The notes beneath the pieces were generated by a model. The model was not told the DNA's origin and ran no database searches. It saw nothing but the letters and a program-made list of their open reading frames with translations. DNA of 64,000 nt from Micromonospora fulviviridis (lineage in GTDB: Bacteria > Actinomycetota > Actinomycetes > Mycobacteriales > Micromonosporaceae): contig NZ_BMRA01000004.1 in NCBI RefSeq assembly GCF_014648395.1, forward strand, positions 419,394 through 483,393, given 5' to 3'. Numbering within the stretch: position 1 is the first letter of the stretch; every line of letters starts with the position of its first letter. Shown here one piece after another: positions 1 through 64,000 of this stretch. The translations under genes were made by a program, and so were the position numbers.

Positions 1-972
1 CGGCAGCGGGAGGCGGTGCACCAGCTCGGCGACGATCGCGTCGGTGGTGCGCCGGGCCAGCTGCGCGTCGGCGGTCGGGATGATCCGGTGCGCCAGCACC
101 GGCACCGCGAGGGCCTGAAGGTCGTCCGGGAGGACGTAGTCGCGGCCCTCCAGGGCGGCCACCGCGCGGGCGGTGCGCAGCAGCTGGAGGGTGGCCCGCG
201 GGGACGCGCCGAGCCGGAGGTCGGGCGCCTCGCGGGTGGCGGTCACCAGGTCGATCGCGTACTGCTTGACGGCGTCGGCGACGTGCACCTGCCGGACGTG
301 GCCGATCAGCCGGCGGACGGTGGCCGCGTCGGAGACCGGCCGCAGCTCGTTGAGCGGGTCGGTGCCGCCGTGGCCGTCCAGCATGGCCAGTTCGGCGCCC
401 GGGTCCGGGTAGCCCATCGCGATCCGGGCGGTGAACCGGTCGCGCTGCGCCTCCGGCAGCGGGTAGGTCCCCTCCATCTCGATCGGGTTCTGCGTCGCGA
501 TCACCATGAACGGGGTCTGGAGCTGGTAGGTCACGCCGTCGACGGTGACCTGCCGCTCCTCCATGCACTCCAGCAGCGCGGACTGGGTCTTCGGCGAGGC
601 CCGGTTGATCTCGTCGCCGACCACCAGGTTGGCGAAGACCGCGCCCGGGCGGAACTCGAAGTCGTGCGTCTCCTGGTTGTAGACGCTGACCCCGGTGACG
701 TCGCTGGGCAGCAGGTCCGGGGTGAACTGGATCCGGCGCACGGAGCAGTCGATCGACCGGGCCATGGCCTTGGCCAGCTTGGTCTTGCCGACGCCGGGGA
801 CGTCCTCGATCAGCAGGTGGCCCTCGGCGAGCAGCACCGCGAGGGCGAGCCGGACGGTGGCCGTCTTGCCCTCGATGACCTGCTCGATGTTGGCCACGAT
901 GGCCTCGCTGGCGGCGCGGAACTCGTCGTGCGGCAGCAGACCGCCCACCTCGTCCCAGGTCTGTTGTGTCAC
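1..972 (-). CDS. MoxR-family AAA+ ATPase (3' end cut by window edge)
   Basis: The reverse strand is open from a GTG at 970-972 to the window edge (324 codons), so the C-terminus is missing. The start is preceded by a strong GAGGAGG ribosome binding site at 977-983. The protein has a Walker A motif GVGKTK near residues 60-65, a Walker B/sensor stretch GDEINRASPKTQSALLE and the MoxR hallmark ATQNPIEMEGTYPLPEAQ. MoxR ATPases are chaperone-like AAA+ proteins, usually encoded beside DUF58 and transglutaminase genes that would lie to the left of this window. A second ATPase class (RavA, CobS) is less likely because of the MoxR-type motifs. Family call is secure; the client is unknown. Confidence 0.93.
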   Translation of the reverse strand, partial: MTQQTWDEVGGLLPHDEFRAASEAIVANIEQVIEGKTATVRLALAVLLAEGHLLIEDVPGVGKTKLAKAMARSIDCSVRRIQFTPDLLPSDVTGVSVYNQETHDFEFRPGAVFANLVVGDEINRASPKTQSALLECMEERQVTVDGVTYQLQTPFMVIATQNPIEMEGTYPLPEAQRDRFTARIAMGYPDPGAELAMLDGHGGTDPLNELRPVSDAATVRRLIGHVRQVHVADAVKQYAIDLVTATREAPDLRLGASPRATLQLLRTARAVAALEGRDYVLPDDLQALAVPVLAHRIIPTADAQLARRTTDAIVAELVHRLPLP

Positions 973-1290
973 GGGCCTCCTCCTCGTCGCCGGACGGCAG
1001 CTCTGTATAGAGCACCTGGACCCGCCGTTGGGTTCGCGACGCCGAGCCTCGTCTGCCGCAAAAATCTCACTGGTCTCTCAGGCTAACCATGTTTGTCGTT
1101 GTCGCCGACCCCCGCAGGCGGTCGGCCGGTTACGCCCGGAATATTCGCCGGACCGGGGGACGCGTGACCGGCCCGTAGGCGGGTAGCCCCGTCCCGGCCC
1201 CTGTCGCGCGGGCGGCGGGAAGGGGAGCCCCGGGGCCGGGCGCCGTCCCACCTCGTGGCGGCGGGCGCGAGGCGTGACCCGCCGGCGAGG
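973..1290. other. Intergenic region between moxR and the leuS leader
   Basis: I see no gene or tRNA in these 318 bases. A small inverted repeat GCTCT-GTAT-AGAGC lies at 1000-1013. Read on the minus strand it contains TATACA (1004-1009), a candidate -10 box for moxR that would give a short leader of about 26 nt. No clear -35 is visible. The stretch 1060-1100 is locally AT-richer than its surroundings, as expected of a promoter region. Confidence 0.5.
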
Positions 1291-1296
1291 TACACT
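1291..1296 (+). promoter_or_regulatory. Candidate -10 box of the leuS leader transcript
   Basis: TACACT fits the actinobacterial TANNNT -10 pattern and lies 7 nt before the ATG of the leader peptide, so transcription would begin at or next to that ATG (a leaderless leader peptide). No good -35 is visible upstream. Inference from spacing only. Confidence 0.5.
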
Positions 1297-1303
1297 GCCG
1301 GTC

Positions 1304-1342
1304 ATGGCCGGAGTCTTCCTGCTTCTTACCGAGCCGTGCTGA
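1304..1342 (+). CDS. Putative leuS leader peptide (12 aa) with three consecutive Leu codons
   Basis: The frame reads M-A-G-V-F-L-L-L-T-E-P-C-stop. Three consecutive leucine codons (1319-1327) sit in a 12-residue frame just upstream of a Leu-tRNA synthetase gene and immediately before a terminator. This is the arrangement expected of a ribosome-stalling leader peptide: low charged tRNA-Leu would stall translation over the Leu codons and change downstream RNA folding. The leader is preceded at 7 nt by a -10-like box, so it is probably leaderless. No database comparison could be made; function is inferred from codon content and position. Confidence 0.6.
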   Translation: MAGVFLLLTEPC

Positions 1343-1394
1343 TGCGCTGAGCGCGCGACAGCACGGCGGCCCCTCCTGCGCGAGGGGCTTTTTT
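1333..1394 (+). terminator. Candidate transcription attenuator upstream of leuS
   Basis: Two structures are visible. The first is a 9-bp hairpin GCCGTGCTG (1333-1341) with CAGCACGGC (1359-1367), whose 5' arm overlaps the end and stop codon of the leader peptide. The second is a classical intrinsic terminator, GCCCCTC (1369-1375), loop CTGCGC, GAGGGGC (1382-1388), followed by six T (1389-1394). U-tract terminators are rare in such GC-rich genomes. A weaker competing pairing CGCGCG (1352-1357) with TGCGCG (1377-1382) would invade the terminator loop and stem. The terminator lies 54 nt before leuS, so it would control it. Confidence 0.7.
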
Positions 1395-1448
1395 GTGCCC
1401 GCAGCAGACCTCCCATATCCGACATGACCCGCGCCGAGGAGACACGCC

Positions 1449-4289
<2,841 letters not shown>

Positions 4290-4303
4290 CCCCGCCGGTT
4301 CGT

Positions 4304-4335
4304 CGGAGGCGCGTCCCGTGCGGGGCGCGCCTCCG
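4304..4335 (+). terminator. Hairpin after leuS
   Basis: A 10-bp perfect stem, CGGAGGCGCG (4304-4313) with CGCGCCTCCG (4326-4335), starts 15 nt after the leuS stop. It has no U-tract, as is common for actinobacterial terminators. It lies between leuS and a gene converging from the other strand, so it could act in both directions. Confidence 0.6.
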
Positions 4336-4401
4336 GCGCGTCCGGGCCAGGGGCGCCGGTGGGCTCCCGCCGGCCACCGGCCGCGCCCGCTGGCGTGACC
4401 G

Positions 4402-5166
4402 TCACCCGGCGTCGAGCGCGGCCTCGACCGTCGCGCGGTGCCGGAGCAGCCACTCGTGCCAGCCGCGTACCGCGTCGACGGCGCCCGCCGCGCGGAGCCG
4501 GCGCATGCCCGGCTCGTCCCGGTCGGCGCCGGCGTCGATGCCCCGCCAGGTGCCGTCGAGCTGGCCGAGCATGACGGCGACCAGCTCGCCCCGGGGCAGG
4601 GACACCCCCGTGCCGGCCGCCTCGTAGGCGTCGCAGAGCAGCCGGCAGCGCCGGGCCAGCTCGGCCGGGTCGGCGTCCCCGCCCAGCGCGGCCCAGTGCC
4701 AGCCCGCGAACGCCACGTCCTCGATCCGCCGCCCCGGCCCGGCCAGGTCCCAGTCGAGGAAGGCCACCGGCACCGGCCCGGCCGGCGAGTCCCGGTAGAC
4801 CGTGTTCTTCGGCGACAGGTCCCGGTGGCAGACCGTCTCCGCGTCGCCGGCCAGATCGGTGCCGGCGCAGGCGTCGTGCAGCGCCCGGACCAGCGCGGCC
4901 AGCCGGGTCAGCGCGGGGTCGGCGAAGAAGGCCGGGTCCTCCCGGTCCCGCCAGGGCACCCGACCGTCGACGTGGGTCAGCACCTGCCGGCCCCGCTCGT
5001 CCACCCCGAGGTAGCCGGGCGCCAGGCCCGGCGCGGTGGCGGCCAGGTGCCGCAGCAACGCCGCCCCGAACTCCGCGCGGGCCGGGGGAGTGCGGCGTAC
5101 CGTGTCGCCGATCCGGACCACCTCGGTGACGAAGCCGCCGGGCAGCCGCTCCTCCGCGGCCGTCAC
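4402..5166 (-). CDS. APH-type phosphotransferase family protein
   Basis: A 254-residue protein with the aminoglycoside phosphotransferase/choline kinase fold. The Brenner-type catalytic loop is CHRDLSPKNTVY (HxDxxxxN) and the metal-binding motif is FLDWDLAGPG. It starts at a GTG 1 nt after the stop of the preceding gene, as the last gene of the murT-gatD-TVP38 operon. These kinases phosphorylate small hydroxyl-bearing molecules; the substrate cannot be told from sequence. Its cell-wall operon gives no proof that it confers antibiotic resistance. Family call good, function open. Confidence 0.8.
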   Translation of the reverse strand: MTAAEERLPGGFVTEVVRIGDTVRRTPPARAEFGAALLRHLAATAPGLAPGYLGVDERGRQVLTHVDGRVPWRDREDPAFFADPALTRLAALVRALHDACAGTDLAGDAETVCHRDLSPKNTVYRDSPAGPVPVAFLDWDLAGPGRRIEDVAFAGWHWAALGGDADPAELARRCRLLCDAYEAAGTGVSLPRGELVAVMLGQLDGTWRGIDAGADRDEPGMRRLRAAGAVDAVRGWHEWLLRHRATVEAALDAG

Positions 5167-5167
5167 C

Positions 5168-5887
5168 TCAGCTCGGGCCCAGCCGGCGCTGCCGCTCCGC
5201 CCGCCACCAGCGGTGGATGATCAGCACGCTGGCGATCAGGCCGAGGCTGGCCGGGGCGGCCGCGTACCAGTTGATCGAGCCGGGGGAGCTGACCGCCGCG
5301 CCGATGGCCGCGTAGCCGATCGCGGTGGGGGCGGAGGCGATCACGCTGCCGGCCAGGAACGGCAGCACGCGCGCCCCGGTGGTGCCGTAGCCGTAGCTGA
5401 CCAGCCCGAACCCGGCGATCGGCAGCAGCCGGACGGTGATCACGCCGAGCACGCTCTGCCGGGCGAACCAGCCGTCCAGCCGGGCCAGCCGGCCGCGGAC
5501 CCGCTCGGCGACGAACTGCCGGCCGAGCAGGCGGCCGACCGCGAAGCCGAGGGCCGCCGCGAGCAGCGCCGCGCCGAGGGCGTACGCGGCGCCCTGCACC
5601 GGGCCGAAGATCGCGCCGGCGGCCAGCGTCACGAAGGTACGCGGGACCAGCGCCACGAGCAGCAGCGCGCCGCCCACCACGGCGGCGACCGGGGCGTACC
5701 CGCCGAGCGAGTGGGCGAGCCGGGGCAGGTCGCCCGGGTCCGGGTGGGGGACCAGCAGCAGCGTGACACCGAACCCGGCGAGCAGCAGGAGCAGCAGCGC
5801 GAACCGACGCGCCGACGGCTGCCGGAGCATCCGGACGAGCCGGCGGGACGCCGGTCGTCGCCGCCACGGTCGGGCGGCGCCCGTCAT
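5168..5887 (-). CDS. TVP38/TMEM64 (DedA-like) family membrane protein
   Basis: A 239-residue integral membrane protein. A basic N-terminus rich in Arg is followed by a first hydrophobic segment, a central VTx domain with the re-entrant-loop-like stretch FVTLAAGAIFGPVQGAAYALGA, and the conserved RLLPIAGFGLVSYGYG patch, typical of the SNARE-associated/VTT family. Members are linked to lipid handling and membrane homeostasis, some DedA proteins to undecaprenyl-phosphate recycling. That last link would fit the lipid II genes beside it but is inference. ATGA overlap with gatD indicates co-transcription. Confidence 0.85.
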   Translation of the reverse strand: MTGAARPWRRRPASRRLVRMLRQPSARRFALLLLLLAGFGVTLLLVPHPDPGDLPRLAHSLGGYAPVAAVVGGALLLVALVPRTFVTLAAGAIFGPVQGAAYALGAALLAAALGFAVGRLLGRQFVAERVRGRLARLDGWFARQSVLGVITVRLLPIAGFGLVSYGYGTTGARVLPFLAGSVIASAPTAIGYAAIGAAVSSPGSINWYAAAPASLGLIASVLIIHRWWRAERQRRLGPS

Positions 5888-6606
5888 GCCCTCGCGGCGG
5901 CGGCCACGGCGGTGCGGCGCTCGGACCGGAGCCGGTCGGCCCAGGTGTCGTCGAGCGGGGGGAGCTGGTGGATGCCGGTCGCCCAGCGCAGCAGGAGGTC
6001 GGCCAGGGCGGGGTTGCGGGCCAGCGCCGGGCCGTGCGAATAGGTGCCGAGCAGCTTGCCCCGCCAGGCGCCCTCGGTGGTCCCGTCGTTGCCGACCCCG
6101 GTGGTCACCCGGGCCACCGGCGACACGCCGGGGCCGAGGTGGGTCCGCCCGCCGTGGTTCTCGAACCCGGTCAGGTACGGGATGCCCAGCCGCGGGTCGA
6201 CCTCGCCGGCCAGCTCGCCGACCGCCCGGGTGGGACCCCGGTCGGAGGAGATGTCCAGCAGCTCCAGCCCGGTGCAGCGGGTGCCCTTGGCGAAGAAGGA
6301 GGTGCCGAGCAGCTGGTAGCCGGCGCAGACGCCGAACACCACCGAGCCCTGGGCCACCGCCCGGTGCAGGCCGCCGTCGGCGATCAGCCGCTGCGCGCCC
6401 AGCGCCTGCGGGCCGTCCTCGCCGCCGCCGATCAGGTAGATGTCGGCGGTGGCGGGCAGCCGCTGGTCGGAGCGGACCTCCAGCACCTCGACCGGCATGC
6501 CGCGCAGCTGGGCCCGGCGGGCCAGGATCAGCGCGTTGCCCCGGTCGCCGTAGGTGGACAGCAGGTCGGGGTAGATCCAGACGATGCGCAGGCTCTCAGT
6601 TGACAC
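5884..6606 (-). CDS. gatD: Lipid II isoglutaminyl synthase, glutaminase subunit GatD
   Basis: A 240-residue class I glutamine amidotransferase of the CobB/CobQ type. The nucleophile elbow is VCAGYQLLG (Cys near residue 94) and the catalytic His lies in TYSHGPALARNP. GatD releases ammonia from glutamine for MurT, which uses it to amidate the D-Glu carboxylate of lipid II to D-isoglutamine. The GTG start lies inside the 3' end of murT (11-nt overlap), which fits the known heterodimeric MurT-GatD complex. A cobyric acid synthase role is unlikely because the partner is plainly MurT. Confidence 0.93.
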   Translation of the reverse strand: MSTESLRIVWIYPDLLSTYGDRGNALILARRAQLRGMPVEVLEVRSDQRLPATADIYLIGGGEDGPQALGAQRLIADGGLHRAVAQGSVVFGVCAGYQLLGTSFFAKGTRCTGLELLDISSDRGPTRAVGELAGEVDPRLGIPYLTGFENHGGRTHLGPGVSPVARVTTGVGNDGTTEGAWRGKLLGTYSHGPALARNPALADLLLRWATGIHQLPPLDDTWADRLRSERRTAVAAAARA

Positions 6607-7858
6607 GGTCCAGCTCCGCTCGGATGTCCTGGAAGGCGGTGTAGTTGGCGATGACCTCCAGCCGGCCCGGCGGCACCGCCCGGACCGCGTCGTCGAAGCT
6701 CCGCACGTGCTGGAACGGCACGCCGTTGACGTCGAGCCGGACGGCGAGGTCGTACGCCCGGTCGCCGGTGATCAGCACCTGCCGGCCGCGCAGCGGGGAG
6801 AAGTCGACGTCGAAGAGCCAGGAGGTGTCCAGCCCGTCGGGGTCGCGCGCGTTGATGGAGAGCAGTGTGGGCGCGACGTCGGCCATGTCGAACGCCTCCA
6901 GCCAGCTGGCCGGGTTCTTGGCCAGCAGCAGCCGGATGTTGCGCCCGTCCCGGTCGACCTGGGCGTAGCGGCCGGCCACCGAGGTGACCGTGCCCAGCCG
7001 GGAGACGGCGTCCACGGGGCGTACCCCGAACTCGGCGGCGACCGCCAGGGCGGTGGCCGCGTTGCCGAGGTTGACCTTGCCGGGGAGCTGGAGCTGCACC
7101 TTGTGCCAGGCGCCGGTGGGGTCGAGCACCCCGTCGTCCTCGACCGTCCACTGCGGCTGCGGCCGGCGCAGCGGGCAGCCGGTGCACCACCACTGCTCGC
7201 CTGAGCGCTGGATGGTGGAGCCGCACTCGGGGCAGACCCAGGAGTCGTCGTGCCAGCGCTGGCCGGCGCTGAACCAGGTGACCTGCGGCGGGACGTGGCC
7301 GCGGGCCGGGTCGGCCGGCGGGGTGGCGGCCCAGACCACCATCGGGTCGTCGGCGTTGGCGACCACCCGCAGGTCGGGGTGCCGGACCAGCGCGGCGCGC
7401 CAGAGCTGCGCCATCATGGCGACCTCCTTGGCCCGGTCGAGCTGGTCGCGGGAGAGGTTGAGCAGCGCCACCACGTGCGGCTCGGTGGCGTCCAGCACCT
7501 GGGCGAGGTAGTGCTCGTCCACCTCGAGCACGGCGTAGGGGGTGCTGCCGGCCTTGGCCAGCGCCGAGGTGTGCCCGGTGGGCATGTTGGCGCCGAAGGA
7601 GTTGGTGGCGACCCGGCCGAGCACCCCGACGGCGGCGGTGGTGAGCCGGGTGGTGGTGGTCTTGCCGTTGGTGCCGGACACCAGGGCGATGGCGCGCCCG
7701 GCCGAGAGGTGGGCCAGCAGGTCCGGGTCGATCTTGAGGCCGATCCAGCCGCCGATCACCGAGCCGTCGCCACGGCCCGCGGCCCGGGACAGCGCCGCGG
7801 CGGTCCGCGACACGGAGCTGGCCACCTTTGCCCGCAGGGGCATCTTCGCGTCCGTCAC
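6596..7858 (-). CDS. murT: Lipid II isoglutaminyl synthase, Mur ligase-like subunit MurT
   Basis: A 420-residue Mur ligase homologue with the ATP-binding loop [11 protein letters not shown] near residues 61-71. The middle domain carries a four-Cys zinc ribbon (CPECG...WWCTGC), an insertion typical of MurT and absent from MurC-F. A DUF1727-type C-terminal domain follows. MurT activates the D-Glu alpha-carboxyl of lipid II with ATP for amidation by GatD-derived ammonia. The GTG start is chosen because TAACCT lies 7 nt upstream, giving a leaderless message. It heads a four-gene minus-strand operon divergent from mraZ. Confidence 0.93.
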
Positions 7859-7865
7859 CCGAGCG

Positions 7866-7871
7866 AGGTTA
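7866..7871 (-). promoter_or_regulatory. Candidate -10 box of the murT-gatD operon
   Basis: On the minus strand TAACCT is followed by 7 nt and then the GTG start of murT, the leaderless arrangement seen repeatedly in this window. No clear -35 is visible. Confidence 0.45.
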
Positions 7872-8010
7872 CCGGACCACCGGGCCCACCAGATCGCCGC
7901 CGACGGCGATCCGTTCGGCCGGGGACGGCCGGCGGACGGTCAGCGCGCGTTCCGCCGGACGGAGTCGATCTATGTCGGGAAGCGGACCGCCGGCGGGGCG
8001 CGCCGGGCCC

Positions 8011-8026
8011 CTCCACTCCGCCCCAC
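8011..8026 (-). promoter_or_regulatory. Inverted pair of MraZ-box-like repeats
   Basis: On the minus strand two GTGGRG hexamers (8021-8026 GTGGGG, 8011-8016 GTGGAG) are spaced exactly 10 bp apart. They match in sequence and period the three direct repeats over the mra promoter, but in the opposite orientation. They lie between mraZ and the divergent murT operon, so MraZ could bind both sides. Known family rule: MraZ binds TGGGN-type repeats with 10-bp period. Confidence 0.45.
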
Positions 8027-8052
8027 CCCCGCTGACGTGCTGTTTTGCGCGT

Positions 8053-8080
8053 GGAAACGCCACGCCGCGCGGGCGTTTCC
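8053..8080 (+). promoter_or_regulatory. Inverted repeat just upstream of the mra promoter
   Basis: GGAAACGCC (8053-8061) and GGCGTTTCC (8072-8080) form a perfect 9-bp dyad with a 10-nt spacer, ending 2 nt before the -35 of the mra promoter. It could be a regulator site, or a hairpin insulating the two divergent transcription units. Function is not known. Confidence 0.4.
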
Positions 8081-8082
8081 GG

Positions 8083-8114
8083 TTGCAGGTGGAGGGAAGT
8101 GGAGTAGAGTGGGG
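8083..8114 (+). promoter_or_regulatory. mra promoter overlapped by three MraZ-box-like repeats
   Basis: A -35 TTGCAG (8083-8088), 16-bp spacer and -10 TAGAGT (8105-8110) predict transcription from about 8117 and an 80-nt leader to mraZ. Three direct repeats, GTGGAG (8089), GTGGAG (8099) and GTGGGG (8109), have an exact 10-bp period and cover the spacer and -10 box. In E. coli and Mycoplasma MraZ binds three or four TGGGN-like repeats of this period upstream of its own gene, so autoregulation of the cluster is likely. Confidence 0.65.
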
Positions 8115-8198
8115 CGCGATGGTGAGGCCGGGAGGGCCGCACCGGCCCGGGGGGTCAGCGGCGCCGCGAACGCCGCTCAGGGCGAGGGGGTTGGGCCG

Positions 8199-8630
8199 AT
8201 GTTCCTCGGCACCCACACTCCGCGCCTGGACGACAAAGGCCGGTTGATCCTTCCGGCGAAGTTCCGGGACGAACTGGCGGGGGGTGTCGTGATCACCAAA
8301 GGGCAGGAGCGCTGCCTCTACGTCTTCCCGATGCCCGAGTTCCAGCGGATCGCCGACCAGTTGCGCGCGCAGCCGATGACGAGCAAGGCGGCCCGGGCCT
8401 ACAGCCGGGTCTTCTTCGCCAGCGCGCACGACGAGGTGCCGGACAAGCAGGGGCGGGTCACCATCCCCGGGCACCTCCGGTCGTACGCCGCTCTCGACCG
8501 CGACCTGGTCGTGATCGGCGCGAGCACCCGGGTGGAGATCTGGGACAGGGCGGCCTGGGAGGCCTACCTCGCGGAGAGCGAAGACGACTTCGCCGACATC
8601 GAGGAGGGGGTGCTGCCCGGCGGTCTGTAG
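8199..8630 (+). CDS. mraZ: Transcriptional regulator MraZ
   Basis: A 143-residue protein with two AbrB-like halves. Each half carries the family's DxxGR element: [14 protein letters not shown] near residues 10-23 and [13 protein letters not shown] near residues 82-94. The protein forms a ring and binds 10-bp-period repeats in the mra promoter, which are visible upstream. The ATG at 8199 follows GAGGGGG at 8184-8190; the frame is open further upstream but has no conserved sequence there. First gene of the cluster. Confidence 0.95.
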
Positions 8631-8835
8631 GGCGTGACGGCGCCCGACGTACTGCGAGATCTCCAGCCGCTTTCGAGTTCCTGGCACCCCTTCCCCGGTG
8701 CCAGGCGCACGATCCGATACGGAGGGCCGCGGCCTCCGGCGGGCGGGGAGCGGATGGGGATCTGGCGGTATGGCGAGGCGTCGTGGCGACGACGGGCACC
8801 GGGACGGAAACAGGTTTCAACCAGTGGGGGTCGAG

Positions 8836-9945
8836 ATGGGGGAGCTACGCGGCACGCACGTGCCGGTGCTGCTCGAGCGGTGCCTCGAGTTGCTGGCCCC
8901 CGCGCTGGGCCGGCCCGGCCGTACCGTCCACGTCGACGCCACGCTCGGCCTGGCCGGGCACGCCGAGGCGGTGCTCGAGGCGCACCCGGACACCGTGCTG
9001 ATCGGCCTGGACCGGGACACCGAGGCCCTCGCCCACGCACGCGTCCGGCTGGCCCGGTTCGCCGACCGGATCCACCTCGAGCACGCCGTCTACGACGAAC
9101 TGCCCGACGTGCTCGACCGGCTCGGTTACCCGGCGATCGACGGGGTCCTGTTCGACCTCGGCGTCTCGTCCCTGCAACTGGACGCGCCCGACCGCGGGTT
9201 CGCCTACGCGCAGGACGCGCCGCTGGACATGCGGATGGACCAGACCCGGGGGGTGACCGCCGAGGAGGTGGTCAACACCTACTCCCACCCGGACCTGGCC
9301 CGGGTGCTGCGGGTGTACGGCGAGGAGAAGTTCGCCGGGCGGATCGCCTCGGCGATCATCCGGGAGCGCGAGCGCGCCCCGATCACCTCGTCGGCGCGAC
9401 TGGCCGAGCTGGTCCGGGAGAGCATTCCGGCACCAGCCCGACGAACCGGGGGACACCCGGCAAAGAGAACGTTTCAGGCTTTACGGATCGAGGTAAACAG
9501 GGAGCTGGCAGCGCTGGAGACGGCGCTGCCGGCCGCTCTCGACAAGCTCACCGTGGGCGGCCGCATGGTGGTCCTGTCCTACCACTCGCTGGAGGACCGG
9601 CTCACCAAGCAGGCGCTCGCCGACCGGGTCCGCAGCAAGGGCCCGGTCGACCTCCCGGTCGAACTGCCCGGGTCGGGTCCGACGTTCCGGCTGCTCAGCC
9701 GGGGCGCGGAGCTGCCCGGGGAGGCGGAGGTCGCCGCGAACCCGCGTGCCGCCTCGGTGCGGCTGCGGGCCGCGGAACGGCTCGACCCGGAGGAGGCCCG
9801 GCAGGGGCGTACCGACCGCGAACGGTACCGCCGCCGGGTGAAGGCGATGCACCAACCGGGGACGGGGTCGCCGGGGTCCGCGACGGGCCCGGGGTCGGCG
9901 CCGGGGGACGGGAACGGGACGGACGAAGAGGGGGAGGGGACATGA
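8836..9945 (+). CDS. rsmH: 16S rRNA (cytosine(1402)-N4)-methyltransferase
   Basis: SAM-dependent methyltransferase that modifies C1402 in the ribosomal P site. Visible motifs are [13 protein letters not shown] at the N-terminus, the SAM-binding [24 protein letters not shown], the [14 protein letters not shown] stretch, and the late motif [11 protein letters not shown]. The start at 8836 begins [13 protein letters not shown]; a longer frame from upstream is open but lacks homology-like sequence. The C-terminal 30 residues are a low-complexity Gly/Pro/Asp tail. A 205-bp gap separates it from mraZ, and it overlaps ftsL by 4 nt. Confidence 0.95.
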
Positions 9946-10544
9946 ACGTCAACCAGCGCGACGGCCGGGACACCGGCATCGGGCAGCGCGCACCGCGGTC
10001 GGGGGGCCGGACCGCGGCGCAGCGTACCCCGCGCGGCACCACGTCGACGGCGGCGGCCGACCGGCCCGACCGCCGGGGGGAGGCTCGCGCCCGGGGGGCG
10101 CGCGAGTTCCCCACCCAGGGCAGCGCCGCCCTGCGGCCGGCCGAGCGCACGAAGGCCACCGGCACGACCTCGCCGCGGCTGCGGGTCGCCCCGCCGCCGC
10201 CGGTCCGCGTGCCGCGGGCGCCGTTCGTCGGGCTCATCCTGGTGCTCGTGGTCGGCGGGGTGCTCGGCATCCTGGCGGTCAACACCAAGATCAACGAGAA
10301 CGCGTTCAAGCTGGAGAAGCTCCAGCAGCAGCAGGCCAAGCTCGACGTCGACCAGCAGCAGCTGGAGAAGGAGATCGCCGACCAGAAGGCGCCGGGCAAC
10401 CTCACGGCCAACGCCCGCAAGCTCGGCCTGGTCGACTCGGACGAGCTGGCCTACATCCGGCTGCCGGACGGGAAGGTGATCGGCGTTCCGCACCCCGTCG
10501 AGGGCGCGCCGGCGATCACCAGCCAGCAGGGCAACGGAGGCTGA
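9942..10544 (+). CDS. ftsL: FtsL-like septum formation initiator
   Basis: A 200-residue bitopic protein: about 90 residues of basic, disordered cytoplasmic sequence, one membrane segment ([19 protein letters not shown], about residues 95-113), then a coiled coil rich in K/Q/E ([21 protein letters not shown]) and a short extracytoplasmic tail. This is the FtsL/DivIC topology of the divisome bridge complex FtsQ-L-B. Identification rests on topology and on its fixed place between rsmH and ftsI, since FtsL sequence is poorly conserved. Confidence 0.85.
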
Positions 10545-10547
10545 GCA

Positions 10548-12755
10548 GTGCCGCCGAGATCGGAGGAACCGCGCCGGGACGCCACGGGCTCCCGGCGCGG
10601 CTCGTCCCGGGGCGCGGAGCACCGGGAGCCGGGCGTCGGCGGCATCTCCGACGCCCGGGCGTACACGCCGCGGGGCCGCACCATCCGGGAGGGCGGCGGC
10701 GCCGCCCGGACGGGTGGCGGTACCGAGCAGCGGCGTACCCCGCGCAGCAGCCGCTCCGGCGACCCGTTCCGGCCGGCCCTGCAGGTGCTCGACGGCGGCC
10801 GGACCGGGGCGACCCGCGCCGGCCGCCGGGAGACCGCCGCGGGCGGCCGGGCCGGCGTGGTGCGGACCGTGTCCGCCCGGCCGGGGCGCGAGCCGTTCGA
10901 CGACGACGACGAGGCGCCGTCGCCACGACGCCGGCCCGGGCCGCGGCGCCCGGCGCGGCCGGCCGCCACCCGGCGGCCGGTCCGCAAGCCGCGCCGCCCG
11001 CCGAAGCTCGCCGACCCGCGCCGCCGGCTGCGGCTCGGCACGCTGCTCGTGCTGGCGCTCTTCACCACCATCGGCATCCGGCTGGTCTTCCTCCAGACCG
11101 TCAGCACCCCGGCGTACGCCGACGGCGGGCTCGCCAACCGGCTCGCCGTGGTCGAACTGCCGGCACCGCGCGGGGCGATCTACGACCGCACCGGCGCCCC
11201 GCTGGCGCACAGCGTCGAGGCGCGGTACGTCTTCGCCGACCCCACCCAGGTCAAGGACCCGGTCGCCACCGCGAGGCTGCTCTCCCCGCTGCTCGGCGTG
11301 CCCGCCTCGCAGCTGGCGGAGAAGATGCGGCCCCGCAAGCTGCCCGGCGGCGGCTGGTCGCAGTTCGAGTACCTGGCGCGCGGCGTCGACATCGACCGGG
11401 CCAAGCAGATCATGGCGGCCGACCTGGCCGGCATCGGCGTGCACCGCGACGAGCGGCGCGAGGTGCCCGGCGGCGACCTGGCCGCCAACCTCATCGGCTT
11501 CGTCAGCCAGGACATGAACGGCCTCGAAGGGCTGGAGGCGAAGTACGACGACGTGCTGGAGGGCAAGGCCGGCAAGAAGAGGTACGAGGTGGGGCAGGGC
11601 GACCTGGCCGCACCGATCCCGGGCGGCTACAGCCAGACCACCCCGGCCCAGCCGGGCAGCTCCCTGGAGCTGACGATCGATCGCGACCTCCAGTTCCAGA
11701 CGCAGCGGATCCTGTCCGACGGGATGGCCCGCACCCGGGGCAGCGTCGGCGCCGCGGTGATCATCGAGGTCGGCACCGGCGACGTGCTGGCCCAGGCGAG
11801 CTACCCGAGCTACAACGCCGCCGACCCGACCAAGGTCAACTCCTCGGCCGACCGCGAGGACGCGGCCACCAGCTTCATCGTCGACCCGGGCTCGATCCAC
11901 AAGGCGATCACCTACGGCGCCGCCCTCCAGGAGGGGGTGATCACCCCGGACACCACCTTCCCGGTGGCCAACAGCATCCAGAAGGGCGACACCACCTTCC
12001 GGGACACCCATCCGGCCAACGGGCAGAAGATGAGCATCCCGGGGATGCTCGCCTTCTCGTCCAACGTCGGCACCATCGAGATCGCCGACCGGCTGGGCCG
12101 GGACCGGCTGATCGACTACCAGAAGCGGTTCGGGCTGGGGCAACCCACCGGCGAGGGCATGCCCGGGGAGGCCAGCGGCCGGCTGCTCCCGGCCGACCAG
12201 TGGAGCGACTCGTCGTCCGGGTCGGTGCCGATCGGGCACAGCGTCGACGCCACCCCGTTGCAGATGGCCGCCGCGTACGCCGCCATCGCCAACGACGGGA
12301 AGTACGTCCAGCCGCACCTGATCAAGCAGGTGATCGGCCCGGACGGGAAGAAGAAGCCCGCCGCCGACCCGGTGACCCGCTCGGTGCTCAGTCCGGCCAA
12401 CGCGGCCGCGCTGCGCCGGATGCTGGAGGCGGTCACCACGGTCGACGGCCCGGACGGGCGGGCCACCGGCCTGGCCGCCGCGGTGCCGGGCTACCGGGTG
12501 GCCGGCAAGACCGGCACCGGTCTGCGCTACGACAACGGCAAGCTCCAGCCCGGCGAGGTCGGCTCGTTCATCGGGATGGCCCCGGCGGAGAAGCCGCGGT
12601 ACGTGGTGGCGGTCTTCGTCTGGAGCCCCGGCGGCGAGGGCGGGGCGGTGGCCGCCCCGGCGTTCCGGGAGATGATGGGCTTCACCCTCCGTCACTACCG
12701 GGTGCCGCCCTCGGCGACCGACAGGTCCCCGAAGTTCGAGGTCTTTCCGCACTGA
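10548..12755 (+). CDS. ftsI: Division-specific peptidoglycan D,D-transpeptidase (class B PBP)
   Basis: A 735-residue class B penicillin-binding protein, the FtsI/PbpB partner of FtsW in septal cross-linking. About 160 residues of basic disordered N-terminus precede one membrane anchor (LGTLLVLALFTTIGIRLVFL). The pedestal domain and transpeptidase follow, with SIHK catalytic serine at residue 449, SSN at 504-506 and KTG at 654-656. The GTG start is 3 nt after the ftsL stop and has GGAGG at 10536-10540. The cytoplasmic tail is longer than in proteobacterial FtsI, as in other actinobacteria. Confidence 0.95.
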   Translation: MPPRSEEPRRDATGSRRGSSRGAEHREPGVGGISDARAYTPRGRTIREGGGAARTGGGTEQRRTPRSSRSGDPFRPALQVLDGGRTGATRAGRRETAAGGRAGVVRTVSARPGREPFDDDDEAPSPRRRPGPRRPARPAATRRPVRKPRRPPKLADPRRRLRLGTLLVLALFTTIGIRLVFLQTVSTPAYADGGLANRLAVVELPAPRGAIYDRTGAPLAHSVEARYVFADPTQVKDPVATARLLSPLLGVPASQLAEKMRPRKLPGGGWSQFEYLARGVDIDRAKQIMAADLAGIGVHRDERREVPGGDLAANLIGFVSQDMNGLEGLEAKYDDVLEGKAGKKRYEVGQGDLAAPIPGGYSQTTPAQPGSSLELTIDRDLQFQTQRILSDGMARTRGSVGAAVIIEVGTGDVLAQASYPSYNAADPTKVNSSADREDAATSFIVDPGSIHKAITYGAALQEGVITPDTTFPVANSIQKGDTTFRDTHPANGQKMSIPGMLAFSSNVGTIEIADRLGRDRLIDYQKRFGLGQPTGEGMPGEASGRLLPADQWSDSSSGSVPIGHSVDATPLQMAAAYAAIANDGKYVQPHLIKQVIGPDGKKKPAADPVTRSVLSPANAAALRRMLEAVTTVDGPDGRATGLAAAVPGYRVAGKTGTGLRYDNGKLQPGEVGSFIGMAPAEKPRYVVAVFVWSPGGEGGAVAAPAFREMMGFTLRHYRVPPSATDRSPKFEVFPH

Positions 12756-12832
12756 GCCGGCACGGCGGGACATCATCGGTGAGTGGCGACGAACCACCGG
12801 GGCGGCTGTGCGGTCGGAACCGGACGACCGGG

Positions 12833-12838
12833 TAGGGT
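12833..12838 (+). promoter_or_regulatory. Candidate internal -10 box before murE
   Basis: TAGGGT followed by 8 nt and the GTG of murE suggests a leaderless internal transcript start in the 91-bp gap after ftsI. This would let the murE-murF-mraY segment be expressed apart from the mra promoter. No -35 is evident. Confidence 0.45.
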
Positions 12839-12846
12839 CTGACGCC

Positions 12847-14370
12847 GTGCCCGGCAATCCACGTCCCGCCACCGTGAATCCCGTCCGGCTCGGCGACCTC
12901 GCCGCCCGGCTGGCCGTCGCGCCGCCGGAGGGGGCCGCCGAGGTGGCCGTCACCGGGGTGACCCACGCCAGCCAGGAGGTCCGCCCCGGCGACCTGTACG
13001 CGGCCCTGCCCGGGGCCCGCCGGCACGGCGCGGAGTTCGCCGCCGCGGCGGCCGGGGCGGGCGCGGTGGCCCTGCTGACCGACCCGGCCGGCGTCGCGCT
13101 GGCCGCCGACGCGGGCCTGCCCGTGCTGGTCGTCGACGACCCCCGGGCGGTGCTCGGCGAGGTCGCCGCCACCGTCTACGGCGATCCGACCGCCGGGCTG
13201 ACCATGATCGGCGTGACCGGCACCGCCGGCAAGACCTCCACCAGCTACCTCATCGAGTCCGGGCTGCGCGCCGCCGGGCACACCACGGGCCTGATCGGCA
13301 CGGTGGAGACCCGGCTCGGCGACCTGGTGATCGACAGCGTCCGGACCACCCCGGAGGCGACCGACCTGCACGCCATGCTGGCGGTGGCCCGCGAGCGCGG
13401 GGTGGACACCGTGGTCATGGAGGTCTCCAGCCACGCCCTGGCCATGGGCCGGGTCGGCGGGGTCCGGTTCGACGTCGGCGGCTACACCAACTTCGGCTCC
13501 GACCACCTGGACTTCCACGCCGACGAGGCGGACTACTTCGCCGCCAAGGCGAAGCTCTTCGACGGGCGCTGCCGGGTCGAGGTGCTCAACCACGACGACC
13601 CGGCGCTGCGGCCACTGCTCAAGCCGGCGACCGTGACCTACTCGGCGGCCGGCGACCGGAGCGCCACCTGGTGGGCCGACGGGATCGGCGGCGAGGGCTA
13701 CGCCCAGCGCTTCACCGTGCACGGCCCGGACGGGCTCACCCTGCCCACCGGGGTGGCCCTGCCCGGCCGGCACAACGTGGCCAACGCGCTGCTGGCCGTC
13801 GCCACCCTGGTCGCCGCCGGCGTCGACCCGGCCACCGCGGCCCGCGGGGTGGCCGCCTGCGGTGGCGTGCCCGGCCGGCTGGAACTGGTGAGCGGCGACG
13901 CCCCGGTGCGCGGGGTGGTCGACTACGCGCACAAGGCGAACGCCATCGAGGCGGTCCTCGTGGCCCTGCGGGACCTGACCGACGGCCGGCTGATCTGCGT
14001 GCTCGGCGCCGGCGGCGACCGGGACCGGGGCAAGCGGCCGGTGATGGGCGGCACCGCCGCGCGGGGCGCCGACGTGGTGCTGGTGACCGACGACAACCCG
14101 CGCACCGAGGACCCGGCCGCGATCCGGGCCGAGGTGCTGGCCGGCGCGTACGCGGCGGGCGCCGGCGCGCGGATCATCGAGGCGCCCGGCCGGCGCGCCG
14201 CGATCGAGGAGGCGGTCCGGTTGGCCGAACCGGGGGACATCGTGGCGCTGCTGGGCAAGGGGCAGGAACGCGGCCAGGAGGTCAACGGCGAGGTGCTGCC
14301 GTTCGACGACCGGGTGGAGCTGGCGGAGGCGCTGCGCGCCCGCTTCGGCGACCTGGTGGGGCAGCGATGA
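12847..14370 (+). CDS. murE: UDP-MurNAc-tripeptide synthetase (meso-DAP adding)
   Basis: Mur ligase of 507 residues that adds the third stem-peptide residue. The ATP loop is TGTAGKTSTS and the carbamylated-lysine region is YFAAKAKLF. The specificity motif DNPRTEDP (DNPR) is the signature for meso-diaminopimelate rather than lysine. The usual DYAHTPD element is DYAHKAN here, a minor variant. I chose the GTG at 12847 because of the -10 box 8 nt upstream; the frame stays open 13 codons further. It overlaps murF by 4 nt. Confidence 0.95.
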   Translation: MPGNPRPATVNPVRLGDLAARLAVAPPEGAAEVAVTGVTHASQEVRPGDLYAALPGARRHGAEFAAAAAGAGAVALLTDPAGVALAADAGLPVLVVDDPRAVLGEVAATVYGDPTAGLTMIGVTGTAGKTSTSYLIESGLRAAGHTTGLIGTVETRLGDLVIDSVRTTPEATDLHAMLAVARERGVDTVVMEVSSHALAMGRVGGVRFDVGGYTNFGSDHLDFHADEADYFAAKAKLFDGRCRVEVLNHDDPALRPLLKPATVTYSAAGDRSATWWADGIGGEGYAQRFTVHGPDGLTLPTGVALPGRHNVANALLAVATLVAAGVDPATAARGVAACGGVPGRLELVSGDAPVRGVVDYAHKANAIEAVLVALRDLTDGRLICVLGAGGDRDRGKRPVMGGTAARGADVVLVTDDNPRTEDPAAIRAEVLAGAYAAGAGARIIEAPGRRAAIEEAVRLAEPGDIVALLGKGQERGQEVNGEVLPFDDRVELAEALRARFGDLVGQR

Positions 14371-15764
14371 TCCCGCTGACCCTGGCCGAGGTGGCCGCCG
14401 CGGTCGACGGCCGGCTGGTCGTCGCCGACCCGGACGCCCGGGTCACCGGCTCGGTGGAGTTCGACTCCCGCAAGGTCACCCCCGGCGGCCTCTTCGTCGC
14501 CTTCCCGGGCGAGAAGGTGGACGGGCACGACTACGCGGCCGGCGCGGTCGAGGCCGGTGCGGTGGCCGTGCTGGGCACCCGCGAGGTGCCCGGGGTGCCC
14601 ATGGTGCTGGTGGGCGACGCGCTCGACGCCATGGGGCGGCTGGCCCGCGCCGTGGTCGACCGACTGCCCGGACTGACCGTGATCGGGCTGACCGGCTCCT
14701 CCGGCAAGACCACCACGAAGGACCTGATCGCCCAGCTCGCCGTCCGGCTCGGCCCGACCGTGGCGCCGCCCGGCTCGTTCAACAACGAGCTGGGGCACCC
14801 GTACACGGCGTTGCAGGCCGGCCCGGAGACCCGCTACCTGGTGATGGAGAAGGGCGCCCGCGGGGTGGGGCACATCCGCTACCTCTGCGACGTGGTGCCG
14901 CCGCGGATCTCCGTGGTGCTCAACGTCGGGGTGGCACACCTCGGCGAGTTCGGCTCGGTGGAGACCATCGCGCTGGCCAAGGGGGAGCTGGTCGAGGCGC
15001 TGCCCGCCGACGGCCTGGCCGTGCTCAACGCCGACGACCCGCGCGTCGACGCGATGGCGGCGCGCACCGAGGCCCGGGTGGTCCGGTACGGCGAGTCCGA
15101 GCGGGCCGACGTGCGCGCCGTGGACGTGACGGTGGACGGGCGGGGCCGGCCGTCGTACACCCTGGTCACGCCGGAGGGGAGCGCGCCGGTGCGGCTCGGG
15201 CTGACCGGCCGGCACCAGGTGTCCAACTCGCTGGCCGCCGCGGCGGTCGCCCGGGAGCTGGGGCTGCCCCTGGCCGACCTGGCGGTGGCCCTGGGCGAGC
15301 TGGGCCTGGTCTCGACCCGCCGGATGGACGTGTTCGAACGCCCCGACGGGGTGACCGTGATCGACGACTCGTACAACGCCAACCCGGCTTCCACCGGCGT
15401 GGCGCTGCGGGCGCTGGCCAGCATGCGGGGGACGGGGCGTACCGTCGCGGTGCTCGGCTACATGGCCGAGTTGGGCGACTTCGAACGGGAGGGGCACCAG
15501 CAGGTCGGCCGGCTCGCGGCCGAGCTTGGGGTGGACCGGCTGCTCGTGGTGGGCGAGCCGGCGGCGCCGATCCACGAGGGCGCGACAGCGGTAGGCAACT
15601 GGGGAGGAGAGTCGGTGCTGCTCACCGATCAGGCGGCGGCCGTCGAGGTGCTGCGGAGCGAGCTACGTCCGGGTGACGTGGTGTTGGTGAAGGGCTCCCG
15701 GTACCGAACCTGGGAGGTGGCGGACGCGCTGCGCGCGGACGCCGCGAAGGGGTCGGCCGCATGA
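14367..15764 (+). CDS. murF: UDP-MurNAc-pentapeptide synthetase (D-Ala-D-Ala adding)
   Basis: A 465-residue Mur ligase that adds D-Ala-D-Ala to UDP-MurNAc-tripeptide. It has the ATP loop [14 protein letters not shown], the middle-domain stretches NNELGHPYT and [11 protein letters not shown], and the C-terminal [10 protein letters not shown] followed by [10 protein letters not shown], all typical of MurF. ATGA overlaps with murE before and mraY after mark one transcript. Confidence 0.96.
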
Positions 15765-16888
15765 GGGCGGTGATCGTCGCCATCGGGGTCGCCTTCCTCG
15801 TCTCGCTCTTCTGCACCCCGATCGCGATCAAGGTGTTCACCCGGCTCAAGGCCGGCCAGCCGATCCGGGCCGAGGGCCCGGCCATGCACCAGGGCAAGAA
15901 GGGCACGCCGACCATGGGCGGCGTGGTCTTCATCCTGGCCACGGTGATCGCGTACGTCGCCGGCCACCTGGCCCTGACCACCCTGCCGGACGCGCAGATC
16001 GCCCAGGTCGAGCCGACCATCACGGCGCTGGTGCTGCTGGGGCTGATGGTGTTCTCCGGTGCGGTCGGCTTCATCGACGACTTCCTGAAGGTCCGCAAGC
16101 GGCACAGCGGCGGCCTGAACAAGCGTGGCAAGCTCGCCGGCCAGATCGTGGTCGGCGCGATCTTCGGGATCGTGGCGCTCTACTTCCCGAGCAGCATGAC
16201 CGACGTGAGCGGCAACGCGACCAACACCGAGACCGTGGGCAGCACGATGCTGAGCTTCATCCGGGACATCCCGGCCCTGGAGATCGGCAAGATCGGCGCG
16301 GTGATCGTCATCATCCTGGTGGTGATGGCGGCGACCAACGGGGTGAACCTGACCGACGGCCTGGACGGCCTGGCCACCGGCGCCTCGGTCATGGTGCTGG
16401 CCGCGTACGCGCTGATCGCGTTCTGGCAGTACCGGCACTGGTGCGCCGACCCGAACTACCCCGCCGGGGAGTACTGCTACACGGTCCGGGACCCGCTGGA
16501 GATCGCGTTGATCGCCGGGGCGGCGGCCGGAGCCTGCGTGGGCTTCCTCTGGTGGAACACCTCGCCGGCCCGGATCTTCATGGGCGACACCGGGGCGCTG
16601 GGCCTGGGCGGCCTGATCGCCGGCATGGCGATGTCCACCCGGACCATCCTGCTGCTGCCGATCATCGGCGGTCTCTTCGTGATCATCACGATGTCCGTCG
16701 TGATCCAGATCATCTCGTTCCGGACCACCGGGAAACGGGTGTTCCGGATGTCGCCGCTCCAGCACCACTTCGAGCTGGCCGGCTGGAGCGAGGTCAACAT
16801 CGTGGTCCGGTTCTGGATCATCGCCGGCATCGGGGTGGCCATCGCGCTGGGCCTGTTCTACAGCGAGTTCCTCGCCGCGACGAGCTGA
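15761..16888 (+). CDS. mraY: Phospho-MurNAc-pentapeptide transferase
   Basis: Polytopic membrane enzyme (375 residues, about ten membrane segments) that moves phospho-MurNAc-pentapeptide onto undecaprenyl phosphate to make lipid I. Visible are the substrate motif [10 protein letters not shown], the Asp pair in [21 protein letters not shown], and [12 protein letters not shown]. It overlaps murF by 4 nt. A strong hairpin follows within 20 nt, so this transcription unit seems to end here instead of running on into murD and ftsW. Confidence 0.97.
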
Positions 16889-16906
16889 TCCGCTGCCGCT
16901 GCGTCA

Positions 16907-16942
16907 CGGCGGGATCCCCCGGTGTTACCAGGGGTCCCGCCG
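16907..16942 (+). terminator. Terminator-like hairpin after mraY
   Basis: An inverted repeat CGGCGGGATCCCC / GGGGTCCCGCCG (12 paired bases, one bulged T) around an 11-nt loop, followed by TTT. It separates mraY from ftsW at the place where murD is normally found in this cluster. Confidence 0.65.
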
Positions 16943-17012
16943 TTTCGCGTTCCGACACGCCGACCGGGCGGTTGCGCCACGGGCGGGCGGGTCGAGCCGC
17001 CATGATGGGCGG

Positions 17013-18545
17013 GTGGGGGAGGGAAGAGACACCGAGGGCACGACCGACACGCAGGCCAGACGGCCGCCCGCCGCGAGCCGCCCGGCCGACCCGCCGGGCC
17101 CGCCGCTCGGGCTGGACGCGGCCGGCGGGCTGGCCGCGCTGCGCGGCCTGCTGGCCCGTCCGCTGGCCTCCTACTACCTGCTGCTCTCCAGCACCGGCCT
17201 GCTGCTGCTGATCGGCCTGACCATGGTCTTCTCCGCCACCAGCGTGAAGGACTTCGCCGAGGAGGGGGACGCGACCGCGTCCCTGGTCAAGCAGGCGATC
17301 TTCGCGGTGATCGGGATTGTCGCCTTCTGGGCGTGCCAGCGGCTGCCCGCCCGGACGTTCCGGGCGGTGTCCCGGCCCTTCCTCGGGGTGGCCGTGGGGC
17401 TCCTGCTGGTCCTCAACCTGCTGGTGGCGCTGGAGGCGCTGTTCCGGGTGGAGTCCATCGGCCCGCTGAAGGCCCAGCTGCTCTGGCTCTACCTCGGCCC
17501 CATCTCGGTGCAGCCGGTCGAGGTGGCCAAGTTCGCCCTCGTGCTGTGGGGCGCGCACGTGCTGGCCCGCAAGGGCGCCGCGCTCGGCTGGTGGAAGGAG
17601 CTGGCCACCCCGCTCTTCCCGGTGGTCGGCCTGCTCTTCGTGCTGGTCGGCTACAACGACCTGGGCAGCATGCTCTGCCTGCTCGCGCTGGTGGTCGGGA
17701 TGCTCTGGGCCGCCGGGGTGCGGAAGCGGGTCTTCGCCACCCTCTCCGCGATCGGTCTGGCCGGGATCGGCCTGCTGGTCGCCGCCGCCTCCCTCGGCGC
17801 CGGATCCGGGTCGCGGGACGCCGACAACTACCGGCTCGGGCGCCTCACCATGTGGCTCGACCCGCCGGACCCGAAGACCTGCTTCGAGCTGGACCTGCCC
17901 AACTGCTACCAGCTCGTCCAGGCCCGCTACGCGGTGGAGAACGGCGGCTGGTTCGGCGTCGGTCTGGGCCGGAGCAGCTTCAAGTACGGCTGGCTGCCCG
18001 AGGCGCACAACGACTTCATCTTCGCCATCATCGCCGAGGAGCTGGGGGTGGTCGGCTGCACGGTGGTGCTGGTGCTCTTCGCGGTGCTGGCCTACACCGG
18101 GCTGCGGATCGCCCGCCGGGTGGAGGACCCGTTCCGCCGGCTCGCCGCCGCCGGGGTCACCGCCTGGCTGGTCGGCCAGGCCGTGATCAACGTCGGCGGG
18201 GTCACCGGGCTGCTGCCGCTGACCGGCGTACCCCTGCCGTTCATCTCCGACGGCGGCAGCGCCCTCGTGGTGACCCTGGCCGCGGTCGGGATGCTCGCCT
18301 CCTTCGCGCGCGCCGAGCCCGACGCGGCCCGCGCCCTGCATGCCCGTCCGCCGGCCCGGTGGGTCCGACTAGTGTGGGCCCCGTTGCCGCCGCTTCCCGG
18401 CCGGCGCCGCCGACCGGCGTCGCCACCGGCGGACCGAGGGTCCGTGCCCCGGTCCCGCCCGCGACGGCAGGACGACCAGGCCGCGACCCGCGGCGCCCGG
18501 TCCGACCGGGCGCGCGCCGGCACGGCGAGCGAGAGGAGACGCTGA
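17013..18545 (+). CDS. ftsW: SEDS-family peptidoglycan polymerase FtsW
   Basis: A 510-residue SEDS glycosyltransferase that polymerises lipid II at the septum with FtsI. About 55 cytoplasmic residues precede ten hydrophobic segments. Family motifs include the large loop with the NCYQLVQARYAVENGGWFG region, the HNDFIFAIIAEELG element and PLTGVPLPFISDGGSAL near the C-terminus. The C-terminal 70 residues are a basic, Pro/Arg-rich tail. The GTG start has CATGAT 6 nt upstream, a possible leaderless promoter. No murD lies in the 124 bp before it. Confidence 0.95.
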   Translation: MGEGRDTEGTTDTQARRPPAASRPADPPGPPLGLDAAGGLAALRGLLARPLASYYLLLSSTGLLLLIGLTMVFSATSVKDFAEEGDATASLVKQAIFAVIGIVAFWACQRLPARTFRAVSRPFLGVAVGLLLVLNLLVALEALFRVESIGPLKAQLLWLYLGPISVQPVEVAKFALVLWGAHVLARKGAALGWWKELATPLFPVVGLLFVLVGYNDLGSMLCLLALVVGMLWAAGVRKRVFATLSAIGLAGIGLLVAAASLGAGSGSRDADNYRLGRLTMWLDPPDPKTCFELDLPNCYQLVQARYAVENGGWFGVGLGRSSFKYGWLPEAHNDFIFAIIAEELGVVGCTVVLVLFAVLAYTGLRIARRVEDPFRRLAAAGVTAWLVGQAVINVGGVTGLLPLTGVPLPFISDGGSALVVTLAAVGMLASFARAEPDAARALHARPPARWVRLVWAPLPPLPGRRRRPASPPADRGSVPRSRPRRQDDQAATRGARSDRARAGTASERRR

Positions 18546-19651
18546 TGGGTCCGCTGCGTTCGGTGGTGCTCTGCGGAGGCGGTACGGGTGGGCACATCTA
18601 CCCGTTGCTCGCCTTCGCCGACTGCCTGCGCCGACACGACCCGAGCGTCCGGATCACCTGCCTCGGCACACCCAAGGGGCTGGAGAACGAGCTGATCCCG
18701 CCGGCCGGCTACGACCTGCGCCAGATCCCGGCCTACCAGCTGCCCCGCTCGGTCAACATGAGCCTGGTGCGCACGCCGGACCGGATGTGGAAGGCGGCCC
18801 GCGCGGCGGGCAAGATCCTCGACGAGGTGCGGGCCGACGTCGTGATCGGCTTCGGCGGGTACGTCTCGGTCCCCGGCTACCTGGCCGCGTGGCGGCGCGA
18901 GCTGCCCATCGTCATCCACGAGGTGAACGTGCCGCCGGGCGTGGCCAACCGGCTCGGCATGAAGTTCACCAAGAACGTCGCGGTCGGCTTCCCGCACCAG
19001 CCGGCGCAGGCCGAGTCGCTGCGCGACGCCCGGGTGGTGGGCGTGCCGCTGCGCCGCGGCATCGCCGGGCTGGACCGGGCCGCCGTGCGAAACGCCGCCC
19101 GCGCCCACTTCGGACTCCGCCCCGACCTGCCGGTGCTCTTCGTGGCCGGCGGCTCGCAGGGCGCCCGCTCGATCAACCTGGCGGTCTCCGGGGCGGCCAA
19201 GGAACTGGCCCGCAACGGCGTGCAGGTGCTGCACGTGATCGGCGCCCGCAACGAGCCGGTCTCCGTCCCCACCGACCTGCCGGTGCCGTACGTGACCCTG
19301 CCCTACCTGTCCGAGATGGAGCTGGGCTACGCGGCCGCCGACCTGATGCTGGGCCGGGGCGGCGCGATGACCTGCGCCGAGGTGGCCGCCATCGGCCTGC
19401 CCACCGTCTACGTGCCGTACCCGCACAGCAACCAGGAGCAGAAGCGCAACGCGCTGCCCGTGGTGGAGGCCGGCGGCGGGCTGCTCGTCGACGACGCCGA
19501 GGTGACCCCGGCCTGGGTGGAGCGCACGGTGATCCCGCTGATCCGGGACCCGCAGCGGCTCGCCTCGATGGGCGCCGCCGCGGCCGCGTACGGCCGGCGC
19601 GACGGCGACGTGGCCCTGCTGAACTTCGTCTACGAGGCGGTGTCCCGCTGA
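18545..19651 (+). CDS. murG: Undecaprenyldiphospho-muramoylpentapeptide beta-N-acetylglucosaminyltransferase
   Basis: GT-B glycosyltransferase of 368 residues that adds GlcNAc to lipid I, giving lipid II at the inner membrane face. The first glycine-rich loop is GGGTGGHIYP near residues 11-20, followed by GFGGYVS. The UDP-GlcNAc-binding C-terminal half has GGSQGARSIN and GRGGAMTCAE...HSNQEQKRNA. The start overlaps the ftsW stop (TGATG) after a GAGAGGAG ribosome binding site. Confidence 0.97.
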   Translation: MGPLRSVVLCGGGTGGHIYPLLAFADCLRRHDPSVRITCLGTPKGLENELIPPAGYDLRQIPAYQLPRSVNMSLVRTPDRMWKAARAAGKILDEVRADVVIGFGGYVSVPGYLAAWRRELPIVIHEVNVPPGVANRLGMKFTKNVAVGFPHQPAQAESLRDARVVGVPLRRGIAGLDRAAVRNAARAHFGLRPDLPVLFVAGGSQGARSINLAVSGAAKELARNGVQVLHVIGARNEPVSVPTDLPVPYVTLPYLSEMELGYAAADLMLGRGGAMTCAEVAAIGLPTVYVPYPHSNQEQKRNALPVVEAGGGLLVDDAEVTPAWVERTVIPLIRDPQRLASMGAAAAAYGRRDGDVALLNFVYEAVSR

Positions 19652-19682
19652 TGTGGGCCGCCGCGACCGGAAGGTACGTCCC

Positions 19683-21164
19683 ATGAACACCGCGCAGTTC
19701 ACCCCCGCCGGCACGATGACCGCGGAGGACCTGGGCCGGATCCACCTCATCGGGGTGGGCGGCGTCGGCATGAGCGGCCTGGCCCGGCTCTTCCTCACCC
19801 GGGGCCTGCCGGTTTCCGGCAGCGAGCTGCGGGAGTGGCCCTCCCTGGCCGGCCTGCGGGCGCTCGGCGGCACCATCCACATGAGCCACGAGGCGACCAA
19901 CCTCGACGGGGTGGACACGGTGGTCTACTCCTCGGCCATCCCGCAGGACCACCTGGAGATGGTCGAGGCGCGCCGGCGCGGGCTGCGGGTGCTGCACCGC
20001 TCCGAGGCGCTCGCCGCCGCGATGACCGGCCGCCGGACCGTGGCGGTCGCCGGCACCCACGGCAAGACCACCACCACCTCGATGGTCACCATGGTGCTCC
20101 AGCAGGCCGGCACCGACCCGTCCTTCGTGATCGGCGGCGAGATCTCCGAGGTCGGCTCCGGCGCGCACCACGGCACGGGTGAATACTTCGTGGTCGAGGC
20201 GGACGAGAGCGACCGCTCGTTCCTCATCTACCGCCCGTACGTGTCGATCATCACGAACATCGAGGCGGACCACCTCAACACCTACGGCGACCTGGCGAAC
20301 CTGGAGGCGACCTTCGCCGAGTTCGCCCGGCTCACCGACCCCGAGGGCTTCATCATCACCTGCGCCGACGACCCGGGTGGCCGGCGGCTGGCCGAGACGC
20401 TGCGGGCCGAGGGGCGCCGGGTCTGGACGTACGGCGAGGCCGCCGACGCCGACCTGAGGCTCAGCGGGATGGCCTCCTCCGCGCAGGGGGTGCGCTACCT
20501 GGCCGAGATCGAGGGCCGGTCGCTGGGCGAGATCCGGCTCCCGGTGCCGGGGCGGCACATGGGGCTGAACAGCGCCTCCGCGGTGCTCGCCGCGTACCTG
20601 CTGGAGCTGCCGGTCACGGCGGCGGAGGCCGCGCTCGGCGCGTTCCCCGGCGTGCGGCGGCGCTTCGAGCGCAAGGGCGTCGCGGACGGCGTGCTGGTCT
20701 ACGACGAGTACGCCTACCACCCGACCTCGATGACGCTGGCCCTGCAGACGCTGCGCGAGGTGGCCGGCGAGGGCCGGCTCATCGTGGTCTTCCAGCCCTA
20801 CCGCCTCTACCGGACCCGCGACCTCCAGGCGGAGATCGCCGCCGCCCTCGGCATCGCCGACGAGCTGGTGCTGCTGGAGGTCTTCGGCCCCGGCGAGCTG
20901 CGCCAGCCCGGCGAGGGCTCGGCCGCGCTGCTGGCGGTGGTGCCGCTGCCGGCGGACCGGAAGGTCTTCGTCGAGGCGTGGGACGACGTGCCGGCCGAGG
21001 TGGCCCGCCGGGCCCGGCCGGGCGACGTGGTGGTGACCATGGGCGCGCCGCCGATCTCGCTCATGGGCGACCAGCTGCTCGACGCCCTGCTGGCCCGGAC
21101 CGGTGACGCCGCGGCGATCGGCACCGGCGTCGACCCGGACGGCGCGGCGGCCACGGCCGGATGA
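19683..21164 (+). CDS. murC: UDP-MurNAc--amino acid ligase MurC
   Basis: Mur ligase (493 residues) that attaches the first stem-peptide residue to UDP-MurNAc. The N-terminal loop is GVGGVGMSGLA and the ATP loop GTHGKTTTTSM. Two usually strict motifs differ. The common DDYxHHPTE is DEYAYHPTS at residues 341-349, and FQPHxYxRT is FQPYRLYRT at residues 370-378, so two His are replaced by Tyr while both Arg are kept. From family knowledge these motifs line the amino-acid substrate region. Micromonosporaceae use Gly, not L-Ala, at this position, so an altered pocket is plausible. Start at 19683 has GGAAGG upstream. Confidence 0.95.
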   Translation: MNTAQFTPAGTMTAEDLGRIHLIGVGGVGMSGLARLFLTRGLPVSGSELREWPSLAGLRALGGTIHMSHEATNLDGVDTVVYSSAIPQDHLEMVEARRRGLRVLHRSEALAAAMTGRRTVAVAGTHGKTTTTSMVTMVLQQAGTDPSFVIGGEISEVGSGAHHGTGEYFVVEADESDRSFLIYRPYVSIITNIEADHLNTYGDLANLEATFAEFARLTDPEGFIITCADDPGGRRLAETLRAEGRRVWTYGEAADADLRLSGMASSAQGVRYLAEIEGRSLGEIRLPVPGRHMGLNSASAVLAAYLLELPVTAAEAALGAFPGVRRRFERKGVADGVLVYDEYAYHPTSMTLALQTLREVAGEGRLIVVFQPYRLYRTRDLQAEIAAALGIADELVLLEVFGPGELRQPGEGSAALLAVVPLPADRKVFVEAWDDVPAEVARRARPGDVVVTMGAPPISLMGDQLLDALLARTGDAAAIGTGVDPDGAAATAG

Positions 21165-21979
21165 GCCCCGGCCCGGCCCGCGGCCGCACCCCCGGCCAGG
21201 ACGGCGGGGCCGGCCGGCGCAACCCGGCCCGGCGGTGGCAGCTGGTCCGGGCCGGCGCCGACGCCGTACCCCCGTCGACCCGGCGCTTCATGGCCCGGGC
21301 CCGGCAGCGGCGGATGCGCGCGGCGCTGCCCTGGGCGGTCACCGTCGCCGTGCTGGCCGTCGCCGGCCTGGTCGCCTGGACCGTGCTGGGCACCGGCCTG
21401 TTCGGCGTCCGGGAGGTGCGGGTGGTCGGCGCCGAGCTGGTCACCCCGGTCGAGGTACGCGACGCCGCGGCCGTGCCCGACGAGGCGCCGCTGGCCCGGG
21501 TGGACCTGGCCGCGACCGCCCGCCGGGTCGGCGCGCTCGCCCCGGTGGAGCGGGCCACGGTGGAGCGGGACTGGCCGGGCGCCCTGGTGATCCGGGTGGT
21601 GGAGCGGACCCCGGTGGCCGCGGTGCCGCAGGGCGACCGGTGGGTCGTCGTCGACCGCGCCGGCGTGGTCTTCCGGAACCTGGACCAGGCCCCCGGCGGG
21701 CTGCCGGTCATCCAGGTCGGCAGTCCGGCCCCCGGCGACCCGGGCACCCGCGCCGGGCTGGACGTGCTCGCCGCGCTCAGCCCGAAGCTGCGTGCCGAAC
21801 TGGTCGCCGTGGACGTGGCCGGGTTGGCCCGGATCACCCTGCTGCTGCGCGGCGACCGGAAGGTGGTCTGGGGCGACGCGACCCGCAGCCCGGACAAGTC
21901 CAAGGTGGCCACCGCCCTGCTCGGTCGGAAGGCCGACACGATCGACGTGAGCGCCCCGGACGTGGTCACCCTCCGGTGA
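21161..21979 (+). CDS. ftsQ: Cell division protein FtsQ
   Basis: A 272-residue bitopic membrane protein: about 50 Arg/Gly-rich cytoplasmic residues, one membrane segment (ALPWAVTVAVLAVAGLVAWTV), then an extracytoplasmic POTRA domain (FGVREVRVVGAELVTPVEVRDAAAV) and the FtsQ beta domain. FtsQ scaffolds the FtsL-FtsB complex. ATGA overlap with murC. The gene ends about 107 bp before the ftsZ promoter. Confidence 0.92.
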   Translation: MSPGPARGRTPGQDGGAGRRNPARRWQLVRAGADAVPPSTRRFMARARQRRMRAALPWAVTVAVLAVAGLVAWTVLGTGLFGVREVRVVGAELVTPVEVRDAAAVPDEAPLARVDLAATARRVGALAPVERATVERDWPGALVIRVVERTPVAAVPQGDRWVVVDRAGVVFRNLDQAPGGLPVIQVGSPAPGDPGTRAGLDVLAALSPKLRAELVAVDVAGLARITLLLRGDRKVVWGDATRSPDKSKVATALLGRKADTIDVSAPDVVTLR

Positions 21980-22085
21980 TCCGCCGGTCGGCCGACGTGA
22001 GCCCGCCCGCTCCGCCCGCGACACGCCGGAAAGGTCCTTGGCTCAGCGCGCGGCGGCGCATACGTTGCCCCGAAGAGATCAGTGG

Positions 22086-22114
22086 TTGACATAGCTCTAA
22101 GCCTCTAGTAGAGG
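22086..22114 (+). promoter_or_regulatory. ftsZ promoter with overlapping inverted repeat
   Basis: A perfect -35 TTGACA (22086-22091), 17-bp spacer and -10 TAGAGG (22109-22114). The inverted repeat CCTCT-AGT-AGAGG (22102-22114) covers the end of the spacer and the whole -10 box, so a repressor or a hairpin at the transcript's 5' end is possible. The predicted leader to ftsZ is about 95 nt. Confidence 0.6.
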
Positions 22115-22217
22115 GTGAGAGTTTCAGCCGTCGGCATCGCTGGGAAATGCTCCGCTGCTGGTCTGGCCAAGCCGTGTGGGGTCGGCCCATGCCAATCTCG
22201 AAGGGAAAGGACCGGAG

Positions 22218-23333
22218 ATGACACCTCCGCACAACTACCTGGCGGTCATCAAGGTCGTCGGCATCGGGGGCGGTGGCGTGAACGCCGTCAACCGGATGAT
22301 CGAGGTTGGGCTCAAGGGCGTCGAGTTCATCGCGATCAACACCGATGCGCAGGCGCTGCTCATGAGCGACGCCGACGTCAAGCTCGACGTCGGCCGGGAG
22401 CTGACCCGCGGCCTGGGCGCCGGCGCGAACCCGGACGTCGGCAAGAACGCCGCCGAGGACCACCGCGACGAGATCGAGGAGGTGCTCAAGGGCGCCGACA
22501 TGGTCTTCGTGACCTGTGGCGAGGGCGGCGGCACCGGCACCGGCGGCGCGCCCGTCGTGGCGAACATCGCCCGCAAGCTCGGCGCACTCACCATCGGCGT
22601 GGTCACCCGCCCGTTCTCCTTCGAGGGCAAGCGCCGCCAGGTGCAAGCCGAGGCGGGCATCGAGGAGCTGCGCAACCAGTGCGACACGCTCATCGTGATC
22701 CCGAACGACCGGCTGCTCGCGCTCGGCGACCGGAACATCTCCATGATGGACGCCTTCCGCACCGCGGACCAGGTGCTCCTCTCCGGTGTCCAGGGCATCA
22801 CCGACCTGATCACCACGCCGGGTCTGATCAACCTGGACTTCGCCGACGTGAAGAGCGTGATGAGCGGCGCCGGCAGCGCACTCATGGGCATCGGCAGCGC
22901 CCGCGGCGAGAACCGCGCCGTGGAGGCGGCCGAGGCGGCCATCTCCAGCCCGCTGCTGGAGCAGAGCATGGACGGCGCGCGGGGCGTGCTGCTCTCCATC
23001 GCCGGTGGCTCCGACCTGGGCCTGTTCGAGATCAACGACGCCGCCCAGCTGGTCACCGACGCGGCCCACCCGGACGCCAACATCATCTTCGGCGCGGTCA
23101 TCGACGACGCGCTCGGCGACGAGGTGCGGGTGACCGTGATCGCGGCGGGCTTCGACGGGGGCGCGCCGGCGTACAAGGCCGTCGAGCCGTCCCGCAAGAC
23201 CAACCAGAACCCGCCGACCCAGGCGAACGCCCCGGTCAGCCCGCCGGCCACCATGCCGGCCCCGCAGCAGTCGCCGCGCCGGGTGCTCTTCGACGACGTC
23301 GACGTGCCGGACTTCCTCAAGAACGGGTCCTGA
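22218..23333 (+). CDS. ftsZ: Cell division protein FtsZ
   Basis: Tubulin-like GTPase (371 residues) that forms the Z-ring. The nucleotide-binding stretches are [13 protein letters not shown] and the tubulin signature [14 protein letters not shown] from residue 102. The T7 loop reads [12 protein letters not shown] Pro/Gln-rich linker leads to the conserved C-terminal peptide [13 protein letters not shown] that binds SepF and FtsW. The ATG at 22218 follows AAAGG at 22206-22210. It has its own promoter apart from ftsQ. Confidence 0.98.
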
Positions 23334-23342
23334 GCCGCGCCG

Positions 23343-24089
23343 ATGACCGAATCACCCACCACGGTGCGACCCGACCGTCGCGCCGAGCTCGCGGCCGGCC
23401 TCGCCCGGGTCCGGGCCCGCATCGCCGACGCCTGCGCGGCGGCCGGCCGGGACCGGGGCGAGATCACCCTGGTCGCGGTCACCAAGACGTACCCGGCCGC
23501 CGACGTGGTCGCGCTGGCCGGGCTCGGGGTGACCGACGTGGGGGAGAACCGCGACCAGGAGGCGGCCCCGAAGGCCGCCGAGGCGGCCGCCGCCGGCGCC
23601 ACGCCGCGCTGGCACTTCATCGGCCAACTGCAGCGCAACAAGGCCCGTTCGGTGGTCCGCTACGCCGACGTGGTCCAGTCGGTCGACAGCGTGCGGCTGG
23701 CCGCGGCCCTGGACGGCGCCGCGACCGCCGCCCGGGACCGGCCGCTGGACGTGCTGGTGCAGGTGAGCGTCGACGGCGACCCGGCCCGGGGCGGGGCGCT
23801 GCCGGACGTGGCCGACCCGGACCGGGGGCTCGACGCGGTGGCCGCGGCGGTGGCCGGCGCCGGCGGGTTGCGGCTCGCCGGCCTCATGGCGGTCGCCCCG
23901 CTGGGCTGGGAGCCGGATCGGGCGTTCGCCCGGCTGGCCGAGGTGGTGGCGCGATTCCGCGCGGACCATCCCGAGGCGACGGTGCTGTCGGCGGGTATGA
24001 GCGGCGATCTGGAAATCGCGATCGAATACGGCGCGACACATGTCCGCGTCGGTAGCGCGTTGCTCGGAATGCGCTCCACGCTGCGGTAG
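23343..24089 (+). CDS. YggS-family pyridoxal-phosphate homeostasis protein
   Basis: A 248-residue fold-type III PLP-binding protein with Lys48 in LVAVTKTYP as the Schiff-base residue, GENRDQEAAPK, and HFIGQLQRNK. The family (YggS/PLPBP) controls free PLP and amino acid pools. It begins 9 nt after ftsZ. In many other actinobacteria pgeF (YfiH) sits between ftsZ and this gene; there is no room for it here. It is followed by a 195-bp non-coding gap before sepF. Confidence 0.95.
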   Translation: MTESPTTVRPDRRAELAAGLARVRARIADACAAAGRDRGEITLVAVTKTYPAADVVALAGLGVTDVGENRDQEAAPKAAEAAAAGATPRWHFIGQLQRNKARSVVRYADVVQSVDSVRLAAALDGAATAARDRPLDVLVQVSVDGDPARGGALPDVADPDRGLDAVAAAVAGAGGLRLAGLMAVAPLGWEPDRAFARLAEVVARFRADHPEATVLSAGMSGDLEIAIEYGATHVRVGSALLGMRSTLR

Positions 24090-24121
24090 CCTGACCGCGA
24101 AAGAAGCAAATTACATCAGTG

Positions 24122-24149
24122 TTGTTCAGGAACGGCGTTCCCGTAGCCG
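24122..24149 (+). promoter_or_regulatory. Weak promoter candidate upstream of sepF
   Basis: TTGTTC (24122-24127), 16-bp spacer and TAGCCG (24144-24149), with the dyad GGAACGGCGTTCC (24129-24141) in the spacer. The match to consensus is poor; the main support is that the 195-bp yggS-sepF gap must hold something regulatory. It is AT-richer near 24100-24120. Confidence 0.3.
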
Positions 24150-24284
24150 GGGGCCGTGGCGAGCGGACCGCGAATCGCTCGCCGGGGGATTGCCGATCCG
24201 GTCCGGTGGGCATCGTTGTCCACTCGTGATCAAAGCGACACGGCACGGGGGCGCGTGCCGCACGGCGGACGGAAGGGCGCGGGG

Positions 24285-24980
24285 ATGGGTGCACTGCGCA
24301 AGGCGGGGGTCTGGCTCGGTCTCGTCGAGGAGGACGATGAGCGGGCGTACGACGACGGTGGCTACGACAAGGGTGGCTACCGCGAGTCGCGCTACCGGTC
24401 GAGCCGCTACTCGGAGGAGTTCGCCGACGACGAGGACGACGAGTCCGAGGAGCCGCCGGCCACCCGTGGCCGGGTGGGCGACCGCGGCCGGCTGAGCGAG
24501 CGCGCGTCGAGCCGCGCCGTCGACGCCGACCGGGCCGAGGTGGAGCGGCCGGAGCGGACCGAGCGGTCCAGCGTCCGGTCGATCACCCGCTCCGGTGCGG
24601 GGGAGACCTCCGGCGCGCTGACCTACCACACCCGCGACAACCTCGCCCTGGCGCCGCAGGCCCAGCCGCGCGAGCGGGCCGTGGTGCCCGAGGACGAGCA
24701 GCGCTACCAGATCACCACCCTGCACCCGACCACCTACCGGGAGGCGCGCACCATCGGCGAGCACTTCCGCGACGGCGTACCGGTGATCATCAACCTCACC
24801 GAGATGGACGAGGCGGACGCCCGCCGGCTGGTCGACTTCGCCGCCGGGCTCGCGTTCGGCCTGCGGGGTACGATCGAGCGCGTGACCAACCGGGTGTTCC
24901 TGCTCTCACCGGCCAACGTCCAGGTCACCGCGGAGGACAAGGCCAAGATCGCTGAGGGCGGCTTCTTCAGCCTGAGCTAG
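24285..24980 (+). CDS. sepF: Cell division protein SepF
   Basis: A 231-residue protein. An N-terminal amphipathic membrane-targeting helix (MGALRKAGVWLGLVEEDDE) is followed by a long acidic/Arg-rich linker (about residues 20-140) and the C-terminal SepF fold (about residues 145-231), with ITTLHPTTYREARTIGEHF, VIINLTEMDEADARRLVDFAAG and the end FSLS. SepF tethers FtsZ to the membrane in actinobacteria, which lack FtsA and ZipA. The ATG at 24285 follows GGAAGG. Confidence 0.95.
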   Translation: MGALRKAGVWLGLVEEDDERAYDDGGYDKGGYRESRYRSSRYSEEFADDEDDESEEPPATRGRVGDRGRLSERASSRAVDADRAEVERPERTERSSVRSITRSGAGETSGALTYHTRDNLALAPQAQPRERAVVPEDEQRYQITTLHPTTYREARTIGEHFRDGVPVIINLTEMDEADARRLVDFAAGLAFGLRGTIERVTNRVFLLSPANVQVTAEDKAKIAEGGFFSLS

Positions 24981-25008
24981 CCCGCACGACCGAGGGACGT
25001 CGCCTGCC

Positions 25009-25314
25009 GTGTTGTCGATTCTGTTCCAGGTGCTTTATCTGCTCCTGTATTTCTTCCTGCTCATCCTGTTGGCCCGATTTGTCCTCGGCGCTGTTCTGGC
25101 CTATGGTCGCCGCTGGCAACCGGGCCGGGGAGCATCGGCGGGACTGGAAGTCGTGTGGAGCGTCACTGATCCGCCCCTGCGCGCGTTGAGGCGTGTGATC
25201 CCACCGCTTCGAATTGGTACCGTGAGCATCGACCTGGCCTCCCTTGTGCTCCTGGTTATCCTGTTCGTGCTGATGGAGTTCGTGTTAGGGCAACTGATCA
25301 GAGCGTTCGCCTGA
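25009..25314 (+). CDS. YggT-family membrane protein
   Basis: A 101-residue protein with two hydrophobic regions ([22 protein letters not shown] and [22 protein letters not shown]) around a loop with the family's [14 protein letters not shown]. Its place between sepF and divIVA is conserved across actinobacteria and Gram-positives. The role is uncertain, perhaps in membrane organisation at the septum. The GTG start is 28 bp after sepF. Confidence 0.92.
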
Positions 25315-25355
25315 CCAGACTGCTTTCGCGGCCGCAACTGACCCGAGGAGTTTCG

Positions 25356-26159
25356 ATGCCGCTGACCCCGGCTGACGTCCACAACGTCGCCTTCAAAAAG
25401 CCGCCGATCGGCAAGCGGGGGTATGACGAGGAGGAGGTCGACGCCTTCCTGGACGAGGTCGAGCGCGAGCTTGCCCGTCTGATCGAGGAGAACAACGAGC
25501 TGCGCGCCCAGGTGGAGCGCGGCGGTCGGGGCGGCGCTCCCTCCGGCCCCGGCGGCGACGCCCGCCTCGCGGCGGAGCTCAACGACGTCAAGGCCCAGCT
25601 CGACCGGGTGCAGCGCGACAAGGCGGCCGCCGAGCAGGCGGCCCGGGCGATGCAGGCCGAGCTGGAGCAGGTCCGCGCCCAGGGTGGCCCGGCCAGCGCG
25701 GCGGACGGCGAGCAGCAGGCCCTGCGCGTGCTCATGATGGCCCAGCGCACCGCCGACGACCACGTGTCCGACGCGCGCCGCGAGGCCGACCAGCTGCTCT
25801 CCGAGGCCCGTTCCAAGGCCGAGGAGGTCACCCGCGAGGCCCGCGCCAAGGCCGACGCCCTGGAGCGGGACGCCCGCCAGCGGCACCAGGAGGCCATGGG
25901 CGGCCTGGACGCCAAGCGCACCGCGCTGCAGAAGCACATCGAGGAGCTCAAGCAGTTCGAGCGCGAGTACCGCACCCGCCTCAAGGCCTACCTGGAGAGC
26001 CAGCTGCGTGACCTCGACGGTCGCGGCCAGGGCCTGGAGGCCGAGATGACCCGCTCCGAGGGCAACCGTGCCACCGGCGGCAGCAACGGCCTCGCCGCGG
26101 CCGGCCTCGCCGGCTCCTACGGCGGCGGCCGCGCGGGCTCGCTCGAGTCCGGCCGCTGA
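25356..26159 (+). CDS. divIVA: DivIVA/Wag31 polar growth and division scaffold
   Basis: A 267-residue coiled-coil protein. The N-terminal membrane-sensing domain is [36 protein letters not shown]. Two coiled coils flank a Gly/Ser/Pro linker near residue 65. The C-terminal coil repeats the [13 protein letters not shown] pattern, and the tail is Gly/Ser-rich. In actinobacteria this protein marks hyphal tips and cell poles and directs apical wall growth. A GAGGAG ribosome binding site precedes the ATG. It closes the dcw cluster. Confidence 0.96.
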
Positions 26160-26232
26160 TCCCGCCGTCGGTGGCCGTCCCCGGGACGGCCACCGACCGC
26201 GCAGACCGACACGACGCGGCCGGGGGTGAGCC

Positions 26233-26961
26233 GTGATAGCCGCCAGCATCCTGCTCATCCTCGGCGCGGTCGTGCTCCTGGTCGCCGGGCTGGCCGGTGG
26301 GTCCAGCCCGCTGCTGATCACCTCGATCGCGGCCAGCCTGCTGGCCGCCGTCGCCCTCGTGGCGTTCGCCCGCCAGGCGGCCGCCGCCCGGGCCACGGCC
26401 GGCCGGGAGACCGGGCCGCGCCGCCGGACCGCGCCCGGCCCGTCCCACGACGGGCCGGAGATCCCGGTCCCGCACGTTCCGTCGACGGTCGGCGCCGGTG
26501 GACCCGGGTGGCGGCAACCACCCGAGCCACCGGCAGCCGACCCGTTCGACCCGCCGGCCGACCGGTTCGACAGTCCGGCCGACCCGCTGGCCGAGCCCTA
26601 CTCGCCGGCGGAGCCCTACTCGCCGGCCGAGCCCTACTCGCCCCCCGCACCGCGCGGTCCGTCGCGTGCCGAGACGGCGGCGGACGCCCCGGCGCCCACC
26701 TCGCCGGCGCCGGACGGCCCGTTCGAGGGGGACCCGCCGGCCGAGGTTCTCTCCGCCGGGGAGGTCGCCCGGCTGGTCCGGCTCGACGGCGAGGTCCGGG
26801 TGGTCGACGGCCACCCCCGCTTCCACCTGCCCGGCTGCCCCCACCTGGTGGGCCGGGTCGACGAGCCGCTGCCGGTCGCCGAGGCGGTCGGGCTGGGCTT
26901 CACCCCGTGTGCCGGCTGCGCGCCGGCCACCACCCTGCTCGCCGAGGCCCGGCCCCACTGA
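26233..26961 (+). CDS. Membrane protein with Pro-rich linker and C-terminal Cys/His motif
   Basis: I do not recognise a named family. The 242 residues read as two N-terminal membrane segments (about 3-21 and 28-46), a long Pro-rich linker with three copies of PYSPAE (about residues 119-137), and a compact C-terminal module. In that module FHLPGCPHL and FTPCAGCAP form a C-H...CxxC pattern like the small Ada-type/Excalibur-like metal-binding modules. This may bind zinc. It sits directly behind divIVA and 2 nt before a DUF167 gene. Function unknown; a role at the poles is only guilt by association. Confidence 0.75.
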   Translation: MIAASILLILGAVVLLVAGLAGGSSPLLITSIAASLLAAVALVAFARQAAAARATAGRETGPRRRTAPGPSHDGPEIPVPHVPSTVGAGGPGWRQPPEPPAADPFDPPADRFDSPADPLAEPYSPAEPYSPAEPYSPPAPRGPSRAETAADAPAPTSPAPDGPFEGDPPAEVLSAGEVARLVRLDGEVRVVDGHPRFHLPGCPHLVGRVDEPLPVAEAVGLGFTPCAGCAPATTLLAEARPH

Positions 26962-26963
26962 TC

Positions 26964-27272
26964 ATGGTGACCATGGACGACACGCTCACCGTCGCCGTAC
27001 GGGTGAAGCCCGGGGCCTCGCGGGCCCGCGTCGGCGGCCGGTTCGACGGCCCGCACGGGCCGGCCCTGGTCATCGCCGTGAACGCGCCCGCGGTGGACGG
27101 CCGGGCCACCGAGGCGGCCCGCCGGGCCCTGGCCGACGCGCTCGGCGTCCGGCCGGCGGCGGTCTCCCTGCGGGCCGGCGCGGCCAGCCGGGACAAGCTC
27201 TTCCTGGTCGAGCACCCGGCCCCCGGGCTGCCCGACGTGCTCCGGCGGCTCCGCGACGGATCGGCCGGGTGA
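26964..27272 (+). CDS. DUF167 (YggU-like) family protein
   Basis: A 102-residue protein with the DUF167 pattern: VRVKPGASRARV, then AVNAPAVDGRATEAARRALADALGV and VSLRAGAASRDKLFLV. The fold is small alpha/beta; the biochemical role is unknown. The ATG at 26964 is likely, with a second Met three codons on. It lies 2 nt after the preceding membrane-protein gene, so the two are probably co-transcribed. Confidence 0.9.
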   Translation: MVTMDDTLTVAVRVKPGASRARVGGRFDGPHGPALVIAVNAPAVDGRATEAARRALADALGVRPAAVSLRAGAASRDKLFLVEHPAPGLPDVLRRLRDGSAG

Positions 27273-27294
27273 GGACCCTCCGGACCGGTCCCGC

Positions 27295-28800
27295 ATGACG
27301 CCGGGGCTCGACGTCGCGCTGCTGGTCGGTGCGGGCGTCCTGCTGGTCGCGGTGGGCGCGGTGCGCTTCTCCACCCGGCTCGGCGTGCCGAGTCTCCTGG
27401 TCTACCTGGCGCTCGGGGTGGCCATCGGCGAGGCCGGCCTGGGCATCCGCTTCGACGACGTCGAGCTGACCCGGGTGCTCGGCTTCTGCGCGCTCATCGT
27501 GATCATCGCGGAGGGCGGGCTGAGCGCCCGGTGGAGCACCCTGCGGCCGGTGCTCGGCCTGGCCGCCGCGCTCTCCACGGTCGGCGTGGTGGTCAGCATC
27601 CTGGTCGTCGGCGTGGTGGTGCACCTGCTGCTCGGCCTCGACTGGCGGCTGGCCCTGCTCTACGGCGCGGTGCTGTCGTCCACCGACGCGGCGGCCGTCT
27701 TCGCCACCCTGCGCCGGCTGCGCCTGCCGCCCCGCCTCGTGGCCACCCTGGAGGCCGAGTCCGGGATCAACGACGCCCCGGTGGTCATCCTGGTGCTGCT
27801 GCTGTCCCGGGCCGGCGTGGAGGCCGCCCACCCGTGGTGGCACGAGGTGCTCCTGGTCGGCTACGAGCTGGGCGCCGGCGCGGCGGTCGGGGTGGCCGCC
27901 GGTATCGCCGGCCGGTACGCGCTGCGCCGGGCCGCCCTGCCGTCCGCCGGCCTCTACCCGATCGCGGTGGTCGGCTTCACGGTGCTGGCGTACGCGGCCG
28001 GCTCGGTGCTGCACGCCTCGGGCTTCCTGGCCGTCTACGTGGCCGGCGTCCTGCTCGGCAACGCCCGGCTGCCGCACCGGCAGGCCATCCTGGGTTTCGC
28101 CGACGGGCTGGCCTGGCTGGCCCAGATCGGCCTGTTCGTGCTGCTCGGCCTGCTGGTCTCGCCGAGCCGGCTGGCCGCGGCGGTGCTGCCGGCCGTGGTG
28201 ACCGGGCTGGCCCTTCTGCTGCTCGCCCGGCCGCTGTCGGTGGCGGTCTCCGCGCTGCCGTTCCGGTTCCGGGTGCGCGAGCAGCTCTTCCTCTCCTGGG
28301 CCGGGCTGCGCGGCGCGGTGCCGATCGTGCTGGCCACCATCCCGCTCTCGCTGCGGGTGCCGGGCGCCGACCGGCTCTTCGACGCGGTCTTCGTGCTGGT
28401 GGTGATCTTCACGCTGCTCCAGGCCGGGACCCTGGCGCCGGCGGCCCGCCGGCTCGGGGTGACCGCGCCGGCCGAGGCGGCGGAGATCCTGCTGGAGACG
28501 GCCCCGCTGGAGCGGATGCGGGCCGACCTGCTCCAGCTGGAGGTGCCGCCCGGCTCCCGGCTGGGCGGGGTGCACGTGGACGAGCTGCGACTGCCGGTGG
28601 GCGCCTCGGTGACCCTGGTGCTGCGCGACGGGGTGGGCTTCGTGCCCGGTCCGGACACCCGGCTGAAGGCCGGGGACAGCCTGCTCATCGTGGCCACCGC
28701 GGAGGTGCGGGACGAGGCGGAGCGGCGGCTGCGGGCGGTGAGCCGGCGGGGTCGGCTGGCCCGGTGGTTTGGCGAGTACGGCGAGGACCGGACCGGCTGA
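27295..28800 (+). CDS. CPA1-type cation/proton antiporter (NhaP2/CvrA-like) with TrkA-C domain
   Basis: A 501-residue transporter with about twelve membrane segments of the sodium/proton exchanger fold (residues 1-385). STDAAAVFATLR and ESGINDAPVVILVLLL are the ion-binding helices (N-D pair). A cytosolic TrkA-C domain follows (about residues 400-485, ending LKAGDSLLIVATAEV). This architecture is that of K+/H+ antiporters that protect against excess potassium or alkaline conditions. The transported ion is inferred from the domain pairing. Confidence 0.9.
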   Translation: MTPGLDVALLVGAGVLLVAVGAVRFSTRLGVPSLLVYLALGVAIGEAGLGIRFDDVELTRVLGFCALIVIIAEGGLSARWSTLRPVLGLAAALSTVGVVVSILVVGVVVHLLLGLDWRLALLYGAVLSSTDAAAVFATLRRLRLPPRLVATLEAESGINDAPVVILVLLLSRAGVEAAHPWWHEVLLVGYELGAGAAVGVAAGIAGRYALRRAALPSAGLYPIAVVGFTVLAYAAGSVLHASGFLAVYVAGVLLGNARLPHRQAILGFADGLAWLAQIGLFVLLGLLVSPSRLAAAVLPAVVTGLALLLLARPLSVAVSALPFRFRVREQLFLSWAGLRGAVPIVLATIPLSLRVPGADRLFDAVFVLVVIFTLLQAGTLAPAARRLGVTAPAEAAEILLETAPLERMRADLLQLEVPPGSRLGGVHVDELRLPVGASVTLVLRDGVGFVPGPDTRLKAGDSLLIVATAEVRDEAERRLRAVSRRGRLARWFGEYGEDRTG

Positions 28801-28870
28801 TCTGCTAGCGTTCGTTTTGCCCTAATTGGTGGCTGTTCAGGGCTGAATCGCGGTGCGACGGTGCGGCACG

Positions 28871-28899
28871 TTGTCGGACGCCTGTACGTTCCGTATTCT
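28871..28899 (+). promoter_or_regulatory. Promoter of the DksA/TraR-type gene
   Basis: TTGTCG (28871-28876), 17-bp spacer and TATTCT (28894-28899): a good vegetative-type promoter. It predicts a start near 28906 and a leader of about 117 nt. The antiporter gene ends 70 bp upstream, so this starts a new unit. A second -10-like TAGCGT lies at 28806-28811. Confidence 0.6.
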
Positions 28900-29022
28900 T
28901 GCCACCCTCCGGAGTGCGCGGCCCTGTCGCCGCGCGCCCGTTCTGTACATGGGGGACGCCGACGCCGGCGGTCCCCGCCCAGGCACGCTGACCGCCGCGG
29001 CACGCGGCTGAGGGAGCTGACG

Positions 29023-29442
29023 ATGGCGAAGCCAGCCGACACCAGGACCGCCGGTCGCAAGCCGGTGGCGAAGGCCACCCGCAGCGCCGCGGAGACCGAG
29101 AAGATCCGGGCCGCCCTGGCGGCACGGCGGGACGAGCTCAACGCCGAGTACGATCAGACGCTGAGCGAGATCACCGAGCTGCAGCGCGACCGGCTGACCG
29201 ACTCGGCCGGGGACGACCAGGCCGACACCGGCACCAAGACGTTCGAGCGCGAGCAGGAGATCTCACTCGCCAACAGCATCAAGGAGCGGATCACGCAGGT
29301 CGAGCGCGCGCTGGAGCGGCTCGACGAGGGTGGCTACGGCTGGTGCGAGCGGTGCGGCAACCCGATCCCGGTGGAGCGGCTCGCCGCGTTCCCGTCGGCC
29401 ACCCTCTGCGTGAGCTGCAAGCAGCTGGAGGAGCGGCGCTGA
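29023..29442 (+). CDS. DksA/TraR C4-type zinc-finger protein
   Basis: A 139-residue protein: a Lys/Arg-rich start, a long coiled-coil hairpin (about residues 25-100) and the four-Cys finger GWCERCGNPIPVERL...LCVSCK. DksA/TraR proteins bind in the RNA polymerase secondary channel and alter promoter choice. Whether this actinobacterial type responds to ppGpp is unknown. The ATG at 29023 follows GAGGGAG. It is co-directional with lspA and rluD, 67 bp before lspA. Confidence 0.92.
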   Translation: MAKPADTRTAGRKPVAKATRSAAETEKIRAALAARRDELNAEYDQTLSEITELQRDRLTDSAGDDQADTGTKTFEREQEISLANSIKERITQVERALERLDEGGYGWCERCGNPIPVERLAAFPSATLCVSCKQLEERR

Positions 29443-29509
29443 CGTCCGTTCCCCGGCGGCCGAACGGCAGACGGTGACCGCCACCGTCGCGAACGTCGAT
29501 GGGGAGCAG

Positions 29510-30112
29510 ATGACCGCAGCACCGCCCGCCGGGTCCGGCAACGCCGACCCGGGCACCGGCACGCCCCGCCGCAAGGCGACCGGCCTGCTGCTCGGCGTGG
29601 CCCTGACCTCGCTCGTCGCGGACCTGGTCACCAAGCAGCTCGCGCTCTCGGAGCTCACCGGGCGGGGGCCGGTGTCGCTGCTCGGCGGCGCGGTCTACCT
29701 CAGCCTGACCCGCAACAGCGGCGCCGCGTGGAGCATCGGCTCCGACCACACCTGGGTCTTCCCGCTGATCACCATCGGCGTGATCGCCTGGATCGCCTGG
29801 ATGGCGCTGCGGCTGCGGTCGCTGCCCTGGGCCGTGTCGCTCGGCCTGGTGCTGGGCGGGGCGCTGGGCAACCTCACCGACCGGATCTTCCGCGCCCCGG
29901 GGCACTTCGTCGGGCACGTCGTCGACATGGTCAGCCTCTTCGACCCGTACGGGCAGGTCTGGCCGGTGTTCAACCTGGCCGACAGCTCGCTGGTCTGCGG
30001 CGTGCTGCTGGCGGTGTTCCTGGAGCTGACCGGCCGGCAGCGGGACGGCTCCCGGGCCACCGCCGAGCGATCCGGCGACGAGCGCCCCGTCGAGCAGCGG
30101 GAGCGCGCGTGA
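29510..30112 (+). CDS. lspA: Lipoprotein signal peptidase
   Basis: Membrane aspartyl peptidase (200 residues) that cuts prolipoprotein signal peptides at the lipobox. Four membrane segments are visible. The catalytic pair is Asp124 (NLTDRIF) and Asp158 (FNLADSSLV), both in the usual family motifs. A 25-residue Pro/Gly-rich N-terminus and a charged C-terminal tail flank the core. I chose the ATG at 29510 because GGGGAG precedes it; an in-frame GTG at 29474 has none. It overlaps rluD by 4 nt. Confidence 0.95.
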
Positions 30113-31053
30113 CCTCCGCCTTCGCCGCCGGCGGCGACCACCGGTCCCTGCCCGTCCCGGACGGGCTCGACGGCATGCGGCTGGACCAGGCCGTCTCCCG
30201 GCTCTTCGGGCTGTCCCGGACGGCCGCGGCGGCGCTGGTCGACGCCGGGGACGCGCTTGTCGACGGCGCGGTCCGGCCCAACTCGCACAAGGTCAAGGCG
30301 GGCTCCTGGCTGGAGGTCACGCTGCCCGCGCCGGCCGCTCCGCCGACCGTGGTGCCGCAGGCCGTGTCGGGCCTCACCGTGGTCTACGCCGACGACGACA
30401 TCGTGGTGGTGGACAAGCCGGTCGGGGTGGCCGCCCACCCCAGCCCCGGCTGGACGGGCCCGACCGTGATCGGCGGGCTGGCCGGGATCGGCCACCGGAT
30501 CTCCACGAGCGGCGCCGCCGAGCGGCAGGGCGTCGTGCACCGGCTCGACGTGGGCACCACCGGCGTCATGGTGGTGGCCAAGAGCGAGCAGGCGTACACC
30601 GCGTTGAAGCGGGCGTTCAAGTACCGCGAGGTGGAGAAGCGCTACCACGCCGTGGTGCAGGGCCACCCGGACCCGCTGCGCGGCACCATCGACGCGCCGA
30701 TCGACCGGCACCCGCACCACGACTACCGCTGGGCGGTGGTCTCCGGCGGCAAGCCGAGCATCACCCACTACGACACCATCGAGGCGTTCCCCTCGGCCAG
30801 CCTGCTCGACGTGCGGCTGGAGACCGGGCGTACCCACCAGATCCGGGTGCACTTCTCCACGCTGCGGCACCCGTGCGTGGGCGACCTCACCTACGGCGCC
30901 GACCCGACCCTGTCCGCCCGGCTCGGCCTGGCCCGGCAGTGGCTGCACGCCCGCTCGCTGAGCTTCCTGCACCCGCGCACCGGCGACGAGGTCACGTTCG
31001 TCAGCGAGTACCCGGACGACCTGGCCCGGGCGCTGGAGATCCTGCGCGACTGA
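30109..31053 (+). CDS. RluA-family pseudouridine synthase (RluD-type)
   Basis: A 314-residue enzyme converting uridine to pseudouridine in 23S rRNA. An N-terminal S4-like RNA-binding domain (about residues 20-85, [23 protein letters not shown]) is followed by the catalytic domain, with the active Asp in [17 protein letters not shown] and RTHQIRVHF. The lspA-rluD pair, overlapping by GTGA, is widespread in bacteria. RluD (positions 1911/1915/1917) is likely, but exact target sites cannot be read from the sequence. Confidence 0.93.
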
Positions 31054-31060
31054 CCCGCCG

Positions 31061-31921
31061 ATGACGACCGACACCGAGCCGCCGCGCCGGTCGCGCTCCG
31101 GCGCGCTCACCTGGCTCGCCCTCGCCTGCGCGCTGGTGGTGCTGGTGGTCGCCGTCGCGCAGCGGCACGACCGGCCGGTGGGGGACCGCACGGTGGGCGA
31201 GGTGACCCGGGTCGGGGTGGCCGACGGCGACGCCGTCCCGGCCTACCTGCGCGCCGCCGCCGACGAACTCGCGCGGCTCGACGCCCCGGCGCCCGGCAGC
31301 TACGCCCTGGTCTCGTTCGCCGCGTACCTGACGCCGGCGCAGGTGGCCGTCGCGCTGGGCGGCGCCCCGGTCTCCGCGGTGGTGGCCCGGGTGCCGGTGC
31401 CCGGGCGGCAGACCGAGATCGTCCGGATCGCCGCGCTGCGCCTGCCTGAGGACGTGGTCGCCGGGATGGCCGAGGTGGCCGGGCGCAAGGACCGGGAGGC
31501 CGCCGACTACCGGGCCCGCGCCGCCGCCCCGGCGGCCACCGCCGATCCGGAACTGCGCCGGGTGTACGACACCGGGGCCGCGGTGGCGGCGCGGGAGGCG
31601 GCCGGCTACCGGGCGGGCTGCGCGTGCGTCTACGCCGCAGTGGTCCGGGACGCCCCGGACGCCCTGCGGGCGCTGGCCGCCCGCCCCGGCGTCCGCGCGG
31701 TCGACCCCGCCCCGGAGGTGACCCGGTTGGACCGAACGGTGTTCACCCCGCCGCTGCCGGAGCAGCGCGACGTGGCCCGGCCGCCGGCCGACACCGGACT
31801 CGCGCCGAGCGCCGGTATGGGTAATTCGTCGGAAGCTGCACCGACGGTGACCGGATCCTCACCGGCCGCCGGACGGCCCGCCGGGGGAGCGGGACCACCC
31901 AATCCGGCTCCCACCTCCTGA
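31061..31921 (+). CDS. Hypothetical membrane-anchored protein
   Basis: A 286-residue protein I do not recognise. One N-terminal membrane segment (ALTWLALACALVVLVVAVA, about residues 15-33) is followed by an extracytoplasmic Ala/Arg-rich domain (about residues 45-225) with two Cys at AGCACVY, then a Pro/Gly/Ser-rich disordered tail. It lies 8 bp after rluD, so it probably belongs to that operon. No signal-peptidase site is obvious, which points to a signal anchor. Confidence 0.75.
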   Translation: MTTDTEPPRRSRSGALTWLALACALVVLVVAVAQRHDRPVGDRTVGEVTRVGVADGDAVPAYLRAAADELARLDAPAPGSYALVSFAAYLTPAQVAVALGGAPVSAVVARVPVPGRQTEIVRIAALRLPEDVVAGMAEVAGRKDREAADYRARAAAPAATADPELRRVYDTGAAVAAREAAGYRAGCACVYAAVVRDAPDALRALAARPGVRAVDPAPEVTRLDRTVFTPPLPEQRDVARPPADTGLAPSAGMGNSSEAAPTVTGSSPAAGRPAGGAGPPNPAPTS

Positions 31922-32003
31922 GACGTGCTGGTGGGCGGCTTGCGGCCCCGGCCGACGGTGAGGAGGCCCACCGGGGGATGTGCGAATCGGGGTGTGGTCC
32001 GAA

Positions 32004-32009
32004 TAGGGT
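32004..32009 (+). promoter_or_regulatory. Candidate -10 box for the MinD-like gene
   Basis: TAGGGT lies 29 nt before the ATG at 32039, in a 117-bp gap that is AT-richer than its surroundings. No convincing -35 is seen. Between it and the ATG lies GGCGGAG, a ribosome binding site. Confidence 0.4.
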
Positions 32010-32038
32010 TTCGTTCGTAGCCTGTCAGGCGGAGATCG

Positions 32039-33532
32039 ATGGGCTGGGGGAGGGGCGAGGCCTTGGACGGCAGCGAGACCGGTTGGGGTCGGCAGGCTGA
32101 GCCGGCGCCACGGTGGCGGGCGCTGCTCGACCGGGCCCGGCTCGCCGGTCGCGGCGCCGAGCAGCCCGACACCGACCACCGCGCCGAGGAGAACCCGGCG
32201 CCGCCCCCGGAGACGCTGCCCCGGCGCGCCGCCGGCACCGGCTGGACGGGCCGTGCGCAGGCCGTCGCCCGCCCCGCCGACGCGTCGTTCGGCGCCGAAC
32301 CGGCCTACCGGGTCGAGGCGACCTACCGGGTGGAGCCGGCCTACCGGGTCGACCCGCGCTACGGCGGTGAGCCGGCGTACCAGGCCGAGCCTGCCTACCG
32401 CGCCGAGCCGGAGCCGCGCGCCGAGCCGTCCTGGCGGGCCGAACCGGTCCACCCGCCCGAGCCGACCTACCCCGAGCCCCCGCCGCGCGGCCGCGGCACC
32501 GCCTCGGTCGAGTCCCGGTACGCCCTGCTCGACGGCGGCTACCAGCCCGAACCGCCCCCCGCGGAGTCCCGCTACGCCTTGCTGGACCGGGGCCGCTACC
32601 GCCCGGACGTCCATCCGGTCCCCGAGCCGCCCCGCATCGAGCCACCCCGCATCGAGCCGGCGCGCATTGAGCCGCCCCGGATCGAGCCGGCGCGGGTGGA
32701 GTGGCGCGCCCCGGAGCCGGCGACCGAGCTGGAGCGCGCGGCCGGCGTGCTCCGCCGCGAGCTGGGCGGGCCCCGGGTGCTCGCCTTCGCCAACCCCAAG
32801 GGCGGCGTGCACAAGACCACCGCCACCGTGCTCGCCGCGGCCACCGTGGGCAGCGTCCGCGGGCGCGGGGTGCTCGCCTGGGACGACAACGAGCTGCGCG
32901 GCACCCTCGGCCTGCGCGCCGGCAGCGCCCGGCACGCCCGCACCATCCGGCACCTGATCCACGACCTCGCGCAGATCGAGATCCTGGAGGGCGCCACCCT
33001 GCTGGAGCACCTCGACGACTACCTCCGGCACGCCTCCGACGGCTCGTACGACGTGCTGGCCGGCGAGGAGAGCCCGCGCTTCGCCCAGCGGCTGGACCAG
33101 TTCACCGTCAAGCGGGTGCTGGAGCTGCTGCGGCGCACCCACGACGTGGTCTGCGTGGACACCGGCAACAACGTGGAGAGCCCCAACTGGCGCACCGTCA
33201 TGCAGGCGGCCGACCAGCTCGTGGTGACCACCGTGCCCCGCGAGGACGCGGCGTTCAGCGCGGACTGGATGCTCGACCTGCTGCACGAGGAGGGCATGGG
33301 CGAGCTGGCCGACAACGCGGTCACCCTGATCTCCTGCCCCACCCCCGGTCGTACGCCGCTCCAGGACGACCTGGAGCGGCACTTCGCCACCCGGACCCGG
33401 GCGGTGGCCGTGGTGCCCTACGACCCGGCGCTGGAGACCGGCTCCTCGATCGAGTACCACCAGCTCCAGGCGGAGACCCGGCAGGGCTGGCTCAAGGCCG
33501 CCTCGGTGATGCTGGAACCGTTCGCCCGCTGA
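32039..33532 (+). CDS. MinD/ParA-like ATPase with long repetitive N-terminal region
   Basis: A 497-residue protein. The C-terminal 260 residues are a deviant-Walker-A P-loop ATPase: FANPKGGVHKTTATVLAAA near residues 251-269, WDDNELRGTL as the Asp switch, and DVVCVDTGNN as Walker B. The first 240 residues are disordered and Pro/Arg/Tyr-rich, with repeats of the type AYRVE (about residues 88-125) and PPRIE/PARIE (about residues 198-220). This architecture resembles EspI-type ATPases of mycobacterial type VII secretion and other actinobacterial MinD-like proteins. No esx genes are in the window, so the partner is unknown. Confidence 0.8.
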   Translation: MGWGRGEALDGSETGWGRQAEPAPRWRALLDRARLAGRGAEQPDTDHRAEENPAPPPETLPRRAAGTGWTGRAQAVARPADASFGAEPAYRVEATYRVEPAYRVDPRYGGEPAYQAEPAYRAEPEPRAEPSWRAEPVHPPEPTYPEPPPRGRGTASVESRYALLDGGYQPEPPPAESRYALLDRGRYRPDVHPVPEPPRIEPPRIEPARIEPPRIEPARVEWRAPEPATELERAAGVLRRELGGPRVLAFANPKGGVHKTTATVLAAATVGSVRGRGVLAWDDNELRGTLGLRAGSARHARTIRHLIHDLAQIEILEGATLLEHLDDYLRHASDGSYDVLAGEESPRFAQRLDQFTVKRVLELLRRTHDVVCVDTGNNVESPNWRTVMQAADQLVVTTVPREDAAFSADWMLDLLHEEGMGELADNAVTLISCPTPGRTPLQDDLERHFATRTRAVAVVPYDPALETGSSIEYHQLQAETRQGWLKAASVMLEPFAR

Positions 33533-33579
33533 CCGCCACCGCCGCCCCGCGCGGCCCCGTCGCCTGAGAGGATCACCGG

Positions 33580-34485
33580 GTGAGTCCGGACACCCCTGAT
33601 CCCGAGCGGGTCGCCGACGGTCCCGGCGCGCCCGGCGCCGCCGCCCGCCCGCCCGCCGGTGCGGAGAACGCGCCGAACGGCGACACGGGCAGCTTTCCGA
33701 CCGGCGGCACGGAGAGCTTCCGGCCCGGCCGGTCCCCGAACGAGGGCGAGCCCCCCGGCTGGCCCGGCGGCCTGCCGGTGCCCGCCGGCACCCCGGTGAC
33801 CGCGCCCGGCGCGGACCCGCTCGCCGGCTATCCCGGCGTGGTCGGGGCCATGCCGGGTGCGCCGGCCGCCACCCGGCGGGCCGGCGGCCGGGCCGCCGTG
33901 GTGGCGCTCGGCACGGCGCTGCTGCTGACCGTGCTCGGGGCGCCCCTGGGCCTGCTGTGGGCCCTGGTGGCCCCCGGCACGCCGGTGCGGATGACCGCCG
34001 AGGGCGCCGTCTACGCCACCCCGCAACCGGAGCAGCCGATCGCCGCCGACGGCTGGTTCAGCCTGCTCGGGCTCGGCTTCGGGGTGCTCGCCGCGATCAC
34101 CCTCTGGGTGGTGCTGCGCCGCCGGCGTGGCCCGGTCGGCCTCGTCGCCGGGATCCTCGGCGGGCTCGGCGCGGCGGTCGTGGCCTGGCAGGTCGGCCGC
34201 CGGATCGGGCTCGGCACCTTCCAGCGGCTGCTGGACACCGCGCCGCCCGGGACCGACTTCACCAAGCCCGCCGACCTGCGCGCCGGCGGGATCGACTGGT
34301 ACGGGCCGCTGCCCGTCCCGCACGGCAACCTGCTGCTGGCGGCGTTCGGCGCGGCCGTGACGTACACCCTGCTGGCCGGCTGGTCGCGGTGGCCCTCGCT
34401 GCGGCCGGAGCCGCAGTGGGACGGAGGCTGGGCGCCCGGCGGGCCGGGGATCAGTTCGGAGCCGGGGGACCAGCCAACTCGCTGA
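33580..34485 (+). CDS. DUF2567-like membrane protein
   Basis: A 301-residue protein: about 100 residues of Pro/Gly-rich cytoplasmic sequence, then four membrane segments (about 103-125, 162-182, 186-206 and 250-270) with a loop containing AEGAVYATPQPEQPIAADGWFSL. The arrangement of a loop ending in a Gly-Trp-Phe before the second segment, and the place next to hisD, fit DUF2567. The assignment is by pattern only. Its last 35 nt overlap the convergent LON-domain gene. Confidence 0.7.
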   Translation: MSPDTPDPERVADGPGAPGAAARPPAGAENAPNGDTGSFPTGGTESFRPGRSPNEGEPPGWPGGLPVPAGTPVTAPGADPLAGYPGVVGAMPGAPAATRRAGGRAAVVALGTALLLTVLGAPLGLLWALVAPGTPVRMTAEGAVYATPQPEQPIAADGWFSLLGLGFGVLAAITLWVVLRRRRGPVGLVAGILGGLGAAVVAWQVGRRIGLGTFQRLLDTAPPGTDFTKPADLRAGGIDWYGPLPVPHGNLLLAAFGAAVTYTLLAGWSRWPSLRPEPQWDGGWAPGGPGISSEPGDQPTR

Positions 34486-35155
34486 GCGGCACGGGGACCG
34501 CCCGGACCTCGCGCAGCAGGGTGGTCTCCCGGTGCAGCAGCCGCAGCTCGGCCCGGAGCCGGCCGGCGGTGTCGTCGATGGCGAGCAGCCGCTGCCGGTC
34601 GTCGACGGTCAGCGCCGCGGTGGCGGCGACCAGGTGCGACAGCACCGTCGGGTCCTCCGGCAGCTGCTCGGAGATCTCCTGCGGGTCCGGCCGGACCAGG
34701 TTCAGGTACTGCCGGAAGACCGAGATCACCCGGGCGGCCAGCAGGTCGGCCACCTCGTCGGTGCCGGCCGGTTCGGGCAGCCACTCCACCTCGGCGGTCA
34801 GGTACGGCGCGGCGGCGTCGTCGACCTCGGCGATGCGGAACCGCCGCCGCCCCACGGTGACGATGTCGAACCCGCCGTCGGCCAGCTCGGTGACCTGCCG
34901 CAGCTCGGCGGTGCAGCCCACCTCGTGCAGGGTGACCTCGCCGCCGGCGGTGCCGGGGCGGTCCGGCGGCCCGGCCGGCGCGACCTCCCAGCCGGCCCGG
35001 ATGGCCACCACCCCGAACTCGCGCGGCGCGCCCTCGGGCAGCCCGACGAGGTGGCGCACCAGCGCCCGGTAACGCTCCTCGAAGATGTGCAGCGGGAGGA
35101 CCAGCCCCGGGAACAGGACCGTCCCGAGCGGGAAAACCGGCAGCCGTGCGGTCAC
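34451..35155 (-). CDS. LON N-terminal-type substrate-binding domain protein
   Basis: A stand-alone LON substrate-binding (LAN/PUA-like) domain of 234 residues starting [33 protein letters not shown], the classical Lon N-terminal signature. There is no AAA+ or protease domain, so it is not a Lon protease; such proteins may bind unfolded or tagged polypeptides. I chose the GTG at 35155 because TACTCT lies 7 nt upstream on the minus strand. A longer frame from 35203 would run through that box. It is divergent from hisD. Confidence 0.88.
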
Positions 35156-35162
35156 GTGATCG

Positions 35163-35168
35163 AGAGTA
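35163..35168 (-). promoter_or_regulatory. Candidate -10 box of the LON-domain gene
   Basis: TACTCT on the minus strand, 7 nt from the GTG start: a leaderless arrangement. It faces the hisD promoter about 80 bp away. Confidence 0.5.
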
Positions 35169-35249
35169 TCCCGAGCGCGTCGCGGCGGCGTGTCCCGGCT
35201 CACCGTCCCGGCGTACGGGCGGCTCCGGTCGGGGCGCGGACCGGCAGCC

Positions 35250-35255
35250 TAGACT
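35250..35255 (+). promoter_or_regulatory. Candidate -10 box of the his operon
   Basis: TAGACT followed by 7 nt and the GTG of hisD, predicting a leaderless mRNA. A transcript starting at the start codon leaves no room for a classical His leader peptide or attenuator. Confidence 0.55.
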
Positions 35256-35262
35256 CGCAAGG

Positions 35263-38262
<3,000 letters not shown>

Positions 38263-38263
<1 letters not shown>

Positions 38264-38433
38264 TGCGGGCGCTGCCGACGCTGCTGCTGATCCTGGCCGG
38301 GGTGCTGGTCGGCGGGACGTGGTCGCTCCACAAGCAGGGCGCCGCCCGCGGCGCGGTGGTGGTCACCGGGCTGCTGGCCGTGCTGGCCACCGCGGGCGGG
38401 CTGCTCTGGCTGCTGCCGGGGGAGGGATCGTGA
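38263..38433 (+). CDS. Small two-helix membrane protein inside the his operon (56 aa)
   Basis: A 56-residue frame begins at the ATG overlapping the hisB stop (TGATG) and ends in a TGA overlapping the hisH GTG (GTGA). The product starts MRALPTLLLILAGVLVGG and has a second hydrophobic stretch GAVVVTGLLAVLATAGGLLWLL, with a short basic loop between (HKQGAARG). Such overlap on both sides strongly supports a real, translationally coupled gene. I do not know its function. It is not an enzyme of the pathway, but could help seat or couple the His enzymes. Confidence 0.8.
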
Positions 38434-39053
38434 GCAGGCGTGTCGTGGTGCTCGACTACGGCTCGGGCAACCTGCGGTCGGCCGAGCGCGCCCTGGAGCG
38501 GGCCGGTGCCGACGTCACCGTCACCGCCGACCTGACCGCCGCCGCCGAGGCCGAGGGCCTCGTGGTGCCGGGCGTCGGCGCGTTCGCCGCCTGCATGGCC
38601 GGGATCGAGGCGCTGGGCGCCGGCCCGGTCATCGCCGACCGGGTGGCCGCGGGCCGCCCGGTGCTGGGCATCTGCGTCGGCATGCAGGTGCTCTTCGAGC
38701 ACGGCGACGAGCACGGCGTGGTCACCAAGGGGCTCGGGCTGCTGCCGGGCGGGGTGACAAAGCTGCCCGCGCCGCGGCTGCCGCACATGGGGTGGAACAC
38801 GGTGCACGCCCCGGCCGGCTCGGTGCTCTTCGCCGGCCTGCCGGCCGACGCCCGGTTCTACTTCGTCCACTCCTACGGGGTGACCGAACCGGCGGCGCTG
38901 GCCGCCGCCGGGGCCGCCGTCACCACCGCGTACCACGGCACGGACTTCGTGGCCGGGGTCGAGCGGGGCGCGCTGTCGGCGGCCCAGTTCCACCCGGAGA
39001 AGTCGGCCGACACCGGGGCGGCCCTGCTGCGCAACTGGCTCGGCACACTGTGA
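38430..39053 (+). CDS. hisH: Imidazole glycerol phosphate synthase, glutaminase subunit
   Basis: Class I glutamine amidotransferase (207 residues) feeding ammonia to HisF for imidazole ring closure. It has VVLDYGSGNLRSAERAL, the oxyanion PGVGAF, the nucleophile Cys82 in LGICVGMQVLFE, and the His/Glu pair in QFHPEKS. HisF lies 3.6 kb downstream, beyond the redox genes. The GTG start overlaps the small membrane-protein gene by 4 nt. Confidence 0.96.
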   Translation: MSRRVVVLDYGSGNLRSAERALERAGADVTVTADLTAAAEAEGLVVPGVGAFAACMAGIEALGAGPVIADRVAAGRPVLGICVGMQVLFEHGDEHGVVTKGLGLLPGGVTKLPAPRLPHMGWNTVHAPAGSVLFAGLPADARFYFVHSYGVTEPAALAAAGAAVTTAYHGTDFVAGVERGALSAAQFHPEKSADTGAALLRNWLGTL

Positions 39054-39105
39054 GCGCGAGGAGTGAGCCGGGGTTGCGAGCCCCGCAGTCGCGAACGAAC
39101 GGTGG
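39054..39105 (+). repeat. Intergenic palindromic element (possible dispersed repeat)
   Basis: The gap after hisH holds GCGAGGAGTGAGCC, a hairpin CGGGG-TTGCGAG-CCCCG (39069-39085), then CAGTCGCGAACGAAC. Its composition differs from the coding flanks and it looks like a small repeat unit. I recall similar strings in intergenic regions of Micromonospora genomes, but cannot verify that here. Only one copy is in this window; a short similar string (GCGAGGAGTAGAGCG) lies at 39438-39452 before priA. Confidence 0.4.
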
Positions 39106-39111
39106 CGCAGT

Positions 39112-39435
39112 GTGAGTAAGGAGCGGGCCCGCCGCCGGGAGGCCCGCCAGGCCGAGCTGGAACGGGAACGCGCCGCACGCGCCCGCCGGGCGGCGCGACG
39201 GGAGCGGCGGCGCGTGGTCGCCCGCCGGTTCACGCCGAAGCTGCGGCGGGGCCGCACGGGCCGGCTGCGCCGGCACAGCCGCGGCGAGCGGGCGGCCATC
39301 GTGCTGCTCACCGGCGCGGCGGTGGCCGGTATCTGGAGTTTCGTCGACGACCTGGCGCTGCGGCTGGCGCTGGTCGTGTTGTTGCTGCTGGTCCTGCCCG
39401 CGGTCGTGGTGATCGCCCTGGACCGTCGTTCCTGA
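39112..39435 (+). CDS. Small basic membrane protein in the his operon
   Basis: A 107-residue protein I do not recognise. The first 65 residues are extremely Arg-rich and helical ([19 protein letters not shown]...). Two membrane segments follow ([18 protein letters not shown] and [23 protein letters not shown]) and it ends DRRS. The GTG start lies 58 bp after hisH, behind a hairpin element, and the gene ends 16 bp before priA. The basic arm could bind nucleic acid or acidic lipid; this is speculation. Confidence 0.7.
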
Positions 39436-39451
39436 TGCGAGGAGTAGAGCG

Positions 39452-40180
39452 TTGAGCCTCACCCTGTTGCCCGCCGTGGACGTCGCCGACGGCCAGGCCG
39501 TCCGGCTCGTCCAGGGCGCCGCCGGCAGCGAGACCGCGTACGGCGACCCGGTGGAGGCCGCCCTCACGTGGCAGGCCGACGGCGCCGAGTGGATCCACCT
39601 GGTCGACCTGGACGCCGCGTTCGGCCGGGGCACCAACGCCCACCTGCTCGCCGAGGTGGTCCGCCAGCTCGACGTGAAGGTCGAACTCTCCGGGGGCATC
39701 CGGGACGACGAGTCGTTGCAGGCTGCCCTGGGCACCGGGGCGGCCCGGGTCAACATCGGCACCGCCGCGCTGGAGGACCCGGAGTGGTGCGACCGGGTCT
39801 GCGGCGAGTACGGCGACCGGGTGGCCATCGGGTTGGACGTGCGCGGCCGTACCCTCTCCGCCCGGGGCTGGACCCGCGACGGCGGTGACCTCTACGAGGT
39901 GCTGGCCCGGCTGGACAAGGCCGGCGCCAGCCGTTACGTGGTCACCGACATCACCAAGGACGGCACCATGCGCGGCCCCAACCTGGACCTGCTGCGCGAG
40001 GTCTGCTCCCGCACCGACGCCCCGGTGATCGCCTCCGGCGGCGTGTCCACCCTGGACGACCTGCGCGCGCTGGCCACCCTGGAGCCGGTGGGCGTGGAGG
40101 GCGTGATCGCCGGCAAGGCGCTCTACGCGGGGGCGTTCACCGTCGCCGAGGCGCTCGCCACCCTGCGGGCCGGCGCGTGA
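39452..40180 (+). CDS. priA: Phosphoribosyl isomerase A (bifunctional HisA/TrpF)
   Basis: A (beta/alpha)8 isomerase of 242 residues. It opens [19 protein letters not shown] and has [66 protein letters not shown] and the phosphate-binding [14 protein letters not shown]. The wording closely follows actinobacterial PriA, which serves both histidine (ProFAR) and tryptophan (PRA) synthesis, so no separate trpF would be needed. The start is a TTG, supported by GAGGAG at 39439-39444 with 7-nt spacing. Dual activity is inferred from family. Confidence 0.92.
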
Positions 40181-40620
40181 CAACCGTCGCGGGCGACAGC
40201 GCCCGGTCGGAGCGGGAGCTGCCGGCCGGTGGGGCCGTCACCCGGCTCGGCTCGGGCGGCCCGTGGGAGGCGCTCTACGGCTACTGCCGGGTGGTCCGCG
40301 CCGGGCAGCTGGCGATCACCGCCGGCTGCACCTCGACGGTGGACGGCAAGGTGGCCCACGTGGGGGACGCCGCGGCGCAGACCGCCCAGGCGATCCGCAT
40401 CGGCCTGGACGCGCTCGCCGAGGTCGGCGCGGAGCCGGCCGACGTGGTGCGCACCCGGATGTACGTGACCGACCGGATGTACGCCGACGAGGTGGGCCGG
40501 GCGCACAACGCGGTGTTCGGCGCGGTCCGCCCGGTGGCCACCATGGTCGTGGTGGCCGGGCTGATCGACCCGGAGCACCTGGTCGAGGTCGAGCTGGAGG
40601 CCTGGCTCGGCGACCGCTGA
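40177..40620 (+). CDS. RidA/YjgF-family protein
   Basis: A 147-residue RidA-family protein that likely hydrolyses reactive enamine/imine intermediates of PLP enzymes. Characteristic are [54 protein letters not shown] and [13 protein letters not shown] (with the conserved Arg). It overlaps priA by GTGA and so is the last gene of the his operon proper. The next gene has its own promoter. Confidence 0.9.
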
Positions 40621-40666
40621 CGGCCGTCCCCGTGGTGTGGGGGCGGCCACTCCGCGGCCCATTCGG

Positions 40667-40695
40667 TTGTGCACAACTCAATTGGGGGCTACGTT
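40667..40695 (+). promoter_or_regulatory. ohrR promoter with overlapping palindrome
   Basis: A -35 TTGTGC (40667-40672), 17-bp spacer and -10 TACGTT (40690-40695), with the GTG of ohrR 7 nt on (leaderless). The perfect palindrome TTGTGCACAA (40667-40676) covers the -35 and is followed by CAATTG (40679-40684). OhrR proteins repress their own operon by binding AT-rich dyads over the promoter, so this is a likely operator. Confidence 0.6.
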
Positions 40696-40701
40696 TTCGG
40701 G

Positions 40702-41148
40702 GTGACCGATGATCTGGTGCTGCGCCGGCAGGTGTGCTTCGCCCTCTACGCGGCGTCGCGCGCCCTCACCGACGTCTACCGGCCCATCCTCGACGAGCAC
40801 GGCCTGACCTACCCGCAGTACCTGGTGCTGCTGGTGCTCTGGGAGCGCGGCGACGACGCCCCCACGGTCTCCGAGCTCGGCGCGCGGCTCCGGCTCGACT
40901 CCGGCACCCTCTCGCCGCTGCTCAAGCGGCTGGAGGCGGCCGGCCTGGTGGTGCGTACCCGCTCGGCGGCCGACGAGCGCCGGGTCGAGGTGGGCCTCAC
41001 CGCGCAGGGCCGGGCCCTGCGGGAGCGGATGGACGAGGTGCCGCGGCGGGTGGCCCACGCCACCGGCCTCACCGAGGCCGAGCTGGTCGCCCTGCGCGAC
41101 ACCCTCACCCGGGTCACCGAGACGATCCACCGACAGAAGGAGCAGTGA
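40702..41148 (+). CDS. ohrR: MarR-family organic peroxide sensor OhrR
   Basis: A 148-residue winged-helix repressor. The single N-terminal Cys12 (RRQVCFALYAASRA) is the peroxide-reactive residue of OhrR. The recognition helix region is SELGARLRLDSGTLSPLLKRLEAAGLV and the wing is RTRSAADERRVEV. Oxidation of the Cys by organic hydroperoxides releases DNA. It precedes ohr with about 5 nt between stop and ATG, and has its own promoter with a palindrome. The GTG at 40702 fits the -10 box. Confidence 0.92.
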   Translation: MTDDLVLRRQVCFALYAASRALTDVYRPILDEHGLTYPQYLVLLVLWERGDDAPTVSELGARLRLDSGTLSPLLKRLEAAGLVVRTRSAADERRVEVGLTAQGRALRERMDEVPRRVAHATGLTEAELVALRDTLTRVTETIHRQKEQ

Positions 41149-41153
41149 CCACC

Positions 41154-41579
41154 ATGCAGGTGCTCTACACCGCGTCCGCGCAGGCCACCGGCGACGGCCG
41201 GGACGGCCACGTCCGCACCTCCGACGGCGGCCTCGACCTGGACCTGGCCATCCCGAAGGAGATGGGCGGCGCCGGCGGCGCGACCAACCCGGAGCAGCTC
41301 TTCGCGGCCGGCTACGCCGCCTGCTTCCACTCCGCGCTGCGCGTGGTCGCCCGGAAGGCCCGGGCGGACGTCTCGAACTCGGTCGTCGAGGCCGAGGTGG
41401 GCATCGGCCCGAACGGCAGCGGCGGCTACGGCCTGGCCGTCACCCTGGTGGTCGACCTGCCCGGGGTCGAGCGGTCCGCCGCGCAGCAGCTCGTCGAGGC
41501 GGCCCACCAGGTCTGCCCGTACTCCAACGCGACCCGGGGCAACATCGAGGTCACCCTCACCGTGCGGGAGGCCCGATGA
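41154..41579 (+). CDS. ohr: Organic hydroperoxide resistance protein Ohr
   Basis: Thiol peroxidase of the OsmC/Ohr family, 141 residues, reducing organic hydroperoxides. Catalytic Cys57 (YAACFHSAL) and resolving Cys121 (QVCPYSNATRGN) are both present, and NPEQLFAAGYAACF is the Ohr signature. The ATG at 41154 is chosen since AAGGAG lies 10 nt upstream. A GTG at 41145 overlapping the ohrR stop is possible but too close to that site. Confidence 0.95.
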   Translation: MQVLYTASAQATGDGRDGHVRTSDGGLDLDLAIPKEMGGAGGATNPEQLFAAGYAACFHSALRVVARKARADVSNSVVEAEVGIGPNGSGGYGLAVTLVVDLPGVERSAAQQLVEAAHQVCPYSNATRGNIEVTLTVREAR

Positions 41580-42574
41580 GCACCAACCGGGAGATCCACC
41601 TGGCGTCCCGGCCGCAGGGCTGGCCCACCGCCGACAACTTCCGCCTGGTCGAGACGGAGGTGCCGACCCCGGGGCCGGGCCAGCTCGTGGTCCGCAACCG
41701 GTTCATGTCGGTGGACCCGTACATGCGCGGGCGGATGAACGACGTCAAGTCGTACGTGCCGCCGTTCGCGCTCGACGCCCCGCTCGACGGCGGCGCGGTC
41801 GGCGAGGTCGTGGCCGGCGACGCCGAGGGCTTCGCGCCCGGCGACGTCGTGCTGCACGGTCTCGGCTGGCGGGAGTACGCGCTGGTCGACGCCAAGGGCG
41901 CACGGAAGGTCGACCCCGACCTGGCCCCGGTCAGCGCGTACCTGAGCGTGCTCGGCATGACCGGGCTGACCGCGTACGCCGGGCTGCTCGACGTGGCCGC
42001 CATGAAGCCGGGCGAGACGGTCTTCGTCTCCGGCGCGGCCGGCGCGGTCGGCAGCATGGTCGGGCAGATCGCCAAGCTGCGCGGCGCGGCCCGGGTGGTC
42101 GGCAGCGCCGGCTCCCCGGCCAAGGTCGAGCGGCTCCGGGCGCTCGGCTTCGACGCCGCGTTCGACTACCACGACGGCCCGGTCCGCGACCAGCTCAGGG
42201 CCGCCGCCCCGGACGGCGTCGACGTCTACTTCGACAACGTGGGCGGCGAGCACCTGGAGGCCGCCATCGGCGCCATGAACCTGCATGGCCGGGCCGCCAT
42301 CTGCGGCATGATCGCGCAGTACAACGCCACCGAGCCGCCCGCCGCCCCGCGCAACCTGGCGCTGCTCATCGGCAAGCGGCTCACCCTGCGCGGCTTCCTG
42401 GTCGGCGACCACGGGCACCTGCGCGAGCAGTTCGTCAAGGAGATGGCCGGCTGGCTGCGGGACGGCCGGATCTCCTACGACGAGACGGTGGTCGACGGCA
42501 TCGAGCGGGCCCCGGAGGCCTTCCTCGGCATGCTGCGCGGCGAGAACCTGGGCAAGATGCTCGTCCGTCTGTGA
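41576..42574 (+). CDS. NADP-dependent zinc-free MDR oxidoreductase (CurA-like)
   Basis: A 332-residue medium-chain reductase of the leukotriene B4 dehydrogenase/CurA group. The N-terminal GroES-like domain has RNRFMSVDPYMRGRMND. The Rossmann domain has VFVSGAAGAVGSMVGQIAKLRGA (dinucleotide loop AAGAVG) and DVYFDNVGGEHLE. Zinc ligands are absent, as usual for this group. It probably reduces alpha,beta-unsaturated carbonyls such as lipid-peroxidation products, which suits co-transcription with ohr (ATGA overlap). Confidence 0.9.
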   Translation: MSTNREIHLASRPQGWPTADNFRLVETEVPTPGPGQLVVRNRFMSVDPYMRGRMNDVKSYVPPFALDAPLDGGAVGEVVAGDAEGFAPGDVVLHGLGWREYALVDAKGARKVDPDLAPVSAYLSVLGMTGLTAYAGLLDVAAMKPGETVFVSGAAGAVGSMVGQIAKLRGAARVVGSAGSPAKVERLRALGFDAAFDYHDGPVRDQLRAAAPDGVDVYFDNVGGEHLEAAIGAMNLHGRAAICGMIAQYNATEPPAAPRNLALLIGKRLTLRGFLVGDHGHLREQFVKEMAGWLRDGRISYDETVVDGIERAPEAFLGMLRGENLGKMLVRL

Positions 42575-42635
42575 CGCGGCACTCGTTCACGGCGGCCGGC
42601 CCGGTCGGGTCGGCCGCCGTGCCGTGCCGGTTGGA

Positions 42636-42641
42636 TAGGCT
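42636..42641 (+). promoter_or_regulatory. Candidate -10 box of hisF
   Basis: TAGGCT, 6 nt before the ATG of hisF: a leaderless promoter in the 73-bp gap after the oxidoreductase. It lets hisF be made independently of the redox genes. Confidence 0.5.
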
Positions 42642-42647
42642 CGGGGC

Positions 42648-43415
42648 ATGACGGTGGCGGTACGGGTGATCCCCTGTCTCGACGTGGACGCCGGGCGGGT
42701 GGTCAAGGGGGTCAACTTCCTCGACCTGCGCGACGCCGGCGACCCGGTCGAGCTGGCGGCCGCGTACGACCGGGCCGGCGCGGACGAGTTGACCTTCCTC
42801 GACGTCACCGCCTCCAGCAGCGACCGCGCCACCATGCTCGACGTGGTGCGGCGCACCGCCGAGTCGGTCTTCATCCCGCTCACCGTCGGCGGTGGCGTCC
42901 GCCAGGTCGCCGACGTCGACACCCTGCTGCGCGCCGGCGCGGACAAGGTCGGCGTGAACACCGCGGCCATCGCCCGCCCCGAGTTGATCGCCGAGATCGC
43001 CGACCGGTTCGGCCGCCAGGTGCTGGTGCTCTCCCTCGACGTACGCCGGGCCCCGGCCGGCACGACTCCGAGCGGCTTCGAGGTGACCACCCACGGCGGG
43101 CGCCGGGGCACCGGCCTCGACGCCGTGGAGTGGGCGGCGCGCGGCGCCGAACTGGGCGCAGGCGAGATCCTGCTCAACTCGATGGACGCCGACGGCACCA
43201 AGGCGGGCTTCGACCTGCCGCTGATCGAGGCCGTCCGCGCGGTCGTCGACGTGCCGGTGATCGCCAGCGGCGGGGCCGGCGAGGTCGCCCACTTCCCGCC
43301 GGCCATCGGCGCGGGCGCCGACGCGGTGCTCGCGGCGAGCGTCTTCCACTTCGGTGAGCTGACCGTCGGCGAGGTCAAGGACGCCCTGCGCGGCGCGGGC
43401 CACCCGGTCCGCTGA
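42648..43415 (+). CDS. hisF: Imidazole glycerol phosphate synthase, cyclase subunit
   Basis: A (beta/alpha)8 lyase/cyclase of 255 residues partnering HisH. It has [20 protein letters not shown] with the catalytic first Asp, [29 protein letters not shown], and the second catalytic Asp in [16 protein letters not shown]. It has its own probable leaderless promoter and ends 70 bp before a converging gene. Confidence 0.97.
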
Positions 43416-43485
43416 CGCCCGCCCGTCTGGCGGCTCGGCGGGGCGGTCAGGCCGGTCCCGCGAGGTGGCGGGGAGCCGCCGCCGG

Positions 43486-43947
43486 TCAGGGGCGGCCGGA
43501 GTGGCCCTCGGGGGAGCGGCGGGGCATCGGGATCGAGCGGACCGCGTACTCCTGCACGGCGGCGGCGTGGTCGTCATCGTCGAGCTGCCAGTCGGACTCG
43601 CCGGGGGCGGGGCGGCGACTCAGCACGCCCTGCACGGTGTCGACGGTGGTGCCCAGCCCGGCGCTGGGCCGGGTGCGCCAGAGCCGCTCGCCGTCCGGTG
43701 TCACCCGGAACCAGCCGTCGGTGACGCTGACCAGGCCCGCGCCGACGAGCCGGCGGACCGCGCCCTCCACCTCGTGCCGCTCGGGGATGGCCTGGTTGAG
43801 GTGGTCGGCGGTGGAGAGGACGTCGGCGAGGCGCACGCCCTCCGGCCGCCGGGTGTCGGCGGCCCGGCGGTGCCGACCGGCGCCGCTCGCGATGATCAGT
43901 GAGACGAAGATCCAGGCGTCGCTCCAACGCCAACCGTTCTCCCCCAT
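43486..43947 (-). CDS. Hypothetical protein with winged-helix-like core
   Basis: A 153-residue protein I cannot name. It starts MGENGWRWSDAWIFVSLIIAS (a semi-hydrophobic helix). A segment follows that reads like a winged helix: RLADVLSTADHLNQAIPERHEVEGAVRRLVGAGLVSVTDGWFRVTPDGERLW. A disordered tail ends it. The pattern of a helix, a recognition-like helix and a short wing suggests DNA or protein binding. It converges on hisF. CATCAT lies 6 nt before its ATG, a weak leaderless -10. Confidence 0.7.
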   Translation of the reverse strand: MGENGWRWSDAWIFVSLIIASGAGRHRRAADTRRPEGVRLADVLSTADHLNQAIPERHEVEGAVRRLVGAGLVSVTDGWFRVTPDGERLWRTRPSAGLGTTVDTVQGVLSRRPAPGESDWQLDDDDHAAAVQEYAVRSIPMPRRSPEGHSGRP

Positions 43948-44088
43948 GAACGAATGATGCCCGGCGACGACGGCGGAGAAAACACCCGGTTTCGCGGCCG
44001 GACGTCGCCGCAGCTCAGCGACGTCCGGCCCGTCCCAAACCCTTGCGGTCGGCGCGGTGGGGGTGACGCTGCGTGGTCGGGGGCCGGT

Positions 44089-44754
44089 TCAGGCCGCCTC
44101 GCCGGCCGCCCTCGGCGCGCAGGCGACCACCGGTTCGTCGGCCGGCCGGGCCGGCACCGCGAAGATCGGGATGAACAGCTGGGCGAGCGGCCCGATGGCC
44201 AGCGCGTACGCCACGGTGCCGAGACCCACGGTGCCGCCGAGCAGCCAGCCCAGGCTCAGCACGGTCACCTCGATGACGGTCCGGACCAGCCGTACGGAGT
44301 AGCGGGGCCGGCGCGCCGTGAAGCCGGTCATCAGGCCGTCGCGCGGGCCGGGGCCGAGCCCCGCGCCCAGGTAGAGGCCGGTGGCGGCGCCGTTGGCGAC
44401 GATCCCGGCGACCAGCAGGGTGGCGCGGACCGGCAGGCCGTCGCCGGGTGGCAGCACGGCCAGGGTGGCGTCGACGACCAGGCCGATCACCACGACGTTG
44501 CTGATGGTGCCGAGGCCGGGGCGCTGCCGCAGCGGGATCCAGAGCAGCAGCACGAGCGCGCCGACCGCGATGGTGACCGTGCCGAAGGAGAGGTGCGTCT
44601 GCCGGGCGAGCCCCTGGTGGAACACGTCCCACGGGTCGAGTCCCAGGCCGGACCGGATCATCAGCGCCATGCTGATCCCGTAGAGGGCGAGCCCGGCGTA
44701 GAGCTGGACGAGCCGGCGGGCGGGCCGGTGCCGGAGATTGCCAATTGGTGCCAT
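44089..44754 (-). CDS. YczE/YitT-family membrane protein
   Basis: A 221-residue protein with about five membrane segments. Its YczE-type pattern includes LYGISMALMIRSGLGLDPWDVFHQGLA at the start, GLGTISNVVVIGLVVD in the middle and LGAGLGPGPRDGLMTGF after. I chose the ATG at 44754 because TAGGGT lies 7 nt upstream on the minus strand. The gene is divergent from a MocR-type regulator, the pairing known from yczE/yczR (B. subtilis yczE-ycxD). The transported substrate is unknown, though PLP-related control is inferred from its regulator. Confidence 0.87.
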   Translation of the reverse strand: MAPIGNLRHRPARRLVQLYAGLALYGISMALMIRSGLGLDPWDVFHQGLARQTHLSFGTVTIAVGALVLLLWIPLRQRPGLGTISNVVVIGLVVDATLAVLPPGDGLPVRATLLVAGIVANGAATGLYLGAGLGPGPRDGLMTGFTARRPRYSVRLVRTVIEVTVLSLGWLLGGTVGLGTVAYALAIGPLAQLFIPIFAVPARPADEPVVACAPRAAGEAA

Positions 44755-44797
44755 GCATGCCACCCTAGGGGCCAATCCTGCCCATGACAGAGCCAAT
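44740..44797. promoter_or_regulatory. Divergent yczE/MocR promoter region with phased GCCAAT repeats
   Basis: GCCAAT occurs as a direct repeat at 44740, 44771 and 44792 (31 and 21 bp apart, close to whole helical turns), and CCAATTGG recurs at 44836 inside the regulator gene. The minus-strand -10 TAGGGT of yczE (44762-44767) lies between the repeats. Direct repeats about two to three turns apart are typical of MocR/GabR-type regulators, so this is the likely operator of the divergently coded protein. Confidence 0.6.
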
Positions 44798-44812
44798 TCC
44801 GGAGGGGTGGCC

Positions 44813-46270
44813 ATGACGAGTCAGGTGCGTGGCGTCCAATTGGCTCGGCTCCTCGGGCAGTGGCATGCCCTGCCGGGCCGCCGGCGCAGCCCGGACTACG
44901 CCGCGCTCGCCGCCGCGGTCCGGGGGCTGCTCGCCGACGGCCGGCTCCCCCTCGGGGTACGCCTGCCGGCCGAGCGCGACCTGGCCGAGGCGCTGCGGAT
45001 CAGCCGCACCACGGTCACCGCGGCCTACCGGGAGCTGCGGGAGACCGGCCACCTGGCCAGCCGGCGGGGCGCCGGGAGCTGGACCATGCTCCCCGGCACG
45101 CACCGGGTGGCCAGCACCGGGCTCTGGACCCCGCTCGACGACCGGGACATGATCGACCTGGGGGTGGCCGCGCTCTCCGCCCCGGCGCAGCTCGTGCCGG
45201 CGGCCCGGGCCGCCGCCGAGGACCTGCCCCGCTACCTCGGCGGTGCCGGCTATCACCCGACCGGCATCATCGAGCTGCGCGAGGCGGTGGCCCGCGCGTA
45301 CACCGACCGGGGGCTGCCGACCAGCCCGGAACAGATCATGGTCACCAGCGGCACCCAGCACGCGCTGGACCTGGTGCTGCGGCTGGCCCTGTCGCCCGGC
45401 GGCGGGGTGCTGGTGGAGTCCCCGACGTACCCGAACGCCCTCGCCGCGCTGTCGGCCCGGCGGGCCCGGATCACCACCCACGGGCTCGCCGCCGACGGGG
45501 ACGGCTGGGACGCCGACCTGCTGCTGGGCAGCATCCGGCAGACCCGGCCCAAGCTGGCGTACGTGATCCCCGAGTTCCACAACCCGACCGGCCACCTGAT
45601 GGCGACCGACCTGCGTGAGCGGCTGGTCGGCGCGGCGCACGCCGCCGGCACGGACCTCGTGGTGGACGAGTCGTTCGTGGACCTGCCGCTGGACGGCACC
45701 CCGCTGGCGCCGCCGGTGGCCACCTTCGACCGGCACTCCCGGGTGATCAGCATCGGCGGGATGAGCAAGCCGTACTGGGGTGGCCTGCGGATCGGCTGGG
45801 TCCGGGCGTCCGCCCCGCAGGTGCAGCGGCTGGCCGCCGCCCGGGTCGGCGTGGACATGGCCAGCCCGGTGCTCGACCAGCTCGTCGCGGTGCACCTGCT
45901 GGCCCAGGGGCCGAGCATCGTGGCCGCCCGGCGGGTCCAGCTCGCCGCACAGCGGGACGCCCTCGTGGCGGCGATGGCCGACCGGCTGCCCGACTGGCGG
46001 GTCACCGTGCCGCGCGGCGGGGTGACGCTCTGGGTGGAGCTGGACGGCCCGATCTCCAGCGCGCTGGCCCGGGCCGCCGAGGAGGTCGGCGTACGCCTGG
46101 CGCCCGGACCCCGGTTCGGCCTGGACGGCACCCTGGAGCGGTTCCTCCGGTTGCCCTTCACCCTGCCCACCGCGGACCTGGTGGAGGCCGTCGGCCGGCT
46201 CGCCGCGGTCCGCTACGACCTGGACCGGACCGGCCGCCCGCAGTGGCGGGAGCCCTCCGTCATCGCCTGA
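44813..46270 (+). CDS. MocR-type (GntR/aminotransferase fusion) transcriptional regulator
   Basis: A 485-residue regulator. An N-terminal GntR winged helix (about residues 25-95, LRLPAERDLAEALRISRTTVTAAYRELRETG type) is joined to a fold-type I aminotransferase-like domain with TSGTQHALDL, PEFHNPTG, DESFVDL and the PLP lysine K319 in GGMSKPYWGGLRIGW. These proteins sense PLP or its amino-acid adducts. Its divergent neighbour yczE is the probable target (YczR subfamily). The ATG at 44813 follows GGAGGGG. Confidence 0.92.
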   Translation: MTSQVRGVQLARLLGQWHALPGRRRSPDYAALAAAVRGLLADGRLPLGVRLPAERDLAEALRISRTTVTAAYRELRETGHLASRRGAGSWTMLPGTHRVASTGLWTPLDDRDMIDLGVAALSAPAQLVPAARAAAEDLPRYLGGAGYHPTGIIELREAVARAYTDRGLPTSPEQIMVTSGTQHALDLVLRLALSPGGGVLVESPTYPNALAALSARRARITTHGLAADGDGWDADLLLGSIRQTRPKLAYVIPEFHNPTGHLMATDLRERLVGAAHAAGTDLVVDESFVDLPLDGTPLAPPVATFDRHSRVISIGGMSKPYWGGLRIGWVRASAPQVQRLAAARVGVDMASPVLDQLVAVHLLAQGPSIVAARRVQLAAQRDALVAAMADRLPDWRVTVPRGGVTLWVELDGPISSALARAAEEVGVRLAPGPRFGLDGTLERFLRLPFTLPTADLVEAVGRLAAVRYDLDRTGRPQWREPSVIA

Positions 46271-46336
46271 CCCGCCCGAGGCGCCGGACGTCCCCGGGGA
46301 CAGCGCCCCGGCCGCCCGGCTGCCAGACTGTCCGCC

Positions 46337-47614
46337 GTGAAGGACCGGACGCGGCGCGGGCCACGGATGCGGGTGATGACCGAGGGCGCCTCGGTCACCC
46401 CGCTGGAACTCTTCTTCGACCTGGTCTTCGTCTACGCGCTCACCCAGGTGACCGCGCTGATGGCGACCGACCTGACCTGGCCCGGCATGGGTCGGGGCCT
46501 GCTGCTGCTGGCCCTGCTCTGGTGGTGCTGGTGCTGCTACGCCTGGCTCGGCAACACCGTCCGGGCTGACGAGGGCGTGGTCCGGGTGGCCCTCTTCGCG
46601 GTGATCGCCACCATGTTCGTGGTCGCCGCGACCATCCCCGAGGCCTTCGTCGACCTGTCCGGCGGGCTCTCCGGCCCGGTCGTCTTCGCCGCCTGCTACC
46701 TGGTCGTCCGGGTGCTGCACCTGGCGATCTACTGGCACGCCGCCCGCGGCGACGACGGGCTGCGCCGGCAGCTCGTGCGGGCGGCCCTGCCGATGCTGGG
46801 CGGGGCGGTGCTGCTCTTCACCGCCGCGCTGCTGCCCCCGTACCTCACCGACGACCCGGGGCGGGTCGTCGCGCTGCGTACCCTGCTCTGGGTGCTCGCC
46901 CTCGCCGTCGACTACGGCGGCATCATGGCCATCGGCGCGGCGGGCTGGCAGATCTTCTCGGCCGCGCACTGGACGGAGCGGCACGGCCTCATCATCATCG
47001 TGGCGCTGGGGGAGTCGCTCGTCGCCATCGGCGTCGGCATCACCGCGCTGCCGATCTCCTGGCCGATCATCGTGGCCTCGTTCCTCGGCGTCACGGTGGC
47101 GGCGGCGCTGTGGTGGGCGTACTTCGACGTGGTGTCGATCGCCGCCGAGCGGGTGCTGGCGCGGGCGCAGGGTGCCGAGCGGGCCGCGCTGGGCCGGGAC
47201 TCCTACACCTACCTGCACCTGCCGATGGTCGCCGGGATCATCCTGCTCGCCCTCGGCTTCAAGAAGGTCCTGGCGTACGTGGGGGACGACACCCACCACC
47301 GGCTCACCGACCCGCTGCACGGGCTGGGCCTGCTCGCCCTCTACGGCGGCGTGATCGTCTACCTGCTCGGGCACGTGGGCTTCCGGCTGCGCAACATGCG
47401 CTCGGTCAACTGGCCACGGGTCGCCACCACGGTGCTGCTGGCGCTGCTCCTGCCCGTGGCCGACCACCTGCCGGCGCTGGCCGCGCTGGGGCTGCTCGCC
47501 GTGGTCTGCGCCGGCATGGTGGGGGCCGAGGTGGTGCTGTTCGGCGAGGCCCGCCGCGCGCTGCGCGACGAGTTCCTCACCGAGCACGGCGCCGGTCCCG
47601 CGCCCGGCCGCTAG
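46337..47614 (+). CDS. LtrA-type (low temperature requirement A) membrane protein, copy 1
   Basis: A 425-residue polytopic protein with about twelve membrane segments. LtrA-family marks are TPLELFFDLVFVYALTQVT at the N-terminus, HWTERHGLIIIVALGESLVAIGVG in the middle, and WWAYFDVVS...YTYLHLPMVAGIILLALGFK. The family is named for a Listeria cold-growth locus; the molecular role is unknown. The GTG at 46337 has CAGACT 7 nt upstream. A second copy follows in tandem. Confidence 0.92.
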   Translation: MKDRTRRGPRMRVMTEGASVTPLELFFDLVFVYALTQVTALMATDLTWPGMGRGLLLLALLWWCWCCYAWLGNTVRADEGVVRVALFAVIATMFVVAATIPEAFVDLSGGLSGPVVFAACYLVVRVLHLAIYWHAARGDDGLRRQLVRAALPMLGGAVLLFTAALLPPYLTDDPGRVVALRTLLWVLALAVDYGGIMAIGAAGWQIFSAAHWTERHGLIIIVALGESLVAIGVGITALPISWPIIVASFLGVTVAAALWWAYFDVVSIAAERVLARAQGAERAALGRDSYTYLHLPMVAGIILLALGFKKVLAYVGDDTHHRLTDPLHGLGLLALYGGVIVYLLGHVGFRLRNMRSVNWPRVATTVLLALLLPVADHLPALAALGLLAVVCAGMVGAEVVLFGEARRALRDEFLTEHGAGPAPGR

Positions 47615-47680
47615 CCCTCGTTCCGGTACGGATCGTCGGATCGGCACCGGCGGCCCGCGCGCGCCCCGGACACTGCCCAG

Positions 47681-48988
47681 GTGGGGAACGGCGGTGGTGC
47701 CCGGTGGTCCCGCGTCGTGCGGCCCGGCGCGCCCGGATCGCGGACCACCCGGCTGGAGCTCTTCTACGACCTGGTCTTCGTCTTCGCGTTCATCAACGTC
47801 ACCACGCTGACCGCCACCCTGCTCTCCCCGGCCAACCTCTACCGCTGCCTGCTGGTGCTGGCGCTGCTCTGGTGGTCGTGGACCGGCTTCGCCCGGCTCG
47901 GCAACGCGGTGCGCGCCGACCAGGGCCTGCTGCCGCTGGTCGGCTTCCTCACGGTCGCCGCGACCTTCCTGCTGGTGCTCAGCGTGCCCGGCGCGTTCGT
48001 CGACCAGCCCGGCGGGCTCAACGGGCCGCTGGTCTTCGCGGGCTGCTACTTCTTCATCCGGATGGCCCAGTTCGCGGTCTTCGCCTGGGTGGACCGGGCG
48101 GACCCGGTCCGGCGCAGGCGGCTGCTGCTGCGCGCCGCGCTGCCGACCGTGGCCACCGCGCTGCTGGTGGTCGGCGGCACGCTGCCCCAGCGGCTCGACG
48201 ACCGGTCGTTCGCCGTCGCGCTGCAGCTGGCGCTCTGGACCGTGGCGCTGCTGGTCGAGTACGTCGGCGGGGTGACCCTGGCGCGGCGGTGGTGGGTGGT
48301 GGTCTCCGCCGGCCACTGGGCGGAACGGCACGCCCTGATGGTGCTGATCGCGCTCGGCGAGTCGATCATCGCGCTCGGGCTCGGCCCGAAGACCGGGCTG
48401 CCGCTCACCCGCCCGGTGGCGATCGCCGCGCTGCTCGGCGTCCTGGTTGCGGCGATGCTCTGGTGGGCGTACTTCGACACCCTGGCGTACGCGCTGGAGC
48501 AGGCGCTGCACCACGCCCGCGACCCGGCTGCCCGGCTCCGGCTCGCCCGGGACGTCTACACGTTCCTGCACCTGCCCCTGATCGCCGGAATCATCCTCTT
48601 CGCCCTCGGCCTCAAGGACCTGCTCGCCGAGTCGGCCAGCCCGGCAACCCCCAGCTGGGGCGAGCCGCTGGGCGGCTTCTGGGCCGCCATCCTCTACGGC
48701 GGGGTGGGTCTCTACCTGCTCAGCCTCGCCGGCTGCGCGCTGGTGGCGCTGCGGGAGGTGCACTGGCCGCTGCTGATCACGGTCGTGGTGCTCGCCGCCG
48801 TCGCCCCGTTCGCCGCCCCGATCCCGGAGCTGGCCGCGCTGGGCCTCCTGGCGTTGGTCACCACCATCGGGGTGATCGCCGAGACGTTCAGCGAGGACGG
48901 CCGGCGGCGCCAGGTCCGGCAGCTCGCGCTGGAGGAACAGCTCGCCGCCGAGGCGGACCAGAGCCACTGGCGCCAGGGGCACCTTTGA
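47681..48988 (+). CDS. LtrA-type membrane protein, copy 2
   Basis: A 435-residue paralogue of the preceding gene with the same layout and motifs: TRLELFYDLVFVFAFINVT, HWAERHALMVLIALGESIIALGLG, WWAYFDTLA and YTFLHLPLIAGIILFALGLK. The copies are clearly homologous over their length but well diverged, so the duplication is not recent. The gap is 66 bp. A 12-bp stem terminator follows. The C-terminal charged helix (RQLALEEQLAAEADQ) is absent from copy 1. Confidence 0.92.
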   Translation: MGNGGGARWSRVVRPGAPGSRTTRLELFYDLVFVFAFINVTTLTATLLSPANLYRCLLVLALLWWSWTGFARLGNAVRADQGLLPLVGFLTVAATFLLVLSVPGAFVDQPGGLNGPLVFAGCYFFIRMAQFAVFAWVDRADPVRRRRLLLRAALPTVATALLVVGGTLPQRLDDRSFAVALQLALWTVALLVEYVGGVTLARRWWVVVSAGHWAERHALMVLIALGESIIALGLGPKTGLPLTRPVAIAALLGVLVAAMLWWAYFDTLAYALEQALHHARDPAARLRLARDVYTFLHLPLIAGIILFALGLKDLLAESASPATPSWGEPLGGFWAAILYGGVGLYLLSLAGCALVALREVHWPLLITVVVLAAVAPFAAPIPELAALGLLALVTTIGVIAETFSEDGRRRQVRQLALEEQLAAEADQSHWRQGHL

Positions 48989-49007
48989 GCGCGCCCGGGA
49001 AGCGCGG

Positions 49008-49045
49008 CGGCGGCCGTGCTCCGGGACGGAGGGGCACGGCCGCCG
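49008..49045. terminator. Bidirectional terminator between ltrA copy 2 and the acyl-CoA ligase
   Basis: A perfect 12-bp stem, CGGCGGCCGTGC (49008-49019) with GCACGGCCGCCG (49034-49045), and a 14-nt loop, placed 20 bp after one stop and 16 bp from the other. It lies between convergent genes, so it serves both directions. Confidence 0.75.
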
Positions 49046-49060
49046 GGCGGTGCGGGCTCG

Positions 49061-50887
49061 CTACAGCTCGGCGAGGGTGCCCGCGTACATCTTGTCGATC
49101 TCGTCGGCGAAGTTGGTCTCCACGCTCCGGCGCTTGATCTTCAGCGACGGGGTGACCTCGCCGTCCTCGATGGTGAGGTCCCGGGGGAGGATGGTCACCT
49201 TCTTGATCGTCTCCCAGCGGTTCAGCTTGCCGTTCAGCTCGGCAACGTAGCCCTCGACCATGGCCTGCGCCTCGGGCGAGGTGACGATCGCCGTGTAGTC
49301 GCGGCCCTCCAGCGGCGTGCCGGCGGCCCACGCCTTGATCGCGTCCGGGTCGAGCGTGACCAGCATGGTGCAGTAGTTGCGCGCCTGCCCGATCACCACC
49401 GCCTGGGAGGTGTACGGGCACACGGCCTTGAACATGCCCTCGATGTGCGACGGCGCGATGTACTTGCCGCCGGACGTCTTGACCAGGTCCTTCTTCCGGT
49501 CGGTGATGCACAGGTAGCCGTCGTCGTCGAGGGTCCCGATGTCCCCGGTGCGGAAGAAGCCGTCCTCGGTGAACGCGGCGGCGGTCTCCTCCGGCAGGTT
49601 GTGGTAGCCGCGCATGACCGGCTTGCCCCGGACCAGGATCTCGCCGTCGCTGTCGATCCGGCACTCCAGGTCGCCCATGGCCCGGCCCACGCTGCCGATC
49701 TTCAACCCGCCGGGCGGGTTCACGAACGCGCCCGCGCTGGTCTCGGTGAGCCCGTACCCCTCGGAGATGGGCAGGTTGGCCGCGGCGAAGAAGGTGCCGA
49801 TCTCCTTGCTCAGCGGCGCCGCGCCGGAGACCAGCACCCGCATCCGGCCGCCGAGCCGGGCCTGGAGCTTGCTGAACACCAGCTTCTCGGCCACCGCGTA
49901 CTTCAGCTTCAGGCCGGCCGGCACCGGCTTGCCGGCCTGCTCCAGCGCGACCTTCTGCTTGCCCACCGCGACGCCCCAGGCGAAGATCTTCGCCTTCGCG
50001 CCGCCGGCGCCCTGGGCCGTGGTGACCGCCTTGTTGTAGACCTTCTCGAAGACCCGGGGGGCGCCGCACATGAGCGTCGGCCGGATCACCCCGAGCAGGT
50101 CGACCAGCTTGTCCACCCGGCCGTCGACGTAGGTGGGCAGGCCGACGTGGGTGGCGCCGCAGAGCAGCGTCTTGCCGAACGAGTGGGACAGCGGAAGCCA
50201 GAGGTACTGCAGGTCGTCGACGTGCAGCAGGCCCAGCTCGGCCTGCGCCACGCCCTCCCAGCACCAGCCGCCGTGCAGCAGCTCGACGCCCTTGGGCCGG
50301 CCGGTGGTGCCGGAGGTGTAGATCAGGGTGGCCAGGTGGTCCGGGCCGATCCCGGCGACCAGCATGTCGATGAGGTCGGGCTCGTTCTCCAGCGCCCGGG
50401 CCCCCCGCTCCTCCAGTTCGGCCAGGGTGAGCTGCGGGACGGTGGCGGCCGGGTCGGGCGCGCCGTCGAAGAGCACCACGTGGGTGAGCGCCGGCACCGC
50501 CGTGCCGGCGATCTTCGCCGCCTGGGCCGGGTTCTCGGCGAAGAGCACCTTCGACCCGGAGTCGGCGATGATGTACGTCGCGTCCTCCGGCTCGGTGGTC
50601 GGGTAGACGGTGGTGGTGGCCCCGCCGGCGCACATGATCCCGAAGTCGGCGAGCACCCACTCCAGTCGGGTGTTCGCCAGGATCGCCACCGGGTCCTCCA
50701 GGCCGACGCCGAGCCCGTGCAAACCGGCGGCGATCGCCTTGGCGCGCTGCCCGACCTGCTCCCACGTCAGCCAGACCGGTCCCGAGTCGTCCGGGGCGGG
50801 ATGGGCGAACGCGTGGCGGTCGGGGGAGTCCGCCACACGCTTGAGGAACATGTCGGGTACGGAACGGTACGGTACATCGAGAGCCAT
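49061..50887 (-). CDS. Long-chain fatty acid--CoA ligase (AMP-binding)
   Basis: A 608-residue adenylate-forming enzyme activating fatty acids with ATP and CoA, close to the FadD15 type of actinobacteria. Visible are the P-loop YTSGTTGRPKGVELLH, the EGYGLTETSAGAFVNPPG stretch, GFFRTGDIGTLDDDGYLCITDRKKDLVKTSGGKYIAPSHIE, and the late catalytic lysine region TPSLKIKRRSVE. I chose the ATG at 50887 (MALDVPYRS) with AAGG upstream; a TTG six codons earlier is possible. It is alone on its transcript, with a CRP-like site upstream. Confidence 0.93.
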   Translation of the reverse strand: MALDVPYRSVPDMFLKRVADSPDRHAFAHPAPDDSGPVWLTWEQVGQRAKAIAAGLHGLGVGLEDPVAILANTRLEWVLADFGIMCAGGATTTVYPTTEPEDATYIIADSGSKVLFAENPAQAAKIAGTAVPALTHVVLFDGAPDPAATVPQLTLAELEERGARALENEPDLIDMLVAGIGPDHLATLIYTSGTTGRPKGVELLHGGWCWEGVAQAELGLLHVDDLQYLWLPLSHSFGKTLLCGATHVGLPTYVDGRVDKLVDLLGVIRPTLMCGAPRVFEKVYNKAVTTAQGAGGAKAKIFAWGVAVGKQKVALEQAGKPVPAGLKLKYAVAEKLVFSKLQARLGGRMRVLVSGAAPLSKEIGTFFAAANLPISEGYGLTETSAGAFVNPPGGLKIGSVGRAMGDLECRIDSDGEILVRGKPVMRGYHNLPEETAAAFTEDGFFRTGDIGTLDDDGYLCITDRKKDLVKTSGGKYIAPSHIEGMFKAVCPYTSQAVVIGQARNYCTMLVTLDPDAIKAWAAGTPLEGRDYTAIVTSPEAQAMVEGYVAELNGKLNRWETIKKVTILPRDLTIEDGEVTPSLKIKRRSVETNFADEIDKMYAGTLAEL

Positions 50888-50916
50888 CGCTGTAGCCGCC
50901 TTCAAGGGTGGAGGGA

Positions 50917-50956
50917 CGTGACGGGGGTCACGCCAATCTGCGGTTACCGAAGAGTA
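50917..50956 (-). promoter_or_regulatory. Promoter region of the acyl-CoA ligase with CRP-like dyad
   Basis: CGTGA-CGGGGG-TCACG (50917-50932) matches the CRP/GlxR-type pattern TGTGA-N6-TCACA at all but the outermost bases. On the minus strand it lies downstream of a -10-like TACTCT (50951-50956), so binding there would repress. cAMP-CRP control of fatty acid genes is known in mycobacteria and corynebacteria; its use here is inference. Confidence 0.45.
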
Positions 50957-51029
50957 TTGCCTCGACCCGGGCAGCGGCTAGCCCTCCTGGCCTGGGGCGA
51001 CCGCCGTCCCGGGAGGTGGAACGCCCGGC

Positions 51030-51980
51030 TCAGGCGTACCGGGTGGCGGCGCGGGACCAGTCGTAGGTGGCCCGGATCCAGTTCCGCCGGGTGGCGAGGA
51101 AGGCCCGCACCCCGTCGTCGCCCGTGGCGGCCAGCGCCGCGTCCCGCTCGGCGTACGCGGCCAGACCCTCGTTGAACCGGGTGGCCGCCGCGCGCAGCGC
51201 CGCCTCCTCGCCCTGCCCGGTCTCACCGGCGATCGTGGTGACCAGGTTGTGCGCGTCCGGGCCGGTCGCCCGCTCCTTGTCGTAGGAGAAGAGGTCGTTG
51301 CACCAGCAGACCAGGTCGGTGGCGAGCGCGTCCAGGTCGGCCAGCGCCGGATCCGCCCGCCGGCCGGGGTCGGACCGCTCCGGGTGCGCCAGGTCGGTCA
51401 GCGTGAAGCTGGGCCGGACGCCCCCGGTGTGCCGGCGCATCTGCACGTACTCGGCCACCCCGGGCACCCGGCGGTGCTCGCGGTTGGCCGCCTCCCAGAG
51501 CAGCGCCAGCAGGTACTCCCGCAACTGGCTGACCAGGCTCAGCAGCAGGCCCGGCCGCTTCCGGTCGCGGACCCGCCGGCACAGGTCGTCCAGCGCCACG
51601 GCGAGCGGGCCGGCGTCGGCCGGGACCGGCGCGGCCGGGTCACCGTGCCGGTCGAGCACCTCCAGCAGGTCCGCCACGGTCGGCGCGAGCCGGGTCGGGC
51701 TGGCCCCCAGGCCGTCCTCGTCGCAGGCGTCGTCCATGACGAACAGCCAGCTGATCAGGTCGGCGAGCAGCCGCAGGCCGTCGACCGACGCGTCCGGGCA
51801 GGCCCGCCCGGCCAGCTCCGCCGCGTGGGCGCCGCCCAACCGGCGCAACCCGTCGGGGGTGTCGATCAGGCCCAGGTCGCGTACCCACCCGGCGCTCTGT
51901 CCGGCGACCAGGTCGACGGCGGCGTGCCGGCGCGCCGGGAAGGGGGGTACGTGCAGAGCCGAGAGCGCGAAGCCTCGCAT
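51030..51980 (-). CDS. Class I terpene synthase family protein
   Basis: A 316-residue all-alpha terpene cyclase. The aspartate-rich motif is DDACD at residues 83-87 (after LFVM), and the NSE motif is NDLFSYDKE at 228-236, both intact for binding the Mg-diphosphate cluster. Length matches bacterial sesquiterpene synthases. The ATG at 51980 follows GGGGAG. No prenyl transferase, P450 or methyltransferase gene is adjacent, so this is an orphan cyclase. The product, probably a volatile sesquiterpene or diterpene, cannot be predicted. Confidence 0.9.
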   Translation of the reverse strand: MRGFALSALHVPPFPARRHAAVDLVAGQSAGWVRDLGLIDTPDGLRRLGGAHAAELAGRACPDASVDGLRLLADLISWLFVMDDACDEDGLGASPTRLAPTVADLLEVLDRHGDPAAPVPADAGPLAVALDDLCRRVRDRKRPGLLLSLVSQLREYLLALLWEAANREHRRVPGVAEYVQMRRHTGGVRPSFTLTDLAHPERSDPGRRADPALADLDALATDLVCWCNDLFSYDKERATGPDAHNLVTTIAGETGQGEEAALRAAATRFNEGLAAYAERDAALAATGDDGVRAFLATRRNWIRATYDWSRAATRYA

Positions 51981-52105
51981 CCGTCTCCCCTGTCCGCCGC
52001 CTCGGGGTGGGGCGGCGGGACAGGAGCGTACGGCAGCGCGGATCGGCTTTCGTCGCTGGGCCGAAGCTGTTCCACCGGCCTCGGTGACCGGTTCGGCACA
52101 CTGGG

Positions 52106-52735
52106 TCAGAAGCCGAGGCTGGCCGCCCGCAACCGCTCCGCCGGCTCGGTCGGGCCGTCCACCTGGACCCGGGCCACCCGCTGCCGGCCGGAGATGAACA
52201 GCACCAGTTCGCCCGGGGCGCCCACCACGCGCAGCCGTTCGCCGCCGCGGCCGACGGTGCGCTCGCCGTAGCCGGGGGCCTGGATCAGCAGGTCGGCCGG
52301 GAAGCGCCGCAACGCCACCCGGGCCAGCACGGCGGCCCGCTTCCAGAGCGTTGCCTGCTGCCGGGCCGGCAGGTCCCGGGGGAGCCAGCCCGCCCGGGCC
52401 CGGCGCACGTCCTCGTGGTGGATGAAGAACTCCAGGCCGTTGACGAGTTCGTCGGTGAGCGGGTTGCTCACCGGGCTCCACAGCGGCGGGCGGCGGACCC
52501 GGGCCACCAGGTCCGCGTACGGCCCGGCGGCCACCCGCCGGCGGACCGCCTCGCCGTGCCCGCGCAGCGGCGGCAGCAGGATGCCACCGGCGGCGTCCGG
52601 CCGGCGCTCCCGCACCAGCAGGTGCGCCGCCAGGTCGCGGGTGGTCCACCCCTCGTTGACCGTCGGCGCGTCCGGTCCCAGCTCCAGCATCAGGTCGGCG
52701 AGCGCCTCGCGCTCCGCCCGGGCGTACCGCGGCAT
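52106..52735 (-). CDS. TIGR03085-family metal-binding protein (maleylpyruvate isomerase-like)
   Basis: A 209-residue DinB/mycothiol-dependent-enzyme-like protein beginning MPRYARAEREALADLMLELGPDAPTVNEGWTTRDLAAHLLVRERRPDA, the TIGR03085 opening. GLEFFIHHEDVRRA supplies His ligands near the middle. Family members lie near hisF/hisI/trpE in many actinobacteria, which fits this locus. Catalytic role unknown. The ATG at 52735 is supported by TACGAT 6 nt upstream on the minus strand. Confidence 0.87.
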   Translation of the reverse strand: MPRYARAEREALADLMLELGPDAPTVNEGWTTRDLAAHLLVRERRPDAAGGILLPPLRGHGEAVRRRVAAGPYADLVARVRRPPLWSPVSNPLTDELVNGLEFFIHHEDVRRARAGWLPRDLPARQQATLWKRAAVLARVALRRFPADLLIQAPGYGERTVGRGGERLRVVGAPGELVLFISGRQRVARVQVDGPTEPAERLRAASLGF

Positions 52736-52741
52736 GGCCCG

Positions 52742-52747
52742 ATCGTA
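52742..52747 (-). promoter_or_regulatory. Candidate -10 box of the TIGR03085 gene
   Basis: TACGAT on the minus strand, 6 nt before the ATG, a leaderless arrangement. The rest of the 217-bp gap up to the ABC exporter start at 52953 holds a weak plus-strand -10-like TAAGGA (52910-52915) and a GGGGGAG ribosome binding site at 52941-52947. Confidence 0.45.
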
Positions 52748-52952
52748 GGCCCGGCGGGGCCCTGTCGGCGCGTCCGGCGCGGCCGGACGTCGGCGTCCCT
52801 GCGCCGGCGGGTGGCCGGTCGCGGGGCGTCCGCCCTGGTGGGCGGGGCCGAGGGGGAAGGAGTGACGGTGGACATATCGGGGCCGGTCGGCGGAGTCGGG
52901 GTCGAGCGGTAAGGATGAGGAGGGAAAACTGCGGCTTACGGCGGGGGAGAGC

Positions 52953-54827
52953 GTGGCGAGCGGGACAAGCAGGGACGTCGTCGGCAGAGGGCTACAGGTG
53001 CTCGGCCGCGCCATCCGGGAGCAGCCGCGCATCTTCGCGGTGGCGGTGACCGGCAGCGTGCTCTTCGGCCTCATGGTGATCGCCAGCGCGTACGTGGTCG
53101 GCGCGGTGGTCGGCAAGGTGGTGGTCCCGGCGGTCGCCCGCGGCTCGGTGACCGACGGCGCCCTGGCGCTCGCCGCGGCCGCGCTGTTCGGGATCAGCGT
53201 GCTGCGGGTGGTCGGCATCTTCGGCCGCCGGCTCGGCGCGGGCTACATGCAGTACCGGCTCCAGGCCGCCTACCGTCGCCGGGTCACCCGCCGGTACCTC
53301 GACCTGCCGCTGGCCTGGCACCACCGCAACGCCACCGGCACGCTGCTCTCCAACGCCAACTCGGACGTGGAGGCCGCCTGGTACCCGATCGCGCCGCTGC
53401 CCTTCGCCGTCGGCACCCTGGTGATGCTGGTCGGCGCCGTGGTCTCGCTCTTCCTCACCGACTGGGCCCTCGCGCTGGTCGGCCTCGCCGTCTTCCCGGC
53501 GCTGTTCGCGCTCAACGTGGTCTACTCCCGCCGGATGGCGCCCCGCCAGGCCCGTGCCCAGCGGCTGCGCGCCGAGGTCAGCAGCATCGCGCACGAGAGC
53601 TTCGACGGCGCCCTGGTGGTCAAGACGATGGGCCGGGAGGCCCAGGAGACCGCCCGGTTCGCCGCCCGGGCCGGCGACCTGCGCGACGCGCTGATCTCCG
53701 TGGGCAAGCTGCGTGGCGTCTTCGACCCGATGCTGGAGACGCTGCCCAGCCTCGGCACGCTCGCCGTGCTGGTGGTCGGCGCGATCCGGCTCCGGCAGGG
53801 CGCGATCACCGTGACCGAGCTGGTCAGCGTGGCCTTCCTCTTCACCGTGCTGGCCTTCCCGGTCCGGGCCATCGGCTGGGTGCTGGCCGAGCTGCCGCGC
53901 AGCGTCGCCGGCTGGGACCGGGTCCGCCGGGTCCTCGACGCCACCGGCGAGATGCCGTACGGCGACGTGACGCTCGACCCGGCCACGCCGACGCCGGCCG
54001 CCCTCGCCTTTCACGACGTGCACTTCGGGTACGAGCCGGCCGAGGCGCACCTGCCCGGCGCCGAGGTGCTCGGCGAGGTCACCTTCACCGTGCCGGCCGG
54101 GAAGACGGTCGCCCTGGTCGGGCCGACCGGCGCCGGCAAGTCCACCATCGCCTCGCTGGCCGTGCGGCTGGTCGACCCGCGTACCGGGACGATCACCCTG
54201 GACGGGGTCGACGTGCGGGAGCTGACGGCCGCCTCGCTGGCCTCGACCGTGGCCCTGGTCGCCCAGGTGCCGTTCGTCTTCGACGACACCGTGCGGGCCA
54301 ACATCACCCTGGACCGCCCCGGCATCGGCGACGAGGAGGTCTGGGCGGCGCTGCGGCTGGCCGAGGCGGACGGCTTCGTGGCCGCGCTGCCCGAGGGGCT
54401 GGACACCATGGTCGGCGAGCGGGGCACCTCGCTCTCCGGCGGGCAGCGGCAGCGGCTCACCCTGGCCCGGGCGCTCGCCGGCCGGCCCCGGCTGCTGGTG
54501 CTCGACGACGCCACCAGCGCCGTCGACCCGCGGGTGGAGGCGGCCATCCTGGCCGGGCTGCGCGCCCCGGCTGACGGCGGGGCCCCCGCCTCGATCCTGG
54601 TGGTCGCCTACCGGCGGGCCACCATCGCGCTCGCCGACGAGGTGATCTACGTCGAGCACGGCCGGGTGGTGGCTCGGGGCACGCACACCGACCTGCTCGC
54701 CACCGTCCCCGGCTACGCCGACCTGGTCACCGCCTACGAGCAGGCCGAGCAGGAACGCGAACAGACCCGCACGTACGACGAGGTCACCCCGCTGACCTCC
54801 GGCCTGGAAGTCGAGGTTGACCGGTGA
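52953..54827 (+). CDS. ABC exporter subunit 1 (heterodimeric, degenerate catalytic site)
   Basis: A 624-residue type IV half-exporter: six membrane segments (about residues 25-330) and an ATPase domain. Walker A is VGPTGAGKST near residue 390 and the signature LSGGQ near residue 493. The catalytic Glu after Walker B is Asp (LLVLDDATSAVD, near residue 518) and the switch His is Tyr (VVAYRRATI, near residue 553). Such a subunit pairs with an active partner, here the next gene. The GTG start has GGGGGAG upstream. Substrate unknown (drug, lipid or peptide). Confidence 0.92.
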   Translation: MASGTSRDVVGRGLQVLGRAIREQPRIFAVAVTGSVLFGLMVIASAYVVGAVVGKVVVPAVARGSVTDGALALAAAALFGISVLRVVGIFGRRLGAGYMQYRLQAAYRRRVTRRYLDLPLAWHHRNATGTLLSNANSDVEAAWYPIAPLPFAVGTLVMLVGAVVSLFLTDWALALVGLAVFPALFALNVVYSRRMAPRQARAQRLRAEVSSIAHESFDGALVVKTMGREAQETARFAARAGDLRDALISVGKLRGVFDPMLETLPSLGTLAVLVVGAIRLRQGAITVTELVSVAFLFTVLAFPVRAIGWVLAELPRSVAGWDRVRRVLDATGEMPYGDVTLDPATPTPAALAFHDVHFGYEPAEAHLPGAEVLGEVTFTVPAGKTVALVGPTGAGKSTIASLAVRLVDPRTGTITLDGVDVRELTAASLASTVALVAQVPFVFDDTVRANITLDRPGIGDEEVWAALRLAEADGFVAALPEGLDTMVGERGTSLSGGQRQRLTLARALAGRPRLLVLDDATSAVDPRVEAAILAGLRAPADGGAPASILVVAYRRATIALADEVIYVEHGRVVARGTHTDLLATVPGYADLVTAYEQAEQEREQTRTYDEVTPLTSGLEVEVDR

Positions 54828-56611
54828 GCGCGACTGTTGAGGCCGAACGGCCGGCCGAGGCGACCGAGTCGACCTGGCGGACGCTGCGGCGTGGGCTGGC
54901 GCTCTCCCCGGAACTGAAGACCGGGCTGGCCGGCACCGTGGCGCTGGCCCTGATCTACATGATCGGCCGGGTCGCCGTGCCGGTGGCCGTGCAGCGCGGC
55001 ATCGACCACGGCATCGTCGGCGGCCTCGACCTGGACGTCGTCACGCTGACCGTGGTGGTCACCGCCGCCGTGCTGGTGGTCACCACCACCTGCGGCTACC
55101 TGATGATGCGCCGGCTGTTCACGGTCAGCGAGACCGCGCTGGCCGGGGTGCGCACCCGGGCGTTCCGGCACGTGCACGACCTGTCCATGCTGCACCAGCA
55201 GTCCGAGCGGCGCGGCTCGCTGGTCTCCCGGGTCACCAGCGACGTCGACCAGATCACCCAGTTCCTCCAGTGGGGCGGCGTGATCCTCATCGTCAACCTG
55301 GGCCAGCTCGTGGTGACCACGGCCGTGATGCTCGCGTACTCCTGGCAGTTGACCCTCGTGGTGCTCGTGGCGTTCACGCCCGCGGTGCTGGTCATCCGGC
55401 TGCTCCAGCGCCGGCTCGCCGGCGCCTACGGGCTGGTCCGGCAGCGGATGGGCACGCTGCTCGGCACCATCGGCGAGAGCGTGGTGGGCGCCCCGGTGAT
55501 CCGGGCGTACGGGATCGCCGGGCGCACCGCCCGGCGGCTGGACGCGGCCATCGAGGGGCAGCGGCAGGCCCAGCAGAAGGCCATCCGGATCAGCATCCTG
55601 GGCAGCTCCGTCGGCGAGCTGGCGGCCGGCCTGGCCCTCGCGGGCGTGGTCGTGGTCGGGGTCAACCTCGGCGTCGACCGCACCCTGTCCATCGGCCAGC
55701 TCACCGCCTTCCTGTTCCTGGTGACGCTCTTCATCCAGCCGGTGCAGATCGCCACCGAGGTGCTCAACGAGGCGCAGAACGCGATCGCCGGCTGGCGCCG
55801 CGTGCTCGACGTGCTGGACGTCGCGCCGGACGTGGCCGACCCGGGGGAGCAGGGCCGGGAGCTGCCGCCCGGCCCACTGGACATCCGCTTCGCCGGGGTG
55901 ACCTTCGCCTACCCGGGCGGGCCGCCGGTGCTGCACGACGTGACGGTGGAGATCCCGGCGAAGAGCCGGGTGGCCGTGGTCGGCGAGACCGGCAGCGGCA
56001 AGACCACCTTCGCCAAGCTGCTCACCCGGCTCATGGACCCCACCGAGGGCGAGGTGCTGCTCTCCGGCGTCTCGCTGCGCGAGGTGCGCTTCGAGTCGCT
56101 GCGCTCCCGGGTGGTGATGGTGCCGCAGGACGGCTTCCTCTTCGACGCCACGGTCGGGGAGAACGTCCGCTTCGCCCGCCCGGAGCTGACCGACGCGCAG
56201 CTCACCGCCGCCTTCTCCGAGCTGGGCCTGGCCGACTGGCTGGACGGGCTGCCGGCCGGGCTGGACACCCCGGTGGGCGAGCGCGGCGAGGCGCTCAGCG
56301 TCGGCGAGCGGCAGCTCGTCGCGCTGGCCCGGGCGTACGTGGCCGACCCCGACCTGCTGGTGCTGGACGAGGCGACAAGCGCGGTCGACCCGGCCACCGA
56401 GGTACGCCTCCAGCGCACCCTGGACGCGGTCACCCGGGGCCGGACCACGCTGGCCATCGCCCACCGGCTCTCCACCGCCCAGGCCGCCGACGAGGTGATC
56501 GTGGTGGACCGGGGGCGGATCGTGCAGCGCGGCCCGCACGACGAGCTGCTGCGGGACCCGGAGTCGGTCTACGCCCTGCTCTTCGCCTCCTGGCTGGAGC
56601 AGACCCGGTAG
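54824..56611 (+). CDS. ABC exporter subunit 2 (heterodimeric, active Walker B)
   Basis: A 595-residue half-exporter translated from a GTG overlapping the previous stop (GTGA). Six membrane segments precede the ATPase domain with Walker A VGETGSGKTT, Q-loop VPQDGFLFDAT, Walker B LLVLDEATSAVD (Glu kept) and switch His in AIAHRLST. Its signature is LSVGE instead of LSGGQ. Together with subunit 1 this gives one intact and one degenerate ATP site, the asymmetric layout of TM287/288 and BmrCD. Confidence 0.93.
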   Translation: MSATVEAERPAEATESTWRTLRRGLALSPELKTGLAGTVALALIYMIGRVAVPVAVQRGIDHGIVGGLDLDVVTLTVVVTAAVLVVTTTCGYLMMRRLFTVSETALAGVRTRAFRHVHDLSMLHQQSERRGSLVSRVTSDVDQITQFLQWGGVILIVNLGQLVVTTAVMLAYSWQLTLVVLVAFTPAVLVIRLLQRRLAGAYGLVRQRMGTLLGTIGESVVGAPVIRAYGIAGRTARRLDAAIEGQRQAQQKAIRISILGSSVGELAAGLALAGVVVVGVNLGVDRTLSIGQLTAFLFLVTLFIQPVQIATEVLNEAQNAIAGWRRVLDVLDVAPDVADPGEQGRELPPGPLDIRFAGVTFAYPGGPPVLHDVTVEIPAKSRVAVVGETGSGKTTFAKLLTRLMDPTEGEVLLSGVSLREVRFESLRSRVVMVPQDGFLFDATVGENVRFARPELTDAQLTAAFSELGLADWLDGLPAGLDTPVGERGEALSVGERQLVALARAYVADPDLLVLDEATSAVDPATEVRLQRTLDAVTRGRTTLAIAHRLSTAQAADEVIVVDRGRIVQRGPHDELLRDPESVYALLFASWLEQTR

Positions 56612-56632
56612 CCCGGCGCGCGGCCGGCCGGG

Positions 56633-57232
56633 TCAGGCGGCGTCGAGCGGCCCGGTCAGGTAGCGCTGGATCGTGGGGCCGATCGTGGCGGCCAGCGTGT
56701 CCGGGGACGCGGAGGCGACCGGTTCGAGGCGGATCACGTACCGCATCATGGCCAGGCCGGCGATCTGGGTGGCCACCAGCGCGCCCCGCAGCGGCACCTC
56801 GGCCGGGTCGAGGTCGAGCTGCTCGACGACCCGCCGCAGCACCTGGGTGACCAGGAACTCCCGCAGCAGGCGGGCGGTCCACTGGTTGCTCATCGCCGAG
56901 CGGAGCAGGGCCACCGCGGCGGTCCCGACCGGGGAGTCCCAGACGGCCAGGAAGGTGCGGACCAGCCGCTCGCCGACCTCGTCCCGGCCACCGGCCAGCA
57001 CCCGCGGCACCAGCTCGGCCGGATCGACGGGAATCGCCACGGTGGCCCGGAACAGGTCCTCCTTGGTGCCGAAGTAGTGGTGCACCAGCGCCGGGTCCAC
57101 CCCGGCGGCGGTGGCGATCGCCCGGATCGAGGCGGCGTCGAAACCACGGTCGGCGAACGCCGCCCGGGCCGCCGTGAGGATGGCCTCCCGGGTGTCCGGA
57201 TTGCCGGGCCGCCGGCCGGTGCGCCGCGCCAT
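56633..57232 (-). CDS. TetR-family transcriptional regulator
   Basis: A 199-residue repressor. The N-terminal helix-turn-helix is TREAILTAARAAFADRGFDAASIRAIATAAGVDPALVHHYFGTKEDLFRA, the canonical TetR pattern. The C-terminal ligand domain resembles TetR_C_33-type efflux regulators. It starts at an ATG overlapping the permease stop (TGATG) and is the last gene of the ATPase-permease-TetR operon. A 36-bp dyad in the operon's promoter is its likely operator. Confidence 0.92.
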   Translation of the reverse strand: MARRTGRRPGNPDTREAILTAARAAFADRGFDAASIRAIATAAGVDPALVHHYFGTKEDLFRATVAIPVDPAELVPRVLAGGRDEVGERLVRTFLAVWDSPVGTAAVALLRSAMSNQWTARLLREFLVTQVLRRVVEQLDLDPAEVPLRGALVATQIAGLAMMRYVIRLEPVASASPDTLAATIGPTIQRYLTGPLDAA

Positions 57233-57987
57233 CACCCGCTGCGCCGCCGCAGCGTCGCGGCGGCCAGCACCAGGGCCGCCACCGTCGCCCCGGCGACGAT
57301 CGCCACGTCCCGCCACATCGTCCCGGTGGAGTCGGCGTGCGCGCCCACCTCCTGGAGCGCCTCGACGGCGTACGACAGGGGCAGCACGTCGCTGATCGCC
57401 TGGAGCCAGCCGGCCATCTCGCCGCGCGGCACGAAGAGCCCGCAGAGCAGCAGTTGCGGCAGGGCCACCACCGGCAGGAACTGCACGGCCTGGAACTCGG
57501 TGCGGGCGAACGCCGAGCAGAGCAGGCCGAGCGCCACCGCCAGCACCGCGTTGAGGCCGGCGATCATCACCACCAGCCACTGGCTGCCGGCCGTGTCCAA
57601 CCCGAACACCTGGTAGGCCACCAGCGAGGCGAGTGTCGACTGGAGCACCCCGGCCAGCCCGAACGCGATGCCGTAGCCGAAGAGCAGGTCGATCTTGCCG
57701 AGCGGGGTGGTGAGCAGCCGCTCCAGGGTGCCGGTGGTGCGCTCGCGCAGCATGGCGATGCTGGTCACCAGGAACATGATGATGAACGGGAAGAAGCCCA
57801 GCATGATCAGTGCGACCCGGTCGAAGACGCTCGGCCGGCCGGGCACGGTGGGCTGGTCGACGTACATGAAGTAGACCAGCGTGAGCAGAACGGTGGGCAC
57901 GACCACCAGCATCGCCACGGTGCGCCGGTCGTGCCGGAGCTGGCGCAGGATCCGCCCGGTGGTGGCGGCGAGGATGCGGAAATTCAC
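57232..57987 (-). CDS. ABC-2 type transporter permease
   Basis: A 251-residue permease with six membrane segments. The family stretches are MLVVVPTVLLTLVYFMY, MLRERTTGTLERLLTTPLGKIDLLFGY (the cytoplasmic coupling helix), FLPVVALPQLLLCGLFVPRGEMAGWLQ and VLPLSYAVEALQ. This is the DrrB-like drug/lipid exporter type. The GTG start overlaps the ATPase stop by 4 nt. Confidence 0.92.
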   Translation of the reverse strand: MNFRILAATTGRILRQLRHDRRTVAMLVVVPTVLLTLVYFMYVDQPTVPGRPSVFDRVALIMLGFFPFIIMFLVTSIAMLRERTTGTLERLLTTPLGKIDLLFGYGIAFGLAGVLQSTLASLVAYQVFGLDTAGSQWLVVMIAGLNAVLAVALGLLCSAFARTEFQAVQFLPVVALPQLLLCGLFVPRGEMAGWLQAISDVLPLSYAVEALQEVGAHADSTGTMWRDVAIVAGATVAALVLAAATLRRRSG

Positions 57988-58709
57988 TTGTCGGCCTCCT
58001 GCTCGCTCGCCCTGATCAGCCGGAGGAACGCCTCCTCCAGGTCGTCCACGCCGGTGGTGGCGCGGACCGCGTCCGGGGTGTCGTCGGCGATGAGCCGGCC
58101 GTCCCGGATGAGCAGCAGCCGGTCGCAGCGGGCCGCCTCGTCCATCACGTGGCTGGAGACCAGCAGGGTGGTGCCGGCGGCGGCCATGGCGTGGAACCGG
58201 TCCCACAGGTCGGCGCGGAGCACCGGGTCCTGGCCGACCGTCGGCTCGTCGAGGATGACCAGTTCCGGGTCGCCGACCAGCGCGCAGGCCAGCGAGGCAC
58301 GGCTGCGCTGCCCGCCGGAGAGGGTGCCGACCAGTTGGTCGGCGGCCCGCGCCAGCCCGACGTCGGCGACCGCCCGGTCGGCCTCGGCCCGACCCCGCCC
58401 GTGGAGCACCGCGAAGTAGCGCGCGTTCTCCCGGACCGTGAGGTCGGCGTAGACGCTGGGCGCCTGGGTCAGGTAGCCGACGCGCCGGCGCAGCTCCGCC
58501 GCCCCGGCGGGCCGGCCCAGCACCGTGACGGTGCCCGAGCCGACCGTCTGCACCCCGACGATCGCCCGCATCAGGGTCGTCTTGCCGCTGCCGCTCGGCC
58601 CGAGCAGCCCGGTGACCGTGCCGCGGGGCACCGCGCAGGAGATGCCCTGGAGCACCCGCTGCCGGCCCCGGTCGACCACCAGGTCACGGACCGACACCGC
58701 GTCGTCCAT
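57984..58709 (-). CDS. ABC transporter ATP-binding protein (DrrA-like)
   Basis: A 241-residue ATPase with Walker A LLGPSGSGKTTLMRAIV, Q-loop LTQAPSVYADLTV, signature TLSGGQRSRASLA, Walker B LVILDEPTVGQDP and switch His SSHVMDEAARCD. It pairs with the ABC-2 permease to export an unknown amphiphile. The ATG at 58709 follows GGGAGG. It heads the minus-strand operon whose promoter carries a 36-bp dyad. Confidence 0.93.
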   Translation of the reverse strand: MDDAVSVRDLVVDRGRQRVLQGISCAVPRGTVTGLLGPSGSGKTTLMRAIVGVQTVGSGTVTVLGRPAGAAELRRRVGYLTQAPSVYADLTVRENARYFAVLHGRGRAEADRAVADVGLARAADQLVGTLSGGQRSRASLACALVGDPELVILDEPTVGQDPVLRADLWDRFHAMAAAGTTLLVSSHVMDEAARCDRLLLIRDGRLIADDTPDAVRATTGVDDLEEAFLRLIRASEQEADK

Positions 58710-58722
58710 GCCCGCCTCCCGA

Positions 58723-58758
58723 AACTCATCAAGTGTTGAACTCAACGCTAGATGAGTT
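58723..58758. promoter_or_regulatory. 36-bp concentric dyad, candidate TetR operator
   Basis: Outer arms AACTCATC (58723-58730) and GATGAGTT (58751-58758) and inner arms GTTGA (58735-58739) and TCAAC (58742-58746) share one centre (58740.5), so 26 of 36 bases are symmetric. On the minus strand -35 TTGTGC (58769-58774), 18-bp spacer and -10 TAGCGT (58745-58750) predict a start inside the dyad. Binding would block the ABC-TetR operon. Confidence 0.7.
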
Positions 58759-58776
58759 GTGTGCCCGCGCACAAGG

Positions 58777-58807
58777 TTGACTTCGAGTGCCCTCGAACTG
58801 GAAGCCT
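58777..58807 (+). promoter_or_regulatory. MerR-type promoter with 19-bp spacer
   Basis: A -35 TTGACT (58777-58782) and a -10 AAGCCT (58802-58807) are separated by 19 bp. The dyad TTCGAG-TGCC-CTCGAA (58782-58797) lies between them. An over-long spacer with a central dyad is the hallmark of promoters activated by MerR proteins through DNA distortion. The merR gene begins 6 nt after the -10 box. Confidence 0.7.
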
Positions 58808-58813
58808 TGGTGC

Positions 58814-59203
58814 GTGGACATCAGCACGCAGGAGATGAGCCTCACCGTCGGTGAGGCGGCGGAACGGGTCGGCCTGACCACCTACACACTTCGCTGGTAC
58901 GAGCAGGAGGGGCTGGTCGCCCCGGTCGGCCGGGACTCCGGCGGCCGCCGGCGCTACACCGAGTCCGACGTCAACTGGCTGTTCCTGCTCACCCGGCTGC
59001 GCCGCACCGGCATGCCGGTCCGGGACATGCGGCGCTACGCCGAACTGGCCCGGCAGGGGGACCGCACGCTCGGCGCCCGGCGGGCGCTGTTCGAGGAGCA
59101 CCGGAGCCGGGTGCTGGCCCGGATGGCCGAGCTGGAGGAGGACCTCAAGGTCCTCGACCACAAGATCGACGCGTACCGGCGGGCCGAGGAGGAGCTGGCA
59201 TGA
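58814..59203 (+). CDS. MerR-family transcriptional regulator
   Basis: A 129-residue regulator with the MerR winged helix [48 protein letters not shown] and a long C-terminal dimer helix ([31 protein letters not shown]). No Cys metal-binding site is seen, so it probably senses an organic or redox signal. I chose the GTG at 58814 because it lies 6 nt after the -10 of the MerR-type promoter; the frame is open from 58787. It overlaps the aldo/keto reductase gene by 4 nt. Confidence 0.9.
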
Positions 59204-60204
59204 TCAAGCGACGCGTGGGGGCGACCGGCCCGGAGGTCTCGGCGATCGGGCTGGGCTGCATGGGCATGAGCTTCGCCTACGGCGGCGCCGACGACGCCGA
59301 GTCGACGCGGACCCTGCACCGGGCCCTCGACCTCGGGGTCAACCACCTCGACACCGCCGACATGTACGGCTTCGGGGCGAACGAGCGGCTGCTCGGCCCG
59401 GTGGTCCGGGCCCGCCGGGACGAGGTCTTCCTGGCCACCAAGTTCGGCAACCGGACCAGCGGCGACAGCTTCGGCGGCACCGGCAGCCCGGGCGCCTTCG
59501 TGGACAGCAGCGCCGCCTGGGCCAGGCAGGCCTGTGACGCCTCGCTGGACCGGCTCGGCATCGACACCATCGACCTGTACTACCTGCACCGGCGCGACCC
59601 GCGGACCCCGATCGAGGAGACCGTCGGCGCGCTGGCCGAGCTCGTCCAGGCCGGCAAGGTGCGGCTCATCGGCCTCTCCGAGGTCAGCCCGGCGACCCTG
59701 CGGGCGGCCCACGCGGTGCACCCCGTCTCGGCGGTCCAGATGGAGTACTCCCTGTTCACGCGGGACGTCGAGGACGAGATGCTGGCCACCTGCCGGGAGC
59801 TGGGAGTGTCCCTCGTGGCGTACTCGCCGGTCGGCCGCGGGCTGCTCACCGGGGCGATCACCAGCCGCGAGCAGCTCGCCGACGACGACTGGCGGCGGAC
59901 CGTGCCGCGCTTCGCCGACGGCAACCTCGACGCCAACGTGCGGCTGGCCGAGGCGGTCCGTGAGGTGGCCGCCGAGATCGGCTGCACACCGGCCCAGGCC
60001 GCGCTGGCCTGGCTGCTCGCCCAGGGCGAGGACATCCTGCCGATCCCCGGCACCAAGCGGGTCCGCTACCTGGAGGAGAACGCGGCCGCGGCCGACCTCA
60101 GGCTCACTCCGGAGCAGCAGGACCGGCTGCGCGGAGCGGTGCCCGCCGGCGCGGTCGCCGGGGAAAGGTATACCCCGGCAGGAATGCGAACGGTCGGTCA
60201 CTAG
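59200..60204 (+). CDS. Aldo/keto reductase
   Basis: A 334-residue NADPH-dependent (beta/alpha)8 reductase. The catalytic tetrad can be read as Asp and Tyr in [12 protein letters not shown], Lys in LATKFGNRT and His in [20 protein letters not shown] and [13 protein letters not shown] form the cofactor region. The opening [25 protein letters not shown] is that of AKR13-like bacterial enzymes. Co-transcribed with merR (ATGA overlap), it is presumably its target; substrate unknown. Confidence 0.93.
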
Positions 60205-60275
60205 TTCCTCGCATCGGACACGGCGTCCGGCATCGGTCATTGCGCCGAAGATCGGACGTCCGGCACCATGGCGCG

Positions 60276-61709
60276 GTGGTTCCCGCTCCGTTGCCCGAGA
60301 CCGGCGGCGGCTCCAGGTCGCTGCGCGGCGACAGACGCGCCGAGCTGGAGTTGCCGGGATTCCTCGACGACTGGGCCGCCCGCCTCCGGCAGGCCGCCGA
60401 CCGTCCCGTCGTGGGGATCATGCTGCGTGGCAGCCATGCCCGGCGGGCCGCCACCGAGCACAGCGACGTCGACGTGGACGTGCTGCTCGCCGCCGACGAC
60501 GAGCGGCCCGGCGGCACCGGCGAGCGGCCCGCCGCCCCGGGAACCGGGGCGGCGGGTCCGGCCCGCCCCGACACCCCGTACGCGGCCCGCCGGGCGTACC
60601 TGGCGGAGTTCGACGGCCGGCTGGTGCACGTCTCGGTGGCCTCCCGCGACGTCCGCTCCTGGGTGCACCGGCTCGGCCAGCCCGCCGACTGGGCGTTCGG
60701 GCTGCCGGTCACCGCGCCGGCCCGGCTGCTCTGGGCGGCGCCGGAGTGGCGGCGCCGGATCGACCTGCCGGTGCTCTGCCAGCCCGCCGACGAGCCCCGC
60801 CTCGAGGAGCTGATCGCCACCCTGGGCAAGGTGGCCGGCGCCCGATGGGCCGGCGACCCGGTGGGGGTCCGGCTCGCCGCCGCCGACCTGGCCCGGCTCT
60901 GTCCGTCGGTGCTGCGGCTGGCCAACCCGTCCGTCCGGGTGGTGTCCCGCCGGGCCGCCCTGGCCGCCGCGCTGGACCTGCCGGTCGCCCCGCCCGGCTA
61001 CCGCGAGGACATGCTGCGCTGCCTCGGCCTGCGCCCCGGCGACACCGCCGAGGTGGCCGCCGCGGCCGGCCGGCTGGTGACCGGGATCGTCCCGCTCGTC
61101 CGCCCGTACGCCGGGGAGATCGCCGCGGTCGGCGGCGCGGACCTGGCCGAGGCCCTGGTGGACGGCCGGCTGGACCGCTACCTCGGCCAACTGACCCGCG
61201 CCCTGGACCACCGCGCGTCCGCCCCCCGGGACACGTCGGCGGTGCCGGTGCCCCGTGCGGGAGAATGGTCAACCGTGCCCGCCTCTGACGCGCCGGTGAC
61301 CGGCGTTCCCACCAGCTCCGGCGGCGCCGCGGCCCCCGGCCCGGCCCGCCCCTCCCGGCTCGACCCGGCCATCGCGGCCCGGCTGCGCCGCACCCCCGAC
61401 GGCCTGGTGGCCGCCGTGGTCCGCGCGCACGACTCGGGCGAGGTGCTGATGGTCGCCTGGATGGACGACGAGGCGCTGCACCGCACCCTCACCACCGGCC
61501 GGGCCACCTACTGGTCGCGCAGCCGCCAGGAGTACTGGGTCAAGGGCGCCACCTCCGGCCACCACCAGTACGTCCGTTCGGTCGCCCTGGACTGCGACGG
61601 CGACGCGCTGCTGGTCAGCGTCGACCAGGTCGGCGCGGCCTGCCACACCGGGCACCGCACCTGCTTCTTCACCGAGCTGCCGGTCAGCTCCCCGGAGGCC
61701 ACCTCATGA
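60276..61709 (+). CDS. hisI: Nucleotidyltransferase domain fused in frame to phosphoribosyl-AMP cyclohydrolase (HisI)
   Basis: One uninterrupted frame of about 477 codons. The N-terminal 330 residues carry the nucleotidyltransferase motif [19 protein letters not shown]. The last 110 are HisI, which opens the ring of phosphoribosyl-AMP: [51 protein letters not shown] for metal and [10 protein letters not shown] with zinc Cys. A linker (about 345-375) is Pro/Ala/Ser-rich. An internal GTG at 61275, 8 nt after GAGAAT (61261-61266), could start separate HisI of 144 residues. The GTG at 60276 has CACCAT 6 nt upstream; a TTG at 60240 is the longer option. It overlaps trpE by 4 nt. Confidence 0.8.
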
Positions 61710-63259
61710 CCGACGGCACGGTCAGCCCGGACCAGGGCACCTTCGCCGGCCTGGCGGCCCGCTGGCGGGTCGTGCCGGTCACCCGCCGGCTGCTCGCCGA
61801 CGCGGAGACCCCGGTGGGCGTCTACCGCAAGCTCGCCGGAGGCCCCGGCACGTTCCTGCTGGAATCCGCCGAGCAGGGCGTCGGCTCGGCCGGGATGGCC
61901 TGGTCCCGCTACTCCTTCATCGGGGTGCGCAGCAGCGCCACGCTCACCGAGCGGGACGGCGCGGCGGTCTGGGCCGGCGAGCCGCCCGCCGGGGTGCCGA
62001 CCGCCGGCGACCCGGTGACCGCGCTCCGGGAGACCGTCGCCGCGCTGGCCGGCCCGGCCTGGGACCCGGCCAGCGGCATGCCGCCGCTCACCGGCGGCAT
62101 GGTCGGCTACCTCGGCTACGACCTGGTCCGCCGCTTCGAGCGGCTGCCCGAGCTGACCGAGGACGAGCTCGACGTGCCCGAGCTGGGCATGATGCTCGCC
62201 ACCGACCTCGTGGTCCTCGACCACTACGACGGTTCGGCGATCCTGGTCGCCAACGCGGTGCTGCCCCCGCTCGACGCCCCCGACCGGGAGTCGCTGGTCG
62301 CGGCCGCGTACCACCACGCGGTGGGTCGGCTGGACGCGATGACCACCGCGCTGTCCCGACCGATTCCGCCCATGATCTCGACGGTCGCCCGGCCCGGCGT
62401 GGGCGAGGTGCTCAGCCGGACGCCGGAGGGCGGCTACCCGAAGGCCGTGGAGGCGGCCAAGGAGGCGATCCGGGCCGGCGAGTGCTTCCAGATCGTGCTC
62501 AGCCAGCGCTTCGAGCGCCCCACGCACGCCGACCCGCTCGACGTCTACCGGGTGCTGCGCACCACCAACCCCAGCCCGTACATGTACCTGCTGCGCTTCG
62601 ACGGCTTCGACATCGTCGGCTCCTCGCCCGAGGCGCACCTCAAGGTGAGCACCACGGCGGACGGGCGGCGCCGCGCGCTGCTGCACCCGATCGCCGGCAC
62701 CCGGCCGCGCGGCGGCTCCCCGGCGGCGGACGCCCGGCTCGCCGCCGAACTGCTCGCCGACCCGAAGGAGCGCGCCGAGCACGTCATGCTGGTCGACCTG
62801 GGCCGCAACGACCTGGGCCGGGTCTGCCGGCCGGGCACGGTGGAGGTGCCGGAGTTCGCCACCATCGAGCGGTACAGCCACGTCATGCACATCGTCTCCA
62901 CGGTCGTCGGCGAGCTGCGGGCGGACCGCACCGCCTTCGACGCGCTGGCCGCGACCTTCCCGGCCGGCACCCTCTCCGGCGCGCCGAAGGTGCGGGCCAT
63001 GGAGATCATCGAGGAGCTGGAGCCGGTCCGGCGCGGCCTCTACGGCGGCACCGTCGGCTACTTCGGCTTCGGCGGCGACCTGGACATGGCGATCGCCATC
63101 CGCACCGCGCTGATCCGCGAGGGCCGGGCCTACGTGCAGGCCGGGGCCGGGGTGGTGGCCGATTCCGATCCCGCCGCCGAGGACCAGGAGACCCGGAACA
63201 AGGCCGCCGCGGTGCTCGCCGCCATCGCCGCCGCCGAGACGCTGCGGCCGGCCCGATGA
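61706..63259 (+). CDS. trpE: Anthranilate synthase component I
   Basis: Chorismate-using synthase (517 residues), first step of tryptophan synthesis, working with a glutaminase subunit not in this window. The N-terminal feedback motif is LLES (FLLESAEQ). The chorismate-binding core has [65 protein letters not shown] and [17 protein letters not shown]. The pairing hisI-trpE joins the histidine and tryptophan paths that also share PriA. ATGA overlap with hisI. Confidence 0.97.
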
Positions 63260-63810
63260 GCGCGTCGACCGGCGCGCCCGCCGCCCGGGGCCGGCGCGAG
63301 CTGACGTACGCCGTGCTGCTCTGCCTGGCCGGCGCGGGCCTGGCGTTCTGGGCTGTGACCCGGACCTGGTCGGTCGAGCTGACCGCCCGCGGCTCGCTGC
63401 CGCCCACCCGGCACGCCCGCACCGGCGCGGACCTGCTGCCCTGGGTGTCGGCGCTGGCCCTGGTCGGGCTGGCCGGCGGCGGCGCGGTGCTGGCCACCCG
63501 GGGGCGGGTGCGGCGGCTGCTGGGCGGCCTGCTGACCCTGCTCGGGCTGGGCGTGGCGGCCGGCGGCGCCTACGGCCTGACCGAGGCCGGCGTGAGCCGG
63601 CAGTGGCCGGCGCTGGTGCTGGCGGGTGGGCTGGTCCTGGCGGCCGGCGGACTGCTCACCGCGCTGCGCGGCGGTGGCTGGCCCGCGATGGGCGCCCGCT
63701 ACGAGCGGCGGCCGGCGGAGCCCGGCGGCGCGGACCGGCCGGCGGTCGAGCGCGGCACCCGGGACGCGTGGGAGGCGCTCGACCGGGGCGAGGACCCGAC
63801 CGTGCGCTGA
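63256..63810 (+). CDS. Trp biosynthesis-associated membrane protein (TIGR02234-like)
   Basis: A 184-residue protein with four membrane segments (about 17-37, 60-80, 88-108 and 115-137) and a charged C-terminal tail with ERGTRDAWEALDRGEDPT. The opening LLCLAGAGLAFWAVTRTWSVEL fits the family found beside trpE in actinobacteria, once thought to act in tryptophan transport or synthesis; the role is unproven. ATGA overlap with trpE. Confidence 0.88.
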   Translation: MSASTGAPAARGRRELTYAVLLCLAGAGLAFWAVTRTWSVELTARGSLPPTRHARTGADLLPWVSALALVGLAGGGAVLATRGRVRRLLGGLLTLLGLGVAAGGAYGLTEAGVSRQWPALVLAGGLVLAAGGLLTALRGGGWPAMGARYERRPAEPGGADRPAVERGTRDAWEALDRGEDPTVR

Positions 63811-63812
63811 CC

Positions 63813-63903
63813 GCACCGGCTGGGCGCCGCGAGGGTCCGCGGTGGTCGCGGCGCTCCCTCGGTCAGCGCACCGGCTGGGCGTCGCGCGCGTCGCGGCGCT
63901 CCC
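63813..63903 (+). repeat. Diverged tandem duplication at the 3' ends of two convergent genes
   Basis: GCACCGGCTGGGCG at 63813-63826 recurs at 63868-63881, and GTCGCGGCGCTCCC at 63844-63857 recurs at 63890-63903. The second copy is the 3' end of the minus-strand gene, so the first looks like a duplicated, partly deleted copy of that end in the intergenic gap. Confidence 0.5.
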
Positions 63904-64000
63904 GGACCGCGGCACCGGCCGCGGCGCGGGCCGCGGCCAGTTCGGCCACCAGGCGGTCCAGTTCGCGGCGCTGCGCGGCCCGGGCCCGGTCGGCGCAGAC
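63863..64000 (-). CDS. Hypothetical protein, C-terminal fragment (continues past window)
   Basis: On the minus strand the frame is open from the right edge to a TGA at 63863-63865 (45 codons seen). The visible tail is an Ala/Arg-rich helix with heptad spacing (ADRARAAQRRELDRLVAELAAARAAAGAAVRERRDARDAQ), probably coiled coil. The start and any domain lie outside, so no family can be given. A partial duplicate of its 3' end lies just downstream. Confidence 0.6.
   Translation of the reverse strand, partial: VCADRARAAQRRELDRLVAELAAARAAAGAAVRERRDARDAQPVR

Follow-up and report, generated by a model that had tools for sequence, protein, structure and literature searches.

Organization of the leuS upstream region

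The window (the whole 64,000-nucleotide stretch of Micromonospora fulviviridis DNA analyzed here) encodes a leucyl-tRNA synthetase, leuS, which is preceded by a short open reading frame (ORF) with consecutive leucine codons, a hairpin that we call P1, and an intrinsic terminator that we call T. The features of this region are given below in window coordinates.

1291..1296, + strand: -10 box TACACT (TAnnnT type), read from the sequence; a good -35 was not seen
1304..1342, + strand: leader ORF MAGVFLLLTEPC with its stop, 12 codons, probably leaderless, putative +1 at the A of the ATG
1319..1327, + strand: Leu codons CTG CTT CTT, the proposed sensor, the last two being conserved
1333..1341, + strand: P1 5' arm GCCGTGCTG, spanning the final ORF codons and most of the stop codon
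1343..1357, + strand: P1 upper stem-loop, differing in sequence and length among relatives
1359..1367, + strand: P1 3' arm CAGCACGGC, adjoining the terminator
1368..1394, + strand: intrinsic terminator T, stem CCCCTC/GAGGGG, loop CTGCGC, T tract
1436..1442, + strand: Shine-Dalgarno-like GAGGAGA of leuS, read from the sequence
1449..4289, + strand: leuS, leucyl-tRNA synthetase, 67 Leu codons, all CTG

An earlier note on this DNA had described a -10-like box, an ATG 7 nt beyond it, a 12-codon leucine frame, a 9-bp hairpin over the stop codon, and a 7-bp stem followed by six T, and every one of these elements lies where it was placed. The leader ORF begins with an ATG at 1304, seven bases after TACACT, and ends with a TGA at 1340-1342. 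P1 comprises 9 bp, with GCCGTGCTG (1333-1341) pairing with CAGCACGGC (1359-1367) in a hairpin that spans 1333-1367. The T stem pairs 1369-1375 with 1382-1388 (8 bp counting a G-U pair, 1368:1389) and is followed by a tract of six T (1389-1394), with 54 bases from the end of T to the leuS ATG. A terminator scan of 900-1700 returned 2 overlapping sites where 0.2 were expected, and a sigma-70 consensus scan of the same interval found no promoter, which leaves the -10 box, together with its conservation, as the evidence for one. The minimum-free-energy (MFE) fold of 1304-1394 (-48.1 kcal/mol, z -3.5, equalled by 2 of 200 shuffles) places P1 and T side by side, together with a short weak stem inside the ORF.

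The window had no Rfam match at gathering score, and a search of 1200-1460 up to an E value of 5 gave just five sub-threshold matches to unrelated families; this absence of matches agrees with the earlier statement that there is no T-box at leuS. We also considered whether T is a common repeated terminator of this genome and rejected the idea, as its exact pattern occurred once, and once more with 2 mismatches, against 3 matches in a backward control.

Conservation and distribution of the leader

All 250 Micromonosporaceae genomes searched contained leuS, and we collected one upstream region from each of 110 of them (25 of 44 genera, with the better-scoring leuS taken among the matches listed), in addition to a named sample of 80 loci with genus names. 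The alignment input comprised 153 of 158 rows; L020, L024, and L180, in which the helix was misplaced, were left out of the 58 nonredundant sequences, and a covariance model was built on the resulting 55 (35 family, 20 named) out of 190 loci. Full-length matches to this model were found at 110/110 Micromonosporaceae loci and 54/80 named loci, and at 75/75 family and 34/60 named loci outside the training set; two short opposite-strand matches (L133, L134) are expected for a hairpin. Such conservation is a stronger test of the element than either the fold or the terminator scan. The matching named loci came from Micromonospora, Plantactinospora, Catellatospora, Hamadaea, Glycomyces, Streptomyces, Kitasatospora, Actinoallomurus, Actinophytocola, Lentzea, Kibdelosporangium, Blastococcus, Geodermatophilus, Modestobacter, Brachybacterium, and one unplaced actinomycete MAG (L070). 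The 26 named loci without a covariance-model match included Nocardia (3), Cellulomonas (3), Gordonia, Corynebacterium, Isoptericola, Janibacter, Actinotalea, Cellulosimicrobium, Actinomycetospora, and Aeromicrobium, loci from other classes and phyla, and L107, which has just 64 bases of upstream sequence and is too short to tell.

A class-wide search with the same model, run under filters that miss weak matches, gave matches at an E value of ≤0.001 in 195 of 394 genomes, representing 80 of 137 genera. Among 60 of these matches that we fetched (25 families, the better-scoring among the matches listed), leuS follows in 57; in the other three the contig ends (L255) or another gene follows (L260 and L274). 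The locus in the window (E value 8e-31) and the Streptomyces loci (E value ≤8e-21) are recognized by one covariance model that had both in its training set, and alignment A1 contains rows from both Micromonospora and Streptomyces; by these sequence comparisons the leuS element is homologous to that of Streptomyces. We note that LeuS occurs in two kinds, of about 946 and about 830 residues (G480, G639), and that the leader precedes either, depending on the family. In G480 it stands before the short LeuS gene only, which would fit an exchange of either the gene or the leader.

Leaders were read by script at 201 loci with P1 and T, 188 of which were kept by a geometry filter; the 13 dropped include L013, L020, L024, and L030, which are intact by eye and in which the script chose another helix. 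The last Leu codon of these 188 leaders is CTT in 183, CTC in 4, and another codon in 1, and the middle one is CTT, CTC, or CTG in 72, 64, and 50, respectively, and another codon in 2. Two Leu codons stood in the expected frame in 148 of 149 family and named loci that had been selected by hairpin geometry (including the GCC foot of P1) without use of the Leu codons, the sole misfit being L180 with its misplaced helix. Both codons were also present in 38 of 39 class loci, for which the search model itself included these codons. The short ORF with consecutive Leu codons that the earlier note described before leuS is thus borne out, with its Leu codons conserved, and the comparison of frame, Leu codons, and stems among relatives that the note proposed came out in favor of conservation in both the upstream alignment and the covariance tests. 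The leader is 12 residues long in 136 of 187 cases. In 15 of the 187 the stop codon is shifted three codons upstream, to the foot of P1, and the distance from the P1 arm to the Leu codons is unchanged; the quantity that is conserved is the position in the RNA of the P1 arm relative to the Leu codons.

The start codon (ATG in 168, GTG in 19) lies 6 or 7 nt past the TAnnnT box in 187/187 leaders read, under a script that accepted only leaders with this box at a distance of 4 to 10 nt, and the TA...T of the -10 box is kept in 54 or 55 of 55 alignment rows. TAnnnT is also the -10 motif reported for Streptomyces lividans (PMC8079986). Because the start codon follows the -10 box by 6 to 7 bases in every one of the 187 leaders, the leuS transcripts are probably leaderless, starting at or next to the leader ATG, and the homologue in S. 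lividans has been reported as leaderless; the leaderless start suggested previously therefore holds as a probability.

Two abutting hairpins

P1 pairs are intact in 96.8% of the cells of the 55-row alignment, with changes on both sides at 4 of its 9 pairs. Such both-side changes amount to 35 cells, 20 in P1 and 15 in two foot pairs of T; shuffles averaged 13, and 0 of 500 reached 35. The loop of P1 ranges from 6 to over 40 nt among relatives. The terminator scan and the alignment together confirm a conserved intrinsic terminator upstream of leuS. P1 covaries; in T, two foot pairs vary and the core pairs are without any covariation. The core of the T stem and its loop (CTGYGY) are nearly invariant in the 55 rows, which exceeds the need of a plain terminator. 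As a side observation, the almost invariant stem and loop CCCCTCCTGYGYGAGGGG (1370-1387) resembles an anti-Shine-Dalgarno sequence. TGCCC or TGTCC directly after the T tract (1396-1400) is likewise kept in most alignment rows, with the Streptomyces rows differing.

P1 and T are separated by 0 to 2 nt in 143 of 165 family and named loci and 41 of 43 class loci, compared with 3 of 38 in a reversed-sequence control, counting loci where the script found both hairpins within an allowed gap of -3 to 40; the same script did not find the P1-T pair in 25 of 190 family and named loci and 17 of 60 class loci. A base-sharing antiterminator was not found, as P1 (-25.4 kcal/mol) and T (-15.1 kcal/mol) fold side by side. 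The antiterminator previously suggested, 1352-1357 with 1377-1382, did not survive the alignment: 64.9% of cells pair in the 55 sequences compared with 65.3% in shuffles, and column 1353 is a gap in 50 of 55 rows. T is predicted to fold at every ribosome position tried, and since the hairpins share no bases, the switch is not readable from pairing or thermodynamics alone. Extension of P1 into the 5' arm of T was also considered, and a by-eye reading of the upstream sequences did not reveal consistent pairing.

Leucine codon choice in leuS

In the leuS of the window, 67 of 67 Leu codons are CTG, whereas the remaining 38 mechanically called, gene-like ORFs use 555 CTC and 5 CTT among 1,626 Leu codons (34% CTC). 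Thirty Micromonospora leuS genes together contain 6 CTC and 1 CTT in 2,054 Leu codons. Within the same genome, rpoB (part), valS, fusA, ilvB, two trpS genes, and ileS contain 131 CTC and 2 CTT in 350 (Fisher P = 6e-13), and leuA contains 11 CTC among 44. The contrast between an all-CTG leuS and CTC-rich other genes indicates that leuS avoids the CUC/CUU pair used by the leader. The shares of C- versus G-ending codons for seven other amino acids in leuS are near those of other genes, and these shares together with the seven genes above rule out a general codon bias as the source of CTC avoidance in this genome. A single tRNA-Leu (GAG) is expected to read both CUC and CUU; the window contains no tRNA genes.

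Across the class, we compared the CTC plus CTT share of leuS with that of neighboring gene-like ORFs, which were mechanically called and serve as the codon background in other genera. The median ratio is 0.18 for 30 leuS genes with the leader and 0.70 for 24 without (P = 3e-4), and by family it is 0.14 for 19 leader-bearing families and 0.70 for 10 others (Mann-Whitney P = 0.002, a statistic that ignores phylogeny); loci with fewer than 40 background Leu codons were dropped (1 of 31 with the leader, 3 of 27 without). Here "without" means absent from the class-wide covariance-model matches listed under strict filters. Reading the 27 upstream regions of this group by eye showed no intact element. 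A relic may survive in L331, L344 and L346 were picked up by a loose motif search, and L357 comes from a genome with another leuS that is preceded by the leader. Exceptions occur on both sides, with ratios above 0.5 in 11 of the 30 leader-bearing genes and a ratio of 0.10 in the leader-less G280, and we conclude that codon avoidance goes with the leader, imperfectly.

A model for leuS attenuation

We consider it likely that the element is a leader-peptide transcription attenuator of leuS, and its layout suggests that it probably raises output of the enzyme when charged Leu-tRNA is scarce. The ribosome would translate the 12-codon leader behind RNA polymerase. With ample charged tRNA-Leu it would reach the stop codon and mask the 5' arm of P1, so that P1 is blocked, T is free to fold, and transcription mostly stops near 1394. 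If Leu-tRNA is uncharged, chiefly the CUU/CUC-reading isoacceptor, the ribosome would instead stall in the Leu codons and P1 could form, its base touching the base of T and hindering closure of T in the RNA exit channel, and polymerase would continue into leuS. Our preferred reading is steric: the stem of T would have to shut far inside the exit channel, its base beside the RNA-DNA hybrid, and a helix abutting that base would obstruct it. In this view P1 itself would be the hairpin controlled by the ribosome.

The stalling geometry uses general values for the size of the ribosome footprint. When either of the first two Leu codons occupies the A site, the edge of the ribosome would lie near 1331-1334 and most of P1 would be free. 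With the third, best-conserved codon in the A site, an assumed edge at 1337 would cover half of the P1 arm, and just the upper part could fold; this is the weak point of the model, which the first two codons would fit better than the last. A ribosome at the stop codon would have its edge near 1352, covering the whole P1 5' arm, or at about 1343 where the stop comes early. We note that in Streptomyces coelicolor, substitution of candidate regulatory codons upstream of ilvBNC was without effect (cited in PMC1262725), so some leaders of this type may be nonfunctional. In Escherichia coli, moreover, a nearby ribosome can itself repress a terminator (PMC4824070), which would favor the opposite polarity.

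Classical attenuation by base sharing, in which a hidden pairing between leader and terminator (e.g., 1321-1328 with 1381-1388 or 1352-1357 with 1377-1382) would be the true antiterminator, seems to us unlikely, although it could account for the otherwise unexplained near-invariance of the T core and loop. The Leu codons and the 3' arm of T, which the first of these pairings joins, are both near-invariant, 87.4% of cells pair, and the covariation score exceeds all 500 shuffles; for the LEU element of leuA, moreover, pairing between the Leu codons and a Shine-Dalgarno box has been proposed (PMC1262725). However, both-side changes in this pairing amount to 8 cells, 7 of them at one pair and 6 of these U-A, and a purine-rich GAGGGG can pair with almost any CUNCUU run. 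By the usual footprint, a ribosome at either the Leu codons or the stop would also cover the Leu codons, leaving the pair exposed on untranslated RNA alone. The second pairing stands at shuffle level, and neither is present in the MFE fold.

We think it slightly less probable again that P1 serves chiefly as a hairpin that pauses polymerase until the ribosome has caught up, with the distance from ribosome to terminator directly setting termination. P1 is a stable hairpin that would lie just upstream of a possible polymerase pause site, and a terminator near a stop codon has been reported as repressed in E. coli (PMC4824070), but the pause model leaves unaccounted for both the spacing of mostly 0 to 2 nt between P1 and T and the holding of the P1 arm at the Leu codons despite a shifted stop. 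A very improbable reading is that T ends an independent transcript for a small RNA or small protein and that leuS has its own promoter after 1394, for which the 54 bases between T and the leuS ATG can be cited. Against this, the leader unit keeps its place before leuS across many families, a TAnnnT box lies (by eye) just before leuS in about half of the 27 leader-less loci, and it would have to be chance that a leucine enzyme is preceded by Leu codons.

Returning to attenuation by an abutting P1, a leuS message almost without sensor codons would remain translatable while the CUU/CUC isoacceptor is short. It is possible, though we hold this tentatively and with some doubt, that leader and gene form a two-codon circuit in which the leader senses the CUU/CUC isoacceptor and leuS, purged of those codons and nearly all CUG, mounts a response that is not throttled by the shortage, with a leader hairpin that touches the terminator without exchange of base pairs in a layout common to ilvB and Ile leaders of these bacteria. 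The codon split fits selective-charging theory (PMC1183508), as well as the reported robustness of E. coli structural genes (PMC3783181). It offers a natural test case for selective tRNA charging, as the leader would sample one leucine isoacceptor that the synthetase message avoids, and makes long-standing theory on codon choice in starvation-responsive genes testable outside E. coli.

Relation to known attenuators and related leaders

The idea of leuS attenuation has precedents. An attenuator of leuS was predicted in 2005 for S. coelicolor and Streptomyces avermitilis (Seliverstov et al., PMC1262725), with a Leu-codon leader ORF and antiterminator and terminator hairpins before leuS as here; the prediction covers these two species only. 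RNA-seq of S. lividans TK24 in 2021 identified leuL2, a leaderless 12-residue MRAVRLLLSEPR followed by a hairpin and U stretch before leuS (PMC8079986). It has the same peptide pattern as MAGVFLLLTEPC in a different genus, and in the consulted sections of its account we did not meet an analysis of hairpin spacing or codons. In the open-licence literature, with subscription papers mostly outside its scope, we noticed neither this leader in Micromonosporaceae nor codon avoidance in leuS. The present analysis adds the breadth of the element, the abutment of P1 on T without shared bases, and the split in leucine codons between leader and leuS. What had been predicted for two species now extends over much of the class and has a defined, testable geometry; the leuS leader is real and conserved, and the abutting hairpins and the codon split are the two features worth testing.

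By analogy, the closest tested precedent for abutting hairpins is the ilvBNC attenuator of Corynebacterium glutamicum, described with control codons CUU and GUA and an adjacent antiterminator and terminator (PMC11857589). Its hairpins overlap in a GCC trinucleotide, whereas the leuS hairpins abut within 0 to 2 nt and share none. The ilvB1 attenuator of Mycobacterium tuberculosis also has an upstream ORF with control codons, where a ribosome at the stop masks the antiterminator, but it serves a biosynthetic operon, has a 166-nt leader, and is stated to have mutually exclusive hairpins (PMC13236596). In a classical trp-type attenuator the antiterminator shares bases with the terminator, which P1 and T at leuS do not. 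The LEU element of leuA has a Leu-run leader peptide, as at leuS, but a pseudoknot and Shine-Dalgarno pairing are proposed there (PMC1262725), and the leuA leader of S. lividans is described as lacking a typical terminator (PMC8079986), unlike leuS here. The T-box riboswitch likewise senses tRNA charging before synthetase genes, but was not found at leuS.

Related arrangements were seen elsewhere in the same genome. Upstream of ileS (L289) lies GGTGGTACCGCGG, which we take to be a T-box-like motif, suggesting a second kind of charging sensor in this genome. The region upstream of leuA (L298) encodes MWRAYLLLGCRDEA, which has codons CTT CTC CTT and a -10 box spaced as for a leaderless start, and resembles the LEU element. 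Upstream of ilvB (L284), a leader MSSNRSLRVLT is followed by a perfect hairpin abutting a terminator in a leuS-like layout (by eye); a -10 box spaced for a leaderless start was not detected by the script before this leader. Here, as in L260 below, the layout goes with codons suited to a pathway other than that of leuS, which counts in favor of the attenuator model. The two class matches that precede other genes, read by eye, are of this kind as well. L274 has an ilvB-type leader, VRFSTLVLGRRVG, before an ilvB-like gene. In L260 (G567:C278), a leader MHSTIIIRERVDV with a run of Ile codons, followed by a hairpin and terminator, stands before a gene that appears cimA-like, i.e., citramalate synthase-like, and may represent an isoleucine version of the leuS layout.
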